From contig NZ_JABCRE010000003.1 of NCBI RefSeq assembly GCF_012972675.1, forward strand, positions 558,001 to 622,000: a DNA stretch of 64,000 nucleotides. The letters are read 5' to 3'. The translations under genes were made by a program, and so were the position numbers. The notes under the pieces were generated by a model. That model saw nothing but the letters and a program-made list of their open reading frames with translations, did no database searches and was not told where the DNA came from. The stretch is from Pontixanthobacter rizhaonensis (GTDB taxonomy: Bacteria; Pseudomonadota; Alphaproteobacteria; Sphingomonadales; Sphingomonadaceae). Shown here one piece after another: positions 1 through 64,000 of this stretch. The first letter of the stretch is position 1; each line of letters opens with the position of its first letter.

Positions 1-620
1 AGCAAATTACACAAATCGACAATTTCCGGCTCGCGCGCGGCATTGGTCAACCGCGTGGTGCCATTAGCCAATGATGCGGTCATCAAAGCGTTTTCAGTCG
101 CTCCAACAGACACCACAGGGAAGGTATAGTCACCGCCCGGAAGCCCGCCATCTGGTGCGTGAGCCCGAACATATCCTGCCGCCAATTCAATTTCCGCACC
201 CATCGCTTCCATCGCTTTGAGATGCAGATCAATCGGACGGTTACCGATCGCGCAGCCGCCCGGCAGCGACACTGTCGCTTCACCCGCCCGTGCCAGCATG
301 GGGCCAAGCACCAGAATCGATGCCCGCATCTTGCGCACCAGATCATACGGAGCAACCGTCGAGGTCAGCCTGGCCGCCTCATATGTCACCACCCGGCCGA
401 ATTCTTCCGGACGATTGCCGCGAATCCCCGTTGAGACACCAAACTGCGTCATCAAATGCTGGAAGCCATCAATATCCGCCAACCGCGGCAAATTACGCAG
501 AGTCAGCGGTTCCTCTGTCAGCAACGCGCAGGGGATCAGCGTGAGGGCTGAGTTCTTCGCGCCAGAAATGGGGATGCTGCCCGATAGGCGTTTTCCGCCT
601 TGTATTACAATCTTGTCCAT
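1..620 (-). CDS. murA: UDP-N-acetylglucosamine 1-carboxyvinyltransferase, N-terminal part (cut by window edge)
   Basis: MurA transfers enolpyruvate from PEP to UDP-GlcNAc, the first committed step of peptidoglycan synthesis in the cytoplasm. The start ATG is the complement of 618-620 and the protein opens [20 protein letters not shown], the typical MurA beginning; about 206 residues are visible and the rest lies left of base 1. The [14 protein letters not shown] stretch carries the loop cysteine that corresponds to the catalytic, fosfomycin-sensitive Cys115 of E. coli MurA. The gene is divergent from galU with 115 nt between the two starts, so the gap should hold both promoters. The open frame runs to the edge without a stop. 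No alternative family fits. Confidence 0.95.
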
Positions 621-735
621 CGCGGTGGTTTAGCCAGAATGACCAAGAGGGCAATACCAATGCAGCCGGTAACGTCATCGAAATACGTTTCCACTAGTTG
701 ACGGATCATCCATAGTAACCTTACGTCGAGACCTT

Positions 736-1620
736 ATGACCCAGCGCAAACCGATCAAAAAAGCCGTTTTCCCCGTCGCCGGCCTCGGCACACGGTTCCT
801 TCCCGCTACTAAAGCGATCCCGAAAGAGCTGCTTCCGATCGTCGACAGGCCGCTCATTCAATATGCCGTGGACGAAGCGCGCGAGGCGGGAATCGAGCAA
901 ATCATCTTCGTAACCGGCCGCGGCAAAACCGCTATCGTCGAACATTTCGATGTCGCTTACGAACTCGAAGCGACCATGGGCGAGCGTGACAAGGATATGT
1001 CCGTGCTCGATGCGACCCGCGCAACCCCCGGCGATATTATTACAGTCCGCCAGCAAGTTCCGCTTGGCCTTGGTCATGCGATCTGGTGCGCGCGGGCGAT
1101 TGTTGGCGATGAACCTTTCGCCATTCTGCTGCCCGATGAATTGATGGTCGCGCAAAAGGGCGGCGGAACCGGCTGCATGAAACAAATGGTCGACGCCTAT
1201 AATGAAGTTGGCGGCAATCTGATCAGCGTGCTGGAAGTGCCGCATGAGGAAGTGAGCAGCTACGGCGTGATTGATCCGGGCGCATCTAATGGCGCGCTCA
1301 CCGAAGTGAAGGGCCTCGTCGAAAAACCACCTGTGGATCAGGCCCCGTCCAACAAGATCGTATCGGGCCGCTATATCCTGCAACCCGAAGTCATGCGGAC
1401 GCTGGAAAATCAAGGCAAAGGCGCTGGCGGCGAAATCCAATTGACCGACGCGATGGCCAAGATGATTGGCGATCAGGCGTTTAATGCGGTCACATTCCAG
1501 GGCCGCCGTTTCGATTGCGGCAGCAAGCTTGGCTTTGTCGAGGCGACATTGGCGCTGGCGCTGGAGCGGGACGATATGGGCGCAGATGTCCGCGCGATGG
1601 CCCAGCGATTGTTGGGATAA
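736..1620 (+). CDS. galU: UTP--glucose-1-phosphate uridylyltransferase
   Basis: GalU makes UDP-glucose from UTP and glucose-1-phosphate, the precursor of surface polysaccharides, LPS sugars and glucans. The 294-residue length is standard. Near the N terminus lies KKAVFPVAGLGTRFLPATKA, the nucleotide-binding G-x-G-T-R-x-L-P signature, followed by PKELLPIVDRPLIQYAVDEA, and the central GLGHAIWCAR and VLLPDE-like ILLPDELM segments that bind the sugar nucleotide. The GGEIQLTDAM motif near residue 230 is also family-typical. The ATG lies behind a weak GAG ribosome site. It is read alone, divergent from murA, and is followed by about 200 nt without a convincing gene. Confidence 0.96.
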   Translation: MTQRKPIKKAVFPVAGLGTRFLPATKAIPKELLPIVDRPLIQYAVDEAREAGIEQIIFVTGRGKTAIVEHFDVAYELEATMGERDKDMSVLDATRATPGDIITVRQQVPLGLGHAIWCARAIVGDEPFAILLPDELMVAQKGGGTGCMKQMVDAYNEVGGNLISVLEVPHEEVSSYGVIDPGASNGALTEVKGLVEKPPVDQAPSNKIVSGRYILQPEVMRTLENQGKGAGGEIQLTDAMAKMIGDQAFNAVTFQGRRFDCGSKLGFVEATLALALERDDMGADVRAMAQRLLG

Positions 1621-1818
1621 AGTAGGAAAGACACGGTCCCACCGGTTTTCGAAACTGTGACTTTGCAAATTTTTGGCGGATTTTTAGTCGGTTAGCTACC
1701 CGCCCGACTATACGGCTGTGACCTTTGCCGCGAAATATGTGTGACTTTTGCGGGCTGGAGCTGAGCGTGTGCCAATTGCTGTATGACAGAGCGGACGATG
1801 AGAAAGAGCATGGCGCAC

Positions 1819-2262
1819 TTAATCCGTATCATCTGAGTAGGAAACATGTCCACCCGCCAGCCCGGCGTCCGAACAGCGTGCTGCCCAGAAGCCTAAGGCG
1901 CCGAGCGTTATTTCGATAGCCGCTTCCCGAAAAGGCTGGATTGTCAGCTGGTCTATCTCTTCAACATAGGCACCCAACAGCCTGCTTAACCCAACGAAGA
2001 TGAAAATTACTGCGGCAATTAGGCTGCGCTGGCGGGATGACAAAGCCATGTAGCCCCCGAGCAGTAGTATGAAAGCGATTCCTATTTCGCCCCCACCGAT
2101 CATCGCACGCACGGCTGTGCGTGCAGAAGGTTGGTCGAGATTGATCGCGTAATAGCCCAGAATTTCTGGGTGGATCAGAGTAACCGCTCCCAACCCGAGA
2201 AAAATGCAACCCGCAATTACAGGGTAGATACGGCTAACGATACTATGGAAACGCACCGTCAT
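1819..2262 (-). CDS. DUF4345-like small membrane protein
   Basis: A 147-residue integral membrane protein with four hydrophobic segments (about residues 8-30, 50-72, 78-98 and 115-130). The opening, with a GLGAVTLIHPE segment, and the later GGGEIGIAFILLLGGYMAL and SLIAAVIFIFVGLSRLLG stretches resemble DUF4345 family proteins, whose function is unknown. Its ATG overlaps the stop of the upstream methyltransferase-like gene by 4 nt (ATGA), so the two are translationally coupled and it is the last of three membrane-protein genes controlled by the MerR-type promoter at 3367-3397. The assignment to DUF4345 is by eye and the cellular role is not known. Confidence 0.72.
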   Translation of the reverse strand: MTVRFHSIVSRIYPVIAGCIFLGLGAVTLIHPEILGYYAINLDQPSARTAVRAMIGGGEIGIAFILLLGGYMALSSRQRSLIAAVIFIFVGLSRLLGAYVEEIDQLTIQPFREAAIEITLGALGFWAARCSDAGLAGGHVSYSDDTD

Positions 2263-2831
2263 AGAAACCGCCTTGTGTGGCTCTTATAGTCCAAATATTC
2301 TTGGCCATATTGTTGTTCCAGCCACGGTTCTTCAAAAATTGGGGCGAGCAGATACATGGTCGCCCAAAGCGCCAACAATATCCAAACAACGCCTGTGTTT
2401 GCGAGAAGCCCCCAGCCGATCATCCCGATCCATGTGGCAACGTAGACAGGATTCCGGCTGATGCTGAACCAACCTCGGGTCTTAAGACCATTCTTTTCAC
2501 CAAAGGCATTGCGCCAACCCATCTGAAGAGTGATCCAAAAAGCGAGGGAGAACCCCGTCACCAGCAAAACAATGCCAACACCATATTGCGCAAGCGCATA
2601 TGCGGAAGGCACAGGCTCGAATGACAAAAGCGAAAGCCCCACCATTGGGTAGAGGAATAGGCGAAACAACCCCATAAACGTGCGGTGCTGCCAACTATCC
2701 TTTGAGGGTGGCGGGAAAAATTCAAACATCCCGGTCGAAACAGCAAGCAAGGATAGGAAGATGATCGCGCAAACTGCGCTGGCCGATATTCCAAACAGTA
2801 TCCATGATAGGGAATAGGGTAGATCGATCAT
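2259..2831 (-). CDS. isoprenylcysteine carboxylmethyltransferase/PEMT-like membrane protein
   Basis: A 190-residue polytopic membrane protein with about five hydrophobic helices. The C-terminal half carries the signature of membrane SAM-dependent methyltransferases of the ICMT/PEMT superfamily: LKTRGWFSISRNPVYVATW (R-N-P-x-Y), then a hydrophobic helix, then an E-E-P/E-x-x-Y region (PIFEEPWLEQQYGQEYLDYK) ending in RRF. The ATG at 2831 is preferred over the longer TTG at 2852 because an AGGAG lies 9 nt upstream of it. It sits 11 nt after the related gene 2843-3334 and overlaps the DUF4345 gene by 4 nt. ICMT-like proteins of this kind occur in metal-resistance operons (CzcN, NccN); the substrate is unknown. 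Confidence 0.78.
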   Translation of the reverse strand: MIDLPYSLSWILFGISASAVCAIIFLSLLAVSTGMFEFFPPPSKDSWQHRTFMGLFRLFLYPMVGLSLLSFEPVPSAYALAQYGVGIVLLVTGFSLAFWITLQMGWRNAFGEKNGLKTRGWFSISRNPVYVATWIGMIGWGLLANTGVVWILLALWATMYLLAPIFEEPWLEQQYGQEYLDYKSHTRRFL

Positions 2832-2842
2832 CGGCGGCGCTC

Positions 2843-3334
2843 CTACAGCCAACGCCGCGTCTGCCGGCGATATGCGGCAAAGGCGCTGCCAAAGTTTTCT
2901 TTCAGAACCCGCTCTTCCGGGATGATTTGCAAGAAGGTAATCGAAGCCATGAAAAGCAGTGGTCCGCCCAAGGCGGTGGTGTTCTGAATGGCCAAGGCAA
3001 CAGCAACAAGAAGCAGCAACATCCCGAGATACATCGGGTTTCTTGTAAAACGGTATGGGCCTGTCGTTACCAATCGCCCTGCCTTTTCGGGCGCAATCGG
3101 GTTAACTGTTGTCTCCTCCTTCGCAAATGATCGAACAGAGATCAGCACCATCAGCAACCCCGCCAATGCAATTGGGATAGATAGCCAAAATATGGGTGCG
3201 GACTGATACGCCAAAGCGAGGGTGTTTGCCGCCAAGCAATACGTCGCAATTGCGCACAGCAAGAACTGTAAGAGCGGCGGAAAATAGAGCTTTCTCGGCG
3301 CTTTATAGGGCTTTGATGGGCGGGATTTGGTCAT
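2843..3334 (-). CDS. isoprenylcysteine carboxylmethyltransferase-family membrane protein
   Basis: First gene of the MerR-controlled operon. The 163-residue product begins with a basic stretch (KSRPSKPYKAPRKLYFPP), has four or so membrane segments, and ends with the ICMT-family core: LVTTGPYRFTRNPMYLGML (G-P-Y-x-x-x-R-N-P-x-Y), a helix, and a C-terminal E-E-R-x-L...F...Y-x-x-x-x-R-R-W. These residues bind S-adenosylmethionine in known relatives. It shares the core with the next gene but the two are clearly diverged, so this is an old duplication or two subfamilies. The putative promoter with a 19-bp spacer and dyad lies about 40 nt upstream. Proteins in this family with metal-sensor partners include CzcN-like proteins; here no transport genes are adjacent. 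Confidence 0.82.
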   Translation of the reverse strand: MTKSRPSKPYKAPRKLYFPPLLQFLLCAIATYCLAANTLALAYQSAPIFWLSIPIALAGLLMVLISVRSFAKEETTVNPIAPEKAGRLVTTGPYRFTRNPMYLGMLLLLVAVALAIQNTTALGGPLLFMASITFLQIIPEERVLKENFGSAFAAYRRQTRRWL

Positions 3335-3366
3335 CGCTTCACTCTCTTGATTGTGATTCGATGCAA

Positions 3367-3397
3367 GTGATACAGTCTACAGTCACTATAGAGGCAA
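3367..3397 (-). promoter_or_regulatory. MerR-type promoter/operator for the methyltransferase-like operon
   Basis: Read on the minus strand, TTGCCT (3397-3392) and TATCAC (3372-3367) are separated by exactly 19 bp, the overlong spacer that MerR-family activators untwist. Inside the spacer lies the 15-bp dyad CTATAGTGACTGTAG (3391-3377), with one mismatch. Known PbrR/CadR operators have the same layout and a CTATAGT-N-ACT half-site. It points toward the three membrane genes at 3334-1819, and the merR gene starts 19 nt away on the other side, the usual divergent arrangement. Activity is inferred from the pattern only. Confidence 0.7.
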
Positions 3398-3415
3398 GCG
3401 GGAAGACTCATTTAT

Positions 3416-3856
3416 ATGAAACCACTGACAATTGGCCGCCTCTCTCGTGCGGCAAACGTCAAAGTGACCACCATCCGCTATTATGAAACTATCGGGCTGA
3501 TGGGCACACCAGACCGCAGTGCAAGCGGGCAAAGGCTGTATGGGATGGTTGATGTGGAGCGCCTGTCGTTCATCCGGCACGCCCGCGAACTTGGCTTTTC
3601 GATAGATGCTATCAAGGATTTGATCCGATTACAGACCGCCCCTGATCAGGATTGTTCTGCAGTGGACTCAATCGCCCAACAGCAGCTTGTCGAAGTGCAA
3701 AAGCGGCTTGCTCAACTTGAAGCCTTAGAACGCGAATTAAAACGCATGATCGAAAATTGCCGAGGTGGCGAAATTGATGGGTGCCAAGTCATGGCCGCGA
3801 TCAACAACCACGCTGAATGCGAGTCAGAAAAGCATGAACGGTTGAAGCCGCTATGA
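3416..3856 (+). CDS. MerR-family metal-responsive transcriptional regulator
   Basis: The 146-residue protein has the MerR winged helix-turn-helix at residues 4-72 (LTIGRLSRAANVKVTTIRYY, then RLYGMVDVERLSFIRHARELGFS), a dimerisation helix (about 80-112) and a C-terminal metal loop. Cys80 (DQDCSAVD) matches the conserved Cys at the start of the dimer helix in PbrR, CadR and ZntR; Cys115 and Cys123 flank a short loop, and His132, Cys135 and His140 follow. This set suggests a soft or divalent metal (Pb, Cd, Zn) rather than a redox or drug signal. A GGGAAG ribosome site precedes the ATG. It should activate the divergent membrane operon through the 19-bp-spacer promoter. The metal cannot be named from sequence alone. 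Confidence 0.88.
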   Translation: MKPLTIGRLSRAANVKVTTIRYYETIGLMGTPDRSASGQRLYGMVDVERLSFIRHARELGFSIDAIKDLIRLQTAPDQDCSAVDSIAQQQLVEVQKRLAQLEALERELKRMIENCRGGEIDGCQVMAAINNHAECESEKHERLKPL

Positions 3857-3858
3857 CG

Positions 3859-4596
3859 CTAAGCCAGCGTCAGACCGCCATCGACTATGAGTGTCTGTCC
3901 TAGAATATAAGACGATAATGGGGATGCCAAGAACATGGCGGCGCCCGCCATTTCGGCTGGCTCGCCCATCCTACCCACAGGGATTTTGGCAAGAGCGCCT
4001 TCCAAACGCCCCGGATGATCGGTGGTGACTTTGGTCATCTTCGTAGCCACGAAGCCCGGTGCGATGCCGTTTACCCGGATACCGTCACCAGCCCAAGACG
4101 CCGCGAGTGTTCGCACCAGGGCGACCGCACCGGCTTTTGATGCAGCATAGGCCGGGTTGCCCAAGGTCGCGTGGAAGGCCGCAGTTGAGCTTACCACAAT
4201 CAAAGCACCACCGGTCGCGGCAAGCGCATCATGAAACTTACGGGCGCAGTCCATTACGGAATTGAGATTGATATCCATTACCGCGTCCCAGCCCTCCCGT
4301 TCAAATTCTGCCCGGCGATATTTCACTGCACCTTGGCACAGGATGAGAACGTCCAGCTGATCGAATGACGGGGCCGCATCCACCGCGTCTGGATTGCCCA
4401 CATCCACCGATGTGTAGTGCAGCCCTTCCAAATCGGAGCCTTCTACGCCGTCATAATCTGATGCCTGCGCCCGGGTGCCCCATACATTCACTTGCGCACC
4501 GCGTTGCCGAAATGCTTGCGCCATCCCGTTACCGATTCCGCTGGAGCCACCAACTATCAGTACCCGCTTACCGGCAAAATCAAGCGGATCGGTCAT
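3859..4596 (-). CDS. SDR family NAD(P)-dependent oxidoreductase
   Basis: A 245-residue classical short-chain dehydrogenase/reductase. The cofactor loop is VLIVGGSSGIGNGMAQAF (T-G-x-x-x-G-x-G type, with G-G-S-S-G-I-G), then a variant N-N-A-G (LCQGAVKY), the catalytic Ser in VVSSTAAF and the Tyr-x-x-x-Lys in NPAYAASKAGAV. The C terminus has the SSYILGQTLIVDGGL ending common in this family. Its ATG overlaps the P450 stop by 4 nt, so it is the last gene of an acyl-CoA synthetase/P450/SDR operon. A role oxidising an alcohol produced by the P450, or acting in a CoA-linked side-chain degradation, is plausible but the substrate is not shown by the sequence. Confidence 0.9.
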   Translation of the reverse strand: MTDPLDFAGKRVLIVGGSSGIGNGMAQAFRQRGAQVNVWGTRAQASDYDGVEGSDLEGLHYTSVDVGNPDAVDAAPSFDQLDVLILCQGAVKYRRAEFEREGWDAVMDINLNSVMDCARKFHDALAATGGALIVVSSTAAFHATLGNPAYAASKAGAVALVRTLAASWAGDGIRVNGIAPGFVATKMTKVTTDHPGRLEGALAKIPVGRMGEPAEMAGAAMFLASPLSSYILGQTLIVDGGLTLA

Positions 4597-5915
4597 GCGG
4601 CAGAGGCTTTGATCCGGAGCGGCAGCGTTTTCAAGCCGCCAACAAAGGTGGATTTGGACCGCGCGGGTTCACCGGCCAGCTCGATACTGTCGAGCTTATC
4701 CAGCAATGTCTCAAACAGGATACGCATTTCGAGCCGCGCCAGATGGAGCCCCAAACATTGATGCCCGCCCGCGCCAAAGGCCAAATGGCGGTTGGGTGAA
4801 CGCGCCGCATCAAAAGTGCGCGGATCATCAAACTGGGCAGGATCGTGGTTGGCCGCGACATAATTGATCATCAGCCAATCGCCTTTTTTGATCTGCTGCC
4901 CGCCGATCTCCACATCCTCGGCCGCTGTGCGCATAAAATGCTGGACCGGGCTGGTCCAACGGATCGCTTCTTCGACAATCCCCGCAAGCAGCGACCGGTC
5001 CGCTTTAACGCGGGCAAACTGCTCCGGATCTTGTGCCAAGGCCAGCATCGCGCCCGCGGTTGAGGCCGATGTCGTATCATGCCCGGCGGCGGCCAGAATG
5101 ATGTAGTACCCCATCATATCGCGGTCATTCAGCGGTTCGCCATCAATCAACGCGTTGGCAATTGTGCTGGCGACATCGCCGGTCGGATTGGCGCGTTTTT
5201 CTGCGGTGATCTTGGCAAAATAGGCTTCAAAATCCTTGACCGCACCCGCGACCAATTGGGTGATCTGCTCCACCGTCATGTCTTTCATGCCTGACTGGTT
5301 CAGATCTTCATCCTGCCCGCCGAACATTTGCTGGGTCAGCATTAGCATGCGCGGTTCGTCTTCTTCAGGCACGCCCATAATCTGCATCACCACGTGCAGC
5401 GGATAGGGCGCTGAAACGAGCGGGACAAAATCGACTATGTCGGTTCCGGCATCGATCAGCCGCTGCACCGTCGCATCGGCCAAGCTACGGATTTCATCCT
5501 CTACCGAGCGCAGATTCTTTGGCATGAACCATTCCTGCGTCAGCTTGCGGTACTTCATATGAACTGGCCCATCGAAGGTCACCAGGCTGGCCACCATATG
5601 CGGGCTGCCGCCGGTCATTTGCTTGGCGAATTCGATCCCCTCATTAAGAGAGAATACCACCGTGCGCGGATTGTTGAGGAAGGTCTGATTATCCTTCGAC
5701 ACCCGCATCACATCGTCATAGCGGGTGATCAGCCAGAACGGGTCAAACACCCCCTCCTGATCCGGCAGAACTTTGACCACCGGCGTAGCTGCGCGGATAT
5801 GGTCAAATGCGTCGAGGAGATTGTCCCAATCCGCATAGGACGCCGGATCAATTACCGTGCGCGCCAACTTGCCCTGTATGGTTGGTTCTTGAGTGGCCGA
5901 AGCTTCGCTGCCCAT
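4593..5915 (-). CDS. cytochrome P450
   Basis: A soluble bacterial P450 of 440 residues that should hydroxylate a substrate with electrons from a ferredoxin and its reductase. Visible landmarks are the oxygen-activating I-helix AAAGHDTTS (residues 275-283), the E-x-x-R pair E316/R319, and the haem loop RHLAFGAGGHQCLG with the axial Cys387. There is no membrane anchor. It starts 1 nt after the acyl-CoA synthetase stop and overlaps the SDR start, so all three genes are co-transcribed. The pairing with a CoA ligase suggests a carboxylated, lipid- or steroid-like substrate; the CYP family number cannot be given. No ferredoxin gene is adjacent, though a ferredoxin-reductase-like gene is at 26748-27974. 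Confidence 0.93.
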   Translation of the reverse strand: MGSEASATQEPTIQGKLARTVIDPASYADWDNLLDAFDHIRAATPVVKVLPDQEGVFDPFWLITRYDDVMRVSKDNQTFLNNPRTVVFSLNEGIEFAKQMTGGSPHMVASLVTFDGPVHMKYRKLTQEWFMPKNLRSVEDEIRSLADATVQRLIDAGTDIVDFVPLVSAPYPLHVVMQIMGVPEEDEPRMLMLTQQMFGGQDEDLNQSGMKDMTVEQITQLVAGAVKDFEAYFAKITAEKRANPTGDVASTIANALIDGEPLNDRDMMGYYIILAAAGHDTTSASTAGAMLALAQDPEQFARVKADRSLLAGIVEEAIRWTSPVQHFMRTAAEDVEIGGQQIKKGDWLMINYVAANHDPAQFDDPRTFDAARSPNRHLAFGAGGHQCLGLHLARLEMRILFETLLDKLDSIELAGEPARSKSTFVGGLKTLPLRIKASAA

Positions 5916-5916
5916 G

Positions 5917-7443
5917 TTACGCCCCCTGCTTTGCGGCGATCTGATATTCTTCTTTCAGCTTGCGCTTATACAGCTTGCCATTGGCTTCGCGTGGCAACTC
6001 GGCTCTGAAATCAAACACTTTAGGCATTTTGAGGCGCGCCAGCTCGCCAGACAGATAATCGGTCAATTCGGCTTGAAGCTGGTCGCCCGCTTCGTCCATC
6101 GACACAGGCTGTACCACGGCGACCACTTTCTCTCCCATTTCCGGGCACGGCGCACCGATCACGGCAGCGTCCATAATCTTGTCATGGCTCACCAGCAGAT
6201 TTTCGACTTCCTGCGGGTAAATATTTACGCCACCGGAAATGATCATATTGCTGCGGCGGTCGGTCAGATAGAGAAACCCGTCTTCATCCAGCCTCCCGAT
6301 ATCCCCCAGCGTCGTCCAGCCTTTAGGGTGGGTGGCTTCTTTGGTTTTGGCATCGTCCTTATGATACGCGAACGGGTAAGGACTTTCAAAAAAGATCACC
6401 CCTTCATCGCCAACAGGGACTTCGTTACCGGCGTCGTCACATACATGGATAGTCCCCAGAATCGCACGCCCTACTGTGCCTTCATGCGTGACCCAGTCCG
6501 CGCTGCTGACCATAGTCATGCCGTTGCCTTCACTACCGGCGTAATATTCAAAGATGATTGGCCCCCACCATTCAATCATCGCGCGCTTGATGTCGGATGG
6601 ACACGGAGCCGCTGCATGGATTGCGCTGGCGTGCGATGACAGATCGTATTTGCTGCGCACATCTTCGGGTAATTTGAGCATCCGCACGAAATGGGTTGGC
6701 ACCCATTGGCTGCTGTTGATCTTGTATTTTTCGATCGCCGCCAACGCCCCTTCCGGATCAAATTTCTCCATGACGACGACAGTGCCGCCAAGCCGGTGGA
6801 TCGTGCTAGACCACGCGAGCGGAGCAGCATGATACAGCGGAGCAGGCGACAGATAAATCGCGCTCCCGTCGGCCTTCATCTGGAAACCCATTGTGGCAAG
6901 ACCCATCAACGGGACCGGGGCCTCTACCGCTGGATCTTCGGGTGGAGCGGGAAGAATACCCTTCGGGCGCCCGGTCGTGCCGGAGCTATACAGCATAACC
7001 CGGCCAACAACTTGGTCGGCAATTTGCTCGCTGGGCAGCGCAGCCAGAGTAGTCTCCCCGCCTGCACCAAAAGTCAAAGTCGGCAGGTCCGCCCCAAGAC
7101 TGGGAAGCTCAGCAACTATTGCATCGAATTTCGGCGTGGTGATCAGCAGTTTGGCATCACTATCATCGAGGATATACGCGATCTCGCTGGCCGTGAGATG
7201 GGTCGAGATGGGCACAAGTACCGTTCCTGCACGCTGTGAAGCCCAATAGGTCTCATGATAGCGCGCGTTATTTTCCATCAGCACGCCAAACGCATCGCCT
7301 TCATTCAGGCCCTGCGCGCGCAACCAATGCGCCATGCGATTGGCGGCATCGTCCATTTCCCGGTAGGTTACAGTTTCTCCGCTGCCGGCCATGATAATGG
7401 CTGGGTGGTCGGGTTGGCTCTTGGCGAATTGAATGGGGTGCAT
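5917..7443 (-). CDS. AMP-dependent acyl-CoA synthetase (operon with P450 and SDR)
   Basis: A class I adenylate-forming enzyme of 508 residues that activates a carboxylic acid with ATP and joins it to CoA. The P-loop-like A3 motif reads MLYSSGTTGRPKGILP, the A5 region has YYAGSEGNG, A7 is GWTTLGDIGRLDEDGFLYLT, and A8 is RRSNMIISGGVNIYPQEVEN; the A10 lysine lies in LPREANGKLYKRKL near the C terminus. It is the first gene of the three-gene minus-strand operon. A short inverted repeat (7448-7466) lies between the ATG and the likely promoter. The same kind of ligase occurs at 58057-59613, but that protein is clearly different. Substrate chain length is unknown. Confidence 0.92.
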   Translation of the reverse strand: MHPIQFAKSQPDHPAIIMAGSGETVTYREMDDAANRMAHWLRAQGLNEGDAFGVLMENNARYHETYWASQRAGTVLVPISTHLTASEIAYILDDSDAKLLITTPKFDAIVAELPSLGADLPTLTFGAGGETTLAALPSEQIADQVVGRVMLYSSGTTGRPKGILPAPPEDPAVEAPVPLMGLATMGFQMKADGSAIYLSPAPLYHAAPLAWSSTIHRLGGTVVVMEKFDPEGALAAIEKYKINSSQWVPTHFVRMLKLPEDVRSKYDLSSHASAIHAAAPCPSDIKRAMIEWWGPIIFEYYAGSEGNGMTMVSSADWVTHEGTVGRAILGTIHVCDDAGNEVPVGDEGVIFFESPYPFAYHKDDAKTKEATHPKGWTTLGDIGRLDEDGFLYLTDRRSNMIISGGVNIYPQEVENLLVSHDKIMDAAVIGAPCPEMGEKVVAVVQPVSMDEAGDQLQAELTDYLSGELARLKMPKVFDFRAELPREANGKLYKRKLKEEYQIAAKQGA

Positions 7444-7447
7444 TGGG

Positions 7448-7466
7448 GGTTCCTCTCTTAGGAACC
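7448..7466. promoter_or_regulatory. perfect 6-bp inverted repeat in the leader of the acyl-CoA synthetase operon
   Basis: GGTTCC (7448-7453) and GGAACC (7461-7466) are perfect inverse partners around a 7-nt centre, 5 bp upstream of the ATG at 7443. The repeat overlaps the ribosome-binding region of the minus-strand operon. It could be an operator or a small hairpin that limits translation. No protein can be assigned. Confidence 0.3.
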
Positions 7467-7534
7467 ATCCTATTCACACCATCGGCCTCCGCAAGTGAAA
7501 AGCGACGCCAAAAACATCCTGTCCGCGTGCCATT

Positions 7535-7580
7535 AAAAAAGCGGCGGGATCGATTGATCGATCACCGCCGCTTCAAAAAA
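7535..7580 (-). terminator. strong rho-independent terminator after the M23 peptidase gene
   Basis: On the minus strand AAGCGGCG and CGCCGCTT form the base of a long hairpin that continues through a GATCGAT/ATCGATC inner stem, followed by a run of T. It lies about 56 nt past the peptidase stop. A matching A run on the other side makes the element symmetrical, so it can also stop transcription coming from the left. Confidence 0.85.
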
Positions 7581-7635
7581 CAGACACCCTCTCCGATGTC
7601 GTCTTAAACTAGATAATGTGCAGGCTTAGCGCAAC

Positions 7636-8331
7636 TTACCGGCCGCCGCGACCACCTTCGCCAGTTACCAAGGCGAATGCCCGCTGGGCGTCGGTTTCAG
7701 CCATATATGGCATCGGGTTCACCGCGCGTCCACTGATCCGTACTTCATAATGGAGATGCGGGCCGGTGGAGCGACCAGTGGAGCCGACATAGCCGATCAC
7801 ATCGCCCTTCTTCACCGCTTGACCGTCTGCAACCACCATGCGTGACATGTGGGCGTAACGGGTCTGCACTTGGGCGCCGTGTTCAATATATGTGACCAAC
7901 CCATATGTGCGTGAACGATCTGCGCGGCTTACGATACCGTCGGCAGTCGCATAAATCGGTGTGCCGGTCGGGGCCGCCAAATCGATCCCGCTGTGATTGC
8001 GGCGACCGCCAAGAACGGGATGCGTGCGCATGCCATAGCTGCTGGACAAGCGCGCATTATCGACGGGCATACGTGAAGGGATAGAAATGCTGGGCATTGG
8101 CGCCGGGGCGATATCATCTGCACCATCAAGCGCTTCCCAGCGCGCAAACAATTCGCTGAATTGTTTGTCTCCGCCAGTAATTGCGTTGTTCGGTGCATCC
8201 ACAATCGGCGCGGTCACATCAGCAGTAGCGGCGCTGGTATTGGCGATAGCTGGCGATGCAGCGACGGTGACAAAACCGGCAAATGCAAGAGAAGCAGCTG
8301 CCAAACCGCGTTTCAGAGATGATACGACCAC
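7636..8331 (-). CDS. M23-family peptidoglycan endopeptidase, exported
   Basis: A 231-residue exported protein with a Sec-type signal peptide (basic start, then GLAAASLAFAGFVTVAASPAIA, cut near residue 30). The C-terminal half is a LytM/M23 domain: SSYGMRTHPVLGGRRNHSGI opens it, with the first zinc His and Asp in HSGIDLAAPTGTPIYA, and the second His pair in STGPHLHYEVR. These residues bind one zinc ion used to cut peptide cross-links of the cell wall. All visible zinc ligands are present, so it should be active rather than an EnvC-type activator. It is a single-gene unit with its own terminator at 7535-7580. Confidence 0.92.
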   Translation of the reverse strand: MVVSSLKRGLAAASLAFAGFVTVAASPAIANTSAATADVTAPIVDAPNNAITGGDKQFSELFARWEALDGADDIAPAPMPSISIPSRMPVDNARLSSSYGMRTHPVLGGRRNHSGIDLAAPTGTPIYATADGIVSRADRSRTYGLVTYIEHGAQVQTRYAHMSRMVVADGQAVKKGDVIGYVGSTGRSTGPHLHYEVRISGRAVNPMPYMAETDAQRAFALVTGEGGRGGR

Positions 8332-8380
8332 AAATCGTCCTTTGTTTGCGACTTAAACCAAATCGCGAGGATCATTTTCG

Positions 8381-8404
8381 AAAAGCAAAAACCCGTTTCG
8401 GGGT
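8381..8404 (-). terminator. short rho-independent terminator after the glnE-bcp-DUF455 operon
   Basis: On the minus strand ACCCCGAAACGGGT is followed directly by five T residues: a CCCG/CGGG stem with an AAA loop. It lies about 40 nt past the DUF455 stop and before the M23 gene start. The stem is short, so strength is uncertain. Confidence 0.6.
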
Positions 8405-8443
8405 CCCTTTATTTCGCTGATTGTGGGTTACAGTCGGAAACAT

Positions 8444-9259
8444 TTACGAAGCAAGGCTGTCATAGAAGTCTCGCGACAAACCGGCTGCAAGACGCGCCGA
8501 GTCGTTGAACGGAGCCTTAAGACCGCCCCGAAAATGTTCCTGAACCAAGGATTTCCAACGTTTTTGTGGTGAATCACCCGGTGATTGTGTCGATTCTGTG
8601 CAATACGCGATGAAATGCTTGGTCCCTATCGCGACGTGCCGAATTTCGTCGTCCAGGATTCGCGCCAGTATTTTTGCGCCGTTCTCGTCACCTTGCGCGC
8701 GCACGCGCTCCAATGTGGCCGGCGTCACATCCAGCCCGCGCGCCTCCAGAACCATTGGCACAATCGCCAGCCTTGCCGCGACATCATGCGATGTCCGTTC
8801 GGCCGTTTCCCATAGACCGGCATGGGCAGGCAGAGCTCCGTAATAACTACCCAGCTGGCGCAGCTTGCGGTCGAGAATCGCGAAATGCATCGCTTCATCC
8901 GCTGCAACAGCCATAAAATCGGATACGAAATCCCGGCCCATCTGTTCGCCAAACCGCCCGGCCATGTCGAGCGCGAGGTCAATGGCGACGAATTCGATAT
9001 GCGCCAAGGCATGCCACAGCGCTATGCGCCCTTTCGCGGACCCGCCTTTCCCGCGTCTGGGCATATCGCGCGGGTCCAACAGCTCTGGCTTGTCCGGCCA
9101 TGCCGGGCGTTTTGGCATCGGCGTATCAAAGGTAAAGTCCAACCGGCCAAGCCGCCAATCCCGCGCCGCGTCGCGCGCCGCCATCGTCTTGGCGCGCGGA
9201 TCAGCGGTTAACAATGCTGCGGACACAGCAGCGCTGAAAGAAGGCTTTGAAACGTTCAA
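8444..9259 (-). CDS. DUF455 ferritin-like domain protein
   Basis: A ferritin-like four-helix protein. Di-iron type ligand motifs are visible in order: HALAHIEFVAIDLALDMAG, DEAMHFAILDRKL, and DDEIRHVAIGTKHF. This spacing is that of the DUF455 family, whose biochemical role is unsettled (a link to tRNA hydroxylation-like di-iron chemistry is only by fold). An open frame reaches up to 9319, but its first 20 residues are the shadow of the bcp C terminus. The TTG at 9259 overlaps the bcp stop (TTGA), like the other junctions in this operon, and gives 271 residues, so it is preferred. The gene closes the glnE-bcp-DUF455 operon. Confidence 0.85.
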   Translation of the reverse strand: MNVSKPSFSAAVSAALLTADPRAKTMAARDAARDWRLGRLDFTFDTPMPKRPAWPDKPELLDPRDMPRRGKGGSAKGRIALWHALAHIEFVAIDLALDMAGRFGEQMGRDFVSDFMAVAADEAMHFAILDRKLRQLGSYYGALPAHAGLWETAERTSHDVAARLAIVPMVLEARGLDVTPATLERVRAQGDENGAKILARILDDEIRHVAIGTKHFIAYCTESTQSPGDSPQKRWKSLVQEHFRGGLKAPFNDSARLAAGLSRDFYDSLAS

Positions 9260-9729
9260 AGTGCTTGCGCAGCCGCTAGGACTTCTTCCGCATGGCCTTT
9301 GACTTTCACCTTGTTCCATACCTGCGCAATCACGCCATCAGCACCCACCAGGATGGTGGTACGGACCATGCCCATATAGGTTTTGCCGTACATTTGTTTC
9401 TCGGTCCAAATACCCAACGTGTCGCTCAGCCCGCCTTCTTCTGCATCGGTGGCAAGCGCCACTGTCAGATCATGTTTGGCGATAAAGTTCTGGTGCTTCT
9501 TTGCCGAATCCTTGCTGATCCCGAGGATCGCGGTACCCGCTGCGTCGAAATCTGCCTTCATCGCGGTGAAGTCTTTCGCTTCTGTCGTGCAGCCCGGCGT
9601 GTTGTCTTTGGGGTAGAAAAACAGAACCAGTTTTTGCCCTGCGAAATCAGACGGCTTCACTTCCCCGCCTTCGGGCGTGCCCATCGCGATATCGGGAATT
9701 TTTATGCCTGCTTCGAGAGGGGTGCTCAT
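9256..9729 (-). CDS. bcp: thioredoxin-fold peroxiredoxin, Bcp/PrxQ type (1-Cys form)
   Basis: A 157-residue Bcp/PrxQ peroxiredoxin that reduces hydrogen peroxide and organic hydroperoxides in the cytoplasm. The active-site loop is FFYPKDNTPGCTTEAKDF, with the peroxidatic Cys47 and the family P-x-x-x-T/S-x-x-C spacing. E. coli Bcp has a second Cys five residues later, but here that position is Asp/Phe and no other Cys occurs in the protein. It must therefore use an external thiol to resolve the sulfenic acid. The ATG overlaps the glnE stop by 4 nt. The protein is otherwise full length. Confidence 0.93.
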   Translation of the reverse strand: MSTPLEAGIKIPDIAMGTPEGGEVKPSDFAGQKLVLFFYPKDNTPGCTTEAKDFTAMKADFDAAGTAILGISKDSAKKHQNFIAKHDLTVALATDAEEGGLSDTLGIWTEKQMYGKTYMGMVRTTILVGADGVIAQVWNKVKVKGHAEEVLAAAQAL

Positions 9730-12473
9730 GGGTCTATCTCCAATTCTATTCCAAAGATGCGGTGCCAGCTATCCGCTACATCATGGCGTGCTGCTGTAAA
9801 CACGCGCGACAGGTCATTTGGGTCCCGGCATCCGCATAATTGTGCCAATTGCGCCGCGGCGCTGGGTGAAACCTGCTGCTGACCCGGTGCCAGCAGCCGC
9901 CCGGCGACGAGCAATCTAGTCATCATATCATGTGCAGCAATGAGTGCGTCAGGCAACAGATCAAGCCGCACCAATTCACGAACGGCCAGTCCCAGATCCG
10001 GGATCAGAGCCGCGCGTTCTTTCAGCTGCAAATAATGGATCAAAAATTCCAGATCGACGAGTGCCCCGCGAAGCAGCTTTGCATCTAACGGGCCATTCGG
10101 CTTTTTATGATCGGCCATTTGCTGCCGCATCGCCAACACATCTTCGCGCAGTTTCGTTTCATCGCGTTCCACCGCCAGCACATCAGCGAATACGCTTTCA
10201 ATCCCGCTGCATATTGCAGGCGATCCGGTAAGCACCCGCGCTCTGGTGAGTGCCATATGCTCCCACGTCCAAGCATCTTCGCGCTGATATTTGGCAAAAC
10301 TCTCTATGCTTACGGCCAGCGGACCTTGCGCGCCTTGCGGCCGTAAACGGGTGTCGACCTCATACAGCGCGCCTTGCGCTGTTGGTACGCTCACCGCGGC
10401 ACTGATCCGCTGTGCCAGCCGGTTATAATATAGCGACGCCCCCAAAGGGCGTTCGCCATCGGACTCAGCGTCCTGCCGTCCGCTGAAGATATACACTATA
10501 TCAAGATCCGACATATGGGTCAGCCGGCCGCCGCCCAAACGCCCCAGCCCGACAATCGACAACTCGCTGCCGGGAATGCGCCCATGCTTGACCGCGAATT
10601 CTTCTGCCGCAGCCAAGGCCGCTTTACATAAGGCTGCTTCGGCAACCCGGGCCAGACCGGCCGCCACATCCAGCGGATCGTGGATATTCTCAATCAACTG
10701 CACACCCAGCGCAAACCGCTTTTCGCCCGTAACGATGCGGATACGGTCGAGCGTGAATTCATAATCCGCCCGCATATCATCCCGGCCAATTTCTGCGGCA
10801 ATAGCAGCCACATCGCTGGGCAGGTCGAGCGCGCTTTGATCCACCAAAGCGTCAAACAAGTCTGGCCGGTCACATAGATCATCCGCCAACGGATCCGCCA
10901 GTGTCAGAATGCGGATGAGCCGATCGAACAGTCCGGGCCGCGCTTCCAACAGGCGAAACAAGTTGATCGCGCTAGAGGCGCGTTCGAGAAAATTTTCCCA
11001 CCTTAAAATGGCCCTTTGCGGGTCAGGCGCGGATGCCAAGGCTTCCAGCAAAGCTGGCGAAATCGCATCAAAAGCGGCAATGGCCGCACCGCTTTTGAGC
11101 GAACGGATGTGCCCGTCAGTCCACGAAGCGACGCGGCGGGCCAGCGCGTCTGGATCATCAAAACCCAATTGGGCAATATCGTTGCGCAAGGCACCGCCCG
11201 TCGGCGCTGCCGAGCTATTGCCGGGTTCTACGTCAATCAAGCGGTCGAACCGCGCAGCCACTTGATTGGTAATATCGGTCAGATCATCGAGCAGGGCCTG
11301 CCCGCCAGAATATCCACCTAGCTGCGCGACATTGTCCAGCGCATCACCACCGGGCAAGCTATGGGTCTGATGGTCATGAACCATTTGCAGCCGGTGTTCG
11401 ATAATGCGCAGCCGGTCATACGATTCGCCCATCATCGCCGCATCCTCTGGCGTAATAACCTCTGCCGCTGCCAGACTATCCAACGCCCCGCGCGTACTGC
11501 GTGACCGCAAGCTTTCATCGCGTCCGCCACGGATAAGCTGATGCGTTTGTGCAAAAAATTCGACTTCGCGAATACCGCCGCGCCCTTGTTTTACATTGTA
11601 ATCCGGCGACGGTGTGAGCGGCCCTTGATAAGTCTCCCTTATCCGGGCGGTCAGGCGGCTGATTTCTTCAATCGCGCCAAAATCCAGGCTGCGCCGCCAT
11701 ACAAACGGATTGATCGCAGACAGGAAGCTCTCGCCCGCGGCAATATCCCCTGCCGCCGCACGGGCACGGATAAACGCCGCCCGTTCCCACGACAAAGCGG
11801 ACGATTCATAATGGGATAATGCCGCATTTAAAGAAATCGCCAGCGGGCTCACTTCGGATGCCGGGCGCAGCCGCAGATCAACCCGAAATACATAGCCTTC
11901 CGCTGTGGCATCGGACAGCGTCTGGACGATCCCGCGTGCATATCGTTGCGCGGCCTCGCCCGGCTCATCGCGGTCCCGCCGGGGCAAGGTGTCGGGATCA
12001 TAGAGCAGGATCGGGTCAATATCAGAACTATAATTCAGCTCCCCCGCACCATGTTTCCCCAGCGCAATGCCGATGAACCCCTTCGGCTCCGCATCAGGCA
12101 CGCGCTTGTTAATTACCGACCCTATCGCGCGGTCCAATGCCCGATCCGCGAAATCCGACAATTGCTGCATCACAAACCCGACCGGAAATGCGCCCGCCAG
12201 ATCACCAATTGCCAATGTGGTGGCGAGCGCCTGTTTTTCACGGCGCAGAGCGCTGCCCGTTTCTGCAACACCATCACCGGCGGCAGCCGCAAAGGTCAGC
12301 GCCGAGCGGGCATCCCCATCCGCCAGCAAAGCTTCCAATTCCGGCTGACGATCCAGCGCATTACATAAATAGGGAGAGTGCGCCCGCGCCCGCGCGATCG
12401 CTGATCGCCAGGCTTCAAGTGGGGCCTCATATTCTTGTCGATGCTCAGACATTCCGTGGTCAGACATGACCAT
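9726..12473 (-). CDS. glnE: bifunctional [glutamine synthetase] adenylyltransferase/deadenylase
   Basis: GlnE adds AMP to, or removes it from, a tyrosine of glutamine synthetase in response to the PII protein, so it sets nitrogen assimilation. The 915-residue protein shows the expected double nucleotidyltransferase architecture. The N-terminal deadenylase half has IALGKHGAGELNYSSDIDPI; the C-terminal adenylyltransferase half has IVGLGRLGGGRLTHMSDLDI. Each is the G-x-x-K/R-x-G-G...S-D-x-D signature followed by R-L-R-P (RVDLRLRPAS, DTRLRPQGAQ). It heads an operon with bcp and a DUF455 gene, each joined by a 4-nt overlap. The start is the first of three close ATGs. Confidence 0.95.
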   Translation of the reverse strand: MVMSDHGMSEHRQEYEAPLEAWRSAIARARAHSPYLCNALDRQPELEALLADGDARSALTFAAAAGDGVAETGSALRREKQALATTLAIGDLAGAFPVGFVMQQLSDFADRALDRAIGSVINKRVPDAEPKGFIGIALGKHGAGELNYSSDIDPILLYDPDTLPRRDRDEPGEAAQRYARGIVQTLSDATAEGYVFRVDLRLRPASEVSPLAISLNAALSHYESSALSWERAAFIRARAAAGDIAAGESFLSAINPFVWRRSLDFGAIEEISRLTARIRETYQGPLTPSPDYNVKQGRGGIREVEFFAQTHQLIRGGRDESLRSRSTRGALDSLAAAEVITPEDAAMMGESYDRLRIIEHRLQMVHDHQTHSLPGGDALDNVAQLGGYSGGQALLDDLTDITNQVAARFDRLIDVEPGNSSAAPTGGALRNDIAQLGFDDPDALARRVASWTDGHIRSLKSGAAIAAFDAISPALLEALASAPDPQRAILRWENFLERASSAINLFRLLEARPGLFDRLIRILTLADPLADDLCDRPDLFDALVDQSALDLPSDVAAIAAEIGRDDMRADYEFTLDRIRIVTGEKRFALGVQLIENIHDPLDVAAGLARVAEAALCKAALAAAEEFAVKHGRIPGSELSIVGLGRLGGGRLTHMSDLDIVYIFSGRQDAESDGERPLGASLYYNRLAQRISAAVSVPTAQGALYEVDTRLRPQGAQGPLAVSIESFAKYQREDAWTWEHMALTRARVLTGSPAICSGIESVFADVLAVERDETKLREDVLAMRQQMADHKKPNGPLDAKLLRGALVDLEFLIHYLQLKERAALIPDLGLAVRELVRLDLLPDALIAAHDMMTRLLVAGRLLAPGQQQVSPSAAAQLAQLCGCRDPNDLSRVFTAARHDVADSWHRIFGIELEIDP

Positions 12474-12533
12474 GCTCTTGCCCCGATTGGCTTCCTTTGC
12501 AATGAGGCACGTTCAACAAAATAGGATAATTTC

Positions 12534-14219
12534 ATGATCCGCACTTTGATTGCCGCTTCCGCCGTCCTCGCTTTGGGCGCGTGTAAAGCCGCCCCGGAAC
12601 TCGACATTCCTGACGCAGCACCGGGCGAAATCTCGCAAGAGACAATGGTCGATATCACGCGCACCCTGTCTTTGGATGAATTTGAAGGCCGGATGCCGGG
12701 CACGATTGGCGAAGAGAAAACTGTCGCCCTGCTGATCGAACAGTTTGAGCGTGTCGGCTTGAAGCCGGGCAATGGCGATAGCTGGGTCCAGAAAGTGCCG
12801 CTGGTGGAGATTACCGGCAAAGACTTCGCGCCTCTGACGGTGCAAGGCTCCAATCCTGAAGGGGAAGCCGTCGATCTCAGCTTCGATTTCGCCAAAGACT
12901 GGGTCGGGGTAAGCTACCGCGAAGAGGCGCAAACCACCTTGGCAGATAGCGAGCTGGTATTTGTCGGTTACGGTGTCAACGCGCCGGAGCGCGGTTGGAA
13001 CGATTATGAAGGTCTGGATATGACCGGCAAAACCGCCGTCATTCTGGTCAATGATCCCGACTTTGGCACGGAAAGTCTGGAAGGCCCGTTCAATGGCAAA
13101 GCCATGACATATTACGGGCGCTGGACGTATAAATATGAAGAAGCCGCGCGCCAGGGTGCCGCTGGCGCATTGATTATTCACGACACAGAACCGGCATCCT
13201 ATGGCTGGAATGTGGTCGAAAGCAGCTGGTCCGGCCCGCAAGCCTATGCCCAGCGTGGTGACAATGCACCGGCGCTCACCCAGATGAACGGCTGGGTGCG
13301 TAATGAAGTGGGCGCGCAAATCCTTGCCGCCGCTGGCCAAGATCTCGAAGCGCTCTCTGATCAGGCGAAAAGCGAAGATTTCAAAGCTGTGCCGCTCGGC
13401 CTCACTGTCGGCACAAGTTTTGCCAATGATATCCGCTCATACGAATCGCAAAACGTGATCGCGATGCTGGAAGGCAGCGAACGGCCTGACGAATATATCA
13501 TGCATACGGCCCACTGGGATCATCTGGGCCGCTGTACCCCCGCCCCCGATGGCGATGATATTTGTAACGGCGCAGTAGACAACGCAACCGGCACCGCTGC
13601 CCTTGTGGCCTTGGCCGAAGCCCATGCCAAGGCGGGCGCACCCGCGCGCAGCTTGGTGTTTCTGGCGGTAACTGCGGAAGAACAGGGCCTGCTCGGCGCT
13701 GATTATTACGCTTCCAATCCGGTGTTCCCGCTGGCGCAAACTGTCGGCGGCATCAATATGGATGCCTTCCTGATCGCTGGCGAATCCAAGGATGTCACAG
13801 TGGTTGGCCCCGGCAAATCACGGCTGGATGATTTCCTGAATAAAGCGCTGGAAGCCGATGGCCGCGTCGCCACGCCAAACCCGTCGCCAGAAGCCGGCTA
13901 TTACTACCGCTCTGATCACTTCGCTTTTGCCAAACGCGGTGTGCCAATGCTGTATGTTGATGGCGGCGAAGATCTTGTCGAAGGCGGGCGTGAAGCGGGT
14001 GAAGCTGTGGCCAAGGATTACCGCGAAAACCGCTATCACGGGCCAAAAGACGAATTTAGCGAAGACTGGGATTGGAGCGGCGTGATGGCCGATCTGCAAT
14101 TGTTCTACCGTCTTGGCAGAATGTTGGGCAACAGCACCAGCTGGCCGGGCTGGGTCGAAGGCGACGAGTTTGAAGCCATCCGCAAAGACAGCTGCGCGGC
14201 GGCCGAAACCGGCTGCTGA
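12534..14219 (+). CDS. M28-family zinc aminopeptidase lipoprotein with PA domain
   Basis: A 561-residue exported metallopeptidase. The start MIRTLIAASAVLALGACKAA is a lipoprotein signal (lipobox LGAC), so the enzyme is anchored in the envelope. A PA-type insert lies around residues 130-260. The M28 zinc ligands can be read in order: TAHWDHLG, then NGAVDNATGTAALVALAEA (bridging Asp), TAEEQGLLGADYY (catalytic Glu-Glu), a later Asp in GGINMDAF, and YRSDHFAFAKRGVP (His). This is the full set. It likely trims peptides in the periplasm or outside the cell. An AGGATAATTTC site precedes the ATG, and it is divergent from glnE with only 60 nt between. Confidence 0.92.
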   Translation: MIRTLIAASAVLALGACKAAPELDIPDAAPGEISQETMVDITRTLSLDEFEGRMPGTIGEEKTVALLIEQFERVGLKPGNGDSWVQKVPLVEITGKDFAPLTVQGSNPEGEAVDLSFDFAKDWVGVSYREEAQTTLADSELVFVGYGVNAPERGWNDYEGLDMTGKTAVILVNDPDFGTESLEGPFNGKAMTYYGRWTYKYEEAARQGAAGALIIHDTEPASYGWNVVESSWSGPQAYAQRGDNAPALTQMNGWVRNEVGAQILAAAGQDLEALSDQAKSEDFKAVPLGLTVGTSFANDIRSYESQNVIAMLEGSERPDEYIMHTAHWDHLGRCTPAPDGDDICNGAVDNATGTAALVALAEAHAKAGAPARSLVFLAVTAEEQGLLGADYYASNPVFPLAQTVGGINMDAFLIAGESKDVTVVGPGKSRLDDFLNKALEADGRVATPNPSPEAGYYYRSDHFAFAKRGVPMLYVDGGEDLVEGGREAGEAVAKDYRENRYHGPKDEFSEDWDWSGVMADLQLFYRLGRMLGNSTSWPGWVEGDEFEAIRKDSCAAAETGC

Positions 14220-14257
14220 ACCCAGCGCTATTCTGACCTGACACGAAACGCCGGTTC

Positions 14258-15247
14258 ATGACCTTTGCCATGCCGCCCGAATGGGCACCGCAGGACTGGT
14301 TGTGGATCGGCTTTCCGCATGACGCAGAAGAATGGCCGGGCTATCTCGCGCGGGCTCAGGAACAGATTGCCGCTTTCGCCAATGCAGTCGCCGAAAGCGG
14401 GCAAGAGGTGCGTTTACTGGTACGCGATGTTGCCAATCAAGGCCGCGCGGCGGAGCTGGTCAGCAGCGCAGTCACTCTCGAACAGCGCGTCTATGGCGAT
14501 ATCTGGCTGCGCGATACCGGGCCTTTGGTGTTGAGCGACGGCAGCTCCAGAAAAGCCGCGCAGTTCGGTTTTAATGGCTGGGGCGGCAAATATGAAATGC
14601 CGGGCGATACAGCCATCGGTGCAGAAATTGCAGACGATGCCGGTTTGGCAATCGACCAGCATGATTGGGTGCTGGAAGGCGGCGCGATTGATGGTGATGG
14701 GGCGGGACTGGTTGTCACTACCCAGCAATGCCTGCTCAATCCCAACCGCAACCCCGCGCTGGATCGTGAGCAGATAGAACAGCGGCTGCTGGATGATCTG
14801 GGCTTTGAACACATCCTGTGGCTGGGTGATGGCTTGATCAACGACCACACCGATGGGCACGTTGATAATCTGGCGCGGTTTGTGGCGCCGCGCACACTGG
14901 CTGTCGCCGTGCCAGAGGGCGCTGATGATCCCAATATCGCCATTTATGACGATGTGAGGCGCCGCGCCCATGCGGCGGGAATAAGCGTTTGCGATATACC
15001 CTCGCCCGGCCGTGTGATCCGTGACGGCGTGATCGAACCCGCCAGCTATGCCAATTTTGCCATCACCAGCCATTTGGTGGTGGTGCCAACATTCGGCTGC
15101 GCCAATGATGCAGCAGCGGTGAGCGCGATCAGCGCGTTATTTCCGGACCGCGAAACAGTTGGTCTGCCCGCAGATGCCGTGCTGGCAGGCGGCGGCGGGT
15201 TTCACTGCGCCAGCCAGCAGATGCCATCGCTTCATTCACCAAAGTGA
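14258..15247 (+). CDS. agmatine deiminase/peptidylarginine deiminase family protein
   Basis: A 329-residue guanidino-group hydrolase of the agmatine deiminase family (PPAD fold), which turns agmatine into N-carbamoylputrescine plus ammonia in the usual case. Family landmarks are the DIWLRDTGPLVLSD strand (Asp binding the guanidinium), ALEGGAIDGDGAG-like VLEGGAIDGDG, the catalytic HTDGHVDNLARFV (His-Asp), and the C-terminal GGGGFHCASQQMP with the nucleophilic Cys. All catalytic positions are in place. The start codon overlaps a weak leader 38 nt after the M28 peptidase stop, so they may share a transcript. Being beside a secreted peptidase, a peptidylarginine substrate cannot be ruled out, but there is no signal peptide. 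Confidence 0.9.
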   Translation: MTFAMPPEWAPQDWLWIGFPHDAEEWPGYLARAQEQIAAFANAVAESGQEVRLLVRDVANQGRAAELVSSAVTLEQRVYGDIWLRDTGPLVLSDGSSRKAAQFGFNGWGGKYEMPGDTAIGAEIADDAGLAIDQHDWVLEGGAIDGDGAGLVVTTQQCLLNPNRNPALDREQIEQRLLDDLGFEHILWLGDGLINDHTDGHVDNLARFVAPRTLAVAVPEGADDPNIAIYDDVRRRAHAAGISVCDIPSPGRVIRDGVIEPASYANFAITSHLVVVPTFGCANDAAAVSAISALFPDRETVGLPADAVLAGGGGFHCASQQMPSLHSPK

Positions 15248-15289
15248 ACCCTTAACGCTTCGTTTACCTTTGCCTGTAAAAAGCACCCT

Positions 15290-15457
15290 ATGGCAAAGAT
15301 TCAAACCGCATTGCGCAATCCTGCACTGGCATCGCTCAAAAATGCCCGGCTGGAAAGTGACCGGCTGGAAAACACCCTGATGGAAAGTGCCCGCGCCGGG
15401 ATAGTCATCGGTTGTGCAGCGGCATTGGCGCTGGCCGGAACTACGCTTCCATTCTAA
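15290..15457 (+). CDS. short hypothetical protein (55 residues) with C-terminal hydrophobic segment
   Basis: An open frame of 55 codons from ATG 15290 to TAA 15455-15457. The first half is charged and partly repeated (KNARLESDRLENTLMESARA), and the second half is hydrophobic (GIVIGCAAALALAGTTLPF). It could be a small tail-anchored membrane protein. It lies between the deiminase and DUF1223 genes, in the same direction, with a gap of 42 nt upstream and 77 nt downstream. No clear ribosome site is visible, and no family is recognised, so it is tentative. Confidence 0.45.
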   Translation: MAKIQTALRNPALASLKNARLESDRLENTLMESARAGIVIGCAAALALAGTTLPF

Positions 15458-15534
15458 GATAGCACGCTGAGGCGTAACCTTTCGCCTTTCGCCTGCGAAT
15501 ATCCCCCTGAACACGGATATCGCGGAGCATCTCT

Positions 15535-16308
15535 ATGAAAATCGTCGCAACACTGGCTGGACTGGGATTGGCCGCCATTACCTTTTTGGCGATCAACCCG
15601 TCGGGTTCCGGTATGTCCGACGCACGGCTGGCCGATGTGGCCAAGGCCGCTCCGCTCGCATCTGCGGATGCCCCGGTTGTTCTGGAGCTATTCACCAGCC
15701 AAGGCTGTTCCTCTTGCCCGCCGGCAGACAAGCTCGCCGCGCAACTGGCGAAAGACCGGTCTTTGTTGGTGATCACGCGGCCGGTTACCTATTGGGATCG
15801 GCTGGGTTGGAAAGACACACTCGCGCGCGAAGAAAACACCGCATTGCAGCGCGCTTACGCCCGCAAAGGCAATGAAGGTGCTGGCGTCTACACACCGCAA
15901 ATTGTCGTTAATGGCCGGCACGGAGCGGTCGGTTCCAACGCGCGCAGCGTCAGCGCTTTGTCGCGCAATGCCGCGATGACAAACCGGCCGAGCCTCGCTG
16001 TCACGCCAGCCGCAAATGGCGGCTATACCGTGCGCATAGACGGCAAAGTTTCTGGCGCCAGTGAACTTATGCTCGTCGCCCTATCCGCGCATGAAACGGT
16101 CCCAATCGCTCGCGGCGAAAATGGCGGGCGGTCGATCAGCTACACCAATGTGGTGCGCCGCGAGACGCGTCTTGCGCCCAGCAGCCCGGTGCGCCAGTCT
16201 TTTTCCATCGCAGCGCGCCAATTGCGCAACGCCAAGGCAGATAGATATGCGGTTATCCTGCGCCGGCCGGGCGCCGGACCGATCTTGGCTGGCCAATATC
16301 TTCGCTGA
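15535..16308 (+). CDS. DUF1223 thioredoxin-like protein, exported
   Basis: A 257-residue protein with an N-terminal signal-like hydrophobic stretch (IVATLAGLGLAAITFLAINP). The core matches DUF1223: VVLELFTSQGCSSCPPADKL, with a C-x-x-C that looks like a thioredoxin-fold active site, then RPVTYWDRLGWKDTLAREEN and TPQIVVNGRHGAVGSN. The family is common in Alphaproteobacteria, is predicted to be periplasmic, and has no settled function; a redox role is suggested by the CSSC motif. A GGAG ribosome site sits 8 nt before the ATG. It ends 17 nt before the convergent PhoD gene. Confidence 0.86.
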   Translation: MKIVATLAGLGLAAITFLAINPSGSGMSDARLADVAKAAPLASADAPVVLELFTSQGCSSCPPADKLAAQLAKDRSLLVITRPVTYWDRLGWKDTLAREENTALQRAYARKGNEGAGVYTPQIVVNGRHGAVGSNARSVSALSRNAAMTNRPSLAVTPAANGGYTVRIDGKVSGASELMLVALSAHETVPIARGENGGRSISYTNVVRRETRLAPSSPVRQSFSIAARQLRNAKADRYAVILRRPGAGPILAGQYLR

Positions 16309-16324
16309 GGCTGCCCCCAAACGG

Positions 16325-17989
16325 CTAACCGTTAGAAACTCTATTTGACCCTGCTGCGCTGACCATCCGGTGTGTCGCTGCCAGCCGTGTCGAGCGGGAT
16401 TTGATGCCATCCACAAACCGCCATTCGCAGCTGGCCTGCTGCGGAGTGAGCTCCACCGCCATATAGCCGCGCTGGCTGGTATCTGCCCATTGCAGCTCAG
16501 GATTGCGGCCTACTAAAGACTTTTGCATCACGTCCGGCGGCACCATCCCGAGATAGGTTTCAAGGCCAGGCGATGTCACGCCTTGCACACCAAACTCGGC
16601 ACCGGCCCGTTCGCCATCATGGGCCAGATCAAACGCCCAGGCATTGTGAGTATCGCCCGCCAGTACCAGCAGGTTCGCATCCGCATTGAGGGCAGAGGCA
16701 AGCAATCGGTCGCGGGCTGCAGGATAACCATCCCAAGCGTCCATATTCAGGGGCAAACCCGCTTTGCTGGCAAGGGCAGCCGCTTGAAGCCGTGACCTGA
16801 ATTCTTCCGGAGCCATTGCCGCAAGCCCCTCCAGCAAACTATCCGGACTGGCCAATTTGCCGACCAGCACCTGTTGGGCAAGCACTTGCCATATCTTGCC
16901 CGCTTTGCGCGAAGCGGCAAGGCCAGCGGCGAGCCAATCTTCCTGAGCGTTGCCCAGCATAGACCGCGCCGGATCGACATATGCGCCGTTCCGGAAGCTA
17001 TCGAGCGATGCGGTGATGTCTTCCGTGCTGGTTGTTTCCTCCAGCACTTTTTCGACGCTAAACTGTTCGGACCGGGCGCCCAGGCGGGTTTCCAATCGGA
17101 ACAGAGTGGCCAGATCGCCGACCTCATATTCCGCATAATCCGCATCCGATACAGGAAGCCATTCACGGTATGCGCGAACCGCTGCACGCTTGCGAGCGGC
17201 CCAATCGCCTTCGCTATCATCGTGGTTTTCAGCGCCGCCTGCCCAGCTATCATTGGCGCTTTCATGATCGTCCCAGCCCAGTATCATGGGGTAAAGCTGG
17301 GTCAGGCGGCGCAAATCCGGATCAGCGCGGTAACTCGCATGGCGCAGGCGGTAATCCGCCAAAGCCACGGTTTCGGTGTCCGGCCAACTGACCCGTCCTG
17401 CAACCTTCTGACTGGCCGAGGGATACCGGCCATCGGCATATTCATAGAAATAGTCACCAAGATGCAGGATCAGATCGAACGCGTTCTGCTGGGCTGCATG
17501 GCCATAGGCGTTGAAATATCCGAAGCCCAGATTTGAACAGGAAAACACGCCCAGCCGAAAATTGTCGACAGCGCCCGCTGGCAAGGTGCGTGTCCGGCCA
17601 ACGTCAGAGAACGCGCCTGCCGGATCGATAAAGCGGTAATAATACCATGTGCCGGGCTGCAACCCTTCCGCGACGGGCTTAACGCAAAAGTCCCTTTCCG
17701 GTTTTGCCAGCACCGAACCGCCTGCGATGATTACCGAAAAGCTGTCATCAGCGGCCACTTGCCATTCAAGCGCTGTCTCCTGAAGCGCGGTGTAGCGCGT
17801 CCATAGAAGAACGCTGGTCGCGCTTGGCTCCCCGCTGGCCACCCCGAAACCAAAGCCGGTTGAAAGCCTGGCCGATGCGATTTCGGGAATGGCAGCCAAT
17901 CCGGCCACGCCGGCGACACTGGCGCGAAACAGATCCCGGCGATTGAGCGCGGTAATGGCATTGGGCGTAGCGGCATCGGCGTTGATCAT
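16325..17989 (-). CDS. PhoD-type alkaline phosphatase/phosphodiesterase, Tat-exported
   Basis: A 554-residue PhoD-family enzyme that releases phosphate from phosphate esters outside the cytoplasm, with Ca/Fe ions at the active site. NRRDLFRASVAGVAGLAA at residues 17-34 is a twin-arginine signal, as expected for PhoD, which folds with its metals inside. The core has GEPSATSVLLWTRYTA and later DLILHLGDYFYEYADG, WDDHESANDSW, and LAGDTHNAWAFDL, which hold the metal-binding Asp and His residues. It is divergent from the XRE operon. No Pho box was identified in the 142-nt gap. Confidence 0.93.
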   Translation of the reverse strand: MINADAATPNAITALNRRDLFRASVAGVAGLAAIPEIASARLSTGFGFGVASGEPSATSVLLWTRYTALQETALEWQVAADDSFSVIIAGGSVLAKPERDFCVKPVAEGLQPGTWYYYRFIDPAGAFSDVGRTRTLPAGAVDNFRLGVFSCSNLGFGYFNAYGHAAQQNAFDLILHLGDYFYEYADGRYPSASQKVAGRVSWPDTETVALADYRLRHASYRADPDLRRLTQLYPMILGWDDHESANDSWAGGAENHDDSEGDWAARKRAAVRAYREWLPVSDADYAEYEVGDLATLFRLETRLGARSEQFSVEKVLEETTSTEDITASLDSFRNGAYVDPARSMLGNAQEDWLAAGLAASRKAGKIWQVLAQQVLVGKLASPDSLLEGLAAMAPEEFRSRLQAAALASKAGLPLNMDAWDGYPAARDRLLASALNADANLLVLAGDTHNAWAFDLAHDGERAGAEFGVQGVTSPGLETYLGMVPPDVMQKSLVGRNPELQWADTSQRGYMAVELTPQQASCEWRFVDGIKSRSTRLAATHRMVSAAGSNRVSNG

Positions 17990-18086
17990 GACACCGCCCT
18001 AAACCCGATCTGCGTCAGCACCAAGACTCACACGCACCCAGACAAGGTAGCCAATCATTATGCAAAGGACACTTGACATTACCAAA

Positions 18087-18111
18087 TTACAATGTAAATG
18101 ACGCTTTACAT
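18087..18111. promoter_or_regulatory. overlapping palindromes in the promoter region of the XRE operon
   Basis: TTACAATGTAA (18087-18097) is a perfect palindrome, and ATGTAAA (18092-18098) is repeated inverted as TTTACAT (18105-18111) around a TGACGC centre. A TTGACA (18073-18078) lies just upstream, and the first gene begins at 18132. Position and symmetry suit a dimeric regulator, most simply the XRE protein encoded three genes downstream acting on its own operon. This is inference from symmetry. Confidence 0.5.
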
Positions 18112-18131
18112 AGTGAAAAGGAACATTGATC

Positions 18132-18305
18132 ATGACTCATATTCATAAGGCTATTTTGCTGGCATTCGCCATGATCGGGATAGCGCTGTTGGCTGTGGCG
18201 GGGATCGTACCCGAAGAAACTGCCCAATGGGCGCCGCTTGCTCTGCTCGCCATTTTCCCCAGCGTATTGATGGGCAAGACGCGGAATTGCGGAGCAAAAT
18301 CATGA
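18132..18305 (+). CDS. small membrane protein (57 residues), first gene of the XRE operon
   Basis: A 57-residue frame opening MTHIHKAILLAFAMIGIALL, with two hydrophobic segments (residues 7-24 and 33-47) joined by GIVPEETAQWAP. An AAGGA ribosome site precedes the ATG. The stop overlaps the next ATG (ATGA), which is the main argument that it is real. Its family is not recognised. Small two-helix proteins paired with XRE regulators and larger membrane proteins are a repeated layout in sphingomonads; the role is unknown. Confidence 0.68.
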   Translation: MTHIHKAILLAFAMIGIALLAVAGIVPEETAQWAPLALLAIFPSVLMGKTRNCGAKS

Positions 18306-18922
18306 CAAATGAAAACGCGCCAACATCCGGCGGGCACAGCCCGTGGTTCTGGGCCGGTTTGATGCTGGCCTCTTATGCCATCATTTCCGCCCTCATTGTC
18401 ACCAAAGCGATTGAACAAACGCCTTATCTGATATTCTTGATTCTGGTTCCGCTTGGCCTGACCTTCCCCTTAATGAAAGCCGCCAATCGCAGGGTCGATG
18501 ACGGGTCATGCCTCGGCAAAGGGGAAGCGCAAAAACGGTATATAAAGCGCGTTGCCGTATCCACATCCGCCTATCTTGCTGCGTTTGCATTAATGACATT
18601 CGCCACCGCCAGTGGCGATCCGCCCATAGCTTTGCGCGCATTTCTGGCGATACTGCCCGGCCTAGCCATCATCGGCATCTTCTGGGCCATTGGGCGTCTG
18701 ATTGTGGAGGAGCAGGACGAATTTATGCGGATGCTGATAGTCCGGCAATCGCTGGTTGCAACCGGATTTGCGCTCAGTGCGGCATCAATCTGGGGCTTCT
18801 TAGAAGCTGCTGACGTCGTACCACATCTGGATGCCTATTGGGTTGCCGTCGCATGGTTCGCCGGTTTGGGGCTGGGCGCAATTATGAACCGCGTTCAATA
18901 CGGAACCTGGGGCGCGGTATGA
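18302..18922 (+). CDS. multi-span membrane protein in XRE operon
   Basis: A 206-residue integral membrane protein. Hydrophobic helices lie around residues 15-35 (FWAGLMLASYAIISALIV), 42-60 (LIFLILVPLGLTFPL), 82-103, 112-133 (LRAFLAILPGLAIIGIFWAI), and two more before the C terminus. RLIVEEQDEFMRMLIVRQSL forms a charged loop. The start at 18302 is preferred over an upstream in-frame codon because it overlaps the preceding stop by 4 nt. It overlaps the XRE gene in the same manner. No family name can be given; genes of this sort are usually listed as hypothetical beside a helix-turn-helix gene. Confidence 0.8.
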   Translation: MTNENAPTSGGHSPWFWAGLMLASYAIISALIVTKAIEQTPYLIFLILVPLGLTFPLMKAANRRVDDGSCLGKGEAQKRYIKRVAVSTSAYLAAFALMTFATASGDPPIALRAFLAILPGLAIIGIFWAIGRLIVEEQDEFMRMLIVRQSLVATGFALSAASIWGFLEAADVVPHLDAYWVAVAWFAGLGLGAIMNRVQYGTWGAV

Positions 18923-19125
18923 AGAACTGCCTCAAGGTTCTCAGGGCTGAAAACGACTGGAGCCAACAAGACTTGGCAAACCGATTGGGCGTGTCACGGC
19001 AGAGCGTCAACGCCATCGAAACCGGGAAATATGATCCATCGCTGCCTTTGGCCTTCAAGATCGCTGATATCTTTGCTATGACCATCGAGGATATATTCGA
19101 GCGGGGGCAAGAAGAAGGGGAATAG
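18919..19125 (+). CDS. XRE-family helix-turn-helix regulator
   Basis: A 68-residue single-domain DNA-binding protein of the Cro/C1 type. The helix-turn-helix reads NDWSQQDLANRLGVSRQSVN, followed by AIETGKYDPSLPLAFKIADIF and the ending DIFERGQEEGE. This compact form is common in operons with membrane proteins and in autoregulated units. The ATG overlaps the stop of the membrane gene, and the following 34-aa lipoprotein gene begins 1 nt after its stop. The palindromes at 18087-18111 are its likely operator. Confidence 0.92.
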   Translation: MKNCLKVLRAENDWSQQDLANRLGVSRQSVNAIETGKYDPSLPLAFKIADIFAMTIEDIFERGQEEGE

Positions 19126-19126
19126 A

Positions 19127-19231
19127 ATGCGCTTTACAGTTCTTCTATTAGCTGCCGCGCTGGCCGCCTGTGGGGGTGCCGATAAGGCTGGCCAATGCGA
19201 TGATCCCATCACTCTTCCCGCGCTTTACTGA
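19127..19231 (+). CDS. very small lipoprotein (34 residues)
   Basis: A 34-codon frame beginning 1 nt after the XRE stop, behind an AGGGGA ribosome site. The product, opening MRFTVLLLAAALAACGG, has a basic start, a hydrophobic stretch and the lipobox ALAAC, so the mature lipoprotein would be only about 20 residues (GADKAGQCDDP and beyond). Tight spacing to the regulator suggests it belongs to the operon. It is too short to be certain and no family is recognised. Confidence 0.55.
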   Translation: MRFTVLLLAAALAACGGADKAGQCDDPITLPALY

Positions 19232-19266
19232 CATATTGGCATCGACAGCCGATCATCTGAAGCACC

Positions 19267-20010
19267 GTGCCTGACATCCAATTCCACACCCTGCCATCCG
19301 GGCAGAAAATCGCCTACCGTTTCCATGACGGTTTGGGGCCAACATTGGTGTTTTTGCCAGGCTACATGTCCGATATGGATGGCGGCAAGGCAACCGCGAC
19401 AATGGATTGGGCGCAGGCGCATGGCCGGTCCTGTGTGCTGCTCGATTATTCGGGATGCGGTTCAAGCGATGGCGATTTCGCAGATGGAAGTTTGAGCCAG
19501 TGGCGAGATGAAGTTGCCGCTCTTATCGATATATTGCCGATTGATCAGGTAACACTGATCGGATCATCAATGGGCGGCTGGCTCATGCTGCTGGTCGGGG
19601 AATATTTGGGTTCAAAGCTGAAGAGTATGGTGGGTATCGCCGCCGCACCGGATTTTTCCAGCTGGGGTTTTGACGAAGGACAAAAGGCCAAACTGACGGC
19701 TGGTGAGACAGTCTTTGAAGACAACCCTTACGGCCCCGAACCCACGCCAACCCATGCGCTGTTTTGGCAGGATGCAGAAACTCTCAAACGCCTGAACAGA
19801 TCAATCCCGATCGACTGCCCGGTGCGCTTGTTACACGGCCAGCAAGACAACGATGTGCCTTGGGATATTAGTATGCAGCTTTCCGAAGCGCTTCGTTCTG
19901 CTGCGGTACAGGTCCATTTGGTCAAAGACGGCGACCATCGCTTGTCGCGGGATCAAGATATTGCACTGCTGCTATCCGTCTTGGAAAATCTCCCGGCCGA
20001 CCCCGACTAA
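19267..20010 (+). CDS. alpha/beta hydrolase
   Basis: A 247-residue alpha/beta hydrolase starting with GTG at 19267. The nucleophile elbow is LIGSSMGGWLML (G-x-S-x-G with Ser), the acid is in LLHGQQDNDVPW and the His in VKDGDHRLSRD near the C terminus. Family context: the FLPGYMSDMDGGKA loop with YSGCGSSDGDF resembles the ABHD10/short-chain esterase or thioesterase group. No signal peptide is seen, so it is cytoplasmic. The substrate is unknown. The TPR gene begins 20 nt after the stop in the same direction. Confidence 0.88.
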   Translation: MPDIQFHTLPSGQKIAYRFHDGLGPTLVFLPGYMSDMDGGKATATMDWAQAHGRSCVLLDYSGCGSSDGDFADGSLSQWRDEVAALIDILPIDQVTLIGSSMGGWLMLLVGEYLGSKLKSMVGIAAAPDFSSWGFDEGQKAKLTAGETVFEDNPYGPEPTPTHALFWQDAETLKRLNRSIPIDCPVRLLHGQQDNDVPWDISMQLSEALRSAAVQVHLVKDGDHRLSRDQDIALLLSVLENLPADPD

Positions 20011-20030
20011 TCGTTTTCGGAGATTGTCTG

Positions 20031-20855
20031 TTGTTATCTGCCGCTCTTATTTTTGCCCTACAAGTGGGCCCCAACCCCTCTGCGCCGGCGCTGGAACCAC
20101 TGCCATTTGAACTGCGCAGGCAGCAATCCCAACAGGAGCAGGCCGAGGTAACGCCGACTGCTGACCCGCTGGCATTATGCCTGATACGTGCCGAGGAAGA
20201 CCCTGTGGCGGCGCAAGCCGAAGCCAATATCTGGTTGGAAACCACAATTGGTCTGACACGTGCCCATGGGCTGCATTGCCGCGGCTATGCCGAAGCGCAA
20301 AGCGGCAATTGGGAAGCCGCCGCCGCCAGTTTCGTGGCGGCGCGCAGTGAACCGGCGGTCATCAACTCAAAATACAAAGCACGGCTGGGCGCGATCGCCG
20401 CCAACGCTCTTATCACATCCGGGGATGCGCAGGGCGGCCTGGCCATGTTGGATCAGGCCATTCCCGATGCCGCCAGGAGCGGTTTTGCCGCTTTGGAAGC
20501 AGAAATGTGGCTCGACCGCGCGCGGGCGCAAGTCGCTCTGGGCGAGACCGAGGCTGCTGGCGTCTCTCTCGCCTCTGCCCGTAGATTGGCCCCCGGCAGT
20601 TCGCAGGCGTGGTTGCTATCGGCGACCTTGGCCCGGCGTAGCGGTGATCTGGAGACAGCCCGCAGCCAGATTGAGCAAGCTGCGAAGCTTAACCTGACCA
20701 ATCCCGAGATTGCGCTGGAAGCGGGGGTTATCGCAATCTTGGCAGGCGATGAAGACAGCGCCCGACAAAACTGGCAGACAGTGATCACGCTAAACCCCGA
20801 TTCACCCGCAGCCGCAACCGCGCAGGGCTATCTGGAGCAATTGACCACAGAATGA
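20031..20855 (+). CDS. tetratricopeptide-repeat protein, probably exported
   Basis: A 274-residue protein starting with a TTG codon at 20031. It has a short hydrophobic start ([16 protein letters not shown]), then an acidic linker, and helices that repeat with TPR-like spacing from about residue 120: [55 protein letters not shown] and [20 protein letters not shown]. Such repeats bind other proteins. Two Cys residues ([18 protein letters not shown]) lie early. The stop overlaps the start of the flavin monooxygenase gene (ATGA), so both are co-translated. Role unknown. Confidence 0.8.
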
Positions 20856-21835
20856 TTCCGCTATCCGTTCTTGATCTGGTGCCCGTGCGCGAAGGGGGCT
20901 CTCTTACAGAAGCCTATGCCGCATCCGTGTCACTGGCCCAAGCTGCCGAACAGCACGGCTATAAGCGGTTCTGGGTGGCGGAACATCACGCGATGGAAGG
21001 TATCGCCGGCGCAGCGGCTTCGGTTGTGCTTGCGCATATCGGAAATGCCACGTCCAGCATCCGGATCGGGTCCGGCGGGATTATGCTGCCCAATCACAAT
21101 CCGTTTGTGATTGCTGAACAATTCGGCACGCTGGACGCGCTGTTTCCCGGCAGGATTGATCTGGGGCTGGGCCGTGCACCGGGCGCGGATCAGCGATTTG
21201 GCCAGGCCTTGCGCAAGAACCTTGGCCAAGCAGCCGAATATTTCCCCAATGATGTGGTGGAACTGCACGCTTTGTTAACCGGTGATATTGATCTGCCAAT
21301 CACAGCCACGCCCGGTATGGGCGCAGCGGTCGATATGTGGATGCTGGGCTCCAGCCTGTTTGGCGCGCAATTGGCGGCCAAGCTCGGTCTGCCCTACGCC
21401 TTTGCCTCGCATTTCGCGCCTGATCATCTGGACGAAGCATTGTCGATCTACCGGCGGGATTTCCAACCCTCTGCGGCTTTGGATCGGCCCTATGCAATGG
21501 CGGCCATGACAGTGATCGCCGCCGATAGCGATGACGAGGCGGAATGGATCGCATCGTCCCAATTGCAAGCCTTTGTAAGGCTGCGCAGCGGCACACCGGG
21601 CAAGCTCCCCCCGCCGATTGAAAACTACCGCGACAGCCTACCGGCACCTGCCAAAGCCATGCTCGCCCATATTGGTCAAGCCAGCGCGATCGGTTCCCCG
21701 CAAAGGGTGAAGGACACGATTGAGGCATTCATCAAGCGTACCGATGCGGACGAGATAATCGTCGCGGGTTCAACCTATGACCCTGAACATCGCACCCGGT
21801 CTTTGGCACTGACCATGAACGCACTTGCCGCCTAG
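20852..21835 (+). CDS. LLM-class flavin-dependent oxidoreductase
   Basis: A 327-residue luciferase-like monooxygenase. It opens [20 protein letters not shown] and [19 protein letters not shown], the known beginning of the YhbW/MsnO8-like class, followed by [21 protein letters not shown] and [14 protein letters not shown]. These enzymes use reduced flavin supplied by another protein to oxidise a small molecule; the substrate is unknown. The start ATG overlaps the TPR gene stop. A stem of CGCCTA/TAGGCG spans the stop codon (21829-21854) but lacks a T run, so termination is uncertain. Confidence 0.92.
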
Positions 21836-21967
21836 GCTCCCTTGCCCTTAGGCGCGTAGCAGTGAAATCACCTACCGTAGGGTCAACCCGGCTTGCAGGC
21901 CTGATCGCTGTCGGCTATTTGCGCACAATAAATAAAGCAGACAGCAAGAAAATAACAAAGGCACACA

Positions 21968-24900
21968 GTGTCTGACGGAGCACGGCGGATGGGTACCAGT
22001 TCTTCCACAACATCGCGATTGGCGGATCAGGCCAAGCTGGTGAACGCACTGACCACGCATATGGGCGAATCGCTGCTACCGGGAGAGGCGCCATTCGCGG
22101 CAGAGCGGCTCAAAGAAGCGGCGGCCTTTGTGATCGATACCGCGGCCCAGCGCGACGCCAAACGCTCTGCCCTCAGCCTCACCAGTGCGAGCGATGAACG
22201 CCGCTTTACGCGCATCGCCATCGTCAATGATGATATGCCGTTTTTGGTGGATTCAATTGCTGCCACGATTGCCGCCCAAGGGCTGGCAATCGACCGGCTG
22301 GTCCATCCGGTGGTCCCAGTTCAGCGTAGCGATACAGGTAATCTGGAGGCAATTTCCGGCAAAGACACAGCCGATGCATCGCGCGAATCGATGATTTACA
22401 TCGAAACTGCCCGGATCGACGCCAAACAAAGGCGGGAGCTGGAAAAGGCCCTGCGCACCACGCTGGGAGATGTCCGTGTCGCAGTGAGCGATTGGCCGAA
22501 ATTGCGCAAAGCTGTGATAAAAGATGCAGAGCAGATTGATGACACAGAAGGTGCCGCGCTTCTCAGATGGCTGGAAGACGGTATGCTCACACAGCTGGGG
22601 CATTTGGTGCGCGGCCGCGATGGATCCCAATCGGGTGCCTTGGGGATTTGCAGACGGAGCGCAAAGGTGCTTCTGGCAGACGCGTCTTATGACCGGGCAT
22701 TTGCGTGGTTTGATGATCCAGCCAACGCGCACGCCAATCTGCCTCTGATTGTTAAGGCTAACAGAGTGGCTCTGGTCCATCGGCGTGTGCCGCTTGATCT
22801 GTTTATCGTTCCGGTGAAATCCGGCGGCAAAGTGGTCAGCCTATCGATCCATGCCGGTGTCTGGACCAGTGCGGCATTGGCAGCGGTGCCCACAGAAGTA
22901 CCGCGCCTGCGCACCCATATGACCGAGCTGATGGACAAGTTCGGTTTCGACAGCAGAGGCCATGCCGGAAAAGCCCTGGTCCATGCATTAACCGCCTTGC
23001 CGCATGATTTGATTATCGGTTTCTCATCGGCAGATGTGGCCCGTATCGCGGGTGCCGTCATGAGCCTGGTCGACCGGCCGCGCCCGCGCCTCGCGATTGT
23101 GCAGGCCCCGCTGGCCCGCCATTTGTTCGCCTTTGTCTGGCTGCCGCGCGACATGCTCTCCACACAGGTCCGCCAAGACATCCAGCGATTGCTCGAAAAA
23201 GGCGCTGGCGCGGAATTGCTCGATTGGAGCTTGCAAGTCGAAGGGGGCAATCTCGCCACTTTGCGCTTCGTGCTGGATATCCGGGCTGGCGGCACCGATT
23301 GGGCTGAAGCAGAGCTGGAACAGCAATTGCAAGATATGCTGCGCGGTTGGCCAGAGGCGGTTGAACAGGAATTGGCCGGTTTTGAAGATGCTGGCCGTGC
23401 CGCTGCGATTGCTGCGCGCTTCGCCGATATTTTCCCGCCCGCTTACCGCGCCGCTTACGGCGCACAAGAGGCAGCGCGCGATATCCGCCGTATGCGGCCC
23501 TTGATCGCAGGCGAAAGTTCGGATGACAGCGTTAGCGGTCAACGCGATGCGCGCCTCTACCGTATGGATAGCGACCCGGAAGGTTGCCTGCGGCTCAAAA
23601 TCTATGAGCATGAGGGCGCGTTGCCCTTGTCCGATGCGGTCCCGGCGTTGGAAAATTTCGGCTTTGAAGTCCTGTCTGAAGTCCCCACGACATTGGGTGA
23701 TGGCACACTCGGCACAATTCATGACTTCATCATTGAATTGCCCGAAGGCGACGCCATCACTGACATTCTGGCCCGCGCCCGCCCCATCGAAGCGGCCATC
23801 ACGGCTGTCCTGAATGAAACAGCAGAAGATGATCCGTTTAACCGGCTGGTCATTGGCACCGGTCTGTCAGCGGGCGAGGCCGAATGGCTCCGCGCCTTTT
23901 ATCGCTATCTCCGCCAAGCGGGGACGACTTTCACCATCTATACAGTCGTCGATGCATTGTACCGTGCCCCGGATGTAACCCGGGCACTGATCCGCCGGTT
24001 TGCGGCGGCGCATGATCCGGAATTCTCCGGCGATCGTCGGGCAGCCATCGATGCTGCCGAAGCCGCGATCAAGCAAGGCCTGGCGAAAGTGGCAGCGATC
24101 AATGACGATCGGCTGCTACGCCTCTATCATGCGCTGATCAAAGCGATCCTGCGGACGAACAGTTTTGCGCCGGCAGCAGCGGAAGCGCTTGCTTTCAAGA
24201 TACAGTCCGACCTGGTACCAAACTTGCCAAAGCCAGTGCCGTGGCGAGAGATCTTTGTCTATTCGCGCCGTGTCGAGGGGATCCATTTGCGGTCCGGCCC
24301 CGTCGCGCGTGGCGGGCTGCGCTGGTCTGACCGGCGGGACGATTTCCGCACGGAAATACTCGGCTTGATGAAGGCCCAACGAGTCAAAAACGCCGTTATC
24401 GTGCCGACCGGTGCAAAAGGCGGATTTTATCCCAAGCAACTGCCTTCACCCGTGAAGGACCGTGATGCTTGGGCCGCTGAAGGCCAAGCGAGTTACGAGC
24501 TGTTCATCCGCACATTGCTGTCGATTACCGACAACATCGTGGATGAGAAAATCGTCCACCCGGAGGCCGTGCTCCCAACCGACGGGCAAGATCCGTATTT
24601 TGTGGTTGCCGCAGACAAAGGCACGGCGCGGTTTTCTGACGTCGCCAATGCGATCGCGGAATCGCGTGATTTCTGGCTCGATGATGCGTTTGCGAGTGGC
24701 GGTTCCAACGGATATGACCACAAGGCTATGGGTATCACCGCAAAGGGCGCGTGGGTATCTGTGCAGCGGCATTTCCTGGAAATGGGTGTCGATGTCCAAA
24801 ACGATCCGGTGAGCGTGGTCGGCTGCGGCGATATGTCGGGCGATGTGTTCGGCAATGGTATGCTGTTATCGCAATCAATCCGCCTGATGGCTGCTTTCGA

Positions 24901-26698
24901 TCACCGGCACATATTTATCGATCCCAACCCAGATGCCGCAGCAAGCTGGAAAGAGCGTAAGCGGATGTTCGATCTGCCCCGCTCCAGCTGGGAAGATTAT
25001 GACAGCAATCTGATATCCAAAGGTGGCGGGGTCTATTCGCGGTCCGCCAAGATCATCAAACTGTCCGCCGCGGCGCGCAAAGCGCTGGGCATTGATGCGG
25101 CTGAGATCGAACCAGAGGCGCTCATTTCAGCCATCGTCAAAGCGCCGGTCGACTTGCTGTGGTTTGGCGGGATTGGGACCTATATTAAGGCCGCTGCTGA
25201 AAATAACGCAGCGGTTGGTGATCCTGCCAACGACACGCTGCGCGTTGATGCGAAAGACTTGCGCGTCAAAGTGATTGGTGAAGGTGCCAATCTGGGCGTC
25301 ACTCAAGCCGCGCGGATCGAGTTTTCGATACTGGGCGGCCGGATCAATACCGACTTTATCGACAATTCCGCCGGTGTTGATTGCTCCGATAACGAGGTCA
25401 ATATCAAGATCGCATTGGCCGCCGCGCGGCGATCCGGCAAATTGTCGGAGAAAAAGCGCAACATATTGCTGGCGGAAATGACCGATGAAGTGTCAGCGTT
25501 GGTATTGGAAGATAACCGCCTGCAAGCTTTGGCTTTGTCTATCGCTGAACTGGGCGGCGCCAAGGCCGCAGATTCCCAATTGCGGCTGATTGAAACGCTG
25601 GAAGATCGCGGCGCGCTGGACCGGCACACAGAAGGGCTTGCACCCAATGATGTCCTATCCCGCCGGGCGGCTGACGGGATCGGCCTCACCCGGCCCGAAC
25701 TGGCCGTTCTACTCAGCTCGACAAAACTGGTCTTGCAAGACAAGATCGAAGCGAGCGGGCTGCCCGATGATGCCAGTTTGGCAGGCTCGCTCAGCGATTA
25801 TTTCCCGACCCCGATGCGCAAAACATACAGCGGGGAGATCGAAACACACCGTCTTCGCCGGGAAATCATCGCGACCAAATTGGCAAACCGGGTCATTAAC
25901 CGGTTGGGCATTGTCCACCCATTTGAACTGGCCGAGGAAGAAGGTGTGGGACTGGCCGATGTCTGTGGGTCTTTTGTCGCCGCCGAACGATTGTTCAATG
26001 TAGATGGCTTGTGGGCGAAGCTGGAAACAGCGGCCATGCCGGAACATGCCCGCTTGATGCTGTTTGATCATGTTGCGGCTGCCATGCGCAGCCAGATGGC
26101 AGACTTGCTGAGGGCCGGCGCGAGCCTTCACTTACCGTCGGAAATGATCACTCGCCTGCAAGATGGTGTCACTGATCTGTCTGTGACCGATGGACTGCTT
26201 GCCAAAGAGACACAGCATCTCTCGAGCAATCTTAAACAGCAGTTGGTCGATGCCGGTGCGCCAGAAGCTATCGCGGCCGAAGTCGCGCATCTGTATGATA
26301 TGGACGGCGCCATCGGTCTTGCCGCTCTTGCACGCGATGCCAATATTGAAAGCCGCCCGCTGACACTCGCCTTTACAGATTTGGGCGAACGGCTGGGGCT
26401 GGATTGGGCGCAGGGCACAGCCGCGCTGATGAACCCGTCCGATGTGTGGGAGCGCTTGCTGGTGGCTGGACTGGCCAGAGATTTCCAGCAAATGCGGTTG
26501 GAATTCCTGCGCCGGATTGCTCGTCGCAAGGGGGCCAAGGATGATCCCGCAAAAGCGGTAGCTGGCTGGGCGGCAAAGCATGAAAATGCGATTCGGCAGT
26601 TCCGGTCCATGATTGGCCGCGCACAAACGCAAACGCCTGTTGCCCCGGCAATGCTCGCGCAAATTGCCAGCCAAGCCCGCAACCTATTGGGTCGCTAA
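21968..26698 (+). CDS. NAD-specific glutamate dehydrogenase, 180 kDa class
   Basis: A 1576-residue enzyme of the GDH-180 family, which oxidises glutamate to 2-oxoglutarate and ammonia with NAD and feeds carbon from amino acids into the TCA cycle. The long N-terminal half contains ACT-like regulatory modules (for example IAIVNDDMPFLVDSIAATIA and MDSDPEGCLRLKIYEHEGAL). The catalytic part has LRSGPVARGGLRWSDRRDDF, KAQRVKNAVIVPTGAKGGFY, GVDCSDNEVNIKIAL and the NAD-binding VVGCGDMSGDVFGNGML. The GTG at 21968 is chosen because AAAGG lies upstream; an in-frame ATG follows at 21989. It stands alone with about 130 nt upstream. Confidence 0.95.
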   Translation: MSDGARRMGTSSSTTSRLADQAKLVNALTTHMGESLLPGEAPFAAERLKEAAAFVIDTAAQRDAKRSALSLTSASDERRFTRIAIVNDDMPFLVDSIAATIAAQGLAIDRLVHPVVPVQRSDTGNLEAISGKDTADASRESMIYIETARIDAKQRRELEKALRTTLGDVRVAVSDWPKLRKAVIKDAEQIDDTEGAALLRWLEDGMLTQLGHLVRGRDGSQSGALGICRRSAKVLLADASYDRAFAWFDDPANAHANLPLIVKANRVALVHRRVPLDLFIVPVKSGGKVVSLSIHAGVWTSAALAAVPTEVPRLRTHMTELMDKFGFDSRGHAGKALVHALTALPHDLIIGFSSADVARIAGAVMSLVDRPRPRLAIVQAPLARHLFAFVWLPRDMLSTQVRQDIQRLLEKGAGAELLDWSLQVEGGNLATLRFVLDIRAGGTDWAEAELEQQLQDMLRGWPEAVEQELAGFEDAGRAAAIAARFADIFPPAYRAAYGAQEAARDIRRMRPLIAGESSDDSVSGQRDARLYRMDSDPEGCLRLKIYEHEGALPLSDAVPALENFGFEVLSEVPTTLGDGTLGTIHDFIIELPEGDAITDILARARPIEAAITAVLNETAEDDPFNRLVIGTGLSAGEAEWLRAFYRYLRQAGTTFTIYTVVDALYRAPDVTRALIRRFAAAHDPEFSGDRRAAIDAAEAAIKQGLAKVAAINDDRLLRLYHALIKAILRTNSFAPAAAEALAFKIQSDLVPNLPKPVPWREIFVYSRRVEGIHLRSGPVARGGLRWSDRRDDFRTEILGLMKAQRVKNAVIVPTGAKGGFYPKQLPSPVKDRDAWAAEGQASYELFIRTLLSITDNIVDEKIVHPEAVLPTDGQDPYFVVAADKGTARFSDVANAIAESRDFWLDDAFASGGSNGYDHKAMGITAKGAWVSVQRHFLEMGVDVQNDPVSVVGCGDMSGDVFGNGMLLSQSIRLMAAFDHRHIFIDPNPDAAASWKERKRMFDLPRSSWEDYDSNLISKGGGVYSRSAKIIKLSAAARKALGIDAAEIEPEALISAIVKAPVDLLWFGGIGTYIKAAAENNAAVGDPANDTLRVDAKDLRVKVIGEGANLGVTQAARIEFSILGGRINTDFIDNSAGVDCSDNEVNIKIALAAARRSGKLSEKKRNILLAEMTDEVSALVLEDNRLQALALSIAELGGAKAADSQLRLIETLEDRGALDRHTEGLAPNDVLSRRAADGIGLTRPELAVLLSSTKLVLQDKIEASGLPDDASLAGSLSDYFPTPMRKTYSGEIETHRLRREIIATKLANRVINRLGIVHPFELAEEEGVGLADVCGSFVAAERLFNVDGLWAKLETAAMPEHARLMLFDHVAAAMRSQMADLLRAGASLHLPSEMITRLQDGVTDLSVTDGLLAKETQHLSSNLKQQLVDAGAPEAIAAEVAHLYDMDGAIGLAALARDANIESRPLTLAFTDLGERLGLDWAQGTAALMNPSDVWERLLVAGLARDFQQMRLEFLRRIARRKGAKDDPAKAVAGWAAKHENAIRQFRSMIGRAQTQTPVAPAMLAQIASQARNLLGR

Positions 26699-26747
26699 AA
26701 GAAAATAGCGGGTTGACCAAGGGCGCAATTCGTCCGACGCATTTGGG

Positions 26748-27974
26748 ATGGATCACGCAGATATTATCATCGTGGGAACCGGGCATGGCGGCGCACAAGC
26801 AGCCATTGCTCTGCGCCAAAATGGCCATGAAGGCACCATCGCAATGGTCGGGCGGGAGCGCGTTGCCCCCTATGAACGTCCGCCTCTGTCAAAAGAGTAT
26901 CTGGCGCGGGAAAAACCGTTTGAACGGCTCTATATTCGTCCACCAGCCTTTTGGGAGGATAAGAATGTCGATCTCCGGCTGGGGCATCCCGTGGTGGAGA
27001 TCGATGCGATGCGCAAAGTCATCACGCTCGGCGATGACAGCCAGATGTCTTACCGAAAGCTGATTTGGGCCACTGGCGGGGATGCGCGGCGGCTATCCTG
27101 TCCAGGTTCCGATTTGGACGGCGTGTTTACAGTGCGCAATAAGCCCGATTCTGACCGGATCATGGCGGCGCTCGATGCAGGCGCGCAAAAAGCCGTTGTT
27201 GTCGGTGGCGGTTACATCGGCCTGGAAGCCGCCGCTGTCCTGCGCAAACTTGGCCGCGAGGTGACCGTACTCGAAGCATTACCGCGCGTTTTGGCCCGGG
27301 TAGCAGGCGAAGAACTTTCCGAATTTTATCAAGCAGAACACCGCGCCCAAGGCGTCGATATCCGGCTTGAAACCAAGCTTGAAAGCATAACCGGTGAAGA
27401 CGGTAAAGTCACCGGGGTTTTGCTCGAAAGCGGTGAAACCATTCCCGCTGATTTGGTCATAGCCGGGATCGGGATCGTGCCATCTGTCGGCCCGCTGATC
27501 GCCGCTGGTGCATCTGGCGCAAACGGGGTCGATGTGGACGAAGTGTGCCGGACAACCTTGGAAGACATTCACGCCATCGGTGACTGCGCAGCCCATGCCA
27601 GTGCCTATGCCGAAGGCGCTGTGATCAGGGTGGAATCGGTCCAGAATGCCAATGACATGGCGACCACCACTGCCAAATCCATCATGGGTGACAAACAGCC
27701 TTACAAAGCGTTTCCGTGGTTCTGGTCAAACCAATATGATTTGAAACTGCAAACCGCCGGTCTCTCTATCGGTTATGATCAGACAGTTCTGCGGGGCGAT
27801 CCGGCGGACCGGAAGTTTTCGGTTATCTACCTGAAAGAAGGCCGCATCATCGCGCTTGATTGCGTCAACAATACGAAGGATTATGTCCAAGGGCGTAAGC
27901 TGATCGAAGCGGGAATTTCACCGGATCCCGCTGCACTGGCAGACACGGAGATTTTGCTTAAGTCGCTGCTGTAA
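26748..27974 (+). CDS. FAD-dependent ferredoxin reductase-type oxidoreductase
   Basis: A 408-residue flavoprotein like putidaredoxin or rhodocoxin reductase. It has an FAD-binding Rossmann loop at the start ([20 protein letters not shown]), the family [13 protein letters not shown] segment, a second Rossmann loop for NAD(P)H ([17 protein letters not shown]), and [13 protein letters not shown] near the C terminus. These reductases pass electrons from NADH to a small ferredoxin, and then often to a P450. The window has two P450 genes (4593-5915, 31529-32854), but no ferredoxin gene, so the partner is a guess. It converges on queG with an overlap of 17 nt. Confidence 0.92.
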
Positions 27975-29049
27975 GTTCTGCCAAAGCCCACTGGGCAGCT
28001 TCTGCGACCACCGGATCACTATCCGCGCACAGCGCCTTGACCGGCTCAACCAGCGCCGCCGCTTGCGAATTGCCTGCCGCAATCAGACAATTGCGGACGA
28101 ACCGGTCGCGCCCGATCCGCTTGATGGGTGAGCCGGAAAACAACGTGCGAAAGCCGGCATCGTCCAAGGTCAAAAAATCCGCCAGATCGGGCTCGTCCAG
28201 TTCGGCGCGCGACGTGAAGGATTTATGGCGTGCGGCGGTTTGGGCAAACTTGTTCCATGGGCATACCGCCAGACAATCATCGCAACCGTAAATCCGGTTC
28301 CCCATTGGTTTGCGGAACTCTTCTGGAATCGGCCCCTTATGCTCGATCGTAAGATAGGAAATACAGCGCCGCGCATCGACGATATAGGGTTCGGGAAATG
28401 CATCTGTCGGGCACGCATCATGACAGGCAGAGCATGAACCGCAGCGATTTTCATGCGCGGCATCAGGCGCGAAAGGGACGGTGGTGTACATCGCGCCCAG
28501 GAATAGCCAGCTGCCGTGATCGGTGCTGACCAAATTGCTATGCTTGCCCTGCCAGCCAATGCCGGACGCTTCGCCCAAGGGTTTTTCCATGACCGGGGCG
28601 GTATCGACGAAGACTTTCAATTGCGGTTCTTCCAGACCAGCCTTCTTGGCTTCCGCGACCAGCCACCGCGCAAGCGCTTTCAGCGCCTTCTTCACCACAT
28701 CATGATAATCGCGCCCGCGTGCATAGACAGAAATGCGCGCCTTCTCTGGCTGATCCTCCAATGCCAACGGATCAACATCGGGCGCGTAGCTCATGCCCAG
28801 CGCAATCACGCTCTGCGCCTCTGGCCACATAGAACGGGGGCCCTGACGCACATCGGCGCGATCCTCCATCCAGCCCATCGCTCCGTGATGGCCCGCCTCC
28901 AGCCAATTGCGCAGCCGCTGTGCCCGTACAGGATCGTCTTCAGCCGAGGCAAAACCCACGCTGACAAAGCCCAATCGCCGGGCCTCGGCAACCATCCGCT
29001 GCTGCAAATCCTTGATAAGCGTTCCAGTAATTACCGGCGCGTTAACCAT
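27958..29049 (-). CDS. queG: epoxyqueuosine reductase
   Basis: QueG carries out the last step of queuosine synthesis, reducing epoxyqueuosine to queuosine in tRNAs with GUN anticodons. The 363-residue protein has two [4Fe-4S] sites: [20 protein letters not shown] and [17 protein letters not shown]. Between them lie [18 protein letters not shown] and, earlier, the [19 protein letters not shown] and [19 protein letters not shown] cobalamin-related segments typical of the family. The C terminus has a HEAT-like tail. The gene is divergent from the ABC transporter pair at 29094 and its 3' end overlaps the ferredoxin reductase gene. Confidence 0.95.
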
Positions 29050-29093
29050 AATTGGGGTTGCTCCCGTTCATACGCGGCGCGTAACCGGCATCT

Positions 29094-30089
29094 ATGGATA
29101 TGCCGCTAAGCGATACACTCGCGCAAGACAATGCTCCCCAAACCGCAGACACCCGCCCGCTCGCCATTGAAGCGCGCGGATTGGTGAAGGAATTTGCAGG
29201 TACACGCGCCGTCGACGGCGTCGACCTGTCTGTGCCTGAGGGAGCGATTTACGGCATATTGGGACCAAACGGGGCCGGCAAGACGACCACTATCCGGATG
29301 CTGCTGGGCATTATCGATCCCGATGACGGTGTTCGCCGTATATTCGGCCATGATGAACCACACGAAATCGCGAAACTGATCGGCTATCTGCCCGAAGAGC
29401 GCGGGCTATATCCTGCAATGAAGGCCTATGAAGCGATTGGCTTTATGGGCGCGCTGCGCGGATTGCCGCTGGAAGAAGGCAAAGCGCGCGGCCGTGAATT
29501 GCTTGAACGGCATGATCTGGGCCACGCAGCCGATAAGCAAATCCGCCAGCTGTCAAAAGGGATGGCGCAGACGGTGCAATTGCTGGGCACGCTGGTCCAC
29601 CGGCCTAAACTGGTCGTGCTCGACGAGCCATTTTCCGGTCTCGACGCGATCAATCAGGGCAAGCTGGAGCGGATGATCCGCGAGCTTGCCGATAATGGAA
29701 CGACGGTCATTTTCTCGACCCATGTTATCCATCACGCAGAGCGCCTGTGTGAAGGCGTGGCGATTATCGCTGGCGGTAAAGTGCCCTATGCCGGTTCCGT
29801 CGAGGCCGCGCGCGACCGTATTCCGGCGCAAGTACGCCTGGAAACGCGCGAAACCGATGGCCGTTGGCGCAGCGCACTGCCCGATGATGCCCGGCGCGAA
29901 GGGGATTTCTGGTATTTCTCTTTACCCGAAAGCGGCATTGAAACCCTGCTGCGGGCGCTGATCGAGGGCGAAGCAGGCATTCAATCGCTATCCATCGAAC
30001 GCGCCGGTTTGCACGATGCCTTTGTCCATATTGCCGGGGAAGCTGCGGCACGCGCTCTGGAAGCCGACAATGCGGCGGAGAATAATTGA
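29094..30089 (+). CDS. ABC transporter ATP-binding protein (NatA-like)
   Basis: A 331-residue nucleotide-binding subunit. Walker A is GILGPNGAGKTTTIRMLLGI, the Q-loop region is IGYLPEERGLYP, the ABC signature is RQLSKGMAQTVQLL, and Walker B is PKLVVLDEPFSGLDAINQGK, followed by the switch His in IFSTHVIHHAERLC. The C-terminal domain is extended, as in the NatA class of ABC-2 exporters. The stop shares one nucleotide with the ATG of the permease (TGATG). The pair is likely an exporter of ions, drugs or lipids; the substrate is not shown. Confidence 0.94.
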   Translation: MDMPLSDTLAQDNAPQTADTRPLAIEARGLVKEFAGTRAVDGVDLSVPEGAIYGILGPNGAGKTTTIRMLLGIIDPDDGVRRIFGHDEPHEIAKLIGYLPEERGLYPAMKAYEAIGFMGALRGLPLEEGKARGRELLERHDLGHAADKQIRQLSKGMAQTVQLLGTLVHRPKLVVLDEPFSGLDAINQGKLERMIRELADNGTTVIFSTHVIHHAERLCEGVAIIAGGKVPYAGSVEAARDRIPAQVRLETRETDGRWRSALPDDARREGDFWYFSLPESGIETLLRALIEGEAGIQSLSIERAGLHDAFVHIAGEAAARALEADNAAENN

Positions 30090-31336
30090 TGAGTAACCCG
30101 ACCGCCTCCCACCATGCATCGTCACGGCTCAGCACTTTGCAAGCCGCCTATGTCATCGCGCGCCGCGACTTTCTGGCGATTTTGTTCAGCCGGGCTTTCC
30201 TGTTCTTTTTGCTGGGCCCTCTATTCCCGATCATTGTCGGCGGATTGGCTGGCGGCATCGGTAGCGAAGTCCAACGCGAGGCCACAGCAGCAGAGATCGG
30301 CATCGCCATGAGCGAAGCCGACAGCGCTGCAATGGTCGCCTCCGCAGCGCAATTGCGAGAGGAACTGGGCGGATATATCCCCCCATTGGTCACCCTTGAC
30401 GAGGAGCAGAAAACGCTTGAGCCGGTTGAAGTGCTCAAAACCAAGCGCGGCAATCTGGCCGCAATTGTCAGCGGGACCCCTGCTGAACCCACATTGGTTG
30501 CACCCGAAGGTCAAATCGACCGGTGGCGAGGCCAGGTGAGTTTGATCGCCGCCAACAGTGTGGGGGCTTCAGCAACGCAGTTCCCTGACATCACATTTGA
30601 AAAAGTCGCCACCAGCGGCGCTGCTGAAAAGCGCAATCGCATTCAAACCGCACAAGCCGGGCAAATGCTATTGTTCCTTCTCACTATGCTGCTGGGCGGA
30701 ATGGTGCTGTCCAATCTGGTTGAGGAAAAAGGTAATAAGATCATCGAAGTGCTCGCCGCAGCGATCCCGATGGACTCGGTATTCCTCGGAAAGCTGTTCG
30801 CAATGCTTGGCGTGTCTTTTGTCGGCATCGCAGTGTGGGGCAGCGTGGGCGGCCTGATCTTCCTTGCTGGCGGTTTCAGCATGGGCAGCTTTGCCGCACC
30901 GGCAGTGGGTTGGCCCATCTTCCTGGCACTCGGAGTGGTCTATTTCGCGATGGGTTATCTCATCCTTGGCTCGTTGTTTCTGGCGATCGGATCCATGGCC
31001 GCGACGGTGCGCGAGGTACAAACGCTGTCCATGCCGGTGACCATGATGCAGCTGATTGTGTTCTTCTTCGCCAGCTATGCAATGGCGAAGCCGGGAACAG
31101 CGGTGGAGCTGGCGGCCGCGATTTTCCCGTTTAGTTCACCCTTTGCAATGCTGGCACGCGCCGCCCAAGTCGACACATTGTGGCCGCACGCGCTCGCTAT
31201 TGCATGGCAAGCCATTGCGGTTGCGATCTTCGTGAAAGCCGGGGCGACATTATTCCGCCGAAAGGTCATGAATTCAGGACCGCGCGGCGGAAAGAAAGCG
31301 CGCTGGTGGCATCGCCGGACCAAAGCTGATGCATAA
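30089..31336 (+). CDS. ABC-2 type transporter permease (NatB-like)
   Basis: The 415-residue partner of the preceding ATPase. A first membrane helix around residues 30-55 (FSRAFLFFLLGPLFPIIVG) is followed by a large extracytoplasmic domain of about 150 residues, then five helices in the C-terminal half (LLFLLTMLLGGMVLSNLVEE; MLGVSFVGIAVWGSVGGLIF; VVYFAMGYLILGSLFLAIG; the LSMPVTMMQL segment; and a last one near residue 370). This is the layout of ABC-2 NatB/YhaP proteins. An ATG at 30089 is preferred over a TTG one codon earlier, as it overlaps the ATPase stop. Confidence 0.9.
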   Translation: MSNPTASHHASSRLSTLQAAYVIARRDFLAILFSRAFLFFLLGPLFPIIVGGLAGGIGSEVQREATAAEIGIAMSEADSAAMVASAAQLREELGGYIPPLVTLDEEQKTLEPVEVLKTKRGNLAAIVSGTPAEPTLVAPEGQIDRWRGQVSLIAANSVGASATQFPDITFEKVATSGAAEKRNRIQTAQAGQMLLFLLTMLLGGMVLSNLVEEKGNKIIEVLAAAIPMDSVFLGKLFAMLGVSFVGIAVWGSVGGLIFLAGGFSMGSFAAPAVGWPIFLALGVVYFAMGYLILGSLFLAIGSMAATVREVQTLSMPVTMMQLIVFFFASYAMAKPGTAVELAAAIFPFSSPFAMLARAAQVDTLWPHALAIAWQAIAVAIFVKAGATLFRRKVMNSGPRGGKKARWWHRRTKADA

Positions 31337-31448
31337 GCGCGGCCAAACACCAGACCAATGACACGTGCAGCGACGGCAATAAACGGACGGTTGGGCGCAA
31401 CGTAATTCCAGACACCCATACAGTTAGGTCGCAAACCGCAACTTACTA

Positions 31449-31479
31449 TTGACATTGATGTAAGGAAGGTCAGGATACT
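31449..31479 (+). promoter_or_regulatory. possible promoter with ACAT-N2-ATGT dyad upstream of the CYP153 gene
   Basis: TTGACA (31449-31454) opens the TTGACATTGATGTAA stretch, which contains ACAT-TG-ATGT, and a GATACT follows after 19 bp. The long spacer and dyad resemble operators of fatty-acid or branched-chain regulators such as LiuR or PsrA (TTGACGT-like half-sites). The gene starts about 50 nt downstream. This is a pattern only. Confidence 0.3.
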
Positions 31480-31528
31480 CTCATAAATCGACACTGCGAC
31501 AACGCGGTGCGGCATAGGAGAGAATGTC

Positions 31529-32854
31529 ATGGCAACGATTGCCCCGGAAAAAGCAGACGGACAGCCCGAATATCCAACCTCGCCAACCGCGTATGAGGTT
31601 CTGCTCAAACATCTGGAAATGCATCCGGAAGATACGCCAACGCATACCCACCCCTATGATGTTAGCCGCAGCGATATTTACGCGGAAGACCGGTGGCAGC
31701 CAATCTTTGCCGAAATGCGCGCCAAAGGCCCGCTCCACTATGTACCCGAAAGCCCTTATGGCGCTTATTGGAATGTGGTATCCAACAAGGCGATCCAGCA
31801 CATTGAAGCTTTGCCAGAACTGTTTTCCTCCAGCTGGGAACATGGCGGCATCACCATTCTGGAACGCGAGGAAGAGGCGGGTCTGGAACTGCCGATGTTC
31901 ATCGCGATGGACCGGCCCAAACATACCGGCCAGCGCCGCACTGTCGCGCCTGCATTCACTCCGGCGGAAATGAAGCGGATGGATGATGAAATCCGCCGCC
32001 GCACCGGCGAATTGCTCGATTCCCTGCCCGAAGGCGAAGTGTTCGACTGGGTGGATACAGTCTCAATCGAACTCACCACAGGAATGCTCGCCATTTTGTT
32101 CGGCTTCCCATGGGAAGACCGCCGCTTGCTCACCTATTGGTCCGATTGGGCGGGCGATACGGAAATCGCGACAGTCAAAGATCTGACTCAGGAACGCGAA
32201 AAAGTGCTCCACCAGATGGGCGCCTATTTCCAGAAATTATGGATGGAGCGCGCGCAAGAGGAAGAACCCGGCCCCGATCTCATTTCGATGATGATCCATT
32301 CGCCCGCGATGAACCAGATGGACCCGCGCGAATTTATGGGCAATCTGATCCTGCTGATCGTGGGCGGCAATGACACCACCCGCAACACGATGTCGGGCAT
32401 TATCCATGCTTTTGACAAATTCCCTGACCAGCGTAAATTGTTCGAAGAGCAGCCCGATTTGATCCCCAACGCGGTGCAGGAATGTATCCGTTACCAGACG
32501 CCGCTGGCCCATATGCGCCGCACTGCCAGTGAAGACACCGAACTGTTTGGCGAGCAAATCAAAAAAGGCGACAAGCTGGTCCTGTGGTATCTATCTGCAA
32601 ACCGTGATGAAGCGCTGTTCGACGATGCTGAGAAGCTCGACATTACCCGCGAAAATGCCCGCCGCCATCTGGCATTTGGCTACGGCATTCACCGCTGCGT
32701 GGGTGCGCGTTTGGCAGAATTACAGCTGCGGATTTTGCTGGAAGAAATGCACAAACGACGGATGCGGGTGCATGTTGCCGGTGATGTCGAACGGGTGAAA
32801 GCGAATTTCGTGCATGGCTTCCGCAAGTTGGAAGTGGAAGTCACGAAGTTTTAG
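31529..32854 (+). CDS. cytochrome P450, CYP153-like alkane/fatty-acid terminal hydroxylase
   Basis: A soluble P450 of 441 residues whose sequence follows the CYP153 family closely: FDWVDTVSIELTTGMLAILF, the I-helix LIVGGNDTTRNTMSG (about 277-290), ECIRYQTPLAHMRRTA (E318/R321) and the haem loop HLAFGYGIHRCVGARLAELQ with Cys390. The end (VHGFRKLEVEV) also matches. CYP153 enzymes hydroxylate medium-chain alkanes or fatty acids at the terminal carbon, using a ferredoxin and its reductase. An AGGAGAGAATGTC leader site precedes the ATG. It is alone, with msrB 75 nt downstream. The nearest reductase candidate is at 26748-27974. Confidence 0.92.
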   Translation: MATIAPEKADGQPEYPTSPTAYEVLLKHLEMHPEDTPTHTHPYDVSRSDIYAEDRWQPIFAEMRAKGPLHYVPESPYGAYWNVVSNKAIQHIEALPELFSSSWEHGGITILEREEEAGLELPMFIAMDRPKHTGQRRTVAPAFTPAEMKRMDDEIRRRTGELLDSLPEGEVFDWVDTVSIELTTGMLAILFGFPWEDRRLLTYWSDWAGDTEIATVKDLTQEREKVLHQMGAYFQKLWMERAQEEEPGPDLISMMIHSPAMNQMDPREFMGNLILLIVGGNDTTRNTMSGIIHAFDKFPDQRKLFEEQPDLIPNAVQECIRYQTPLAHMRRTASEDTELFGEQIKKGDKLVLWYLSANRDEALFDDAEKLDITRENARRHLAFGYGIHRCVGARLAELQLRILLEEMHKRRMRVHVAGDVERVKANFVHGFRKLEVEVTKF

Positions 32855-32928
32855 GGCGTTCGGATGCAACTTTTGGCGCTGTCCCGTCGTATATACTCAG
32901 TGAGAGAAACTTTTCGCCCGAGGATGCT

Positions 32929-33426
32929 ATGACGGACAGCCCATCATCAAACCGCCGCCAGTTCATTGGTTTTTTGTCTGCCGGGGCAGCATTGCCGCTG
33001 CTGTCGGCTTGCGGCAGCGCGCCTGCTGATGCGAAGAGCTTTCCGATCACGCGGACCGATGCGCAATGGCGCGCCAAGCTGTCTAAGTCGGAATATTATA
33101 TTCTACGGCAAGCTGGAACAGAACGGCCCTACAGCTCGCCGCTCGACAAGGAAAAACGCAAAGGCACCTTTATTTGTGCCGGATGCGATAACCGGCTCTA
33201 TTCCTCCTCCACCAAATATGACAGCCGCACCGGTTGGCCCAGTTTTTGGAAACCCTTGCCTGGCGCCATTGCGACCCAGACCGATTACAAAATCGGATAT
33301 CCGCGGACAGAGGTTCTCTGCGCCGATTGCGGCGGGCATTTAGGGCACGTATTTAATGACGGGCCGCAGCCAACCGGCAAGCGATATTGCATGAATGGCG
33401 CTGCGATGGATTTCATCGCTTCCTAA
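32929..33426 (+). CDS. msrB: peptide-methionine (R)-S-oxide reductase, exported lipoprotein form
   Basis: MsrB reduces the R form of methionine sulfoxide in proteins. The 165-residue protein has a Tat-like N terminus (NRRQFIGFLSAGAALPLLSA) with a lipobox ending LLSAC, so it should be lipid-anchored outside the cytoplasm. The zinc site is C-x-x-C twice (FICAGCDNRLYSS, CADCGGHLGHVF) and the catalytic selenoprotein-like Cys is in RYCMNGAAMDF. GWPSFWKPLPG supplies the substrate pocket. An AGGATGCT site precedes the ATG. Together with the exported MsrA at 48915-49607 it suggests envelope methionine repair. Confidence 0.94.
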   Translation: MTDSPSSNRRQFIGFLSAGAALPLLSACGSAPADAKSFPITRTDAQWRAKLSKSEYYILRQAGTERPYSSPLDKEKRKGTFICAGCDNRLYSSSTKYDSRTGWPSFWKPLPGAIATQTDYKIGYPRTEVLCADCGGHLGHVFNDGPQPTGKRYCMNGAAMDFIAS

Positions 33427-33454
33427 GCCTTATCTCAACCCCGTCTATTTCCGG

Positions 33455-35290
33455 CTAACGGATTTTCCAAATGCCGAATTCAGCGGGCTGGGCTGGCTGC
33501 CCATCCAGCGGCACGGGTTCCAACCAATCGGGCGTATCGCCAGCAATCAGAAGCGCCGCCAATCCGTCTGGATTGCCGCGTGCGTACAGGTTGGCTTCGG
33601 CCAAGTCCGAACACATCAGGATATACCCGGCACCGCGCTGCTTCGCGGCCGCGCGGGCATCCTCAATCGGGCCAACGAACGTCAAAATCACATCGCGCAT
33701 AGCCATCTCGGCCCGGTGGTGACTGGTCGCGACCACGCTATGATGGGATTCCAGCAGGATAGATGGCCCTGCATCCAGCGGGGCCAGAATGGTGCCAGCC
33801 GGAAGCAGGTTAAGCTTGGCCGCTTGCCCGCGCAGGTCACACCGGGCATCGGTCACCGTCGGGCTGATAGGGTGTTCCCCCCCAGACTGAGCACCGGACT
33901 GATTACCGGTCGGCACATCGCGCGGCGTAAGAGCCGTATACAAAGAGACCGGTGATGATGGCAGCAGCACCACTATGATCGCGCCGCTGGCTAGCAATTT
34001 CCCCGCCAAAGCGGGCGCAGAGTGCAGCTGCTCCAGAAGTTTCGTGACCAGCCAGCCAAGCGGGATAGCCGCCAGCAAAGCCGCAAAAGCCGCGGCGCGC
34101 CATACCAGCAGCGCCAAGGCAATACTTGCCAGCAAGAGAAATGCATATTCTGCCCACCGCAGGCGCTGCTCGGGCTTGCCCTTTACCGCCAGCATGATGG
34201 CAGCCGCCAAGCCAACCAACAGTTGAAACGCCATCGGAAGCGCGCTTGCCAATTCCTGCTCCCACAGCGGCCGGCCTTCAGAAATGTGCACGTACCAGTA
34301 ATCACGGACCACTGGATCAAGCTGTGCAAATGGCGTGGTCAAACAAGTGGGCGAGAAACTGCCAAACACAGCAATGCCCAGCGCGCCGACACAAGCAAAG
34401 GATAAGAGCCAGGCCCAACGTGGGAGCGCTGGCAACAGCGCAATCACCGCTGTCCCCAACGCAGTGATGCCAAAGAACGCCAGATGCGCAGGCGACACAG
34501 CATCGCAATATTGCGCCAGATCACCAAGCCCGCGGGTGGTCAGGAAAATGACCGTCAGCCCCGCTGCCAGGCTCACCATGTAACTGGCCAGCCACGAGCG
34601 CCCTGCGTGATCGCGCAGCCACCTCAGCGCCAGCACTATGCCTGTCGCGGCAACAAGCGGGAGGATCTCCAACGAAATACTCAAACCCAGGGCCATTGCG
34701 AAACCGGCCATGCACCCGCCCCTGATGGCAGAATTATGCGCGACGCCCCATAGCGACGCCGCAACCATACCAATCTGCCACCCATGATGATCAATCCGCA
34801 TCGGCTGAAGCTGGAACACCAGCGGGGCGAGCAGGCCGAGAGTTAGGCAGGCAAAGGTCATGGCTTCAACGCCCAGCCATCGCCGTGCCAGACCGCCAAT
34901 GATGAATAATACAACACCCAAAGTCAGAAGCGGAACCGCAATCAGCGTCACAGTTTCAGCCAGCGATGCGCCCAATAACGGTGTCAGCCCTCCAATCAGC
35001 AGAGCAAGCGGCAGATCAACCAGTCTTGACCAATGCATTTGCGTGCCGGTGACGGGATCGATCCGGTATTGGGTAACATCCCACCAGCTTTGCCCGGCGA
35101 GCAAATCGCGGATTTGCACCAGACGCAGGGCATCATCCGGATCGGGAAATTGCCCCCGCATTAAACCTTGCAAACCGCTGCCGATGAAAATCAGCGACAG
35201 CACACTCCAGATGACAGCGATCCGCGCATTGGGACCGCTTAGCCAAGCAGCTATTCTTTGCAGGGCCGTGGTATGAGCTGCTTTTGCCAT
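33455..35290 (-). CDS. polytopic membrane protein, GT-C-like
   Basis: A 611-residue integral membrane protein with about a dozen hydrophobic helices and a soluble C-terminal domain of some 150 residues. Near the N terminus it has an acidic pair in a loop (GQFPDPDDALRLVQIRDLLA) and MHWSRLVDLPLALLIGG, and between helices LQPMRIDHHGWQIGMVAAS. Acidic first loops and R-I-D-H-H stretches of this kind occur in GT-C glycosyltransferases and STT3-like enzymes that use polyprenyl-phosphate sugars. It is the last gene of a three-gene unit with a GtrA protein and an FAD enzyme, which supports a role in surface glycan building, but the specific reaction is unknown. Confidence 0.72.
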   Translation of the reverse strand: MAKAAHTTALQRIAAWLSGPNARIAVIWSVLSLIFIGSGLQGLMRGQFPDPDDALRLVQIRDLLAGQSWWDVTQYRIDPVTGTQMHWSRLVDLPLALLIGGLTPLLGASLAETVTLIAVPLLTLGVVLFIIGGLARRWLGVEAMTFACLTLGLLAPLVFQLQPMRIDHHGWQIGMVAASLWGVAHNSAIRGGCMAGFAMALGLSISLEILPLVAATGIVLALRWLRDHAGRSWLASYMVSLAAGLTVIFLTTRGLGDLAQYCDAVSPAHLAFFGITALGTAVIALLPALPRWAWLLSFACVGALGIAVFGSFSPTCLTTPFAQLDPVVRDYWYVHISEGRPLWEQELASALPMAFQLLVGLAAAIMLAVKGKPEQRLRWAEYAFLLLASIALALLVWRAAAFAALLAAIPLGWLVTKLLEQLHSAPALAGKLLASGAIIVVLLPSSPVSLYTALTPRDVPTGNQSGAQSGGEHPISPTVTDARCDLRGQAAKLNLLPAGTILAPLDAGPSILLESHHSVVATSHHRAEMAMRDVILTFVGPIEDARAAAKQRGAGYILMCSDLAEANLYARGNPDGLAALLIAGDTPDWLEPVPLDGQPAQPAEFGIWKIR

Positions 35291-35302
35291 AGCCAGAGGG
35301 GA

Positions 35303-35713
35303 CTATTGGGCCGGTTTGAAAACAACGCGGCTGCGCAAAAGCCATGTCAGTGTGAAGCTGGCAGCAATGGCAATCAGCTTGGCCGGGCGCGGATCGAACG
35401 CCCAATAATCGGCCGTGCCGACAATCATAGTAGTCAGTGCCAGACCAGCCAATGCAGACATGACAAACAGTGCCTTCTGCTTGGTCCGTTCTTGGCCGCG
35501 CTCTGCCACGGTATCGGTGAAAACAGTCCGGCTTGAAAGCAGCCAATGCGCCAGAATACCGGCGCTATATCCAATGGCGGAGGCAGGTGCGGCCAGCATT
35601 CCAGCCGCCAACAGCATCAGGAAACAACCGACATCAACCGCCAATGCGCCAACGCTTGCCAGCAGATATCTCAGCAAGCGAATGTCGCGCAATTTATGGA
35701 AAATCTCGGTCAC
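35303..35713 (-). CDS. GtrA-family membrane protein
   Basis: A 136-residue four-helix protein of the GtrA family, thought to help move polyprenyl-phosphate-linked sugars across the membrane. The opening VTEIFHKLRDIRLLRYLLAS is the usual GtrA start, then VDVGCFLMLLAAGMLAAPAS and a FILW-like LLSSRTVFTD segment; the R-F/S-R-T-x-F type loop recurs at LRSRVVFK near the end. A longer frame reaches ATG-like codons up to 35776 but would overlap the FAD gene by 44 nt; the GTG at 35713 has a GGGGG ribosome site and is chosen. It sits between the FAD enzyme and the GT-C-like gene. Confidence 0.88.
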   Translation of the reverse strand: MTEIFHKLRDIRLLRYLLASVGALAVDVGCFLMLLAAGMLAAPASAIGYSAGILAHWLLSSRTVFTDTVAERGQERTKQKALFVMSALAGLALTTMIVGTADYWAFDPRPAKLIAIAASFTLTWLLRSRVVFKPAQ

Positions 35714-35732
35714 TGCTGCCCCCAAATACCGG

Positions 35733-37382
35733 CTAGGCCACTTTGCGATCGGGCGAATCATCCGTGTCAGTATCACGAATGCGTTCAGGTACCGGCATCA
35801 GCGATTGCAAGGCAGCTGCCTGATCATCGCTTACTGGCATATAGCCTGCTTCGCGGGTCGGCATGACTTTCTCATCCCCTTCATCTCCCGCTTCGTGATA
35901 TTCGGCATCTTCATTGACGCACCATGTGTCGTATAACCGCTCACCCGCGAGGATATTCTCCGTCGTCAGCATCGCGGTCATCATCGCGTGATCTTGGTTA
36001 TTATACCGGTGCATTCCGTTGCGGCCGACCAGATGCAATGTTGGATGTTTCTCTTCCAGCTCTTGCCGCATCACATCGACATTCGCGGCATAGTCTTCAT
36101 CATAAACGGGATAGGCTTTTTCCTGACGGACCACCGCGCCGCCAATCACATCGGCAGGATCGCACAGACCCAAAATGGCCATTTCTTTCTTGGCCAGTTC
36201 GATCAGATCATCATCGGATGATGACCACAGACCGTCATTCTCGAAACAGAAATATTCCAGGCCGACACAGGCAACGCCCTCATCCGGGACCATTTCCGGC
36301 GACCAGCTGCGGAAGTTCTGCACCCGGCCAACCTGCACCTTGTCGTCATGGATATAAATCCAGTTATCGGGGAACAGATCATCCGATTTAATCTTGAGCG
36401 CCACGGTCAGGAAATCACGATATTTCAAGTCATTCGCTTGCAGGGTGCTTTCGGGCAAAGGATGCATCCGCTTCGCCAACTCGCGCATCGGGGCTGAACT
36501 GATCGCATCTTTGGCTTTGACGACAACCGTCTTGCCATCCTTATCGGCGGCACGCATCCGCCAGCCGCCTTTACCGTCAGATGCCAGCTGTTCCAGGCCG
36601 TGGCCCATAATAATGGTGCCGCCAGCAGCCAGAATCTTGTCACGCGCGGCGTCCCACATCATGCCCGGGCCGAGGCGCGGATAGCGGAATGTTTCCAGCA
36701 GCGTTTTCGCAGCTTGGCCATCATTGGGTGCCTTGTTCAGACCCATCGACCGCTTAAGACCATCGATCACCGCGCTCCACAAAGACAGACCCTTAATCCG
36801 TTGGGCGGCCCAGTCCGCGCTCATTTCGTCGCATGGCATACCCCAGACTTTCTCGGTGTAAGTCTTGAAGAAGATTGAATAGAGTTTCTTGCCAAACTGG
36901 TTGGTCGTCCAATCCTCAAAGCTTTTCACTTCTGCAATGGGAAACAGTTTGTAACGCAAATAGCTGACCATGCAGGCAGTCGAGCGTAGAATGCCCAAAT
37001 TGCCGAGCGCTTCAAATGCGCGCAATGGATAGGAATAGAATTTGCCTTCATAATAGATCCGGCTCATCCGTGGGCGCTGGATGAAATCATCGGGCAGGAT
37101 TTCATCCCACAGATCGACCACTTGCTGGCTTTTGGAGAAAAACCGGTGCCCGCCAATGTCGAAGCGGTAACCTTCATGCTCCACCGTGCGGCTGATCCCG
37201 CCGACATAGGTTTCATCTTTTTCGATAATGGCAACGCTTTTGCCCTGCTTAGTCAGCAGATACCCTGCGGTAAGCCCGGCTGGCCCAGCGCCAATAATGG
37301 CAACGTCGACGTCCAGTTCGTCCGGGACAACCCGCTCGTTTGACGTTTCGTTCGGTACTTGCGGACAATCGCGCTTGCTCAT
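35733..37382 (-). CDS. FAD-dependent amine-oxidase/UDP-galactopyranose-mutase-like oxidoreductase
   Basis: A 549-residue flavoprotein. The FAD Rossmann motif is VAIIGAGPAGLTAGYLLTKQ near residue 28-47, followed by the GG-R-x-x-T region (VGGISRTVEHEGYRFDIGGH) that marks the protoporphyrinogen-oxidase/amine-oxidase/UGM superfamily, and it ends with MHRYNNQDHAMMTAM typical of the last helix near the flavin. Enzymes of this type in glycan clusters are thought to alter a sugar or polyprenyl substrate; this one is followed by GtrA and a GT-C-like protein. A UDP-galactopyranose mutase proper would be shorter. The exact chemistry cannot be told. Confidence 0.85.
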   Translation of the reverse strand: MSKRDCPQVPNETSNERVVPDELDVDVAIIGAGPAGLTAGYLLTKQGKSVAIIEKDETYVGGISRTVEHEGYRFDIGGHRFFSKSQQVVDLWDEILPDDFIQRPRMSRIYYEGKFYSYPLRAFEALGNLGILRSTACMVSYLRYKLFPIAEVKSFEDWTTNQFGKKLYSIFFKTYTEKVWGMPCDEMSADWAAQRIKGLSLWSAVIDGLKRSMGLNKAPNDGQAAKTLLETFRYPRLGPGMMWDAARDKILAAGGTIIMGHGLEQLASDGKGGWRMRAADKDGKTVVVKAKDAISSAPMRELAKRMHPLPESTLQANDLKYRDFLTVALKIKSDDLFPDNWIYIHDDKVQVGRVQNFRSWSPEMVPDEGVACVGLEYFCFENDGLWSSSDDDLIELAKKEMAILGLCDPADVIGGAVVRQEKAYPVYDEDYAANVDVMRQELEEKHPTLHLVGRNGMHRYNNQDHAMMTAMLTTENILAGERLYDTWCVNEDAEYHEAGDEGDEKVMPTREAGYMPVSDDQAAALQSLMPVPERIRDTDTDDSPDRKVA

Positions 37383-37477
37383 TTAAGCCCCCGTTTAGGT
37401 GTGTGAGGCTGGGGTGAAGGAAATTGGTTAGCGCAAAGTTAACGCGGCCCTAAAAAGCACACGCCGTCCTGCCCCTA

Positions 37478-38161
37478 TCAAGTCGATTGCCGGGCAGTCG
37501 CCGCAGGTTGGCGGCACGCGGGATTCGGCGCGGCACGTGCGTTGCGGCTATGCAACCGGTCAATCAATGCCGCCAGATCGACGAGCGAGAATGTCGTATC
37601 CAGCACCAATCCATAGGCCTGGCCTTTGCGCCAGCGCACCCGTGCCTCAATATCAGGCAAGCCCGGGGCCTTGATCCTTAGCGGCTGCCCGATCGCAAGT
37701 GCGGTGTCACAATGGATTAGCCCACCTTGGCGGGACACATTCGCCAGCTGTGCGGGAATGGGGAGACTATCCCCTTCTATCTGAAGCGGCAGCTCCACAT
37801 CGAACCGCAGGTCCCGTTTGGGATATTCACCCGTCGCCATAATGATGTCTTCAACATCGATCGGCGTGTGAAACTGGAAGCCGGCCTCGCCGTCTTTCTG
37901 CCAAACCATTTCGGCGGGATACACATCGCCGGTCGGGAATTCGAGTGCCGTCCGTTTCCCTTCGGGAACCGGATGGAAACTCTTGATGCTTGCACCCGTC
38001 ATGGAGATATCACGCACCACACAAAGATACTGCCTGTCTTCGATGATGAGCTTGGCCGTGCGGATAAGCAACGTGAATCGCGGGGCTCTGCGCTCTTCCA
38101 AGTCCAATGTTTCCGCTTCAGACGGCGTATGATCTCTAGCTATGTGCACTACTTTCCCCAA
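37478..38161 (-). CDS. protein with two PilZ domains (c-di-GMP effector)
   Basis: A 227-residue cytoplasmic protein with two PilZ modules. The first (residues about 22-105) has R24-x-x-x-R28 (RRAPRF) and D51-I-S-M-T-G56, the c-di-GMP-binding pair. The second (about 113-212) has K115-R-D-L-R119 and N141-V-S-R-Q-G146, so the first Arg is replaced by Lys and its binding may be weaker. PilZ proteins translate c-di-GMP into changes of motility or surface polysaccharide. The gene is separate from the glycan module at 33455-37382, which lies 96 nt downstream on the same strand and might be read through. Confidence 0.88.
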   Translation of the reverse strand: MGKVVHIARDHTPSEAETLDLEERRAPRFTLLIRTAKLIIEDRQYLCVVRDISMTGASIKSFHPVPEGKRTALEFPTGDVYPAEMVWQKDGEAGFQFHTPIDVEDIIMATGEYPKRDLRFDVELPLQIEGDSLPIPAQLANVSRQGGLIHCDTALAIGQPLRIKAPGLPDIEARVRWRKGQAYGLVLDTTFSLVDLAALIDRLHSRNARAAPNPACRQPAATARQST

Positions 38162-38301
38162 ACGTCATTCACACCAATGGAGCTGATGTCTGGACCAACG
38201 TTATAGGAAGGTGGTTACCGCTGCTTGGGTCCGGCAATATGGAAAAACGCCTATCGCAGCAGATCGTGGTAGTTAACGCGCCCGCCGATGGCTTCCGGGG
38301 G

Positions 38302-38386
38302 TGGTACGGGTGACTGGACTCGAACCAGCACGATCAAAGATCAGGGGATTTTAAGTCCCCGGCGTCTACCATTCCGCCACACCCGC
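38302..38386 (-). tRNA. tRNA-Leu (anticodon UAA)
   Basis: On the minus strand the sequence starts GCGGGTG and ends CACCCGTACCA, giving the 7-bp acceptor stem (with one G-U), a discriminator A and an encoded CCA. The D arm contains GGCGGAATGGTAGACGC, the anticodon arm GGGGA-CTTAAAA-TCCCC with anticodon TAA, a long variable arm (TGATCTTTGATCG) typical of class II tRNA, and the T arm CTGGTTCGAGTCCAG. It reads UUA/UUG. It is single and not flanked by an integrase. Confidence 0.97.
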
Positions 38387-38520
38387 ATATTTGCCGGTCC
38401 ACTCGGGCAGACCCGCATTTGACTGCGTGGAAATTCCCCTAACGGCTCAAATCGAAAAGGCCAATCGCTCCATGCGAAAAAAGCAGATGGAGTCTGTCTT
38501 TTGGCCAACCTGTAGGCCGG

Positions 38521-38799
38521 TTAGCGGTTTAAACGCTCACGCATTTCCTTGCCGGGTTTGAAATAGGGCACCCGTTTAGAGGGTACTTCAACCGTTTCAC
38601 CAGTGCGCGGGTTGCGGCCTGTGCGCGGTTCTCTTTCGCGGGTGGAAAACGCACCAAAGCCGCGCAGCTCCACGCGGCCGCCCTCGGCAAGGCGCTTCGT
38701 AATCTCGTCAAAAAAGACGTCCACAACCTGCTCGATCTCTTCGCTTCGCAGATCTGGATTGTCCTTGGCCAAAGCCTGCAACAATTCGGACCGTATCAT
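38521..38799 (-). CDS. ihfB: integration host factor subunit beta
   Basis: A 92-residue HU/IHF-family DNA-bending protein that pairs with the alpha subunit encoded elsewhere. The ATG at 38799 is chosen because AGGAGAAAGAG sits just upstream and the protein begins [20 protein letters not shown]; a longer frame upstream is a shadow. The DNA-binding arm is [20 protein letters not shown] and the core ends [18 protein letters not shown] assists replication, transcription at sigma54 and other promoters, and phage integration. A weak stem (CAGA/TCTG) followed by six T residues near 38475-38495 could terminate it. Confidence 0.94.
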
Positions 38800-38979
38800 C
38801 TCTTTCTCCTCAATTCTTCCCCGCATATACACGCAAGAAAATGCCGCGATTAAACGGCAAAGGGCCCCCACAGACCATTCATCCCGGAATTTACAATGCC
38901 AGAGAGTAGCTTCCCGCGCAATCGGCGCACGCACGGTTTGGTGAAATTGAGTCGTTACAGGCTCAGAAACGCCCCAAAA

Positions 38980-39321
38980 TTAGACAGATTCGAGCAATTC
39001 GCGCGTGGAAATGCCCAAACGGTCCATCCGTGAGCGAATTTCCGGCCATTCTTCGCGCAAAAATTGCGCTCGCTCTGTGGCGCGCAGCTTATCGGCGGCA
39101 CCGGCAACAACATACATCCCCACGCCGCGCTGCACTTCGACCAAACCATCGGTCTGAAATTGCTGATAGGCTTTGGCGACCGTCAACGGGTTGGCGCCTT
39201 GCGCCGCCGCAAAGGCCCGAACTGATGGCAGCATTGCGCCCTCCGCATACTCACCTTCAATGATAGCTGCCGCGATTTGATCGCGCAGCTTCAAATATAC
39301 CGGGCGGGATTGCTGGGTCAT
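38980..39321 (-). CDS. GntR-family (YtrA subfamily) transcriptional regulator
   Basis: A 113-residue regulator with one winged helix and a short tail. The helix-turn-helix is PVYLKLRDQIAAAIIEGEYA followed by AEGAMLPSVRAFAAAQGANP and LTVAKAYQQFQTDGLVEVQR, the N-terminal domain of GntR proteins; the absence of a long effector domain puts it in the short YtrA type. The ATG at 39321 has an AAGGAAG ribosome site, so the 129-residue reading from further upstream is not used. It is divergent from the peptide symporter (gap 209 nt) and could control it, although YtrA regulators more often govern ABC transporters. Confidence 0.88.
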   Translation of the reverse strand: MTQQSRPVYLKLRDQIAAAIIEGEYAEGAMLPSVRAFAAAQGANPLTVAKAYQQFQTDGLVEVQRGVGMYVVAGAADKLRATERAQFLREEWPEIRSRMDRLGISTRELLESV

Positions 39322-39529
39322 GGTTGCTTCCTTACCTGCTTTTTCAAGCGCTTGGTGCCTCAGTGACATAATACACTGCGCCGCGTCAAGTTCCCCGAAA
39401 TATCCCGGATTTGCAGTTTCATGTGAAACTAGCTCTTCCCATGAAAAATTCTGGCGTTAGTGTGCCGCCTTTCGGCCCCTCTGTTGGGAGCATGGGCCAG
39501 ACAAGATAAATTGAGGGGGGCGCACGCCC

Positions 39530-41173
39530 ATGCATGAGCTTATTTTCACGTTCGATTCAGCGTTTGAAATGTGGACGTTCTGGATCGCAGTAGTGGCACT
39601 CGCAGTGTTTCTGTTTGGCGGGTCTTACATCGTCACACGTCCGCAGCCGGAATTTGCAGGCCATCCAAAGGGTCTGTTCCTTCTGTTCCTTGCAGAAATG
39701 TGGGAGCGTTTTTCGTACTACGGAATGCGCGCCCTGCTCATTTTTTACCTTGTCCAGCATTGGATGTTTTCAGATTCCGAAGCCTCGGTAATCTACGGCG
39801 CTTACACGGCGCTGGTCTATATCACTCCGGTAGTTGGCGGCTATCTGGCTGACCGTTATTTGGGGCAGCGCAAAGCTGTTGTCTTCGGCGCGGTATTGCT
39901 CACCTTTGGTCACTTCTTCATGGCGTTTGAAGGTGACGGCGGACAAGCTGATCCATTTATCAATGTGTTCTGGTTGGCGTTGGCGCTGATTATCGTTGGT
40001 TCGGGTTTCCTGAAGGCCAACATTTCGGTCATCGTCGGGCAGCTGTATTCGCGCACCGATATCCGCCGTGATCCTGCCTATACCATTTTCTACATGGGTA
40101 TTAACGTCGGCGCGGCGACCGCATCGATCATTTGCGGCTTCCTTGGTCAAACATATGGCTGGGAATACGGCTTCGGTCTGGCCGGCTTCGGTATGCTGAT
40201 CGGCCTGGTGTTCTTCGTGCTCGGCAAACCCCTGCTGATGGGCAAGGGTGAACCCAAAGATCCGGCCAAAATTGCAGGCGGGAAAGAATGGGGCATTTAC
40301 GGCGCTGGCCTGGCCATGGTTCTGCTATGCTGGACTGCCATCCAATTCCAAGAATTGGTCGGTATCGTGCTGGGTATCTTCGGCGGCGGCCTGGTGCTCT
40401 ATGTGCTGTTCACTGCTGTCACAAAGCTGGCCCCGGAAGAACGTGACCGTATTTTCGCGGCGATGTTCCTGATCCTCACTTCGATCGTATTCTGGGCTCT
40501 GTTCGAGCAAGCAGGCTCATCACTGAACCTGTTTACCGACCGGCACGTTGAAACTGGCGGCGTGAATGCGTCGATGTTCCAGTCGATCAATGCGATCTAT
40601 ATCGTCTTGCTGGCACCAGTGTTCGCCATGATGTGGCAGAGCTTGGCCCGTAAAGGAGCCGAGCCTTCGACACCGATGAAATTCGGCCTCGCCATTATTC
40701 AGGTTGGTCTTGGTTTCCTCGTACTCGTCTGGGGTGCGGAATCGGTTGGCGTGAATGTGCCGACACCGGTGATCTTCATCTTCCTGATCTACCTGCTCCA
40801 TACAACTGGCGAGCTGTGCCTTAGCCCTGTCGGCCTCAGCGCCATGAACCGGCTCGCACCGGCGCATATGGCGTCGCTGATCATGGGAACATGGTTCTTT
40901 GCATCGGCACTCGGCAACTTCGCTGCCGGACTGATTGCATCGGCAACAGGCGGTGAAGGCGTCGGAGAAGAGGCTGGCAAGCAGCTTGTGCTCGATGTGT
41001 ACGGGACCGTTGGCTGGTACGCTGTCGGTATTGGTGTGGCCGTCATGGTCATCAGCCCGCTGGTCAAGAAGCTGATGCATCTGGATACGCTGGCCGATGA
41101 TACTTTGGCCGGTGCAGCCGAAGCCGGATTGGAAGCGCAAGAAGGCGGCGTTCATCCCGCCACTAAAGCGTAA
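39530..41173 (+). CDS. proton-dependent oligopeptide symporter (POT family)
   Basis: A 547-residue, about 14-helix transporter that brings di- and tripeptides into the cell with protons. The hallmark E-x-x-E-R-F is in AEMWERFSYYGMRALLIFYL (near residue 60), with GAYTALVYITPVVGGYLADR, then RFGFLKANISVIVGQLY-like GSGFLKANISVIVGQLY and the second half GTWFFASALGNFAAGLI. Length matches the DtpT-like group. The gene stands alone with the GntR gene divergent upstream; the amidohydrolase pair starts 53 nt downstream. Peptide import fits the peptidases encoded in the window (12534, 56754) only in a general way. Confidence 0.94.
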   Translation: MHELIFTFDSAFEMWTFWIAVVALAVFLFGGSYIVTRPQPEFAGHPKGLFLLFLAEMWERFSYYGMRALLIFYLVQHWMFSDSEASVIYGAYTALVYITPVVGGYLADRYLGQRKAVVFGAVLLTFGHFFMAFEGDGGQADPFINVFWLALALIIVGSGFLKANISVIVGQLYSRTDIRRDPAYTIFYMGINVGAATASIICGFLGQTYGWEYGFGLAGFGMLIGLVFFVLGKPLLMGKGEPKDPAKIAGGKEWGIYGAGLAMVLLCWTAIQFQELVGIVLGIFGGGLVLYVLFTAVTKLAPEERDRIFAAMFLILTSIVFWALFEQAGSSLNLFTDRHVETGGVNASMFQSINAIYIVLLAPVFAMMWQSLARKGAEPSTPMKFGLAIIQVGLGFLVLVWGAESVGVNVPTPVIFIFLIYLLHTTGELCLSPVGLSAMNRLAPAHMASLIMGTWFFASALGNFAAGLIASATGGEGVGEEAGKQLVLDVYGTVGWYAVGIGVAVMVISPLVKKLMHLDTLADDTLAGAAEAGLEAQEGGVHPATKA

Positions 41174-41225
41174 CTGACAAAACCTGATCAGATCGGGTGA
41201 CTAATAATGGTTGGAGAATAAAGTG

Positions 41226-42602
41226 ATGCGCTACCGTGCCTTGACCATATTGGGGGGCGCGGTGGCGCTCGCTGCGTGTTCCGCCTCGGGCCAGTCGAAG
41301 CCCGCAAGCGCATCGGATGCGCCCGCACCGCAGGCCGAAACGCCTTATGCGTCGACCTATCAAGCCTATCCCTCGGCCGAGACTCTGATCATTCCGGTGT
41401 CCGTATTTGACGGCGCAGGCGGCGGCTGGGACAATGGCTGGGTCCATATGAAAGACGGCAAGATTGCTGCTGTTGGCGGCCCCACGTCGCGTCCGCCAGA
41501 GGTAGACAATGTCGTCGACGGCACCGGCAAGGTTGTTACGCCCGGCATTATCGACATTCACAGCCACCTTGGCGACTATCCGACACCGTCGGTCCAAGCC
41601 CATGCAGACGGTAATGAAGCAACCAGCCCGACGACACCCGAAGTCTGGGCCGAACACTCCATTTGGCCGCAGGATCCGGGCTTTAGCAGAGCGATGGCCA
41701 ATGGCGGCATCACGTCACTGCAAATTCTGCCCGGCTCCGCCAACCTGATGGGCGGGCGCACGGTCACGCTTAAAAATGTACCCAGCCGGACAGTCCAAGG
41801 GATGAAGTTCCCCGGTGCGCCGCATGGCATGAAAATGGCCTGCGGGGAAAACCCCAAACGCGTCTATGGCGGCAAGGGGAGGATGCCATCCACCCGTATG
41901 GGTAACTTTGCGGTAAACCGGCAAACATGGATTGATGCCCAGCAATATGCCGACGGCGACCGCAAAAATCGCGATCTCGCAAATGAGACGCTCGCCGGTG
42001 TTCTGGATGGCGAGATCCAGATCCACAATCACTGTTACCGGGCCGATGAAATGGCGTTGGTGATCGATATGGCCAAGGAATTTGGCTATACCGTCAGCAC
42101 ATTCCACCATGCGGTTGAAAGCTACAAGATTGGTGATCTGCTACGCGAAAATGATGTGTGCTCTGCGGTTTGGGCCGATTGGTATGGCTTCAAGATGGAA
42201 AGCTATGACGGGATACCGGAAAACGCGGCTCTGATCCAACAGGCCGGTGCCTGCGTAGTTATCCATTCGGACGATGAGAACGGTATCCAGCGACTCAATC
42301 AGGAAGCCGCCAAAGCGCAAGCGGCAGGCAAACGGATCGGGATCGACATTAGCGATGCCGACGTCATTTCCTGGATCACTCTCAATGCAGCAAAAGCCAT
42401 GGGTATTGACGACCAAACCGGCAGTTTGACAGCGGGTAAAATGGCCGATGTGGTGTTGTGGAACGGCGATCCGCTCAGCGTCTATTCCCGGCCTGAAAAA
42501 GTCTGGGTCGATGGTGCATTGCTGTATGATGCAAACGATCCCAAACGGCGACCGGTTAGTGATTTTGAGCTCGGCCAACCGGGCGAAGGAGACGTGAAAT
42601 GA
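41226..42602 (+). CDS. amidohydrolase, exported lipoprotein
   Basis: A 458-residue metal-dependent hydrolase of the imidazolonepropionase/adenosine-deaminase-like superfamily. Start MRYRALTILGGAVALAACSA is a lipoprotein signal (ALAAC). The first metal motif PGIIDIHSHLGDYP has H112 and H114; further ligands are IHNHCYRADEM, STFHHAVESY and the Asp in VVIHSDDENGIQRL. It ends with the PGDP-like VLWNGDPLSVYSRPEKVWVD. The ATG at 41226 has GGAGA 8 nt upstream; the frame extends to a TTG at 41211. The stop overlaps the next amidohydrolase gene (ATGA). A secreted amidase or dipeptidase activity is likely; the substrate is unknown. Confidence 0.9.
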   Translation: MRYRALTILGGAVALAACSASGQSKPASASDAPAPQAETPYASTYQAYPSAETLIIPVSVFDGAGGGWDNGWVHMKDGKIAAVGGPTSRPPEVDNVVDGTGKVVTPGIIDIHSHLGDYPTPSVQAHADGNEATSPTTPEVWAEHSIWPQDPGFSRAMANGGITSLQILPGSANLMGGRTVTLKNVPSRTVQGMKFPGAPHGMKMACGENPKRVYGGKGRMPSTRMGNFAVNRQTWIDAQQYADGDRKNRDLANETLAGVLDGEIQIHNHCYRADEMALVIDMAKEFGYTVSTFHHAVESYKIGDLLRENDVCSAVWADWYGFKMESYDGIPENAALIQQAGACVVIHSDDENGIQRLNQEAAKAQAAGKRIGIDISDADVISWITLNAAKAMGIDDQTGSLTAGKMADVVLWNGDPLSVYSRPEKVWVDGALLYDANDPKRRPVSDFELGQPGEGDVK

Positions 42603-43903
42603 AGGCGTTTCTGAAACTTGCAGCGGCGACGCTTGCCCTTGCTTTGCCAACGGCCGTATCGGCACAAGACGTGACCATCACTAACGCCAAACTAGCAATC
42701 GGCGATGGCAGCGATCCGATTGATGATGGCATGGTGATTGTCAGAAATGGCACGATCGTTTTCGCCGGAACTGCGGCGAATGCTCCTGCTGGCAGGCAGT
42801 CCGGCACAATGGTTGACGCGCGGGGGCAATGGGTATCGCCCGGCATCTTTATGCCGCTGACCAATCTGGGTCTGTGGGACGTTGGCGCGGTGAGCGAAAG
42901 CAACGATATCCGCGCCGGTGACAGCCTGTTCGGGGCCGCGCTGGATGCCTCGACAGCGGTCAATTATGCCTCTCAACATATCGCAGTGAGCCGCGCTGGC
43001 GGCGTTACACGGGCGACGATTTCGACGGGTCCGAGCGGATCGATCTTTGCCGGACAAGGGGCGGCAATCGATCTGGGCGCAGACCCGGATGCCATTGTCG
43101 CGGCAAAATCTTTCCAGCTGGTACTGCTTGGGGAAACTGGTGCCCGGCTAGCCGGTGGCAGCCGGGTTGCAGCCTATGCTGAATTCGCCAATGCCCTGCA
43201 CGAGGCGAAAGCCTACGCAGCCGGCAATTGGAACGCAGAGGCGAGCTTACTCACCCGCGCGGATGCGGCGGCTTTGGTCAGTGTAATTGGCGGCAGCCAG
43301 AAGCTGTACGTTCATGTTGAACGCGCGGCGGACATTCGCGCCGTGCTGGCACTTCGGTCAACCTATCCCAAACTCGATATGGTCCTTGTCGGGGTCAGCG
43401 AAGGCTGGATTGTGGCAGATGCAATCGCCGCATCGGGCGTTCCCGTTATCGCTGACCCGTTGGACAATCTGCCCGCGAATTTTGAAGAGCTGGGTGCGAC
43501 CCAGAGCAATGTCGGCCGGATGGTCGATGCGGGCGTGACAGTCGCGCTGGGCGGATTGTCCGGCGGGATCACCGGGCCGCGCACAGCCCCGCAATTTGCA
43601 GGCAATTTGGTGGCTCTGTCCAAAGTGCCGGGCGCCTCTGGTCTGACATGGGGCGAGGCCTTGGCAAGCATCACGTCCATACCCGCAGAGATTTCCGGTT
43701 TTGGCGGAAAATACGGCGTGCTGAAAGCTGGCGCTGCGGCGGATGTTGTGATCTGGGATGGTGACCCGTTGGAAGTATCCAGCGCGCCAACCAAAGTGTT
43801 TATCGACGGGATCGAACAACCGCTTACCAACCACCAGACACGGTTGCGCGACCGGTATAAAGACCTTGATGAAAGCGACTTGCCCAAAGCGTATGATTGG
43901 TAG
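42599..43903 (+). CDS. amidohydrolase-like protein without the metal-binding HxH, exported
   Basis: A 434-residue paralogue of the preceding protein, with its own signal peptide (FLKLAAATLALALPTAVSAQ). It keeps the amidohydrolase frame, from DVTITNAKLAIGDGSDPIDD to the family ending (KAGAAADVVIWDGDPLEVSS). But where the first protein has PGIIDIHSH this one has PGIFMPLTN (residues 81-89), so both metal His are Leu and Asn, and the later metal ligands are not recognisable. It should therefore be catalytically dead or use other chemistry. The 4-nt overlap with the active paralogue suggests a fixed ratio, perhaps a heteromer. It is full length, not a broken gene. Confidence 0.85.
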   Translation: MKAFLKLAAATLALALPTAVSAQDVTITNAKLAIGDGSDPIDDGMVIVRNGTIVFAGTAANAPAGRQSGTMVDARGQWVSPGIFMPLTNLGLWDVGAVSESNDIRAGDSLFGAALDASTAVNYASQHIAVSRAGGVTRATISTGPSGSIFAGQGAAIDLGADPDAIVAAKSFQLVLLGETGARLAGGSRVAAYAEFANALHEAKAYAAGNWNAEASLLTRADAAALVSVIGGSQKLYVHVERAADIRAVLALRSTYPKLDMVLVGVSEGWIVADAIAASGVPVIADPLDNLPANFEELGATQSNVGRMVDAGVTVALGGLSGGITGPRTAPQFAGNLVALSKVPGASGLTWGEALASITSIPAEISGFGGKYGVLKAGAAADVVIWDGDPLEVSSAPTKVFIDGIEQPLTNHQTRLRDRYKDLDESDLPKAYDW

Positions 43904-43925
43904 GTACAGCGCCAACTGGAGCGAA

Positions 43926-43959
43926 GGCGGGGATAAGCGGGGTCCAACCCGCTCCCGCC
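43926..43959. repeat. strong GC-rich inverted repeat after the amidohydrolase pair
   Basis: GGCGGG (43926-43931) and CCCGCC (43954-43959) enclose a second pair GCGGG/CCCGC around a GTCCAA loop. It would form a long stem in RNA, 20 nt past the stop. There is no T run, so it may stabilise the mRNA 3' end rather than end transcription. It is similar in base composition to the hairpin at 59628. Confidence 0.6.
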
Positions 43960-44075
43960 GCCCAAGGCACTGTAATCCGCACCGGCCAAGTAACACTCAA
44001 ACGGTAACCGCATATTGGATATGAGTTGCATTTAGGGACCTAGTGTGCTTTCTCCTGCCAAGGGAGAGAAACATC

Positions 44076-44759
44076 ATGGATCAAGCACTCATCTCGCTAC
44101 TCGCCGCCAGCATCGCGCTGGTCGGCACGCACTTTGCCATGTCGCATCCGCTACGCGCGCAACTGGTCGGTGCGTTGGGGCAAAGCGGCTTTATGGGTGT
44201 ATATTCGCTTGTCAGCCTGGGCTGTATCGTCTGGATGTATTTCGCCTTTACCGCAGTGGAGCCCGCCGCGCCCCCTTTGTGGGCAGGGTTCGATACTGTC
44301 AGCTGGGGAATTGCCAGTGCGCTAACGCTGATCGCGATGGTTCTATATGCCGGATCAATGAGCGGCAATCCGGCCTTGCCTGCGCCGGGGGCTGAGGAGG
44401 CGGCACAGGCTGATCCGAAAGGTGTCTTTGCAGTCACCCGCCACCCGATGATGTGGGGCTTTGCCCTTTGGGCGGCCGCGCATATCATCGCCGCGCCCAC
44501 CGCGCGCACTTTGATCGTGGCCACAACAGTCCTGTTCTTGGCGCTCGTCGGTGCTCACATGCAGGACCGGAAGAAACGCACATTGATGGGCGATGCGTGG
44601 GCTGGTTGGGAAGCCAAAACCAGCTATTGGCCGCATTGGACCAAGATAATTGGCGCTGGCGTCATGCCGTGGTCCATTGGCGTTGTGTTGTGGCTGGCCT
44701 TCAGCTGGGCACATATCCCGTTGAGCGGTTATGACGCAGGCATTTGGCGCTGGTTTTAA
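44076..44759 (+). CDS. NnrU-family membrane protein
   Basis: A 227-residue membrane protein of the NnrU family, related to the ICMT/PEMT methyltransferase fold. It opens MDQALISLLAASIALVGTHF, has six or so helices, and the conserved region GVFAVTRHPMMWGFALWAAAH near residue 125, where R-x-P-M-M takes the place of R-N-P-x-Y, then LVGAHMQDRKKRTLMGDAW. NnrU was found next to nitrite and nitric oxide reduction genes, but is also widespread without them; no denitrification genes are here. The ATG at 44076 has GGGAGAGAAAC upstream. It converges on the crotonase gene with a 4-nt overlap. Confidence 0.88.
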   Translation: MDQALISLLAASIALVGTHFAMSHPLRAQLVGALGQSGFMGVYSLVSLGCIVWMYFAFTAVEPAAPPLWAGFDTVSWGIASALTLIAMVLYAGSMSGNPALPAPGAEEAAQADPKGVFAVTRHPMMWGFALWAAAHIIAAPTARTLIVATTVLFLALVGAHMQDRKKRTLMGDAWAGWEAKTSYWPHWTKIIGAGVMPWSIGVVLWLAFSWAHIPLSGYDAGIWRWF

Positions 44760-45553
44760 CGCCCTTTGAAAACGCCCGCGCGCTTTTCCAGCAGCGCATC
44801 GATGCCTTCGATGTGATCTTCGGTATGATGCATCAAAGCCTGAGTGTTGGCGGCCATTTCCAACGCCGTATCATAGGAAATAGAACGGCCTTGCCTGAGC
44901 AGGTTCTTGGTTTGGCGAAGTGAATGCGGCGGCATGGCGGCAATTTTCGCCGCCATCGCGCCTGCTTCATCCATCAGCCGGTCGCTCTCAATAACACGGC
45001 TGACAAGCCCCCATTCGGCAGCCGTGCCAGCATCAATCACATCGCCGGTATAAAACAGCTCCGCCGCACGCGCTTCACCGATCACTCGCGGCAAAATCCA
45101 CGTTCCGCCATCACCGGGGATGATCCCCAGTTTGAGAAAGGTGACGCCAAATTTGGCACGATCAGAAGCGATCCGGATATCCCCCAAACAGGCCAGATCA
45201 CACCCCAGCCCTATCGCCGGCCCATTAATCGCTGCGATCAACGGGACCTGCAAACCATAAAGCCCGCGCAAGATCCGGTGGATGTTGGTACGATATCCAT
45301 TGGCGATATCAATCGGCGCGCCGCCGAAATTCCCGGTCCGTTCGCGCATTGCCTTCACATCGCCGCCCGCCGAAAACGCCCGGCCCGCGCCGGTTAAGAT
45401 AACGCACCGAACATCGGTGTCCGCATTGATTGCGTTGCACGCCGCCTCAAATTCCGCGCCATCACCGTCCGCCCCCAGCGCATTCATACTATCAGGCCGG
45501 TCGAGCGTTAGGGTGGTCACGTGATTGGCGGTCGTCACAGTCAGCAAAGACAT
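44756..45553 (-). CDS. crotonase-family enoyl-CoA hydratase/isomerase-like protein
   Basis: A 265-residue crotonase. The oxyanion hole loops are AFSAGGDVKAM (61-70) and PAIGLGCDLACLGDIRIAS, and the trimer segment KFGVTFLKLGIIPGDGGTWI follows. In classical enoyl-CoA hydratase the two catalytic Glu residues are in GGGCE and QPE; here the first is Asp119 (GLGCD) and the second falls on Phe139 (GVTFL). This is a recognised subgroup in proteobacteria but it is unlikely to be a simple hydratase; isomerase or another CoA reaction fits better. The ATG at 45553 is chosen, as the upstream residues (PGCDRLAWHP) do not match the family. Confidence 0.86.
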   Translation of the reverse strand: MSLLTVTTANHVTTLTLDRPDSMNALGADGDGAEFEAACNAINADTDVRCVILTGAGRAFSAGGDVKAMRERTGNFGGAPIDIANGYRTNIHRILRGLYGLQVPLIAAINGPAIGLGCDLACLGDIRIASDRAKFGVTFLKLGIIPGDGGTWILPRVIGEARAAELFYTGDVIDAGTAAEWGLVSRVIESDRLMDEAGAMAAKIAAMPPHSLRQTKNLLRQGRSISYDTALEMAANTQALMHHTEDHIEGIDALLEKRAGVFKGR

Positions 45554-45593
45554 TTTTGGGCTCCGTTCATTGACAGGGTGCCACGCTAGGCGA

Positions 45594-46379
45594 TCACAGC
45601 CCGGCAAGCCACTCCACTTGTGCAGCCTGCACCGCGGGGGTGAAAATCAAATTGTGGCCCTCGCCTGCAAACAATTGAAAATCCGCCCGCGCAGTCTCGG
45701 CTGCCAAAGCCTGCCCCTGCTGGTAGGGGATCAGCTCATCCGCAGAACCGTGCAGCACCAGAATGGGCGCGTTGACATCACCGATCTTGGCGTGGCTGTC
45801 ATATTGGTCACGGATCAGCAGCCGGACGGGCAGCCACCACAGCACATCAGCCGCAACATCGGGCAAGCTGGTAAAGGGCGCTGTCAGCAGCAGCGCTTTA
45901 GGCGTAATCTCTGTGGCGAGCTGCACGGCTGTGCCAGTACCGATCGAATTGCCCATCAAGATGGTGTCGCTCTCGGCAATCTGTCGCTCGCGCAGAAACG
46001 CCAAGGCAGCGCGGCCATCGGCATAGAAACCGTCTTCTGACGGGCTGCCAGCATTACCGCCATATCCGCGATATTCCACCAGCAGCAAACCATATCCCGC
46101 AACGGCAATCTGTTCGGTTGCCACCAAGCTGCCATACAATGTCCCGCCATTGCCGTGGAAATAGACAGCGGTCGGCTGGCCCGCAGAGGCAGGGCGGTAA
46201 AATGACCGTAACTCTATGCCGTCCGAGGTCGTCAGCACGACCTCTTCAAAGCCAGCGGGCAGCGGAGAAATCATGTCGGGCGCGGGGTAAATCAGCTGTG
46301 TTTGCTGCGAGTAGAGGAACCCGGTGACTGCGATATACACAGCTCCGCACAGCAATCCGATCCCGATCAACCAACGCAT
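45594..46379 (-). CDS. membrane-anchored alpha/beta hydrolase (BEM46/ABHD13-like)
   Basis: A 261-residue hydrolase with an N-terminal membrane helix (RWLIGIGLLCGAVYIAVTGF). After the anchor it has LIYPAPDM, VYFHGNGGTLYGS, the YRGYGGNAGSPSEDGFYAD segment, the nucleophile in ILMGNSIGTGTAVQLA (G-N-S-x-G), the acid in LVLHGSADELIPYQQG and the His in EGHNLIF. This order matches the BEM46/ABHD13 group (PF12146-like), with unknown substrate. The chosen ATG lies 13 nt after the dxs stop; a GTG at 46421 would add 14 residues and overlap dxs by 29 nt. The gene follows dxs on the same strand. Confidence 0.87.
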   Translation of the reverse strand: MRWLIGIGLLCGAVYIAVTGFLYSQQTQLIYPAPDMISPLPAGFEEVVLTTSDGIELRSFYRPASAGQPTAVYFHGNGGTLYGSLVATEQIAVAGYGLLLVEYRGYGGNAGSPSEDGFYADGRAALAFLRERQIAESDTILMGNSIGTGTAVQLATEITPKALLLTAPFTSLPDVAADVLWWLPVRLLIRDQYDSHAKIGDVNAPILVLHGSADELIPYQQGQALAAETARADFQLFAGEGHNLIFTPAVQAAQVEWLAGL

Positions 46380-46392
46380 GGGTAGGCTTGGC

Positions 46393-48315
46393 TTAGGCCC
46401 GCGCCTCTTCAACGCCCGCACTATTGTGACGCAGCGCCTTCAGCACGGCATCAACAATATGCGGAGCGTTCAAGCCCGCTTCGTCATATTGTTTGTCCGG
46501 TGCGTCATGATCCTGGAATAGGTCCGGCAAACGCAATGTGCGGATTTTCAAACCGCTATCGGTCAGTCCGTTATCGCTGGCGAAGGTCAACACATGCGCG
46601 CCAAGCCCGCCAATGGCGGCTTCTTCAACTGTGACCACAACTTCATGTGTCCGCATCAAACGTTCGATCATATCGGTGTCGAGCGGCTTAGCGAAGCGCA
46701 GATCGGCCACTGTGGTCGACAGACCCTTAGCCTCCAAATCATCAGCAGCTTTCAGGCTTTCTGCCAAACGCGTGCCCAGCGACAGCAGCGCAACCTTGGT
46801 CCCTTCGCGGACGATACGGCCCTTGCCAATCTCCAGCTTTTGCGGTGTTTCGGGAAGGTCGACGCCTACCCCCGCACCGCGTGGATAGCGCAGTGCAATC
46901 GGGCCATCATCATATTCCGCAGCCGTGTAGGTCATATGGACCAGTTCCGCCTCGTCAGCGGCTGCCATCACCACAAAATTGGGCAGCGTCGCCAGATAGG
47001 TGACGTCAAATGAACCTGCATGGGTCGCACCATCAGCGCCGACCAATCCAGCGCGGTCGATTGCGAAACGGACCGGCAAATTCTGAATCGCGACGTCATG
47101 GACGATTTGGTCATAGGCGCGTTGAAGAAACGTTGAATAGATGGCGGCAAATGGCCGCATCCCTTGCGCGGCCAAACCAGCCGCAAACGTGACGCCGTGC
47201 TGTTCTGCGATACCGACATCGAACGACCGTTCAGGGTGCGCTTGCGCGAATTTGTCTACACCTGTGCCCGATGGCATCGCCGCGGTAATCGCACAGATCC
47301 GCTTATCCGTCTCCGCCAGCTTGGCCAGCGTTTCGCCAAACACATTCTGATAGTTTGGCGGCCCGCCCGATGATTTCTTTTGCTTGCCGGTGATGACGTC
47401 AAACTTAGCGACACCGTGATATTTATCGGCGCTGCTTTCGGCGGGTTCATACCCCTTGCCCTTTGTCGTCACCACGTGGATCAGCACAGGGCCTTCATCA
47501 GCATCACGCACATTTTCCAGCACTGGGATCAAATGATCCAGATTGTGCCCGTCAATTGGCCCGACATAATAGAAGCCCAGTTCTTCAAACAACGTGCCGC
47601 CGGTGACCATGCCGCGGGTATATTCTTCTGCCTTGCCAACCGCCTTGTGGGCGCGGCGTGACAGTTTCGACATCGCTTTGGAGGCGAGGCTGCGAAGCCC
47701 CATATATTCGCTCGATGAGACCATTCTGGCGAGATACGCGCTGAGGCCGCCAACCGGCGGTGCGATCGACATGTCATTATCATTCAGAATAACCACCAGC
47801 CGGTTGCCCGCCTGTTCAGCATTATTCATCGCTTCATAGGCCATGCCCGCGCTCATCGCGCCATCCCCAATGACCGCAATGCCTTTTCCCGGCTTGTCAT
47901 TCAGCTTGTTGGCAATCGCAAAGCCCAGACCCGCAGAAATGGAGGTAGACGAGTGCGCCGCCCCGAACGGATCATATTCGCTTTCACTACGCTTGGTGAA
48001 ACCGCTGAGCCCGCCGCCTTGGCGCAACGTCCGGATCCGGTCGCGGCGGCCGGTGAGGATTTTGTGAGGATAGGCCTGGTGGCCAACATCCCAGATCAAC
48101 CGGTCGTCGGGCGTGTTGAAAACGTAATGGATCGCGACAGTCAATTCGACCACGCCGAGACCTGACCCCAAATGCCCGCCGGTCGATCCGACTGCGGAGA
48201 TCATCTCCGCCCGCAATTCGTCCGACAATTGGCGGAGCTGCTCCGGCTTCAGTTTACGCAGATCGAGCGGTGTATCCACCGTGTCGAGAAGGGGGGTATC
48301 AGGCTTTACAGACAT
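46393..48315 (-). CDS. dxs: 1-deoxy-D-xylulose-5-phosphate synthase
   Basis: Dxs condenses pyruvate and glyceraldehyde-3-phosphate, the first step of the MEP route to isoprenoids and also to thiamine and pyridoxal. The 640-residue length is standard. Landmarks are [40 protein letters not shown], the thiamine-diphosphate motif [20 protein letters not shown] with [25 protein letters not shown], then [20 protein letters not shown] and the [15 protein letters not shown] segment. It may supply carotenoid precursors in such bacteria. It is followed closely by the hydrolase gene. Confidence 0.97.
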
Positions 48316-48395
48316 ACCGGGGTGGTAGCTGGCCCTGAACCGCTTGTCGATTCAGACTAACACCGAATGCCGTCAGTTTTTTCGCGGAAGTACAT

Positions 48396-48860
48396 TTAGT
48401 TGCAGCTGGCGCAAATGCCCCGGATCTCGATCACCGGCCGGCGGGCAGCAAAGTTACGCTGCTCTGCAATGGCTCGCACAGTCCGGGACACGTCATCGCT
48501 ATCGACGTGAGTCGCTTCACCGCAATCGTCGCACACCAGGAAAATACAATCATGGGTGCAGCCCGGATGGCTGTTGGCCAAATAGGCGTTTGAACTTTCC
48601 ACACGCAGCGCGAGATTGTTGGTCACGAACAAATCCAGAATTCGGTAAACGCTGTTCGGTGCGACCCGCTTGCCCCGTTTGGCAGACAAATTATCCGCGA
48701 TATCATAGGCCGAGGCAGGCTTTTCGTGGCGCGCCAACTCTTCAAAGACATCGGCGCGCATATTCGTCCACTGCTCGCCAGCGGCGATCAAAGACGCGCT
48801 GGCTGCATCCATCAAACTGTCGCCGGAATGCTCTTGGTGAGAATGATTGTGCTTGCCCAT
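48396..48860 (-). CDS. Fur-family regulator, Zur-like
   Basis: A 154-residue zinc-type Fur regulator. It begins MGKHNHSHQEHSGDSLMDAA, a His-rich start that may bind metal, then a winged helix (WTNMRADVFEELARHEKPAS, YDIADNLSAKRGKRVAPNSV, YRILDLFVTNNLALRVESSN) and a dimerisation domain. Cysteines in CDDCGEATHVD and the last residues GICASCN form the structural zinc site, as in Zur. It probably represses zinc uptake genes, which are not in the window. The frame is open to 48899, but the ATG at 48860 matches the usual length better. Confidence 0.85.
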   Translation of the reverse strand: MGKHNHSHQEHSGDSLMDAASASLIAAGEQWTNMRADVFEELARHEKPASAYDIADNLSAKRGKRVAPNSVYRILDLFVTNNLALRVESSNAYLANSHPGCTHDCIFLVCDDCGEATHVDSDDVSRTVRAIAEQRNFAARRPVIEIRGICASCN

Positions 48861-48914
48861 GCTGTAGACATAGCGTGTCTCAGCCCCAGTTTCCAGCACC
48901 TGCCCAATCTTGGC

Positions 48915-49607
48915 TTAGTTACGGATAAAGGTGCTGCGGTAATGGGAAGGATACATGGCCTTCAAAGCCGCCACTTTTGGCTTGTCCCACCGGACAATAT
49001 ATCCGTGCCGTGGGTTTTTGACCATAAAGTCCTGGTGGTACGTTTCCGCCTTGTAGAACTTCTTATAGGCTTCAATCTCGGTCACAATCGGGCTGCTCCA
49101 TTTTCCCGAAGCCTGCATTTGCTTCAAGTAAGCAGCCGCGACCTTGCGTTGCTCAGCGCTCAACGGAACCAAGGCGGCGCGGTACTGGCTGCCTCGATCG
49201 GGCCCTTGCCGATTGCGCAAAGTCGGATCAGCAGTCACCGAAAAGAAGATCTGCAGAAGCTGGTCATAGCGGACGATTTTGGGATCATAGACCACGCGCA
49301 CTGCCTCGGCGTGACCGGTGACGCCGGTATTGGTTTTCTCGTAAGTCGCGGTTGCTGCATTGCCGCCATGATATCCCGAAACAGCACTTTTTACGCCTTT
49401 GACGTGGCTGAAGACTGCCTCGACACCCCAAAAGCAGCCGCCCGCGAAAACCGCCGTTTTCAGGCCGTTACCTTCATTGGCAAAACGCTTCGCCGCCGGT
49501 GCAGCGACAGGGCGCTCAAGCGCCGCAGCAGATTGACTATAGGCCGGAATTACAATCGCTGACGCGATAGCCAACGGAACCATTGCCGCGAGGAAATGCC
49601 GTTTCAT
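48915..49607 (-). CDS. msrA: peptide-methionine (S)-S-oxide reductase, exported
   Basis: MsrA repairs the S form of methionine sulfoxide. The 230-residue protein has an N-terminal signal (RHFLAAMVPLAIASAIVIPA, cut near YSQSAAA), then the active site KTAVFAGGCFWGVEAVFSHV with the catalytic Cys, SAVSGYHGGNAATATYEKTN, GHAEAVRVVYDPKIV and the QYRAALVPLSAEQ segment. A longer 'YKAETYHQDFMVKNPRHGYI' end matches family members that bring in further residues. The signal indicates export, and together with the exported MsrB at 32929-33426 it gives a pair of extracytoplasmic repair enzymes. The ATG overlaps the stop of a 45-residue gene upstream. Confidence 0.94.
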   Translation of the reverse strand: MKRHFLAAMVPLAIASAIVIPAYSQSAAALERPVAAPAAKRFANEGNGLKTAVFAGGCFWGVEAVFSHVKGVKSAVSGYHGGNAATATYEKTNTGVTGHAEAVRVVYDPKIVRYDQLLQIFFSVTADPTLRNRQGPDRGSQYRAALVPLSAEQRKVAAAYLKQMQASGKWSSPIVTEIEAYKKFYKAETYHQDFMVKNPRHGYIVRWDKPKVAALKAMYPSHYRSTFIRN

Positions 49608-49741
49608 CGGATCACCGCCGCTACCGCTTCGGGTACCAATTGCGACCCAAGATCAGGACTGATCTGGAAAGCGACGATCAATCCACCCAAGACAAATCCC
49701 AGGGCGAAATTGCGGGTCAAATCAGATTTCAATAAGCTCAT
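49604..49741 (-). CDS. small one-helix protein upstream of msrA (45 residues)
   Basis: A 45-codon frame: ATG at 49741, TGA at 49604-49606 overlapping the msrA ATG (ATGA). The product starts MSLLKSDLTRNFALGFVLGG and has one hydrophobic segment (residues 11-27, NFALGFVLGGLIVAFQI), so it may be a small membrane protein. The 4-nt overlap and same direction support translation coupling with msrA. The family is unknown. Confidence 0.6.
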   Translation of the reverse strand: MSLLKSDLTRNFALGFVLGGLIVAFQISPDLGSQLVPEAVAAVIR

Positions 49742-49884
49742 GGCGTGTCATCTTCACATCTAATATCTTGCAAAGCAGCTATAATTCCATCGGCTGACCG
49801 GTGGGTGAACGCTTTGTTGTTACTAGGATGTACGTTGAGGGAGCCGGAAAGGTTTCACTTGGTCGGCATTGGCGCCAAATAAAT

Positions 49885-51474
49885 CTAGTGGCGGAAGTGC
49901 CGCATTCCCGTGAGCACCATTGCCAGACCCGCATCATTGGCCGCCGCAATCACTTCATCATCACGCATCGAACCGCCCGGCTGAATAATCGCAGTGGCGC
50001 CCGCCTCTGCCGCTGCCAGCAAGCCATCGGCAAAAGGGAAAAACGCATCAGAAGCAACCGCACTGCCAACCGCGCGGGAGGCGGCCCATTGGTATTTTTC
50101 CGCGGCTTCCGCCGCCTTCATCGCAGCAATGCGAGAGCTATCGCGCCGGTTCATCTGGCCCGCGCCAATGCCCGCCGTGGCGCCGTCTTTGGCATAGACA
50201 ATCGCATTGGATTTCACATGGCGCGCCACCGTCCATGCGAACAGACAGTCCTTCAATTCCTGCTCCGTCGGCTGACGCTCCGTCACCACTTTCAGATCCG
50301 CTTCGGTAATCGCGCCATTGTCGCGCGATTGAACCAGCAGGCCGCCAGTAATGGGCTTGATCGCCAGACCGCCGCGGCGCGGATCGGGCAAGTCGCCTGT
50401 CACCAGAAGCCGCAGATTCTTCTTCTTCGCAAAGGCCTCGCGTGCTTCATCGCTAACTGATGGGGCAATCACGACTTCGGTAAAGATCGCGCAAATCGCC
50501 TCGGCAGTCGGGCCGTCCAGCGGAACATTGACCGCAACGATGCCGCCAAAGGCGGACACACTGTCACAGGCCAGCGCCTCTTCCCACGCTTCCAGCAAAC
50601 TGGCGCGCTGTGCCACACCGCAAGGGTTGGCGTGTTTGACAATCACCACCGCAGGGTCGCCGCCCGCAAATTCCGCGCACAGTTCCAGCGCGGCATCGGC
50701 ATCATTGTAATTATTGTAGCTCAGGGCTTTGCCTTGCAGCTGTTCGGCCTGAGCAATGCCTTGCGCATGCGGGCCAACCGGCGTGTACAGCGCCGCGTTC
50801 TGATGCGGGTTTTCACCATAGCGCAGCTCAACCGGAGCCTTGCCGTTCACCGCCAGCATATCGGGGAACATTTGCCCCTGATCGGCAAAGGCAAACCACT
50901 GGCTGATCATCGAATCATACGCGGCGGTGGCGGCAAAAGCTTTGGCCGCCATTTGCTTACGGAAACCGAGTGACGTCGCGCCGTCTTGCCCATCCAATTC
51001 TGCCGTCAATGTGGTGTAATCCGCAGGGTCAGTCACAATGGTGACGAATTGGTGGTTCTTCGCCGCAGAACGCACCATGCTCGGTCCGCCAATATCGATA
51101 TTCTCGATGATGTCAGGCCGTTCTGCACCGCGCATAACGGTGGCTTCAAACGGATAAAGATTGACCACCACCAGATCAATGGCGCCAATCGCGTGTTGTT
51201 CCATAGCCGCGAAATGCTCCGGATTGTCGCGCACCGCCAGCAAACCGCCATGCACCATCGGGTGCAATGTCTTGACCCGGCCATCCATCATTTCCGGAAA
51301 TCCGGTTAGGTCGGACACATCTTTGACCGTCAATCCCGCATCACGCAAAGCCTTGGCGGTTCCGCCGGTAGAAACCAGCTCAACACCGCGTTGTGCCAAG
51401 GATTGGCCAAGCTCTACCAAACCGCTTTTGTCGGACACTGACAGCAGGGCCCGTTTGATAGTCACGTCATTCAT
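49885..51474 (-). CDS. purH: bifunctional AICAR transformylase/IMP cyclohydrolase
   Basis: PurH does the last two steps of IMP synthesis: formylation of AICAR with 10-formyl-THF and ring closure. The 529-residue length is normal. The N-terminal IMP cyclohydrolase domain has [39 protein letters not shown], and [20 protein letters not shown]. The C-terminal transformylase domain has [14 protein letters not shown], the [18 protein letters not shown]-like [18 protein letters not shown] and [19 protein letters not shown]. The start lies 7 nt after the heparinase stop, so it is the third gene of an rpe-heparinase-purH operon. Confidence 0.97.
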
Positions 51475-51481
51475 TGGAAAA

Positions 51482-53368
51482 TTATCCCATTTTCTTAAGC
51501 AGCCAGGAGAAACTTGCTCCGCCGCGCGATGTCATTCCTTGGATCACCAATTGCTGGATCGGTTGCGGGCGCCCGCCGCCATCAACCCACATGCTTTCTT
51601 CTATAGACAATGTGCCGCCGCCATCTGTGGCTGCCAAACGGAACTGCCAATAACTGCCGTCGGGCAATGCCAGGCCCGCGCCCTTTTTGTCTTCCGACAG
51701 ACCCAATTCGATACCCGGCCCGATGTGAAAACGGATCGCAAAGCCGATCTTGCCGCGCTTACCCTTTTTGCCGGCCGGCGTGAGAAGATCTTCACCGCGC
51801 AATTCACTGCCATCCTCGCGCATGATCAGCACCCGCTGGTGGGTGAGGCCAAAGCGGGCTGCATATCCATCATGGCTGGCAGCAATACGCGTGGCCAACC
51901 CCTGGCCGAGCCGCAGCGCCTTGCGGTCCACTTCCACTTCGGCAACGCCCGCGCCCAGCTTGCCATTGATGTGGACGGCGGTGGAATTTGCATCCTCTAA
52001 TGTCAGCGTAGAATGGGCTGCCGTCGCGCGCAGACCTTGTTCGATCCGCGCCGGAACTTGGCCGCCGGCAAATGCCGCTCCGCCGCAATTGACGATGATC
52101 CTTTGCCCGCCAGCACACAATTCAAATGCCAATGTCGACGCGCAGCCTGCCCGCGCATGACGCGACAAAGGCGGCGGTGCCGCATCAAATTGCAATGTCG
52201 TTTTGTTGCCGGCAATGCGCTGATAGCCCCATTGGCGGACGTCTTTAAGCGGGCGGGTCCGTACACCGCTGGCCTCGATCAATCCGGCCAGCTTGCTTGC
52301 ACGCACGGCACCTGCGCCTTGCCACCCGCCCAGCGCGCCATCGGCATGGACCAAAGTCAGCAAGGGCGGGACCAATAGATCAAGCATTGTGCCCAATGCC
52401 TCTGGCGGATCCAGTTCGCGGGCGCGGTAGCAAGCAGAAACATCGATCAGCAGACCAATCGCATCCATCTGCGCCAGCGGGCTACGCGACAATACGCCGC
52501 CATCATCTGCCACCAGATCACCCAAAGCGCGGATAAGACCGGCTTCACCGAACAACCGGCGCGGATGGCCTTCAGGTAGCAGCAGACCGGCAGCGGTAAT
52601 GCCGCACCAGCCAGCCACTTCGCCCAGCCGATCATCAGCCTTGCTGACATTACGGTCGAGCCACCGCGCTGTCTCCGCAATCGCTTCTATTGTCCGGGTA
52701 CGCTGATGCGGCTTATTACCGGATAAGATCAACGGCGCGTGGACCAACCAGTTAAGCAGCCGGTGACCAACCAGCTCGACATTCCACGGCGCACCTTTGG
52801 CTGGTTTTTCATTGGCATTCAGCCATTCGGTCATCACCCGCTCGGCTGTTTGCGTGCATTGTTCACGGGGGGCAGAAGCGGATAGATCGCGCAGCCATGC
52901 GAACCCGTGAACAGACCGTTCAAATGGCGGCGTCAGCCGGGCCTTGGCCGAAAAATCCATCTGTGTGATCGGCGCTTTCACACCGTGCACAAGAAAATGC
53001 CCTGCGCGCAGAGCCACACCGGCAGCCCGGTCACCGGGCAGCGGGGAGTTTACAGTGGCCAGCAAGCGCGGCTTCGCAGGTTTCGAGAAAGGCGATGTCA
53101 GCGTAGAGGCAGGGACGCCCAACCGGTAAGCCAACCGAATTAGCTTCTCGCCCGCACCGATCGAAGGTGGCGCAAAATCCGCAATCGCCAGCGCGCGCCC
53201 GGGCTCCAGCGTTTCGCGCTTGGCTGTTTGCGCATCTTCTGCGTCTATGACCAACGCATCTGAAGCATCATCACTGAGCGGGATCGCTGAACTATTGTCA
53301 GCAGAATTATCAGTATCGCCTGCAGGCGCAGACCCCCGGTTCAGTTCTGAAGCCGCAGCATCAACCAT
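51482..53368 (-). CDS. heparinase II/III family protein
   Basis: A 628-residue protein with the heparinase II/III fold: an alpha-helical toroid followed by a beta-sandwich. After an acidic N-terminal stretch of about 60 residues that may be partly non-native, the helices contain [36 protein letters not shown], and [14 protein letters not shown]. The C-terminal domain has [19 protein letters not shown] and [20 protein letters not shown], the HxxT-type ending [16 protein letters not shown]. Its start ATG overlaps the rpe stop (TGATG). Similar genes sit upstream of purH in many Alphaproteobacteria; the polysaccharide substrate is not known and no signal peptide is visible. Confidence 0.88.
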
Positions 53369-54030
53369 CAGGCAGCGCCCTTCAGCGCCGCGATATTGGC
53401 CGCATACTGGGTCGGACCACCTTTGAACGTGGCAGATCCGGCAACCAAAACGTCGGCGCCGGCGTCAACACATTGCCGTGCTGTTTCGGCGTTCACGCCG
53501 CCATCGACTTCCAAGTGGATATCACGGCCCGTTGCATCAATCATCCGGCGAATAGCCTCGACTTTACGCAATTGGCTGGAGATAAAGCTCTGCCCGCCAA
53601 ATCCGGGGTTAACACTCATCACCAGAACCAAATCGATATCATCAATCAAATATTGAAGCGCAGATTCTGGCGTGGCCGGGTTGAGGGACACTCCGGCCTT
53701 CTTGCCCAGGTTCTTGATCGCCTGAACCGTGCGGTGCGTATGCGCGCCAGCTTCTGGATGAACTGTAATAATATCGGCACCGGCATTCGCGAATGCTTCC
53801 AGATACGCGTCAACCGGGCTGATCATCAGATGGACATCGAACGTCTTTTCTGTATGCGGCCGCAGCGCCTTCACAACATCAGGGCCGATTGTAATGTTGG
53901 GGACATAATGTCCGTCCATCACATCGACATGGACCCAATCCGCCCCCGCAGCATCGATTGCGCGCACCTCTTCGCCCAGCCGCGAAAAATCGGCAGATAA
54001 AATGGAGGGTGAAATCAGCGGCTGGGCCAT
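53368..54030 (-). CDS. rpe: ribulose-phosphate 3-epimerase
   Basis: Rpe interconverts ribulose-5-phosphate and xylulose-5-phosphate in the pentose phosphate route. The 220-residue protein opens [20 protein letters not shown], and has [20 protein letters not shown] with metal-binding His/Asp, [34 protein letters not shown] and [15 protein letters not shown]. The ATG at 54030 is chosen; a frame to 54144 adds 38 residues that do not match. It leads the rpe-heparinase-purH operon. The 238 nt upstream to the divergent DUF2141 gene hold the promoters; no operator was recognised. Confidence 0.96.
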
Positions 54031-54268
54031 AAAAGCGCCTCGTTGCGAATAATTTCTGGGCGTAGGAGTCGAGCACCGCCCCCACAAGCTGGGGATAGGT
54101 GTTTTTCCACATCGCACCGCCTTACAAGCCAGCAAAACGGGCAAATCCGGTTCAATTCAGCCCAAATTCAGGGGAACTCTGGCATATGCGTGTCATATCG
54201 AGGCGTGATATTGCGCCGATCGCACATTAGCGTGGCTCTAAAATGGCCAACAGAATAATAGGGTAATC

Positions 54269-54766
54269 ATGACAGGCTTAAAATTGCTCAGAACCGGGGC
54301 CACACTCCTTGCGGCGGGTAGCATGGCCGTATCCGTCCCTGCATGGGGACAATACCGTCAAACAATCAGTAACAACCTCAGCAATTGCAGTGCATCGTCT
54401 GGCCCAGCCGTTAAAGTAACGGTTCGCGGCATCGAGACATCAACCGGCAATATGCGGGTTCAAAGTTATCGCGGTGTAAAAGCAGATTGGCTGAAAAGCG
54501 GCCGCTGGATCAACCGTATTCAAACATCTGCCCGCGCGGGGACGATGACCTTTTGTATGCCGGTGCCAGCGGCAGGGGTATATGGGATCGCTGTTCGCCA
54601 TGACAAAAATGGCAACGGCAAAACCGACCTCAGCAGTGATGGCGGCGGTATGTCCAACAACCCCAGCATCAACATCTTCAACCTGGGCAAGCCAAGCTAC
54701 AAAAAAACACGCTTTACCGTTGGCGAAGGCGTTACGTCGATCACAATCAATATGAAATATATGTAA
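54269..54766 (+). CDS. DUF2141 family exported protein
   Basis: A 165-residue protein with an N-terminal signal peptide (LKLLRTGATLLAAGSMAVSV, cut after PAWGQ). The mature part has the DUF2141 beta-sandwich signs: KVTVRGIETSTGNMRVQSYR, then MTFCMPVPAAGVYGIAVRHD and KNGNGKTDLSSDGGGMSNNP, an Asp-rich loop that looks like a calcium site, and a YMKY-like ending (SITINMKYM). This family is common in Sphingomonadales and is thought to be periplasmic, but the function is not known. It stands alone and ends 7 nt from the convergent Tam41-like gene. Confidence 0.87.
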   Translation: MTGLKLLRTGATLLAAGSMAVSVPAWGQYRQTISNNLSNCSASSGPAVKVTVRGIETSTGNMRVQSYRGVKADWLKSGRWINRIQTSARAGTMTFCMPVPAAGVYGIAVRHDKNGNGKTDLSSDGGGMSNNPSINIFNLGKPSYKKTRFTVGEGVTSITINMKYM

Positions 54767-54772
54767 GCCGCG

Positions 54773-55666
54773 TCAGTTGCGGCGGCGCTTGGCCTTCCAG
54801 ACGCTGAACAGAACGGCAGGGGCGGCCAGAACGGGATGTTTCTCCCGCCACGGAGTGATTTCAACCGGCACCCCCGTGTGGCGCTCTATTTTCCATCCGG
54901 CATAGCGAGCCGCACCTTCAAACGTGGTGCTGGCCTTGAGCAAGCGGATGACATTAAGCGGCTTGCCCCATCGGCGTTTGCTGCGCCACCGGCGCAGGAT
55001 CTGGCCTTTTTCTCCGCCGCGCCAATCCACCGATAACGCACCGCCAGCTTCGCGGAACTCTATACCCGCGTGCCGCCAAGCCAGCGGCAGCAACCCGTCA
55101 AAATGATCCCGATTAAGCGACAAAATCGAGTCTTCACGCCCCGATTTTTCGACCCGGAATTCCGCCTTGTACGTTTCCTGAAACAACGCCCGCCAAAAAT
55201 CGCTTTCCGAACCGGATTGGGGGCCCAGCGCGGCAGCAAAACGCGCGGCGGTCCCTGCTGCGGCCTCGATAGCGGCAACAATTTGCTGTTTGGCACTTTC
55301 ATCGCACCGCCAAACCAACCCGCTCGGCTGGACAAAGCGCGCCCAAATGGTGGTGTCCCGCAGCATACCCGATGCAGCATCATGGAACAGACTGATGGGC
55401 ATTGTCGCCACCTTGGCTCTTAGCGTAGTGCCCTGATAATCCCATTCATGATAGCTGACGCGCGGCCAGATCCGGTCGAGCTGCGGGCCGGGCGTTAGCA
55501 AATAGAAATCCAATACGCCTTCCAGCTCACCGGTCCGAAGGTTGGATCCATAAAACAGCGCCCCGACTGCGCCAGCCTTCCGGGCCAGCACCTCTGCAAA
55601 AGCGGCAACAGCCGGATCAACTGACCGATCGAGCTGCCGTTCGACCCGCTGGGTTAACGCCATCAT
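54773..55666 (-). CDS. Tam41-like nucleotidyltransferase (possible phosphatidate cytidylyltransferase)
   Basis: A 297-residue soluble protein with no clear named family. Residues 36-57 (GALFYGSNLRTGELEGVLDF) look like a nucleotidyltransferase centre, with G-S and a later Asp, and YGSxxxxxxxxxxVLDF resembles the YGSG...VDFI motif of Tam41, the mitochondrial CDP-DAG synthase that also has bacterial relatives. Later, LRAKVATMPISLF, DTTIWARFVQPSGLVW and ALFQETYKAEFRVEKSG mirror the Tam41 layout. The start overlaps the stop of the DAG kinase-like gene by 4 nt, which would make phosphatidate, the Tam41 substrate. The link is by eye only; a plain nucleotidyltransferase of unknown target remains possible. 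Confidence 0.5.
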   Translation of the reverse strand: MMALTQRVERQLDRSVDPAVAAFAEVLARKAGAVGALFYGSNLRTGELEGVLDFYLLTPGPQLDRIWPRVSYHEWDYQGTTLRAKVATMPISLFHDAASGMLRDTTIWARFVQPSGLVWRCDESAKQQIVAAIEAAAGTAARFAAALGPQSGSESDFWRALFQETYKAEFRVEKSGREDSILSLNRDHFDGLLPLAWRHAGIEFREAGGALSVDWRGGEKGQILRRWRSKRRWGKPLNVIRLLKASTTFEGAARYAGWKIERHTGVPVEITPWREKHPVLAAPAVLFSVWKAKRRRN

Positions 55667-56658
55667 TTGGGAACGACGAAGGACAATTCTGGCCCTTTGG
55701 ATACAGCATACCGGCCTTGCGGGTATGCCTCCCCGTCCAGGATGAATTCGTCTTCAATCGTCAATACATATTGATCAGTAGAAACGAAATGCACCCCGAC
55801 CTCTGCCAACCACGGGGGGTTCCAACCCGCCAAAATGAGCGGCAGCAACGCCATCATCCTGCGGCGTGGGTGGTCAACCACCGCGATCTTAAGGCCCGCT
55901 TTCTCAGGCCCGAACAGCTTGATGCCAACCGGAAATTTCTCAAGCGTGGAAGACATCATAACGAACCGACGCGCCGCTTCGCCGTAAGTACTGCGGGCAA
56001 ACACAGCGCGTTCCGCCCCTAGCTCCAGCTTGATACCAACGCCGCGCCGCCAAACATTATCATCGCCGCCGAACAGCCCTTGCAATACGCCCCACGCTGT
56101 GGTGGCCCCGACCGCGAAACTGTTGAATGCCCCCATCCGGTGGGCTTCCTGCCCCGCACGTACGCCAAGAGTGAAACCACCAGCACCCAAGATAAAGCCA
56201 AGACGCGGCTGCGCACTGCCATCTGCCGCCTGCACTTTCATTGTGTGGCGTTTGATGCGTTTACCATCAGCAAGCGATCCGATCGCTTCTGCCAAATTCC
56301 AGTCAGCCGGCGCGCCAAGATCAACATTCAGCGCGTTCGTCTTACCCTTTGGCAGCACGGCCACTTCCGGCCAGTCATCACCAAACACAGCATAGCCGCA
56401 AGTGAGCACATCGCGCACGGTCCCGTCGCCGCCATTGATGATCAGATATTCAATATTCTCGCGCGCGAAAAGATGCAGCGCCGCGGTAATATCATCGCGT
56501 GTCGCCGGTTGTTCGACCAACACATTGCCCGACGCAACGCAGTCCAGATCACGGCCCTGATTGCGGTGACTGCGCGGATTATAGATAACACCAACCTTCG
56601 GGCCGCCATCGGCCAGCAGACCGCCGCAGGGGGGTAAGTTGGATGGTGTCTCGTTCAT
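55663..56658 (-). CDS. diacylglycerol kinase-family lipid kinase
   Basis: A 331-residue protein with the diacylglycerol/sphingosine kinase catalytic domain. KVGVIYNPRSHRNQGRDL opens the fold; YLIINGGDGTVRDVLTC is the ATP-binding G-G-D-G-T motif, and VAVLPKGKTNALNVDLGAP is the P-x-G-T-x-N-x-x-A loop (here with K instead of T). GFILGAGGFTLGVRAGQEAH and the C-terminal EDEFILDGEAYPQGRYAV segment (metal-bearing D-G-E) are present. It probably phosphorylates diacylglycerol to phosphatidate, though YegS-like lipids or sphingosines are possible. It is the first gene of the pair with the Tam41-like protein, and divergent from the M20 peptidase. Confidence 0.88.
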   Translation of the reverse strand: MNETPSNLPPCGGLLADGGPKVGVIYNPRSHRNQGRDLDCVASGNVLVEQPATRDDITAALHLFARENIEYLIINGGDGTVRDVLTCGYAVFGDDWPEVAVLPKGKTNALNVDLGAPADWNLAEAIGSLADGKRIKRHTMKVQAADGSAQPRLGFILGAGGFTLGVRAGQEAHRMGAFNSFAVGATTAWGVLQGLFGGDDNVWRRGVGIKLELGAERAVFARSTYGEAARRFVMMSSTLEKFPVGIKLFGPEKAGLKIAVVDHPRRRMMALLPLILAGWNPPWLAEVGVHFVSTDQYVLTIEDEFILDGEAYPQGRYAVSKGPELSFVVPK

Positions 56659-56753
56659 GATGACGCCGCTTTAGCCGCAACTCAGAATATTTCACTAGGC
56701 TTTTTGGCACATTATGGGGCGACGATCGCCAATCATGCGGTTATCTTTGCCTG

Positions 56754-57950
56754 ATGCTGACACCTGATCTCCTCGAAACCGCCCGTGGCCTGTCTGACAA
56801 AATCATATCTCTGCGCCGCGATATCCATTCAGAGCCAGAACTTGGCCTGCACACGCCCAAAACCAGCGCCAAGGTGCGGGCTGCGCTGGCCCATCTGCCG
56901 CTCAGCTGGCGGGAAGGCGGCTCGACAACTGGCATGGTCGCCACGTTGAAAGGCGCACAGGCCGGGCCGCGCGTGTTGTTGCGCGGCGATATGGATGCCT
57001 TGCCGATGCAAGAACATACAGGTCTGGAGTTTGCCTCCACTATAGAAGGCCGGATGCACGCCTGCGGTCATGACACACATACCGCAATGCTGGCGGGCGC
57101 TGCAGAGCTACTATGCGCCCGGCAGGACACTTTGGCCGGCGAAGTGCAATTCATGTTCCAGCCGGGCGAGGAAGGGTATCACGGTGCCCGCTTCATGCTC
57201 GATGACGGGCTGATTGACCCGCTGCCAGACGCCGCCTTTGCGCTGCATATCATGCCCAATGCCGCCCACGGTGTGATCGCCGGTAAGCCCGGCCCGCTCA
57301 TGGCGGCAGCAGACCAGTTTGATATCCGGATAACCGGCCAGGGCGGCCATGCATCCATGCCCCATGACACGCGTGATCCGGTGCCTGCCGCGTGTGAAAT
57401 TGTGGCTGCGATACAGGCTATGGTAACGCGGCGCTTCAACGCCAGCGATGCGGTTGTTGTCACCGTTACGCAGCTGAATGCAGGTACAGCACATAACGTC
57501 ATCCCCGATCATGCGTCATTGAGCGGGACGATACGCACGCTTTCGCCGGAAAACCGCAGTGAGGTGCAAAAACTGATGCGCCAAGTCGCCACCGGCATTG
57601 CAGATGCGCACGGTCTTTCAGCGGATATCACCATTACCGAAGGGTTCCCGGTAACGATCTGCGACGCCCGCGCGGTCGCGATCGGGCAGGCCGTTACAGA
57701 AGCGACACTGGGCGTCCATGCTTGGCGTAATTTACCCGCACCGATCATGGGCGCGGAAGATTTCGCCTATCTGCTGGAAAAAGTGCCCGGCGCCATGTTC
57801 TTTCTGGGCGTTGCGCCAGAGGGGGACAATTGGGCCTCATGTTGCGGAATCCATTCGCCCCGAATGCATGTTGATGAAACAGCGTTGCCCCACGGGACGG
57901 CAATTCTGGCTGGCTGCGCCATCCATTTTCTAGAGAACGGCTTTACTTGA
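56754..57950 (+). CDS. M20-family amidohydrolase/peptidase (hippurate hydrolase-like)
   Basis: A 398-residue metal-dependent hydrolase of the M20D subgroup (hippuricase, N-acyl-amino-acid amidohydrolase). The zinc motifs can be read: VLLRGDMDALPMQEHTGLEF, MHACGHDTHTAMLAGAAELL, VQFMFQPGEEGYHGARFMLD with the catalytic Glu-Glu, and the C-terminal PIMGAEDFAYLLEKVPGAMF. The lid domain GQGGHASMPHDTRDPVPAAC lies between. It should remove acyl groups from amino acids; the substrate is not certain. It starts 96 nt from the divergent kinase gene. Confidence 0.94.
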   Translation: MLTPDLLETARGLSDKIISLRRDIHSEPELGLHTPKTSAKVRAALAHLPLSWREGGSTTGMVATLKGAQAGPRVLLRGDMDALPMQEHTGLEFASTIEGRMHACGHDTHTAMLAGAAELLCARQDTLAGEVQFMFQPGEEGYHGARFMLDDGLIDPLPDAAFALHIMPNAAHGVIAGKPGPLMAAADQFDIRITGQGGHASMPHDTRDPVPAACEIVAAIQAMVTRRFNASDAVVVTVTQLNAGTAHNVIPDHASLSGTIRTLSPENRSEVQKLMRQVATGIADAHGLSADITITEGFPVTICDARAVAIGQAVTEATLGVHAWRNLPAPIMGAEDFAYLLEKVPGAMFFLGVAPEGDNWASCCGIHSPRMHVDETALPHGTAILAGCAIHFLENGFT

Positions 57951-58056
57951 TCCAAGACGCCCTAAGCAGACCGTTTACGGCGGGGCGCGAAACGGACATG
58001 ATCGCATTCATACGAGCCGAATGATTCGGCCATGAGGATGCTGGAGAAGTAAGTAT

Positions 58057-59613
58057 ATGTCCGAAGAGGCAATCTATTACCCGACCTATGGTGAAGCGCT
58101 GACGGCCCATGCTGCCGAAATGCCTGATCAAATCGCATTGCGCTTTGGTGACCGGACCACTGATTATAAAACCTATGACCGGCACGCGACCCAGATTGCC
58201 AATGGCCTCGCAGCGATGGGCCTGTCTAAAGGTGACCGGATCGCATATTTCGGCAAAAATAGCGACCGTTCGGTAGAACTGGCGATGGGTGCCGCGCGCG
58301 CCGGTATCGTCTTCATCCCGATTATTTGGCGGCTGTCCCCCAAAGAAGTCGATTTCATTCTCAATGATTCAGGCGCGAAGATTCTGTTCGTCGAACCGGA
58401 ATTTGCGGCACAATTGCCCTTTGAAGGCGAAACGATCCAAACAGATGACAGCTTTGACAGTTGGCGCGATGGACAATCAGATGCACCGGTTACCACCGAA
58501 GTGGGTGCGCAAGACGCGCTGCTGCAATTGTATACGTCAGGCACCACCGGGCTACCCAAAGGCGTGGTGCTAAGCCATCACAACGGCACCAACCTTCGTC
58601 CGTTGATGAAGAAGCACAATATCTATTGGTATTGCGCCGAACGCGGCGAAACGATGATTTTCGCCATGCCCTATGGCCATATCGCCGGTGTCGGCACTGC
58701 ATTGGGCGCAGTATTGGGCGGGCAGGAACTGATCATCCACCGCGAATTCGACCCCGCCTTGATGATCGCGGATACGCAGAAGTACCAAGTCGCGTGGATC
58801 TTCATTGTCCCCGCCGCACTTGGTATCATGTTGGCCCATCCCGATGCCGCCAATGCGGATTTCTCGTCTGTCAAAGGCCTGACATACGGCGCCAGCCCGA
58901 TCCCGCTCGACATGCTGAAAGAAGGGGTAGAACGCCTCAAATGCGATTTTGCCCAGCTCTACGGTCTGACAGAGACATTCGGCACCGTCATCAGCCTGTC
59001 GCCCGGCGATCATAAGCCCGAAAATGTCAAAGGGCGCGAACATGTGATGAAATCTGCGGGTCAGCCAATGCCCGGGGTCGAAGTGCGGATTTTGGATGAG
59101 GATTTGAACCCGCTGCCCGCGGGCGAGACAGGTGAGGTCGCCATCAAGAGTGATTGTGTGATGCTCGGCTATTGGAACCGCCCTGAAGAAAACGCAAAAG
59201 CTATGATCGGCGATGGCTGGTTCCGTACTGGCGATGCGGGCATGCTTGATGAAGAAGGCTATTTGTACATTCAGGACCGGATCAAAGACATGATCATTTC
59301 CGGCGGAGAGAATGTCTATCCGGCAGAGGTTGAAAGCGCAGTCTACGGCCACCCTGATATCGCGGATATTGCCGTGATCGGCATTCCTGATGAAAAATGG
59401 GGTGAAGCGGTCAAAGCGGTCGTGGTGGCGAAACCGGGCTCAGGCCTGACAGAACAAGATGTTATCGCTTATGCCAAGGATAATATCGCAGGCTTCAAAT
59501 GCCCGAAGACTGTCGACTTCATCGACGCGCTACCGCGCAATCCCTCCGGCAAAATCCTGCGGAGAGAATTGCGTGCCCCATATTGGGAAGGCAAAGAGCG
59601 CGCTGTCAATTGA
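58057..59613 (+). CDS. AMP-dependent acyl-CoA synthetase (long-chain fatty-acid--CoA ligase type)
   Basis: A 518-residue adenylate-forming enzyme. The A3 motif is LYTSGTTGLPKGVVLSHHNG, A5 is QLYGLTETFGTVISL, A7 is GDGWFRTGDAGMLDEEGYLY, A8 is DRIKDMIISGGENVYPAEVE and the last Lys lies in NPSGKILRRELRAPYW. An AGGAGAAGTAAG ribosome-site region precedes the ATG. It is a single gene, differs from the synthetase at 5917-7443, and is likely a fatty-acid or aromatic-acid CoA ligase. The gene converges on the permease/propeller gene, with a hairpin and a tandem repeat in the 90-nt gap. Confidence 0.93.
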   Translation: MSEEAIYYPTYGEALTAHAAEMPDQIALRFGDRTTDYKTYDRHATQIANGLAAMGLSKGDRIAYFGKNSDRSVELAMGAARAGIVFIPIIWRLSPKEVDFILNDSGAKILFVEPEFAAQLPFEGETIQTDDSFDSWRDGQSDAPVTTEVGAQDALLQLYTSGTTGLPKGVVLSHHNGTNLRPLMKKHNIYWYCAERGETMIFAMPYGHIAGVGTALGAVLGGQELIIHREFDPALMIADTQKYQVAWIFIVPAALGIMLAHPDAANADFSSVKGLTYGASPIPLDMLKEGVERLKCDFAQLYGLTETFGTVISLSPGDHKPENVKGREHVMKSAGQPMPGVEVRILDEDLNPLPAGETGEVAIKSDCVMLGYWNRPEENAKAMIGDGWFRTGDAGMLDEEGYLYIQDRIKDMIISGGENVYPAEVESAVYGHPDIADIAVIGIPDEKWGEAVKAVVVAKPGSGLTEQDVIAYAKDNIAGFKCPKTVDFIDALPRNPSGKILRRELRAPYWEGKERAVN

Positions 59614-59627
59614 TGCAAACGGACGCA

Positions 59628-59648
59628 GGGCGGGCTGGCAACCCGCCC
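59628..59648. terminator. hairpin between convergent genes
   Basis: GGGCGGG (59628-59634) and CCCGCCC (59642-59648) are a perfect 7-bp inverted repeat with a 7-nt loop, 15 nt past the synthetase stop. There is no clear T run, so it may act as a weak bidirectional stop or protect RNA ends. Its position between two convergent genes suits termination. Confidence 0.5.
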
Positions 59649-59654
59649 CCATCG

Positions 59655-59682
59655 GCTTCCTGCTTCCTGCTTCCTGCTTCCG
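59655..59682. repeat. tandem heptamer repeat (GCTTCCT, four copies)
   Basis: GCTTCCT is repeated at 59655-59661, 59662-59668 and 59669-59675, with a fourth copy GCTTCCG at 59676-59682. The unit length of 7 is not a multiple of three, and the run lies outside both genes, 21 bases before the end of the permease/propeller gene. Copy number is likely to vary between strains through slippage. No function is evident. Confidence 0.75.
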
Positions 59683-59703
59683 GCTCCCCATAGCCGGTAG
59701 AGG

Positions 59704-62700
59704 TCATTTCTGGCGGCTAATGGTCACTTCTCCGCCCAGCAGGCTGTCGGGCCGAATATCTGTAGTCTCTCCATCACGCCAAACCACTTGAATGAGGGAG
59801 ACATTCTTTGCGTTACCCAATCCGAAATGCGCGGCGATGGGGTCAAACGACATAAACCCTCCCCCGGCATTGATCGGGCGGGTTTGGCATTTGCCCGGCT
59901 GCGGCTGCGTTATGCCGTCAACGCATATAGTCACCCGGGCATCAATACCCATCCGGTTGCCGATACGATCACGCAGGTGAACCCATAATGCCGGGCCGCT
60001 GGGTTTTTCATTGCGGTGCACAACTACGGCTTTGCCATCAGGGGGACGTATAACGTCGATGTCACCATCGCGATCGAAATCCAGAGCCGCAAAGCTGTAA
60101 GATGGAGTCACATCCGTAAAGCCGAATTGCTCCGTCCGATCAGCGAATGTTCCGCCTTCATTCCGATAGAATACATTGGTCGTGGTTCTGCTGACAGAAA
60201 ACCACGCACCCGTCATCACCAACAAATCCTGCCAGCCATCCTGATCTAGATCGGTAAAGCGGCTATTCCAGGTCCAGCCAGGGAAATCCACTTGCTGTTC
60301 CGGTGCCATATTGGTGAAACTGCCTGCCGCTCCGCCCGTCATCAAAATATTGCCCGCTCTGATGGCTGGCTTATGCAGTCGTTCAATTTCTTCATTGCTC
60401 ATGGCATCCACCATCGGAAGCTTGAAAGTTTCGCAATAGCGGCCGGCAAACGGCCAGCGTTTAAGCGCGCTACTGCACCGTTCAAAAGCACCTTCGCCTG
60501 AAATTCCCTTTTCAAAAAAATCACTATTCTTCGTGGAGCCTAAAAAGTGCCCGATACCGCATAAAGTGGCATCCCGGTCTGACAGAATTTCAGACTGACA
60601 TAGATTATAAGTGAAGCCAGTCCGAAATGCGCGGATCTGGTCGACCGAGAGCATTTCCGCAGCGCATTGGCGAACACGGTCATTCGCCCAACCAAAGTCT
60701 CGCCCAAATTGTTGGCAGACCTTCAGGATACGCCCTTCTCCGCGAACACTGGTTCTTTGCTCGCTGCCGTGTGGTTCGGAGATTTGTCCGCCATAATAAT
60801 CCGGGATCAGGTCGTTATTCCAGTCACCCTCGTCATAGCTCATGCTGGTTTGTACAAAGTAGGGAAACGGCTGTAGCGATTTATCAGAACGCGTTCGACC
60901 ATCGGGTGAGAAAAAGACAAACTGATCGGTGGCTTTGAAATCATCGCCCTTCAGATAATCGGGTCGCCCATCGCGGTTCACATCAGTCACCAATCCAGTC
61001 AACGTTTGCCCAATTGATCCAGCGACGCTTTCCGCCCTAAAATTACCGTCTCCGTCATTCCAAACAATCCTGTTGGCGGTGGTGGATGGCTGCAAACGGG
61101 CCCATCCTTCTTTTCCCTGACGAGAAGCCCACTCACCCAGCAAGATGTCGAGCCAACCATCTCCGTCAATATCAGAAAATGACACGGCCATAGTGGTCGT
61201 CGATGCAGGACCAGGAACATGGATCATACTATCCTGATCGAACTGTCCCGATCTATTGGTGAAGATGTATAGGCCATCCCAAAAACTCGTCACAATAAGG
61301 TCAAGCCAGCCATCATTATCAAGGTCGGCAAATGCTGTGTTGGCAATCTGAAGTTCGCCTACTGGCCCCAGATCAAGTTCCTGCCGCTCGTATTTTCCGC
61401 CAATATTGGCATAAAGAGATAGCCCTCGGGCACCCAATGGGCGGCGGAAAACGATATCTGTCCAGCCATCATTGTGAATGTCCCCCGCCGCTATCCCGCC
61501 AACCATCATGCTGGGTGCAAATTCGTGAAGCGGAGTTTGGGTTCCGATATCGTCAAAACCAAGTTGCGCCCCAGGGACACGATCAAAGGGTAACCCACCT
61601 TCACTGCGGCCTGTCACATTTCCAGAGCCAAGCTGCGCGAACTTCGCCGTTATAGTACTGCCTTCGCTGGTTGAATAGCCGATGGGCAATGGTGTGCTTT
61701 CGATCGCTTGCGACCCTATCCCCGGCGACAATGCTTCAAGATCGGCGGCCTTTGGCAGGGCCGGTAAAGCCGGCATATCAAAACCTGCGCGACTTTCGAT
61801 GAAAGCCGTGGTGCGCTGGGCTTGCAGTCTCATTTCGAGCGGCTGGGTTTTCATGGCGATTACCCCCCCGATCATTGCCAATGCGATTGTCGCCGCCCAA
61901 AGGCTGAGCGCGGTCCGCAGCGATACGGCCCGCCATAGAATAATGAACGCATATACGCTGAAAGAGCCAAGCGCGATGAGAACCGCCGTGCTGTAGAAAG
62001 ACGCAAGGCCAATACCCATCAGAACAATCGTCAAAATGACGTCCAAAGCTATCGGTGCCGGCACAAAGCTGGCAACAATCGCAATCGCCAGCATCGCCAG
62101 TAAGACGGGAATGGCACCTGATCTCGGCAATGCATTGACCAAAGACGCGCTGTCAAAATCCATCGCGACAACGGCGCCCATCATGGCCGCGAGAAACATC
62201 ATCGGAACGGTAATCAAGCCAATGAAAAACAGATTTCGCAAATAATTGCGAGCAAACCATATCAGCGATCCCACCAGACCATCCGGTGCTTGCTGATGTA
62301 TGTCAGACCCCAGTGACTTGCCAATCCAGGCAGTCAGGCCGCGCGTCTCTGAAACCTTCGCCAGATTGGAGACGCCGTCCTTGGTGAGCTGCGTCTCTTC
62401 CACCAGCACATATCGGCATAGCAAAGGGACAATCAACAAAACCAGCAGCACCGTCAGGATAAGCTTGGTCAATGCAATGTGAAGCGGAAGCAGTGTGAAG
62501 CTCATCGTCACCACAATGATATTAAGCGTTGGCGACGCAATCAGCGCGGATAATGTGGTTTCCAGCCGCATTCGGCCAGCATGAAGCCCCAAGGCAATCG
62601 GCGCTGCACAATTGACACAGACACCAAGCGGCGCACCGATCACCGCCCCTAAGGCCGCATTGGCAAAGCCGTTTTCAAAGGAGCGGGTCTTCACCAAAGA

Positions 62701-63024
62701 AAGCAGGGTAAGCGCTACGGCGCCAAACAGAACGCCAAAGGTCATACCTTTGACGTTTGTTGCAATCCAATTGCCGGTATTTGCGACGAAGCTCCACCAC
62801 CGCGGACTATCGGGAAGAATATCAAAAACAATCTCGAAGGACAGGCCAGACAAAGGCGTATCTCCGCCCATGATCGCTTTTTCGTCAAGCGCAGGATATC
62901 TGGAACCAAGCCAGAATGTCAGCACCAGTCCGATCAACACCGCAAGTGCGATCAGCGTTCTGTAATCACCACCACGGCGAAGGGATGGAAAGCCAATTTT
63001 ACCCATGCCAGACAACGCTATCAC
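59704..63024 (-). CDS. fusion protein: DUF318-like permease plus FG-GAP beta-propeller and UnbV domain
   Basis: A 1106-residue protein of two halves. Residues 1-395 hold about ten membrane helices and a DUF318/ArsP-like permease core: GAPLGVCVNCAAPIALGLHA with a C136-x-N-C139 pair, followed by LSALIASPTLN and, late, FVPAPIALDVILTIVLMGIG. The other half has six or more FG-GAP/VCBS-type calcium loops (IHNDGWTDIV, LDNDGWLDLI, IDGDGWLDIL, VNRDGRPDYL, LDQDGWQDLL, FDRDGDIDVI) and an ASPIC/UnbV-like end (LRDRIGNRMGIDARVTICVD, AHFGLGNAKNVSLIQVVWRD). The propeller probably lies outside. Strong AGGGGTGA sits before a TTG at 63015, which may be the true start. Full fusions of this kind are unusual. Divergent from the peptide/hydroxylase genes. 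Confidence 0.85.
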   Translation of the reverse strand: MIALSGMGKIGFPSLRRGGDYRTLIALAVLIGLVLTFWLGSRYPALDEKAIMGGDTPLSGLSFEIVFDILPDSPRWWSFVANTGNWIATNVKGMTFGVLFGAVALTLLSLVKTRSFENGFANAALGAVIGAPLGVCVNCAAPIALGLHAGRMRLETTLSALIASPTLNIIVVTMSFTLLPLHIALTKLILTVLLVLLIVPLLCRYVLVEETQLTKDGVSNLAKVSETRGLTAWIGKSLGSDIHQQAPDGLVGSLIWFARNYLRNLFFIGLITVPMMFLAAMMGAVVAMDFDSASLVNALPRSGAIPVLLAMLAIAIVASFVPAPIALDVILTIVLMGIGLASFYSTAVLIALGSFSVYAFIILWRAVSLRTALSLWAATIALAMIGGVIAMKTQPLEMRLQAQRTTAFIESRAGFDMPALPALPKAADLEALSPGIGSQAIESTPLPIGYSTSEGSTITAKFAQLGSGNVTGRSEGGLPFDRVPGAQLGFDDIGTQTPLHEFAPSMMVGGIAAGDIHNDGWTDIVFRRPLGARGLSLYANIGGKYERQELDLGPVGELQIANTAFADLDNDGWLDLIVTSFWDGLYIFTNRSGQFDQDSMIHVPGPASTTTMAVSFSDIDGDGWLDILLGEWASRQGKEGWARLQPSTTANRIVWNDGDGNFRAESVAGSIGQTLTGLVTDVNRDGRPDYLKGDDFKATDQFVFFSPDGRTRSDKSLQPFPYFVQTSMSYDEGDWNNDLIPDYYGGQISEPHGSEQRTSVRGEGRILKVCQQFGRDFGWANDRVRQCAAEMLSVDQIRAFRTGFTYNLCQSEILSDRDATLCGIGHFLGSTKNSDFFEKGISGEGAFERCSSALKRWPFAGRYCETFKLPMVDAMSNEEIERLHKPAIRAGNILMTGGAAGSFTNMAPEQQVDFPGWTWNSRFTDLDQDGWQDLLVMTGAWFSVSRTTTNVFYRNEGGTFADRTEQFGFTDVTPSYSFAALDFDRDGDIDVIRPPDGKAVVVHRNEKPSGPALWVHLRDRIGNRMGIDARVTICVDGITQPQPGKCQTRPINAGGGFMSFDPIAAHFGLGNAKNVSLIQVVWRDGETTDIRPDSLLGGEVTISRQK

Positions 63025-63242
63025 CCCTGATATCCGTCAAAGTTTCTCGATTCCCGCGACGATTTTACAGGAGCCAACCTGTACCCAATTGCCTGACCTG
63101 AGAACTCTCCACAAGAGCCAGCCGGCCGCAAAGTAGCAAAGCGTGCGAATAGAATACAAAAAAGAGCCCGCTAACTTTGCCATTGTTCTGTTGTTGCAGT
63201 CCGTGTAGAGACTGATGTCATAAATATTTAGGGGTGAATTTT

Positions 63243-63386
63243 ATGGCTGCTGAGAAAACAAACAATGCTCAAGGCACAAAACGTACTTGGACGAAACCAA
63301 AGATCAATTCCAATGTTCCGGTGAATAGAACCGAGAGCGCCGTAGTTCCGGTTAGCCAACAAGAAGACGGCTTTTATCAGTCTTGA
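63243..63386 (+). CDS. 47-residue peptide gene, possible modified-peptide precursor
   Basis: A 47-codon frame with a strong AGGGGTGA ribosome site 5 nt before the ATG. The product is polar, without a signal or membrane helix; its N-terminal half has KRTWTKPKI (residues 13-21), like the W/Y-x-x-P-x-I/L leader motif of some RiPP precursors, and the end is SQQEDGFYQS with Asp42. Codons are AT-rich compared with neighbours. The hydroxylase gene starts 24 nt downstream on the same strand. This context suggests a substrate for the hydroxylase, but no peptide family is recognised, and it could also be a small regulator or leader. Confidence is about the frame being real. Confidence 0.6.
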   Translation: MAAEKTNNAQGTKRTWTKPKINSNVPVNRTESAVVPVSQQEDGFYQS

Positions 63387-63410
63387 CGCACTAGCGGCCG
63401 AACGGACATT

Positions 63411-64000
63411 ATGCAGGCATTAGCCCGCATCCCGCCAGTAAAAAAACCAGGGACTATACGCGATCTAGGCTCGGCCGACGTCACGGCTTTGGCCAGTGCT
63501 GTCGGCCAGCTCTCTGAGGCTGTTTGGGCCGGACAGGATAGTTGCAAGGAAAATGACTTTCCTGTCTTGGGCAAGACCCGTCATATTGTCTTCCGCTTCA
63601 TTCGCCATAATCGCGATCCGCAAGATTTCTATTCCAACAGAATATGGGATATTTGGCGGCCCAAGCTTTTACCTGTGATGGAGCAAGTGACCGCCGGTTA
63701 CAGGCACCGCGAGACAGTCTATCCCAAAGTCATGTTGGCTCGCCTTCCGGCAGGTGAGCGCATCGGGGCGCATAGCGATGGGCAAGGATCGCACGCCTAT
63801 ACGCACAAAATCCATGTGCCGCTGATCAGCAATCCGGATGCGATATTCACCGTGGGTGACACCGCGCAGCATTTGGAAGTCGGCAGAGCTTACGAGGTCA
63901 ATAATATTGTCCATCATAGCGCTATCAATCGGGGTGATGAGGACCGTATTCATTTAATCTTTGAACATTTTGATCAATCCCGCGCCTATCAGCAAACCGG
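63411..64000 (+). CDS. aspartyl/asparaginyl beta-hydroxylase-family oxygenase (cut by window edge)
   Basis: A 2-oxoglutarate and iron-dependent hydroxylase of the aspartyl/asparaginyl beta-hydroxylase type (PF05118-like), with 196 residues visible and no stop before base 64000. ARLPAGERIGAHSDGQGSHA has the iron ligands H121-x-D123, THKIHVPLISNPDAIF is the core strand, and GRAYEVNNIVHHSAINRGDE has the second His (168 or 169) and N173, with R179 for 2-oxoglutarate. The ATG at 63411 follows the peptide gene by 24 nt, so they are likely one transcript. The substrate, a protein side chain or peptide, is unknown; the 47-residue product or the propeller of the divergent gene are candidates. Confidence 0.88.
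   Translation, partial: MQALARIPPVKKPGTIRDLGSADVTALASAVGQLSEAVWAGQDSCKENDFPVLGKTRHIVFRFIRHNRDPQDFYSNRIWDIWRPKLLPVMEQVTAGYRHRETVYPKVMLARLPAGERIGAHSDGQGSHAYTHKIHVPLISNPDAIFTVGDTAQHLEVGRAYEVNNIVHHSAINRGDEDRIHLIFEHFDQSRAYQQT

Follow-up and report, generated by a model that had tools for sequence, protein, structure and literature searches.

Lasso-type pathways in which the precursor is phosphorylated at a C-terminal Ser, including that of SyanA, have been described (PMC9266682, PMC8498205). As the accessible parts of these sources present them, SyanA/SyanK of Sphingobium yanoikuyae, paeninodin, and pseudomycoidin combine split B1 and B2 proteins, a cyclase, an HPr-type kinase (H...GK-S...DD), and a C-terminal Ser, all of which recur at the locus studied here; pseudomycoidin additionally involves a nucleotidyltransferase and a sugar, and paeninodins have a W-x-x-P leader like ours (PMC13381572). 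Beta-hydroxylation is known from canucin A, where the Fe/2OG hydroxylase CanE acts on the linear precursor with the help of B1 (PMC9266682, PMC8498205). We propose the same order of events for our peptide; however, canucin is hydroxylated at a C-terminal Asp, whereas our precursor ends in Ser. A putative sulfotransferase gene has been noted in some Firmicutes lasso clusters (review PMC8498205). A 2026 review already includes Ser glycosylation, lasso peptides with multiple unique modifications, and the caulosegnins, whose 8- and 9-residue rings come from one enzyme set, but in its available text it names no sulfated lasso peptide, contains no word that starts with "sulfo", and mentions no natural ring larger than nine residues (PMC13352647).

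Two further systems resemble this locus in part. The bsf lasso cluster of Bradymonas has a kinase, B1, B2, cyclase, nucleotidyltransferase, and, at its edge, an FG-GAP gene that the authors presume to be uninvolved; it differs from ours in having Ile at -2, phosphorylation at Ser3, and a C-terminal Asp, and the accessible text lists no hydroxylase for it (PMC10368454). The recently described linear polyphosphorylated peptides (LPPs) have an RRE, a related leader motif, an HPr-type kinase, and a nucleotidyltransferase in common with ours, but their described core set is without cyclase or B2, and they come from Bacilli and have a Y-x-x-P motif (PMC13381572). In Pontixanthobacter itself, cluster numbers 1738-1748 of a published gene list cover lasso B2, nucleotidyltransferase, sulfotransferases, aspartyl beta-hydroxylase, PqqD, asparagine synthase, and glycosyltransferase, and co-occur with halotolerance; in its accessible text this gene list is neither described as one pathway nor given a precursor (PMC10040529). 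The accessible text of the open-access literature that we covered (reviews and single cases, PMC12670498 and PMC11006600 among them) describes no lasso pathway joining hydroxylase, kinase, sulfotransferase, and GT8, and no FG-GAP protein as a lasso partner beyond the one paper that presumes it uninvolved.

Against the SyanA/paeninodin type as reviews describe it, our locus adds a PF05118 hydroxylase, a GT8 glycosyltransferase, at least one sulfotransferase, and an ArsP-propeller protein, and its precursor has an acid at core position 10 and a conserved Tyr near the C-terminus. We class the system as a phosphorylated lasso-type pathway in a new and heavily tailored form. Of the original prediction of an undescribed peptide-modification system, the pairing of peptide and hydroxylase is supported, whereas "undescribed" is not: the locus belongs to lasso-type biosynthesis, of which phosphorylated (SyanA/paeninodin) and hydroxylated (canucin) examples are published.

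The precursor gene and its operon

The window is a 64,000-nucleotide stretch of Pontixanthobacter rizhaonensis (contig NZ_JABCRE010000003.1), and its features of interest lie at its right-hand end (Table 1).

Table 1. Features at the right-hand end of the window
Feature	Position	Strand	Basis or remark
Lasso-type precursor gene	63243..63386	+	ATG start, 47 aa; relatives' alignments and blind profile
Ribosome-binding site AGGGGTGA of precursor gene	63230..63237	+	just 5' of ATG
Divergent intergenic region	63016..63242	none	AGGGGTGA ribosome sites on both strands
Asp/Asn beta-hydroxylase (PF05118), Fe(II)/2-oxoglutarate type	63411..64000, 13 bases past window	+	profile match, aligned residues, predicted fold
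Fusion of ArsP_1-type permease, FG-GAP propeller, and UnbV/ASPIC domain	59704..63015 (longest frame starts 63024)	-	family matches, predicted fold

The small frame had been proposed as an AT-rich gene with a AGGGGTGA ribosome site, 24 nt ahead of a hydroxylase gene and divergent from a permease/FG-GAP gene that carries the same site, and all of this holds. The distance from the peptide stop to the hydroxylase ATG (63411) is 24 nt, and the G+C content of the precursor gene is 45.1% vs 57.0% for the window, in which 0.8% of 144-base segments do not exceed the value of the gene. Starting from the in-frame GTG at 63234, the precursor would be 50 aa long. On the minus strand, AGGGGTGA at 63028-63021 overlaps the listed GTG start of the permease gene, so that, judged by spacing, translation probably begins at the in-frame TTG (63015) or ATG (63006); the region between the two genes is presumed to be a putative shared promoter region. 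A profile built blind from 19 relatives, with our peptide excluded, was run against 1,149 frames, each 25 aa or longer, from the window and L002, a stretch that overlaps it and continues to its right. Our peptide was the sole good match (E = 8.9e-11, next 0.64, best shuffled 0.65), listed twice because the ~4-kb overlap of the window and L002 was counted double. This establishes a real gene and rules out a chance small frame. A protein-family search with the peptide returned no family match.

The predicted leader (residues 1-31) follows the lasso pattern Y/W-x-x-P-x-(L/I/V) with Thr (rarely Ile/Val) at -2: it reads W16-x-x-P19-x-I21 and has T30 at -2, 14 residues past W16. By this Thr(-2) rule, cleavage is predicted to release a core of residues 32-47, SAVVPVSQQEDGFYQS. 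W16, P19, and T30 are invariant in 20 precursors. The idea of a ribosomal peptide that is guided by its leader and matured by a hydroxylase is supported.

Further maturation genes had been expected to the right of position 64000, and they are present (L002:3244-9608 from precursor to B2), giving the order precursor, hydroxylase, HPr-type kinase, sulfotransferase, PqqD/RRE (B1), cyclase (C), GT8 glycosyltransferase, leader protease (B2). B2 scores 65.2 bits against NF033537 (cutoff 33), identifying a leader peptidase. The cyclase exceeds the PF00733 cutoff, as an Asn-synthetase-like macrolactam cyclase should, and has the NF033535 lasso cyclase as its best NCBIfam match (E 4.5e-96), although its 322.9 lies below the cutoff of 525. 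PqqD, above the PF05402 cutoff, is an RRE/PqqD-type B1 whose best NCBIfam match, NF033536 "lasso PqqD chaperone", likewise falls short (73.6 vs 80). The best match of the kinase, HprK_rel_A, is also below cutoff; the kinase carries the motif H...GKSGAGKS...DD. Likewise, the cyclase contains SGGLDS, B2 has Cys and His-Ala-Trp, and the sulfotransferase has YPKSGNT. The genome also encodes an APS kinase, an enzyme type that supplies PAPS.

Another contig carries an ABC exporter and a nucleotidyltransferase whose homologs stand inside the relatives' clusters, so that our cluster has been rearranged and is divided between two contigs. A cluster split and moved in this way might be in decay and no longer productive, in which case the low-G+C small gene would be a remnant. 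The two genes left behind at the relatives' locus fit such a history, as do a core that by eye is the most divergent of the order (Ser-Ala start, tail YQS) and the lack of a remote precursor at the S9-peptidase locus where relatives carry them. We nevertheless regard decay as highly unlikely, given that the frames are open, catalytic motifs are retained, the genes are only 4 to 66 nt apart (with the kinase start taken at its ATG), and the precursor has kept its leader W and P, Thr, acid, Tyr, and Ser.

Precursors and clusters in relatives

The seven-gene cassette is the same and syntenic in six of the 15 relatives' stretches examined as a first set, and recurs, partly or whole, in contigs assigned to other phyla. 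Strong matches to the precursor family and to the lasso-type hydroxylase mark the same nine of 98 related genomes; weaker matches to the precursor profile (G018, 6.6e-4; G024, 0.006) and to the hydroxylase profile (G060, 1.3e-38; G087, 1.3e-36; no lasso gene in view at either locus, L239 and L240) were not counted. At L195, the G018 precursor adjoins a B2-cyclase-PqqD-kinase cluster that lacks the hydroxylase.

In six relatives, the resident precursor sits between PqqD and cyclase; the 24-nt arrangement is therefore found only in this genome among the Sphingomonadales clusters compared, and peptide-hydroxylase adjacency is ruled out as a general rule. Relatives also encode several precursors far from the sole machinery set found; the Pontixanthobacter aquaemixtae genome, for example, has eight of them, spread over three places. 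Hydroxylase loci lacking a conserved peptide would have counted against the original prediction, and here the picture is mixed: five clusters (L048, L053, L059, L067, L192) showed no resident precursor, nor did L193, which is cut by a contig end, but the L192 genome encodes four precursors elsewhere. S9 peptidases adjoin the remote precursor arrays. At most they are candidate lasso isopeptidases: the three tested fit a Dpp5 model better than the Atxe2 isopeptidase model, with both scores far below cutoff. A possible S9 fragment at the L033 terminus had no Pfam match and was not counted.

A C-terminal Ser, the SyanA/paeninodin feature that our precursor shares, ends 31/31 hydroxylase-cluster precursors (ours included), 15/15 remote precursors, and 6/9 parsed controls, a count in which the search model, built on Ser-ending peptides, favors Ser, and for which candidates from loci L048-L075 were reported only if Ser-ending or with Tyr among the last six residues. 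Tyr occurs within these six residues in 30/31, 15/15, and, among parsed controls without hydroxylase, 1/9. With so few controls this is only suggestive of Tyr as a possible target of sulfation or hydroxylation; in the control cluster L188, a sulfotransferase occurs without such a Tyr. Near-identical precursors (extra copies in L065, L066, and L075) were removed by hand before the 31 were counted; the hydroxylase of L232 is only 38% identical; the 15 remote precursors exclude two in G007 and one in G002. Two of the 11 control precursors were unparsed (L188c, L189), and L188b was probably cut at the wrong place.

The published lasso rule places the ring-closing acid at core 7-9 (PMC10368454). 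With Thr at -2, the first Asp/Glu of our core is Glu41 at position 10, while cleavage one residue later would bring it into that range. Sixteen of the 31 hydroxylase-cluster precursors obey the rule, and the other 15, including ours, have no Asp/Glu at core 7-9 and their first acid at 10-12. Across 23 Sphingomonadales precursors, which are related and include two identical cores, the distance from acid to C-terminus is steadier (SD 0.52) than that from N-terminus to acid (SD 0.79). Such figures would suit a linear or otherwise cross-linked polyphosphorylated peptide, made by lasso-derived machinery whose cyclase forms another bond or none, as in LPPs: the acid wanders as far as position 12, its distance fits a use tied to the C-terminus, and LPPs have the same type of leader motif, an RRE, and a kinase (PMC13381572). 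On the other hand, LPP core sets have a signal-peptidase-type protease and no cyclase, whereas here a cyclase with SGGLDS and a B2 are present, and 16 precursors do abide by the rule. We consider this alternative unlikely and prefer a lasso-type product.

Hydroxylase and its partners

The hydroxylase gene (L002:3412-4014, ending at window-equivalent 64013) encodes 200 aa and belongs to PF05118 (47.1 bits, cutoff 22.6). H121, D123, H169, and R179, which we take to be the Fe/2OG-binding residues by family analogy, are invariant in 24 aligned sequences. By sequence, its PDB relatives are weak (best 8.2e-4), and the predicted fold, with a mean pLDDT of 93.3, resembles those of AspH and its related hydroxylases (for AspH structures, Z 13.5-14.4, rmsd 3.1-3.5, 164-166 aligned); this modeled match points to a superfamily rather than a substrate.

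Asp42 had been put forward as a possible target. The position directly after the first usable acid is Asp/Asn in only 16/31 hydroxylase-cluster precursors, which rules out a universal hydroxylation site there, and none of the residues classically used by AspH-type enzymes is universal; among Sphingomonadales, the values of 7/8 for cluster-resident and 5/15 for remote precursors are too few and too related to weigh. The conservation anticipated for the peptide was borne out for the W and P of the leader, and not for Asp42 or for adjacency to the hydroxylase.

A sulfotransferase-like gene lies within 2 kb of the hydroxylase in 36/40 loci (the sulfotransferase references having been drawn from six of these counted loci, L034, L044, L067, L070, L073, and L234), compared to 2/20 hydroxylase-free lasso loci. 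Twelve of the 40 have no kinase gene in view, seven of them being another context, and nine of the 12 still have the sulfotransferase. The sulfotransferase, not the propeller, is the steady partner of the hydroxylase. The survey covered 51 loci, one of which (L080) gave no hydroxylase match, and the 40 are those with at least 42% identity; L050, L052, L055, L056, and L057 were left out as duplicates of L042, L193, L043, L192, and L034, and L078, L081, L082, L084, and L086-L095 as distant or cut. Many loci are bins or short contigs, and bin taxon labels may be wrong. The same subfamily (44-50% identity) also occurs beside sulfotransferases with no lasso gene in view, in six loci next to a TonB-dependent receptor. 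L068 encodes a 429-aa protein in which Pfam detects the hydroxylase domain only; its N-terminal half is sulfotransferase-like by eye, and it was not counted as a sulfotransferase-hydroxylase fusion.

Permease/propeller

The divergent gene matches ArsP_1, FG-GAP, and UnbV_ASPIC families. The nearest solved fold to the propeller part is murine CRTAC1, and only this match was used, the mean pLDDT of the whole model being 71.8 with a low N-terminal permease part. The fusion recurs in lasso-type clusters with and without hydroxylase.

AspH-type enzymes hydroxylate Asp/Asn in proteins, and in our genome the hydroxylase and permease/propeller genes flank the peptide gene. The hydroxylase might accordingly modify the Asp/Asn-rich calcium loops of the propeller, the peptide being unrelated, an alternative already raised with the original prediction. 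It is weakened by distribution in both directions: the permease/propeller occurs in hydroxylase-free lasso-type clusters (L185, L187) and in three of the 98 genomes without the lasso-type hydroxylase (G001, G023, G030), and hydroxylase clusters L060, L062, L063, and L072 have no propeller in view. Further, it is kinase and sulfotransferase that adjoin the hydroxylase in relatives, with the propeller ~5-7 kb away. We regard modification of the propeller as exceedingly improbable.

Proposed pathway and implications

The small gene very probably encodes the precursor of a lasso-type RiPP, which the cluster enzymes are predicted to decorate with hydroxyl, phosphate, sulfate, and sugar groups. Counting against this reading are the first acid at core 10, the sub-cutoff NCBIfam scores of cyclase, PqqD, and kinase, the lack of a universal target residue, the presence of the hydroxylase subfamily in loci with no lasso gene in view, and the rearranged, divided cluster. 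B1 would bind the W-x-x-P-x-I leader and present the core. Still linear, the core would receive a hydroxyl from the PF05118 enzyme, a phosphate from the kinase at the conserved C-terminal Ser, and, at hydroxyl groups, sulfate and sugar. The sulfotransferase is most likely paired with the hydroxylase, and may act on the new hydroxyl or on the conserved Tyr. B2 would then cleave after Thr-Glu, and C would activate Glu41 to form a macrolactam with the N-terminus. Export may proceed through the ABC exporter and/or the ArsP-type permease, and the propeller, probably periplasmic, may bind either the peptide or some partner. The scheme is weakest in the size and topology of the ring, in the choice of hydroxylated residue, and in what the permease/propeller does.

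More tentatively, and with considerable doubt, we suggest that a single set of enzymes produces a family of lasso-type peptides bearing hydroxyl, sulfate, phosphate, and sugar, with rings that go past the known 7-9 residues to 10, 11, or 12 (10 in ours), in relatives also from several remote precursors, and that the ArsP-permease/CRTAC1-like propeller is a partner to which lasso-type systems repeatedly turn for export or sensing. Were this so, a single short operon would place four kinds of polar decoration and a ring closure on a 16-residue peptide in distantly related bacteria. The 7-9 ring rule would be broken, and peptides predicted by it would be missed or mis-cut. The system would be a lasso counterpart of pathways with many precursors and one enzyme set, would offer a hydroxylating and sulfating enzyme pair for peptide engineering, and would give ArsP/CRTAC1-like permease-propellers their first context.

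A predicted lasso-type pathway at the window edge

Judged by its gene content, this region is the left edge of a putative lasso-type pathway. The small frame, its ribosome site, the 24-nt spacing and the divergent permease/FG-GAP gene are each present in the sequence, and the maturation genes that the original prediction expected to the right of 64000 were found, from the kinase through the leader protease B2, in L002, the stretch past the window end (L002 position + 59,999 = window position). The window (G000:C3:558001-622000, in a source genome of 2.79 Mb on 4 contigs) cuts the hydroxylase gene, and the genes from hydroxylase to B2 lie closely packed on a single strand. We read them as a putative lasso-type pathway with split B1 (the PqqD/RRE leader-binding protein) and B2, plus four tailoring enzymes. 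Located 3' of the cluster, on the opposite strand, L002:10183-18200 apparently represents a nitrate/nitrite assimilation operon, with MobA-like, MoeA, tetrapyrrole methylase, molybdopterin oxidoreductase and nitrite/sulfite-reductase-type genes assigned by Pfam.

Table. Genes of the predicted pathway and precursor arrays in related genomes
Feature	Position	Remark
Hydroxylase	L002:3412-4014	
HPr-type kinase	L002, frame from 3962	ATG at 4019 is the likelier start
Sulfotransferase	L002:4983-5804	
PqqD-like protein	L002:5868-6146	Exceeds Pfam cutoff
Asparagine-synthetase-like cyclase	L002, end at 8078	Top model is lasso cyclase, under its cutoff
GT8 glycosyltransferase	L002:8133-9056	
Transglutaminase-fold protease	L002:9123-9608	Exceeds NCBIfam cutoff for lasso B2
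Lasso-type precursor arrays, related genomes	L039:9225-10772, L040:9652-10379, L041:9597-10227, L194:8790-8936, L033:16835-17320	

Precursor peptides within and outside the cluster

As a query against 98 related genomes, the peptide gave weak matches; the best came mainly from its own genus, and a genome often contributed several. An alignment of 20 peptides, ours among them, shows invariant W, P, T, Tyr and C-terminal Ser, and a profile from the other 19 recovered ours blind (E = 8.9e-11) as the sole convincing match among 1,149 frames. The leader follows the lasso pattern (W-x-x-P-x-I, Thr at -2). Cores of 23 Sphingomonadales precursors have 15-18 residues, mostly starting with Gly-Gly (Ser-Ala in ours), and contain an acid, then usually Phe-Tyr, with Ser last. 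Precursors from acidobacterial bins carry Asp-Asp in place of most others' Glu (L062 core GGAGDKDDQDDIFYTKS; L061 core GGTYVTMMVGDDAWYKS), and one of these two cores has five Asp among its 17 residues. Clusters from Pseudomonadales/Alphaproteobacteria bins (L064, L065, L066, L075) hold a pair of kinases and as many as four precursors each, some with Pro-Pro-Pro-Pro tracts before the leader motif.

Strong precursor (E < 1e-10) and lasso-type hydroxylase (E < 1e-100) matches coincide in nine of the 98 genomes (G000, G002-G007, G022, G050), which are not nine independent events because the profiles were partly built from them and the genomes are related. Weak matches add two genomes for the precursor and two for the hydroxylase, the sets differing; B2 is found in 29 genomes.

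In several relatives, the majority of precursors lie outside the cluster. G003 has four at C1:1,514,227-1,515,714, one hydroxylase match at C1:316,798 and one B2 match, and no precursor was seen within its cluster (L192); G007 has eight in three places, with one hydroxylase and one B2 match. Remote and resident precursors share the same leader type, and the simplest reading is that one enzyme set would act in trans on the remote ones. Several precursors inside a single lasso cluster have a described precedent (PMC13381572). Around the tabulated arrays no machinery genes were matched. Several arrays lie near S9 peptidase genes, and an in-trans system with its own hydrolase is possible; among the seven fetched remote loci, tool matches place an S9 peptidase near four (L038, L039, L040, L194). 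The source genome retains the S9 gene (83% identity), and no precursor was found at that locus (best profile E 0.18).

Cluster conservation and rearrangement

Hydroxylase, kinase, sulfotransferase, PqqD, cyclase, GT8 and permease/propeller genes are grouped in six of 15 relatives' first-fetched stretches and also in G003 (L192). Conserved genes flank the relatives' cluster, which has a nucleotidyltransferase and an ABC exporter among its members. The source genome has homologues of these two (48% and 53% identity, respectively) at the matching site of contig C2, without the other cluster genes beside them, the rest being on C3 at the window end. Our precursor precedes the hydroxylase, while that of relatives sits between PqqD and cyclase. 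This separation and the shifted precursor mean that the source genome's cluster was split and rearranged; its frames are open.

The permease/propeller occurs in 11 of the 98 genomes, all with B2 and three without this hydroxylase (G001, G023, G030); G002 (77% complete) has the hydroxylase and no permease match. L185 and L187 place it within lasso-type clusters lacking the hydroxylase, and no lasso genes were matched around it in L184 and L186. In G006, a second copy adjoins a kinase-PqqD-cyclase cluster (L187:8496-17248), where Ile occupies precursor position -2 and the hydroxylase is unmatched, a putative second lasso-type cluster of that genome. The propeller half resembles murine CRTAC1. 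The Bradymonas bsf cluster likewise has a neighbouring FG-GAP gene, at its border, which its authors presumed not to be involved (PMC10368454).

Hydroxylase and sulfotransferase

Because the predicted fold (pLDDT 93.3) matches such enzymes and H121-x-D123, H169 and R179 are unchanged across 24 aligned sequences, an active Fe/2OG hydroxylase is supported, with no particular target residue indicated. The fold matches include a nucleoside-antibiotic hydroxylase (7v4m; Z 14.5, rmsd 2.8, 149 aligned), AspH (Z up to 14.4, rmsd 3.1, 164 aligned) and proline hydroxylases, rows at most 1 Z apart being treated as ties. Asp42, the proposed hydroxylation site, is a weak candidate: the residue after the first usable acid is Asp/Asn in 16 of 31 precursors.

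Scanning genome contigs with a hydroxylase alignment gave 48 loci. Going by contig labels, clusters with several of the other genes occur in Alpha- and Gammaproteobacteria, Acidobacteria, Puniceicoccaceae and Saprospiraceae, and many of these contigs are bins. Removing duplicates and adding loci from an order-wide search left 40 (hydroxylase at least 42% identity), of which 28 have a kinase gene in view, 25 of these with the cyclase too; gene absence is often uninformative at several loci because contigs are short. In 36 of the 40, the hydroxylase has a sulfotransferase-like gene at most 2 kb away; as a control, two of 20 searched B2-centred lasso stretches from genomes without this hydroxylase contain such a gene, the sulfotransferase reference set being partly drawn from six of the 40 counted loci. 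The sulfotransferase is the steadiest partner of this hydroxylase subfamily, and this frequent pairing suggests that hydroxylation and sulfation are linked; the source genome encodes an APS kinase (for PAPS).

Seven of the 12 kinase-less loci (L073, L233-L238) carry an additional, longer hydroxylase together with a sulfotransferase, and the subfamily is therefore not exclusive to lasso-type clusters. Six of them have a TonB-dependent receptor (two confirmed by Pfam). In L073:1137-8136, L234:4017-11058 and L235-L238 the row is TonB-dependent receptor, sulfotransferase, same-subfamily hydroxylase, second sulfotransferase and longer hydroxylase, with no lasso genes in view; this is another, unexplained hydroxylase-sulfotransferase pairing. 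The 429-aa product of L068:193-1482 has the hydroxylase as its C-terminal part; its N-terminal part appears sulfotransferase-like by eye, with no Pfam match there, and the protein may be a natural fusion of both activities.

Ring position

The most interesting point is the ring position. Known lasso peptides are described as having the ring acid at 7-9 (PMC10368454). With cores cut two residues past the conserved Thr, Asp/Glu occupies core 7-9 in 16 of 31 hydroxylase-cluster precursors and nine of 15 remote ones, compared with eight of the nine controls that could be parsed, taken from clusters lacking the hydroxylase. In the remaining precursors, including ours, the first acid from position 7 onward is at core 10, 11 or 12. 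Acids at 9 and 10 occur side by side among G007 precursors, and at 9, 10 and 11 among those of G003, each genome having one B2 match. Rings of 8 and 9 from one enzyme set have a precedent, and one-residue changes in ring size are reported to have lowered production (PMC13352647). An acid beyond 7-9 would mean larger rings, a shifted cut or a different bond.

Tests of lasso membership were positive for leader, B1, B2 and cyclase, and negative for ring position in our precursor. On sequence grounds, the product, a candidate lasso peptide, is predicted to work like a lasso-type RiPP that bears phosphate and hydroxyl groups and probably sulfate and sugar.
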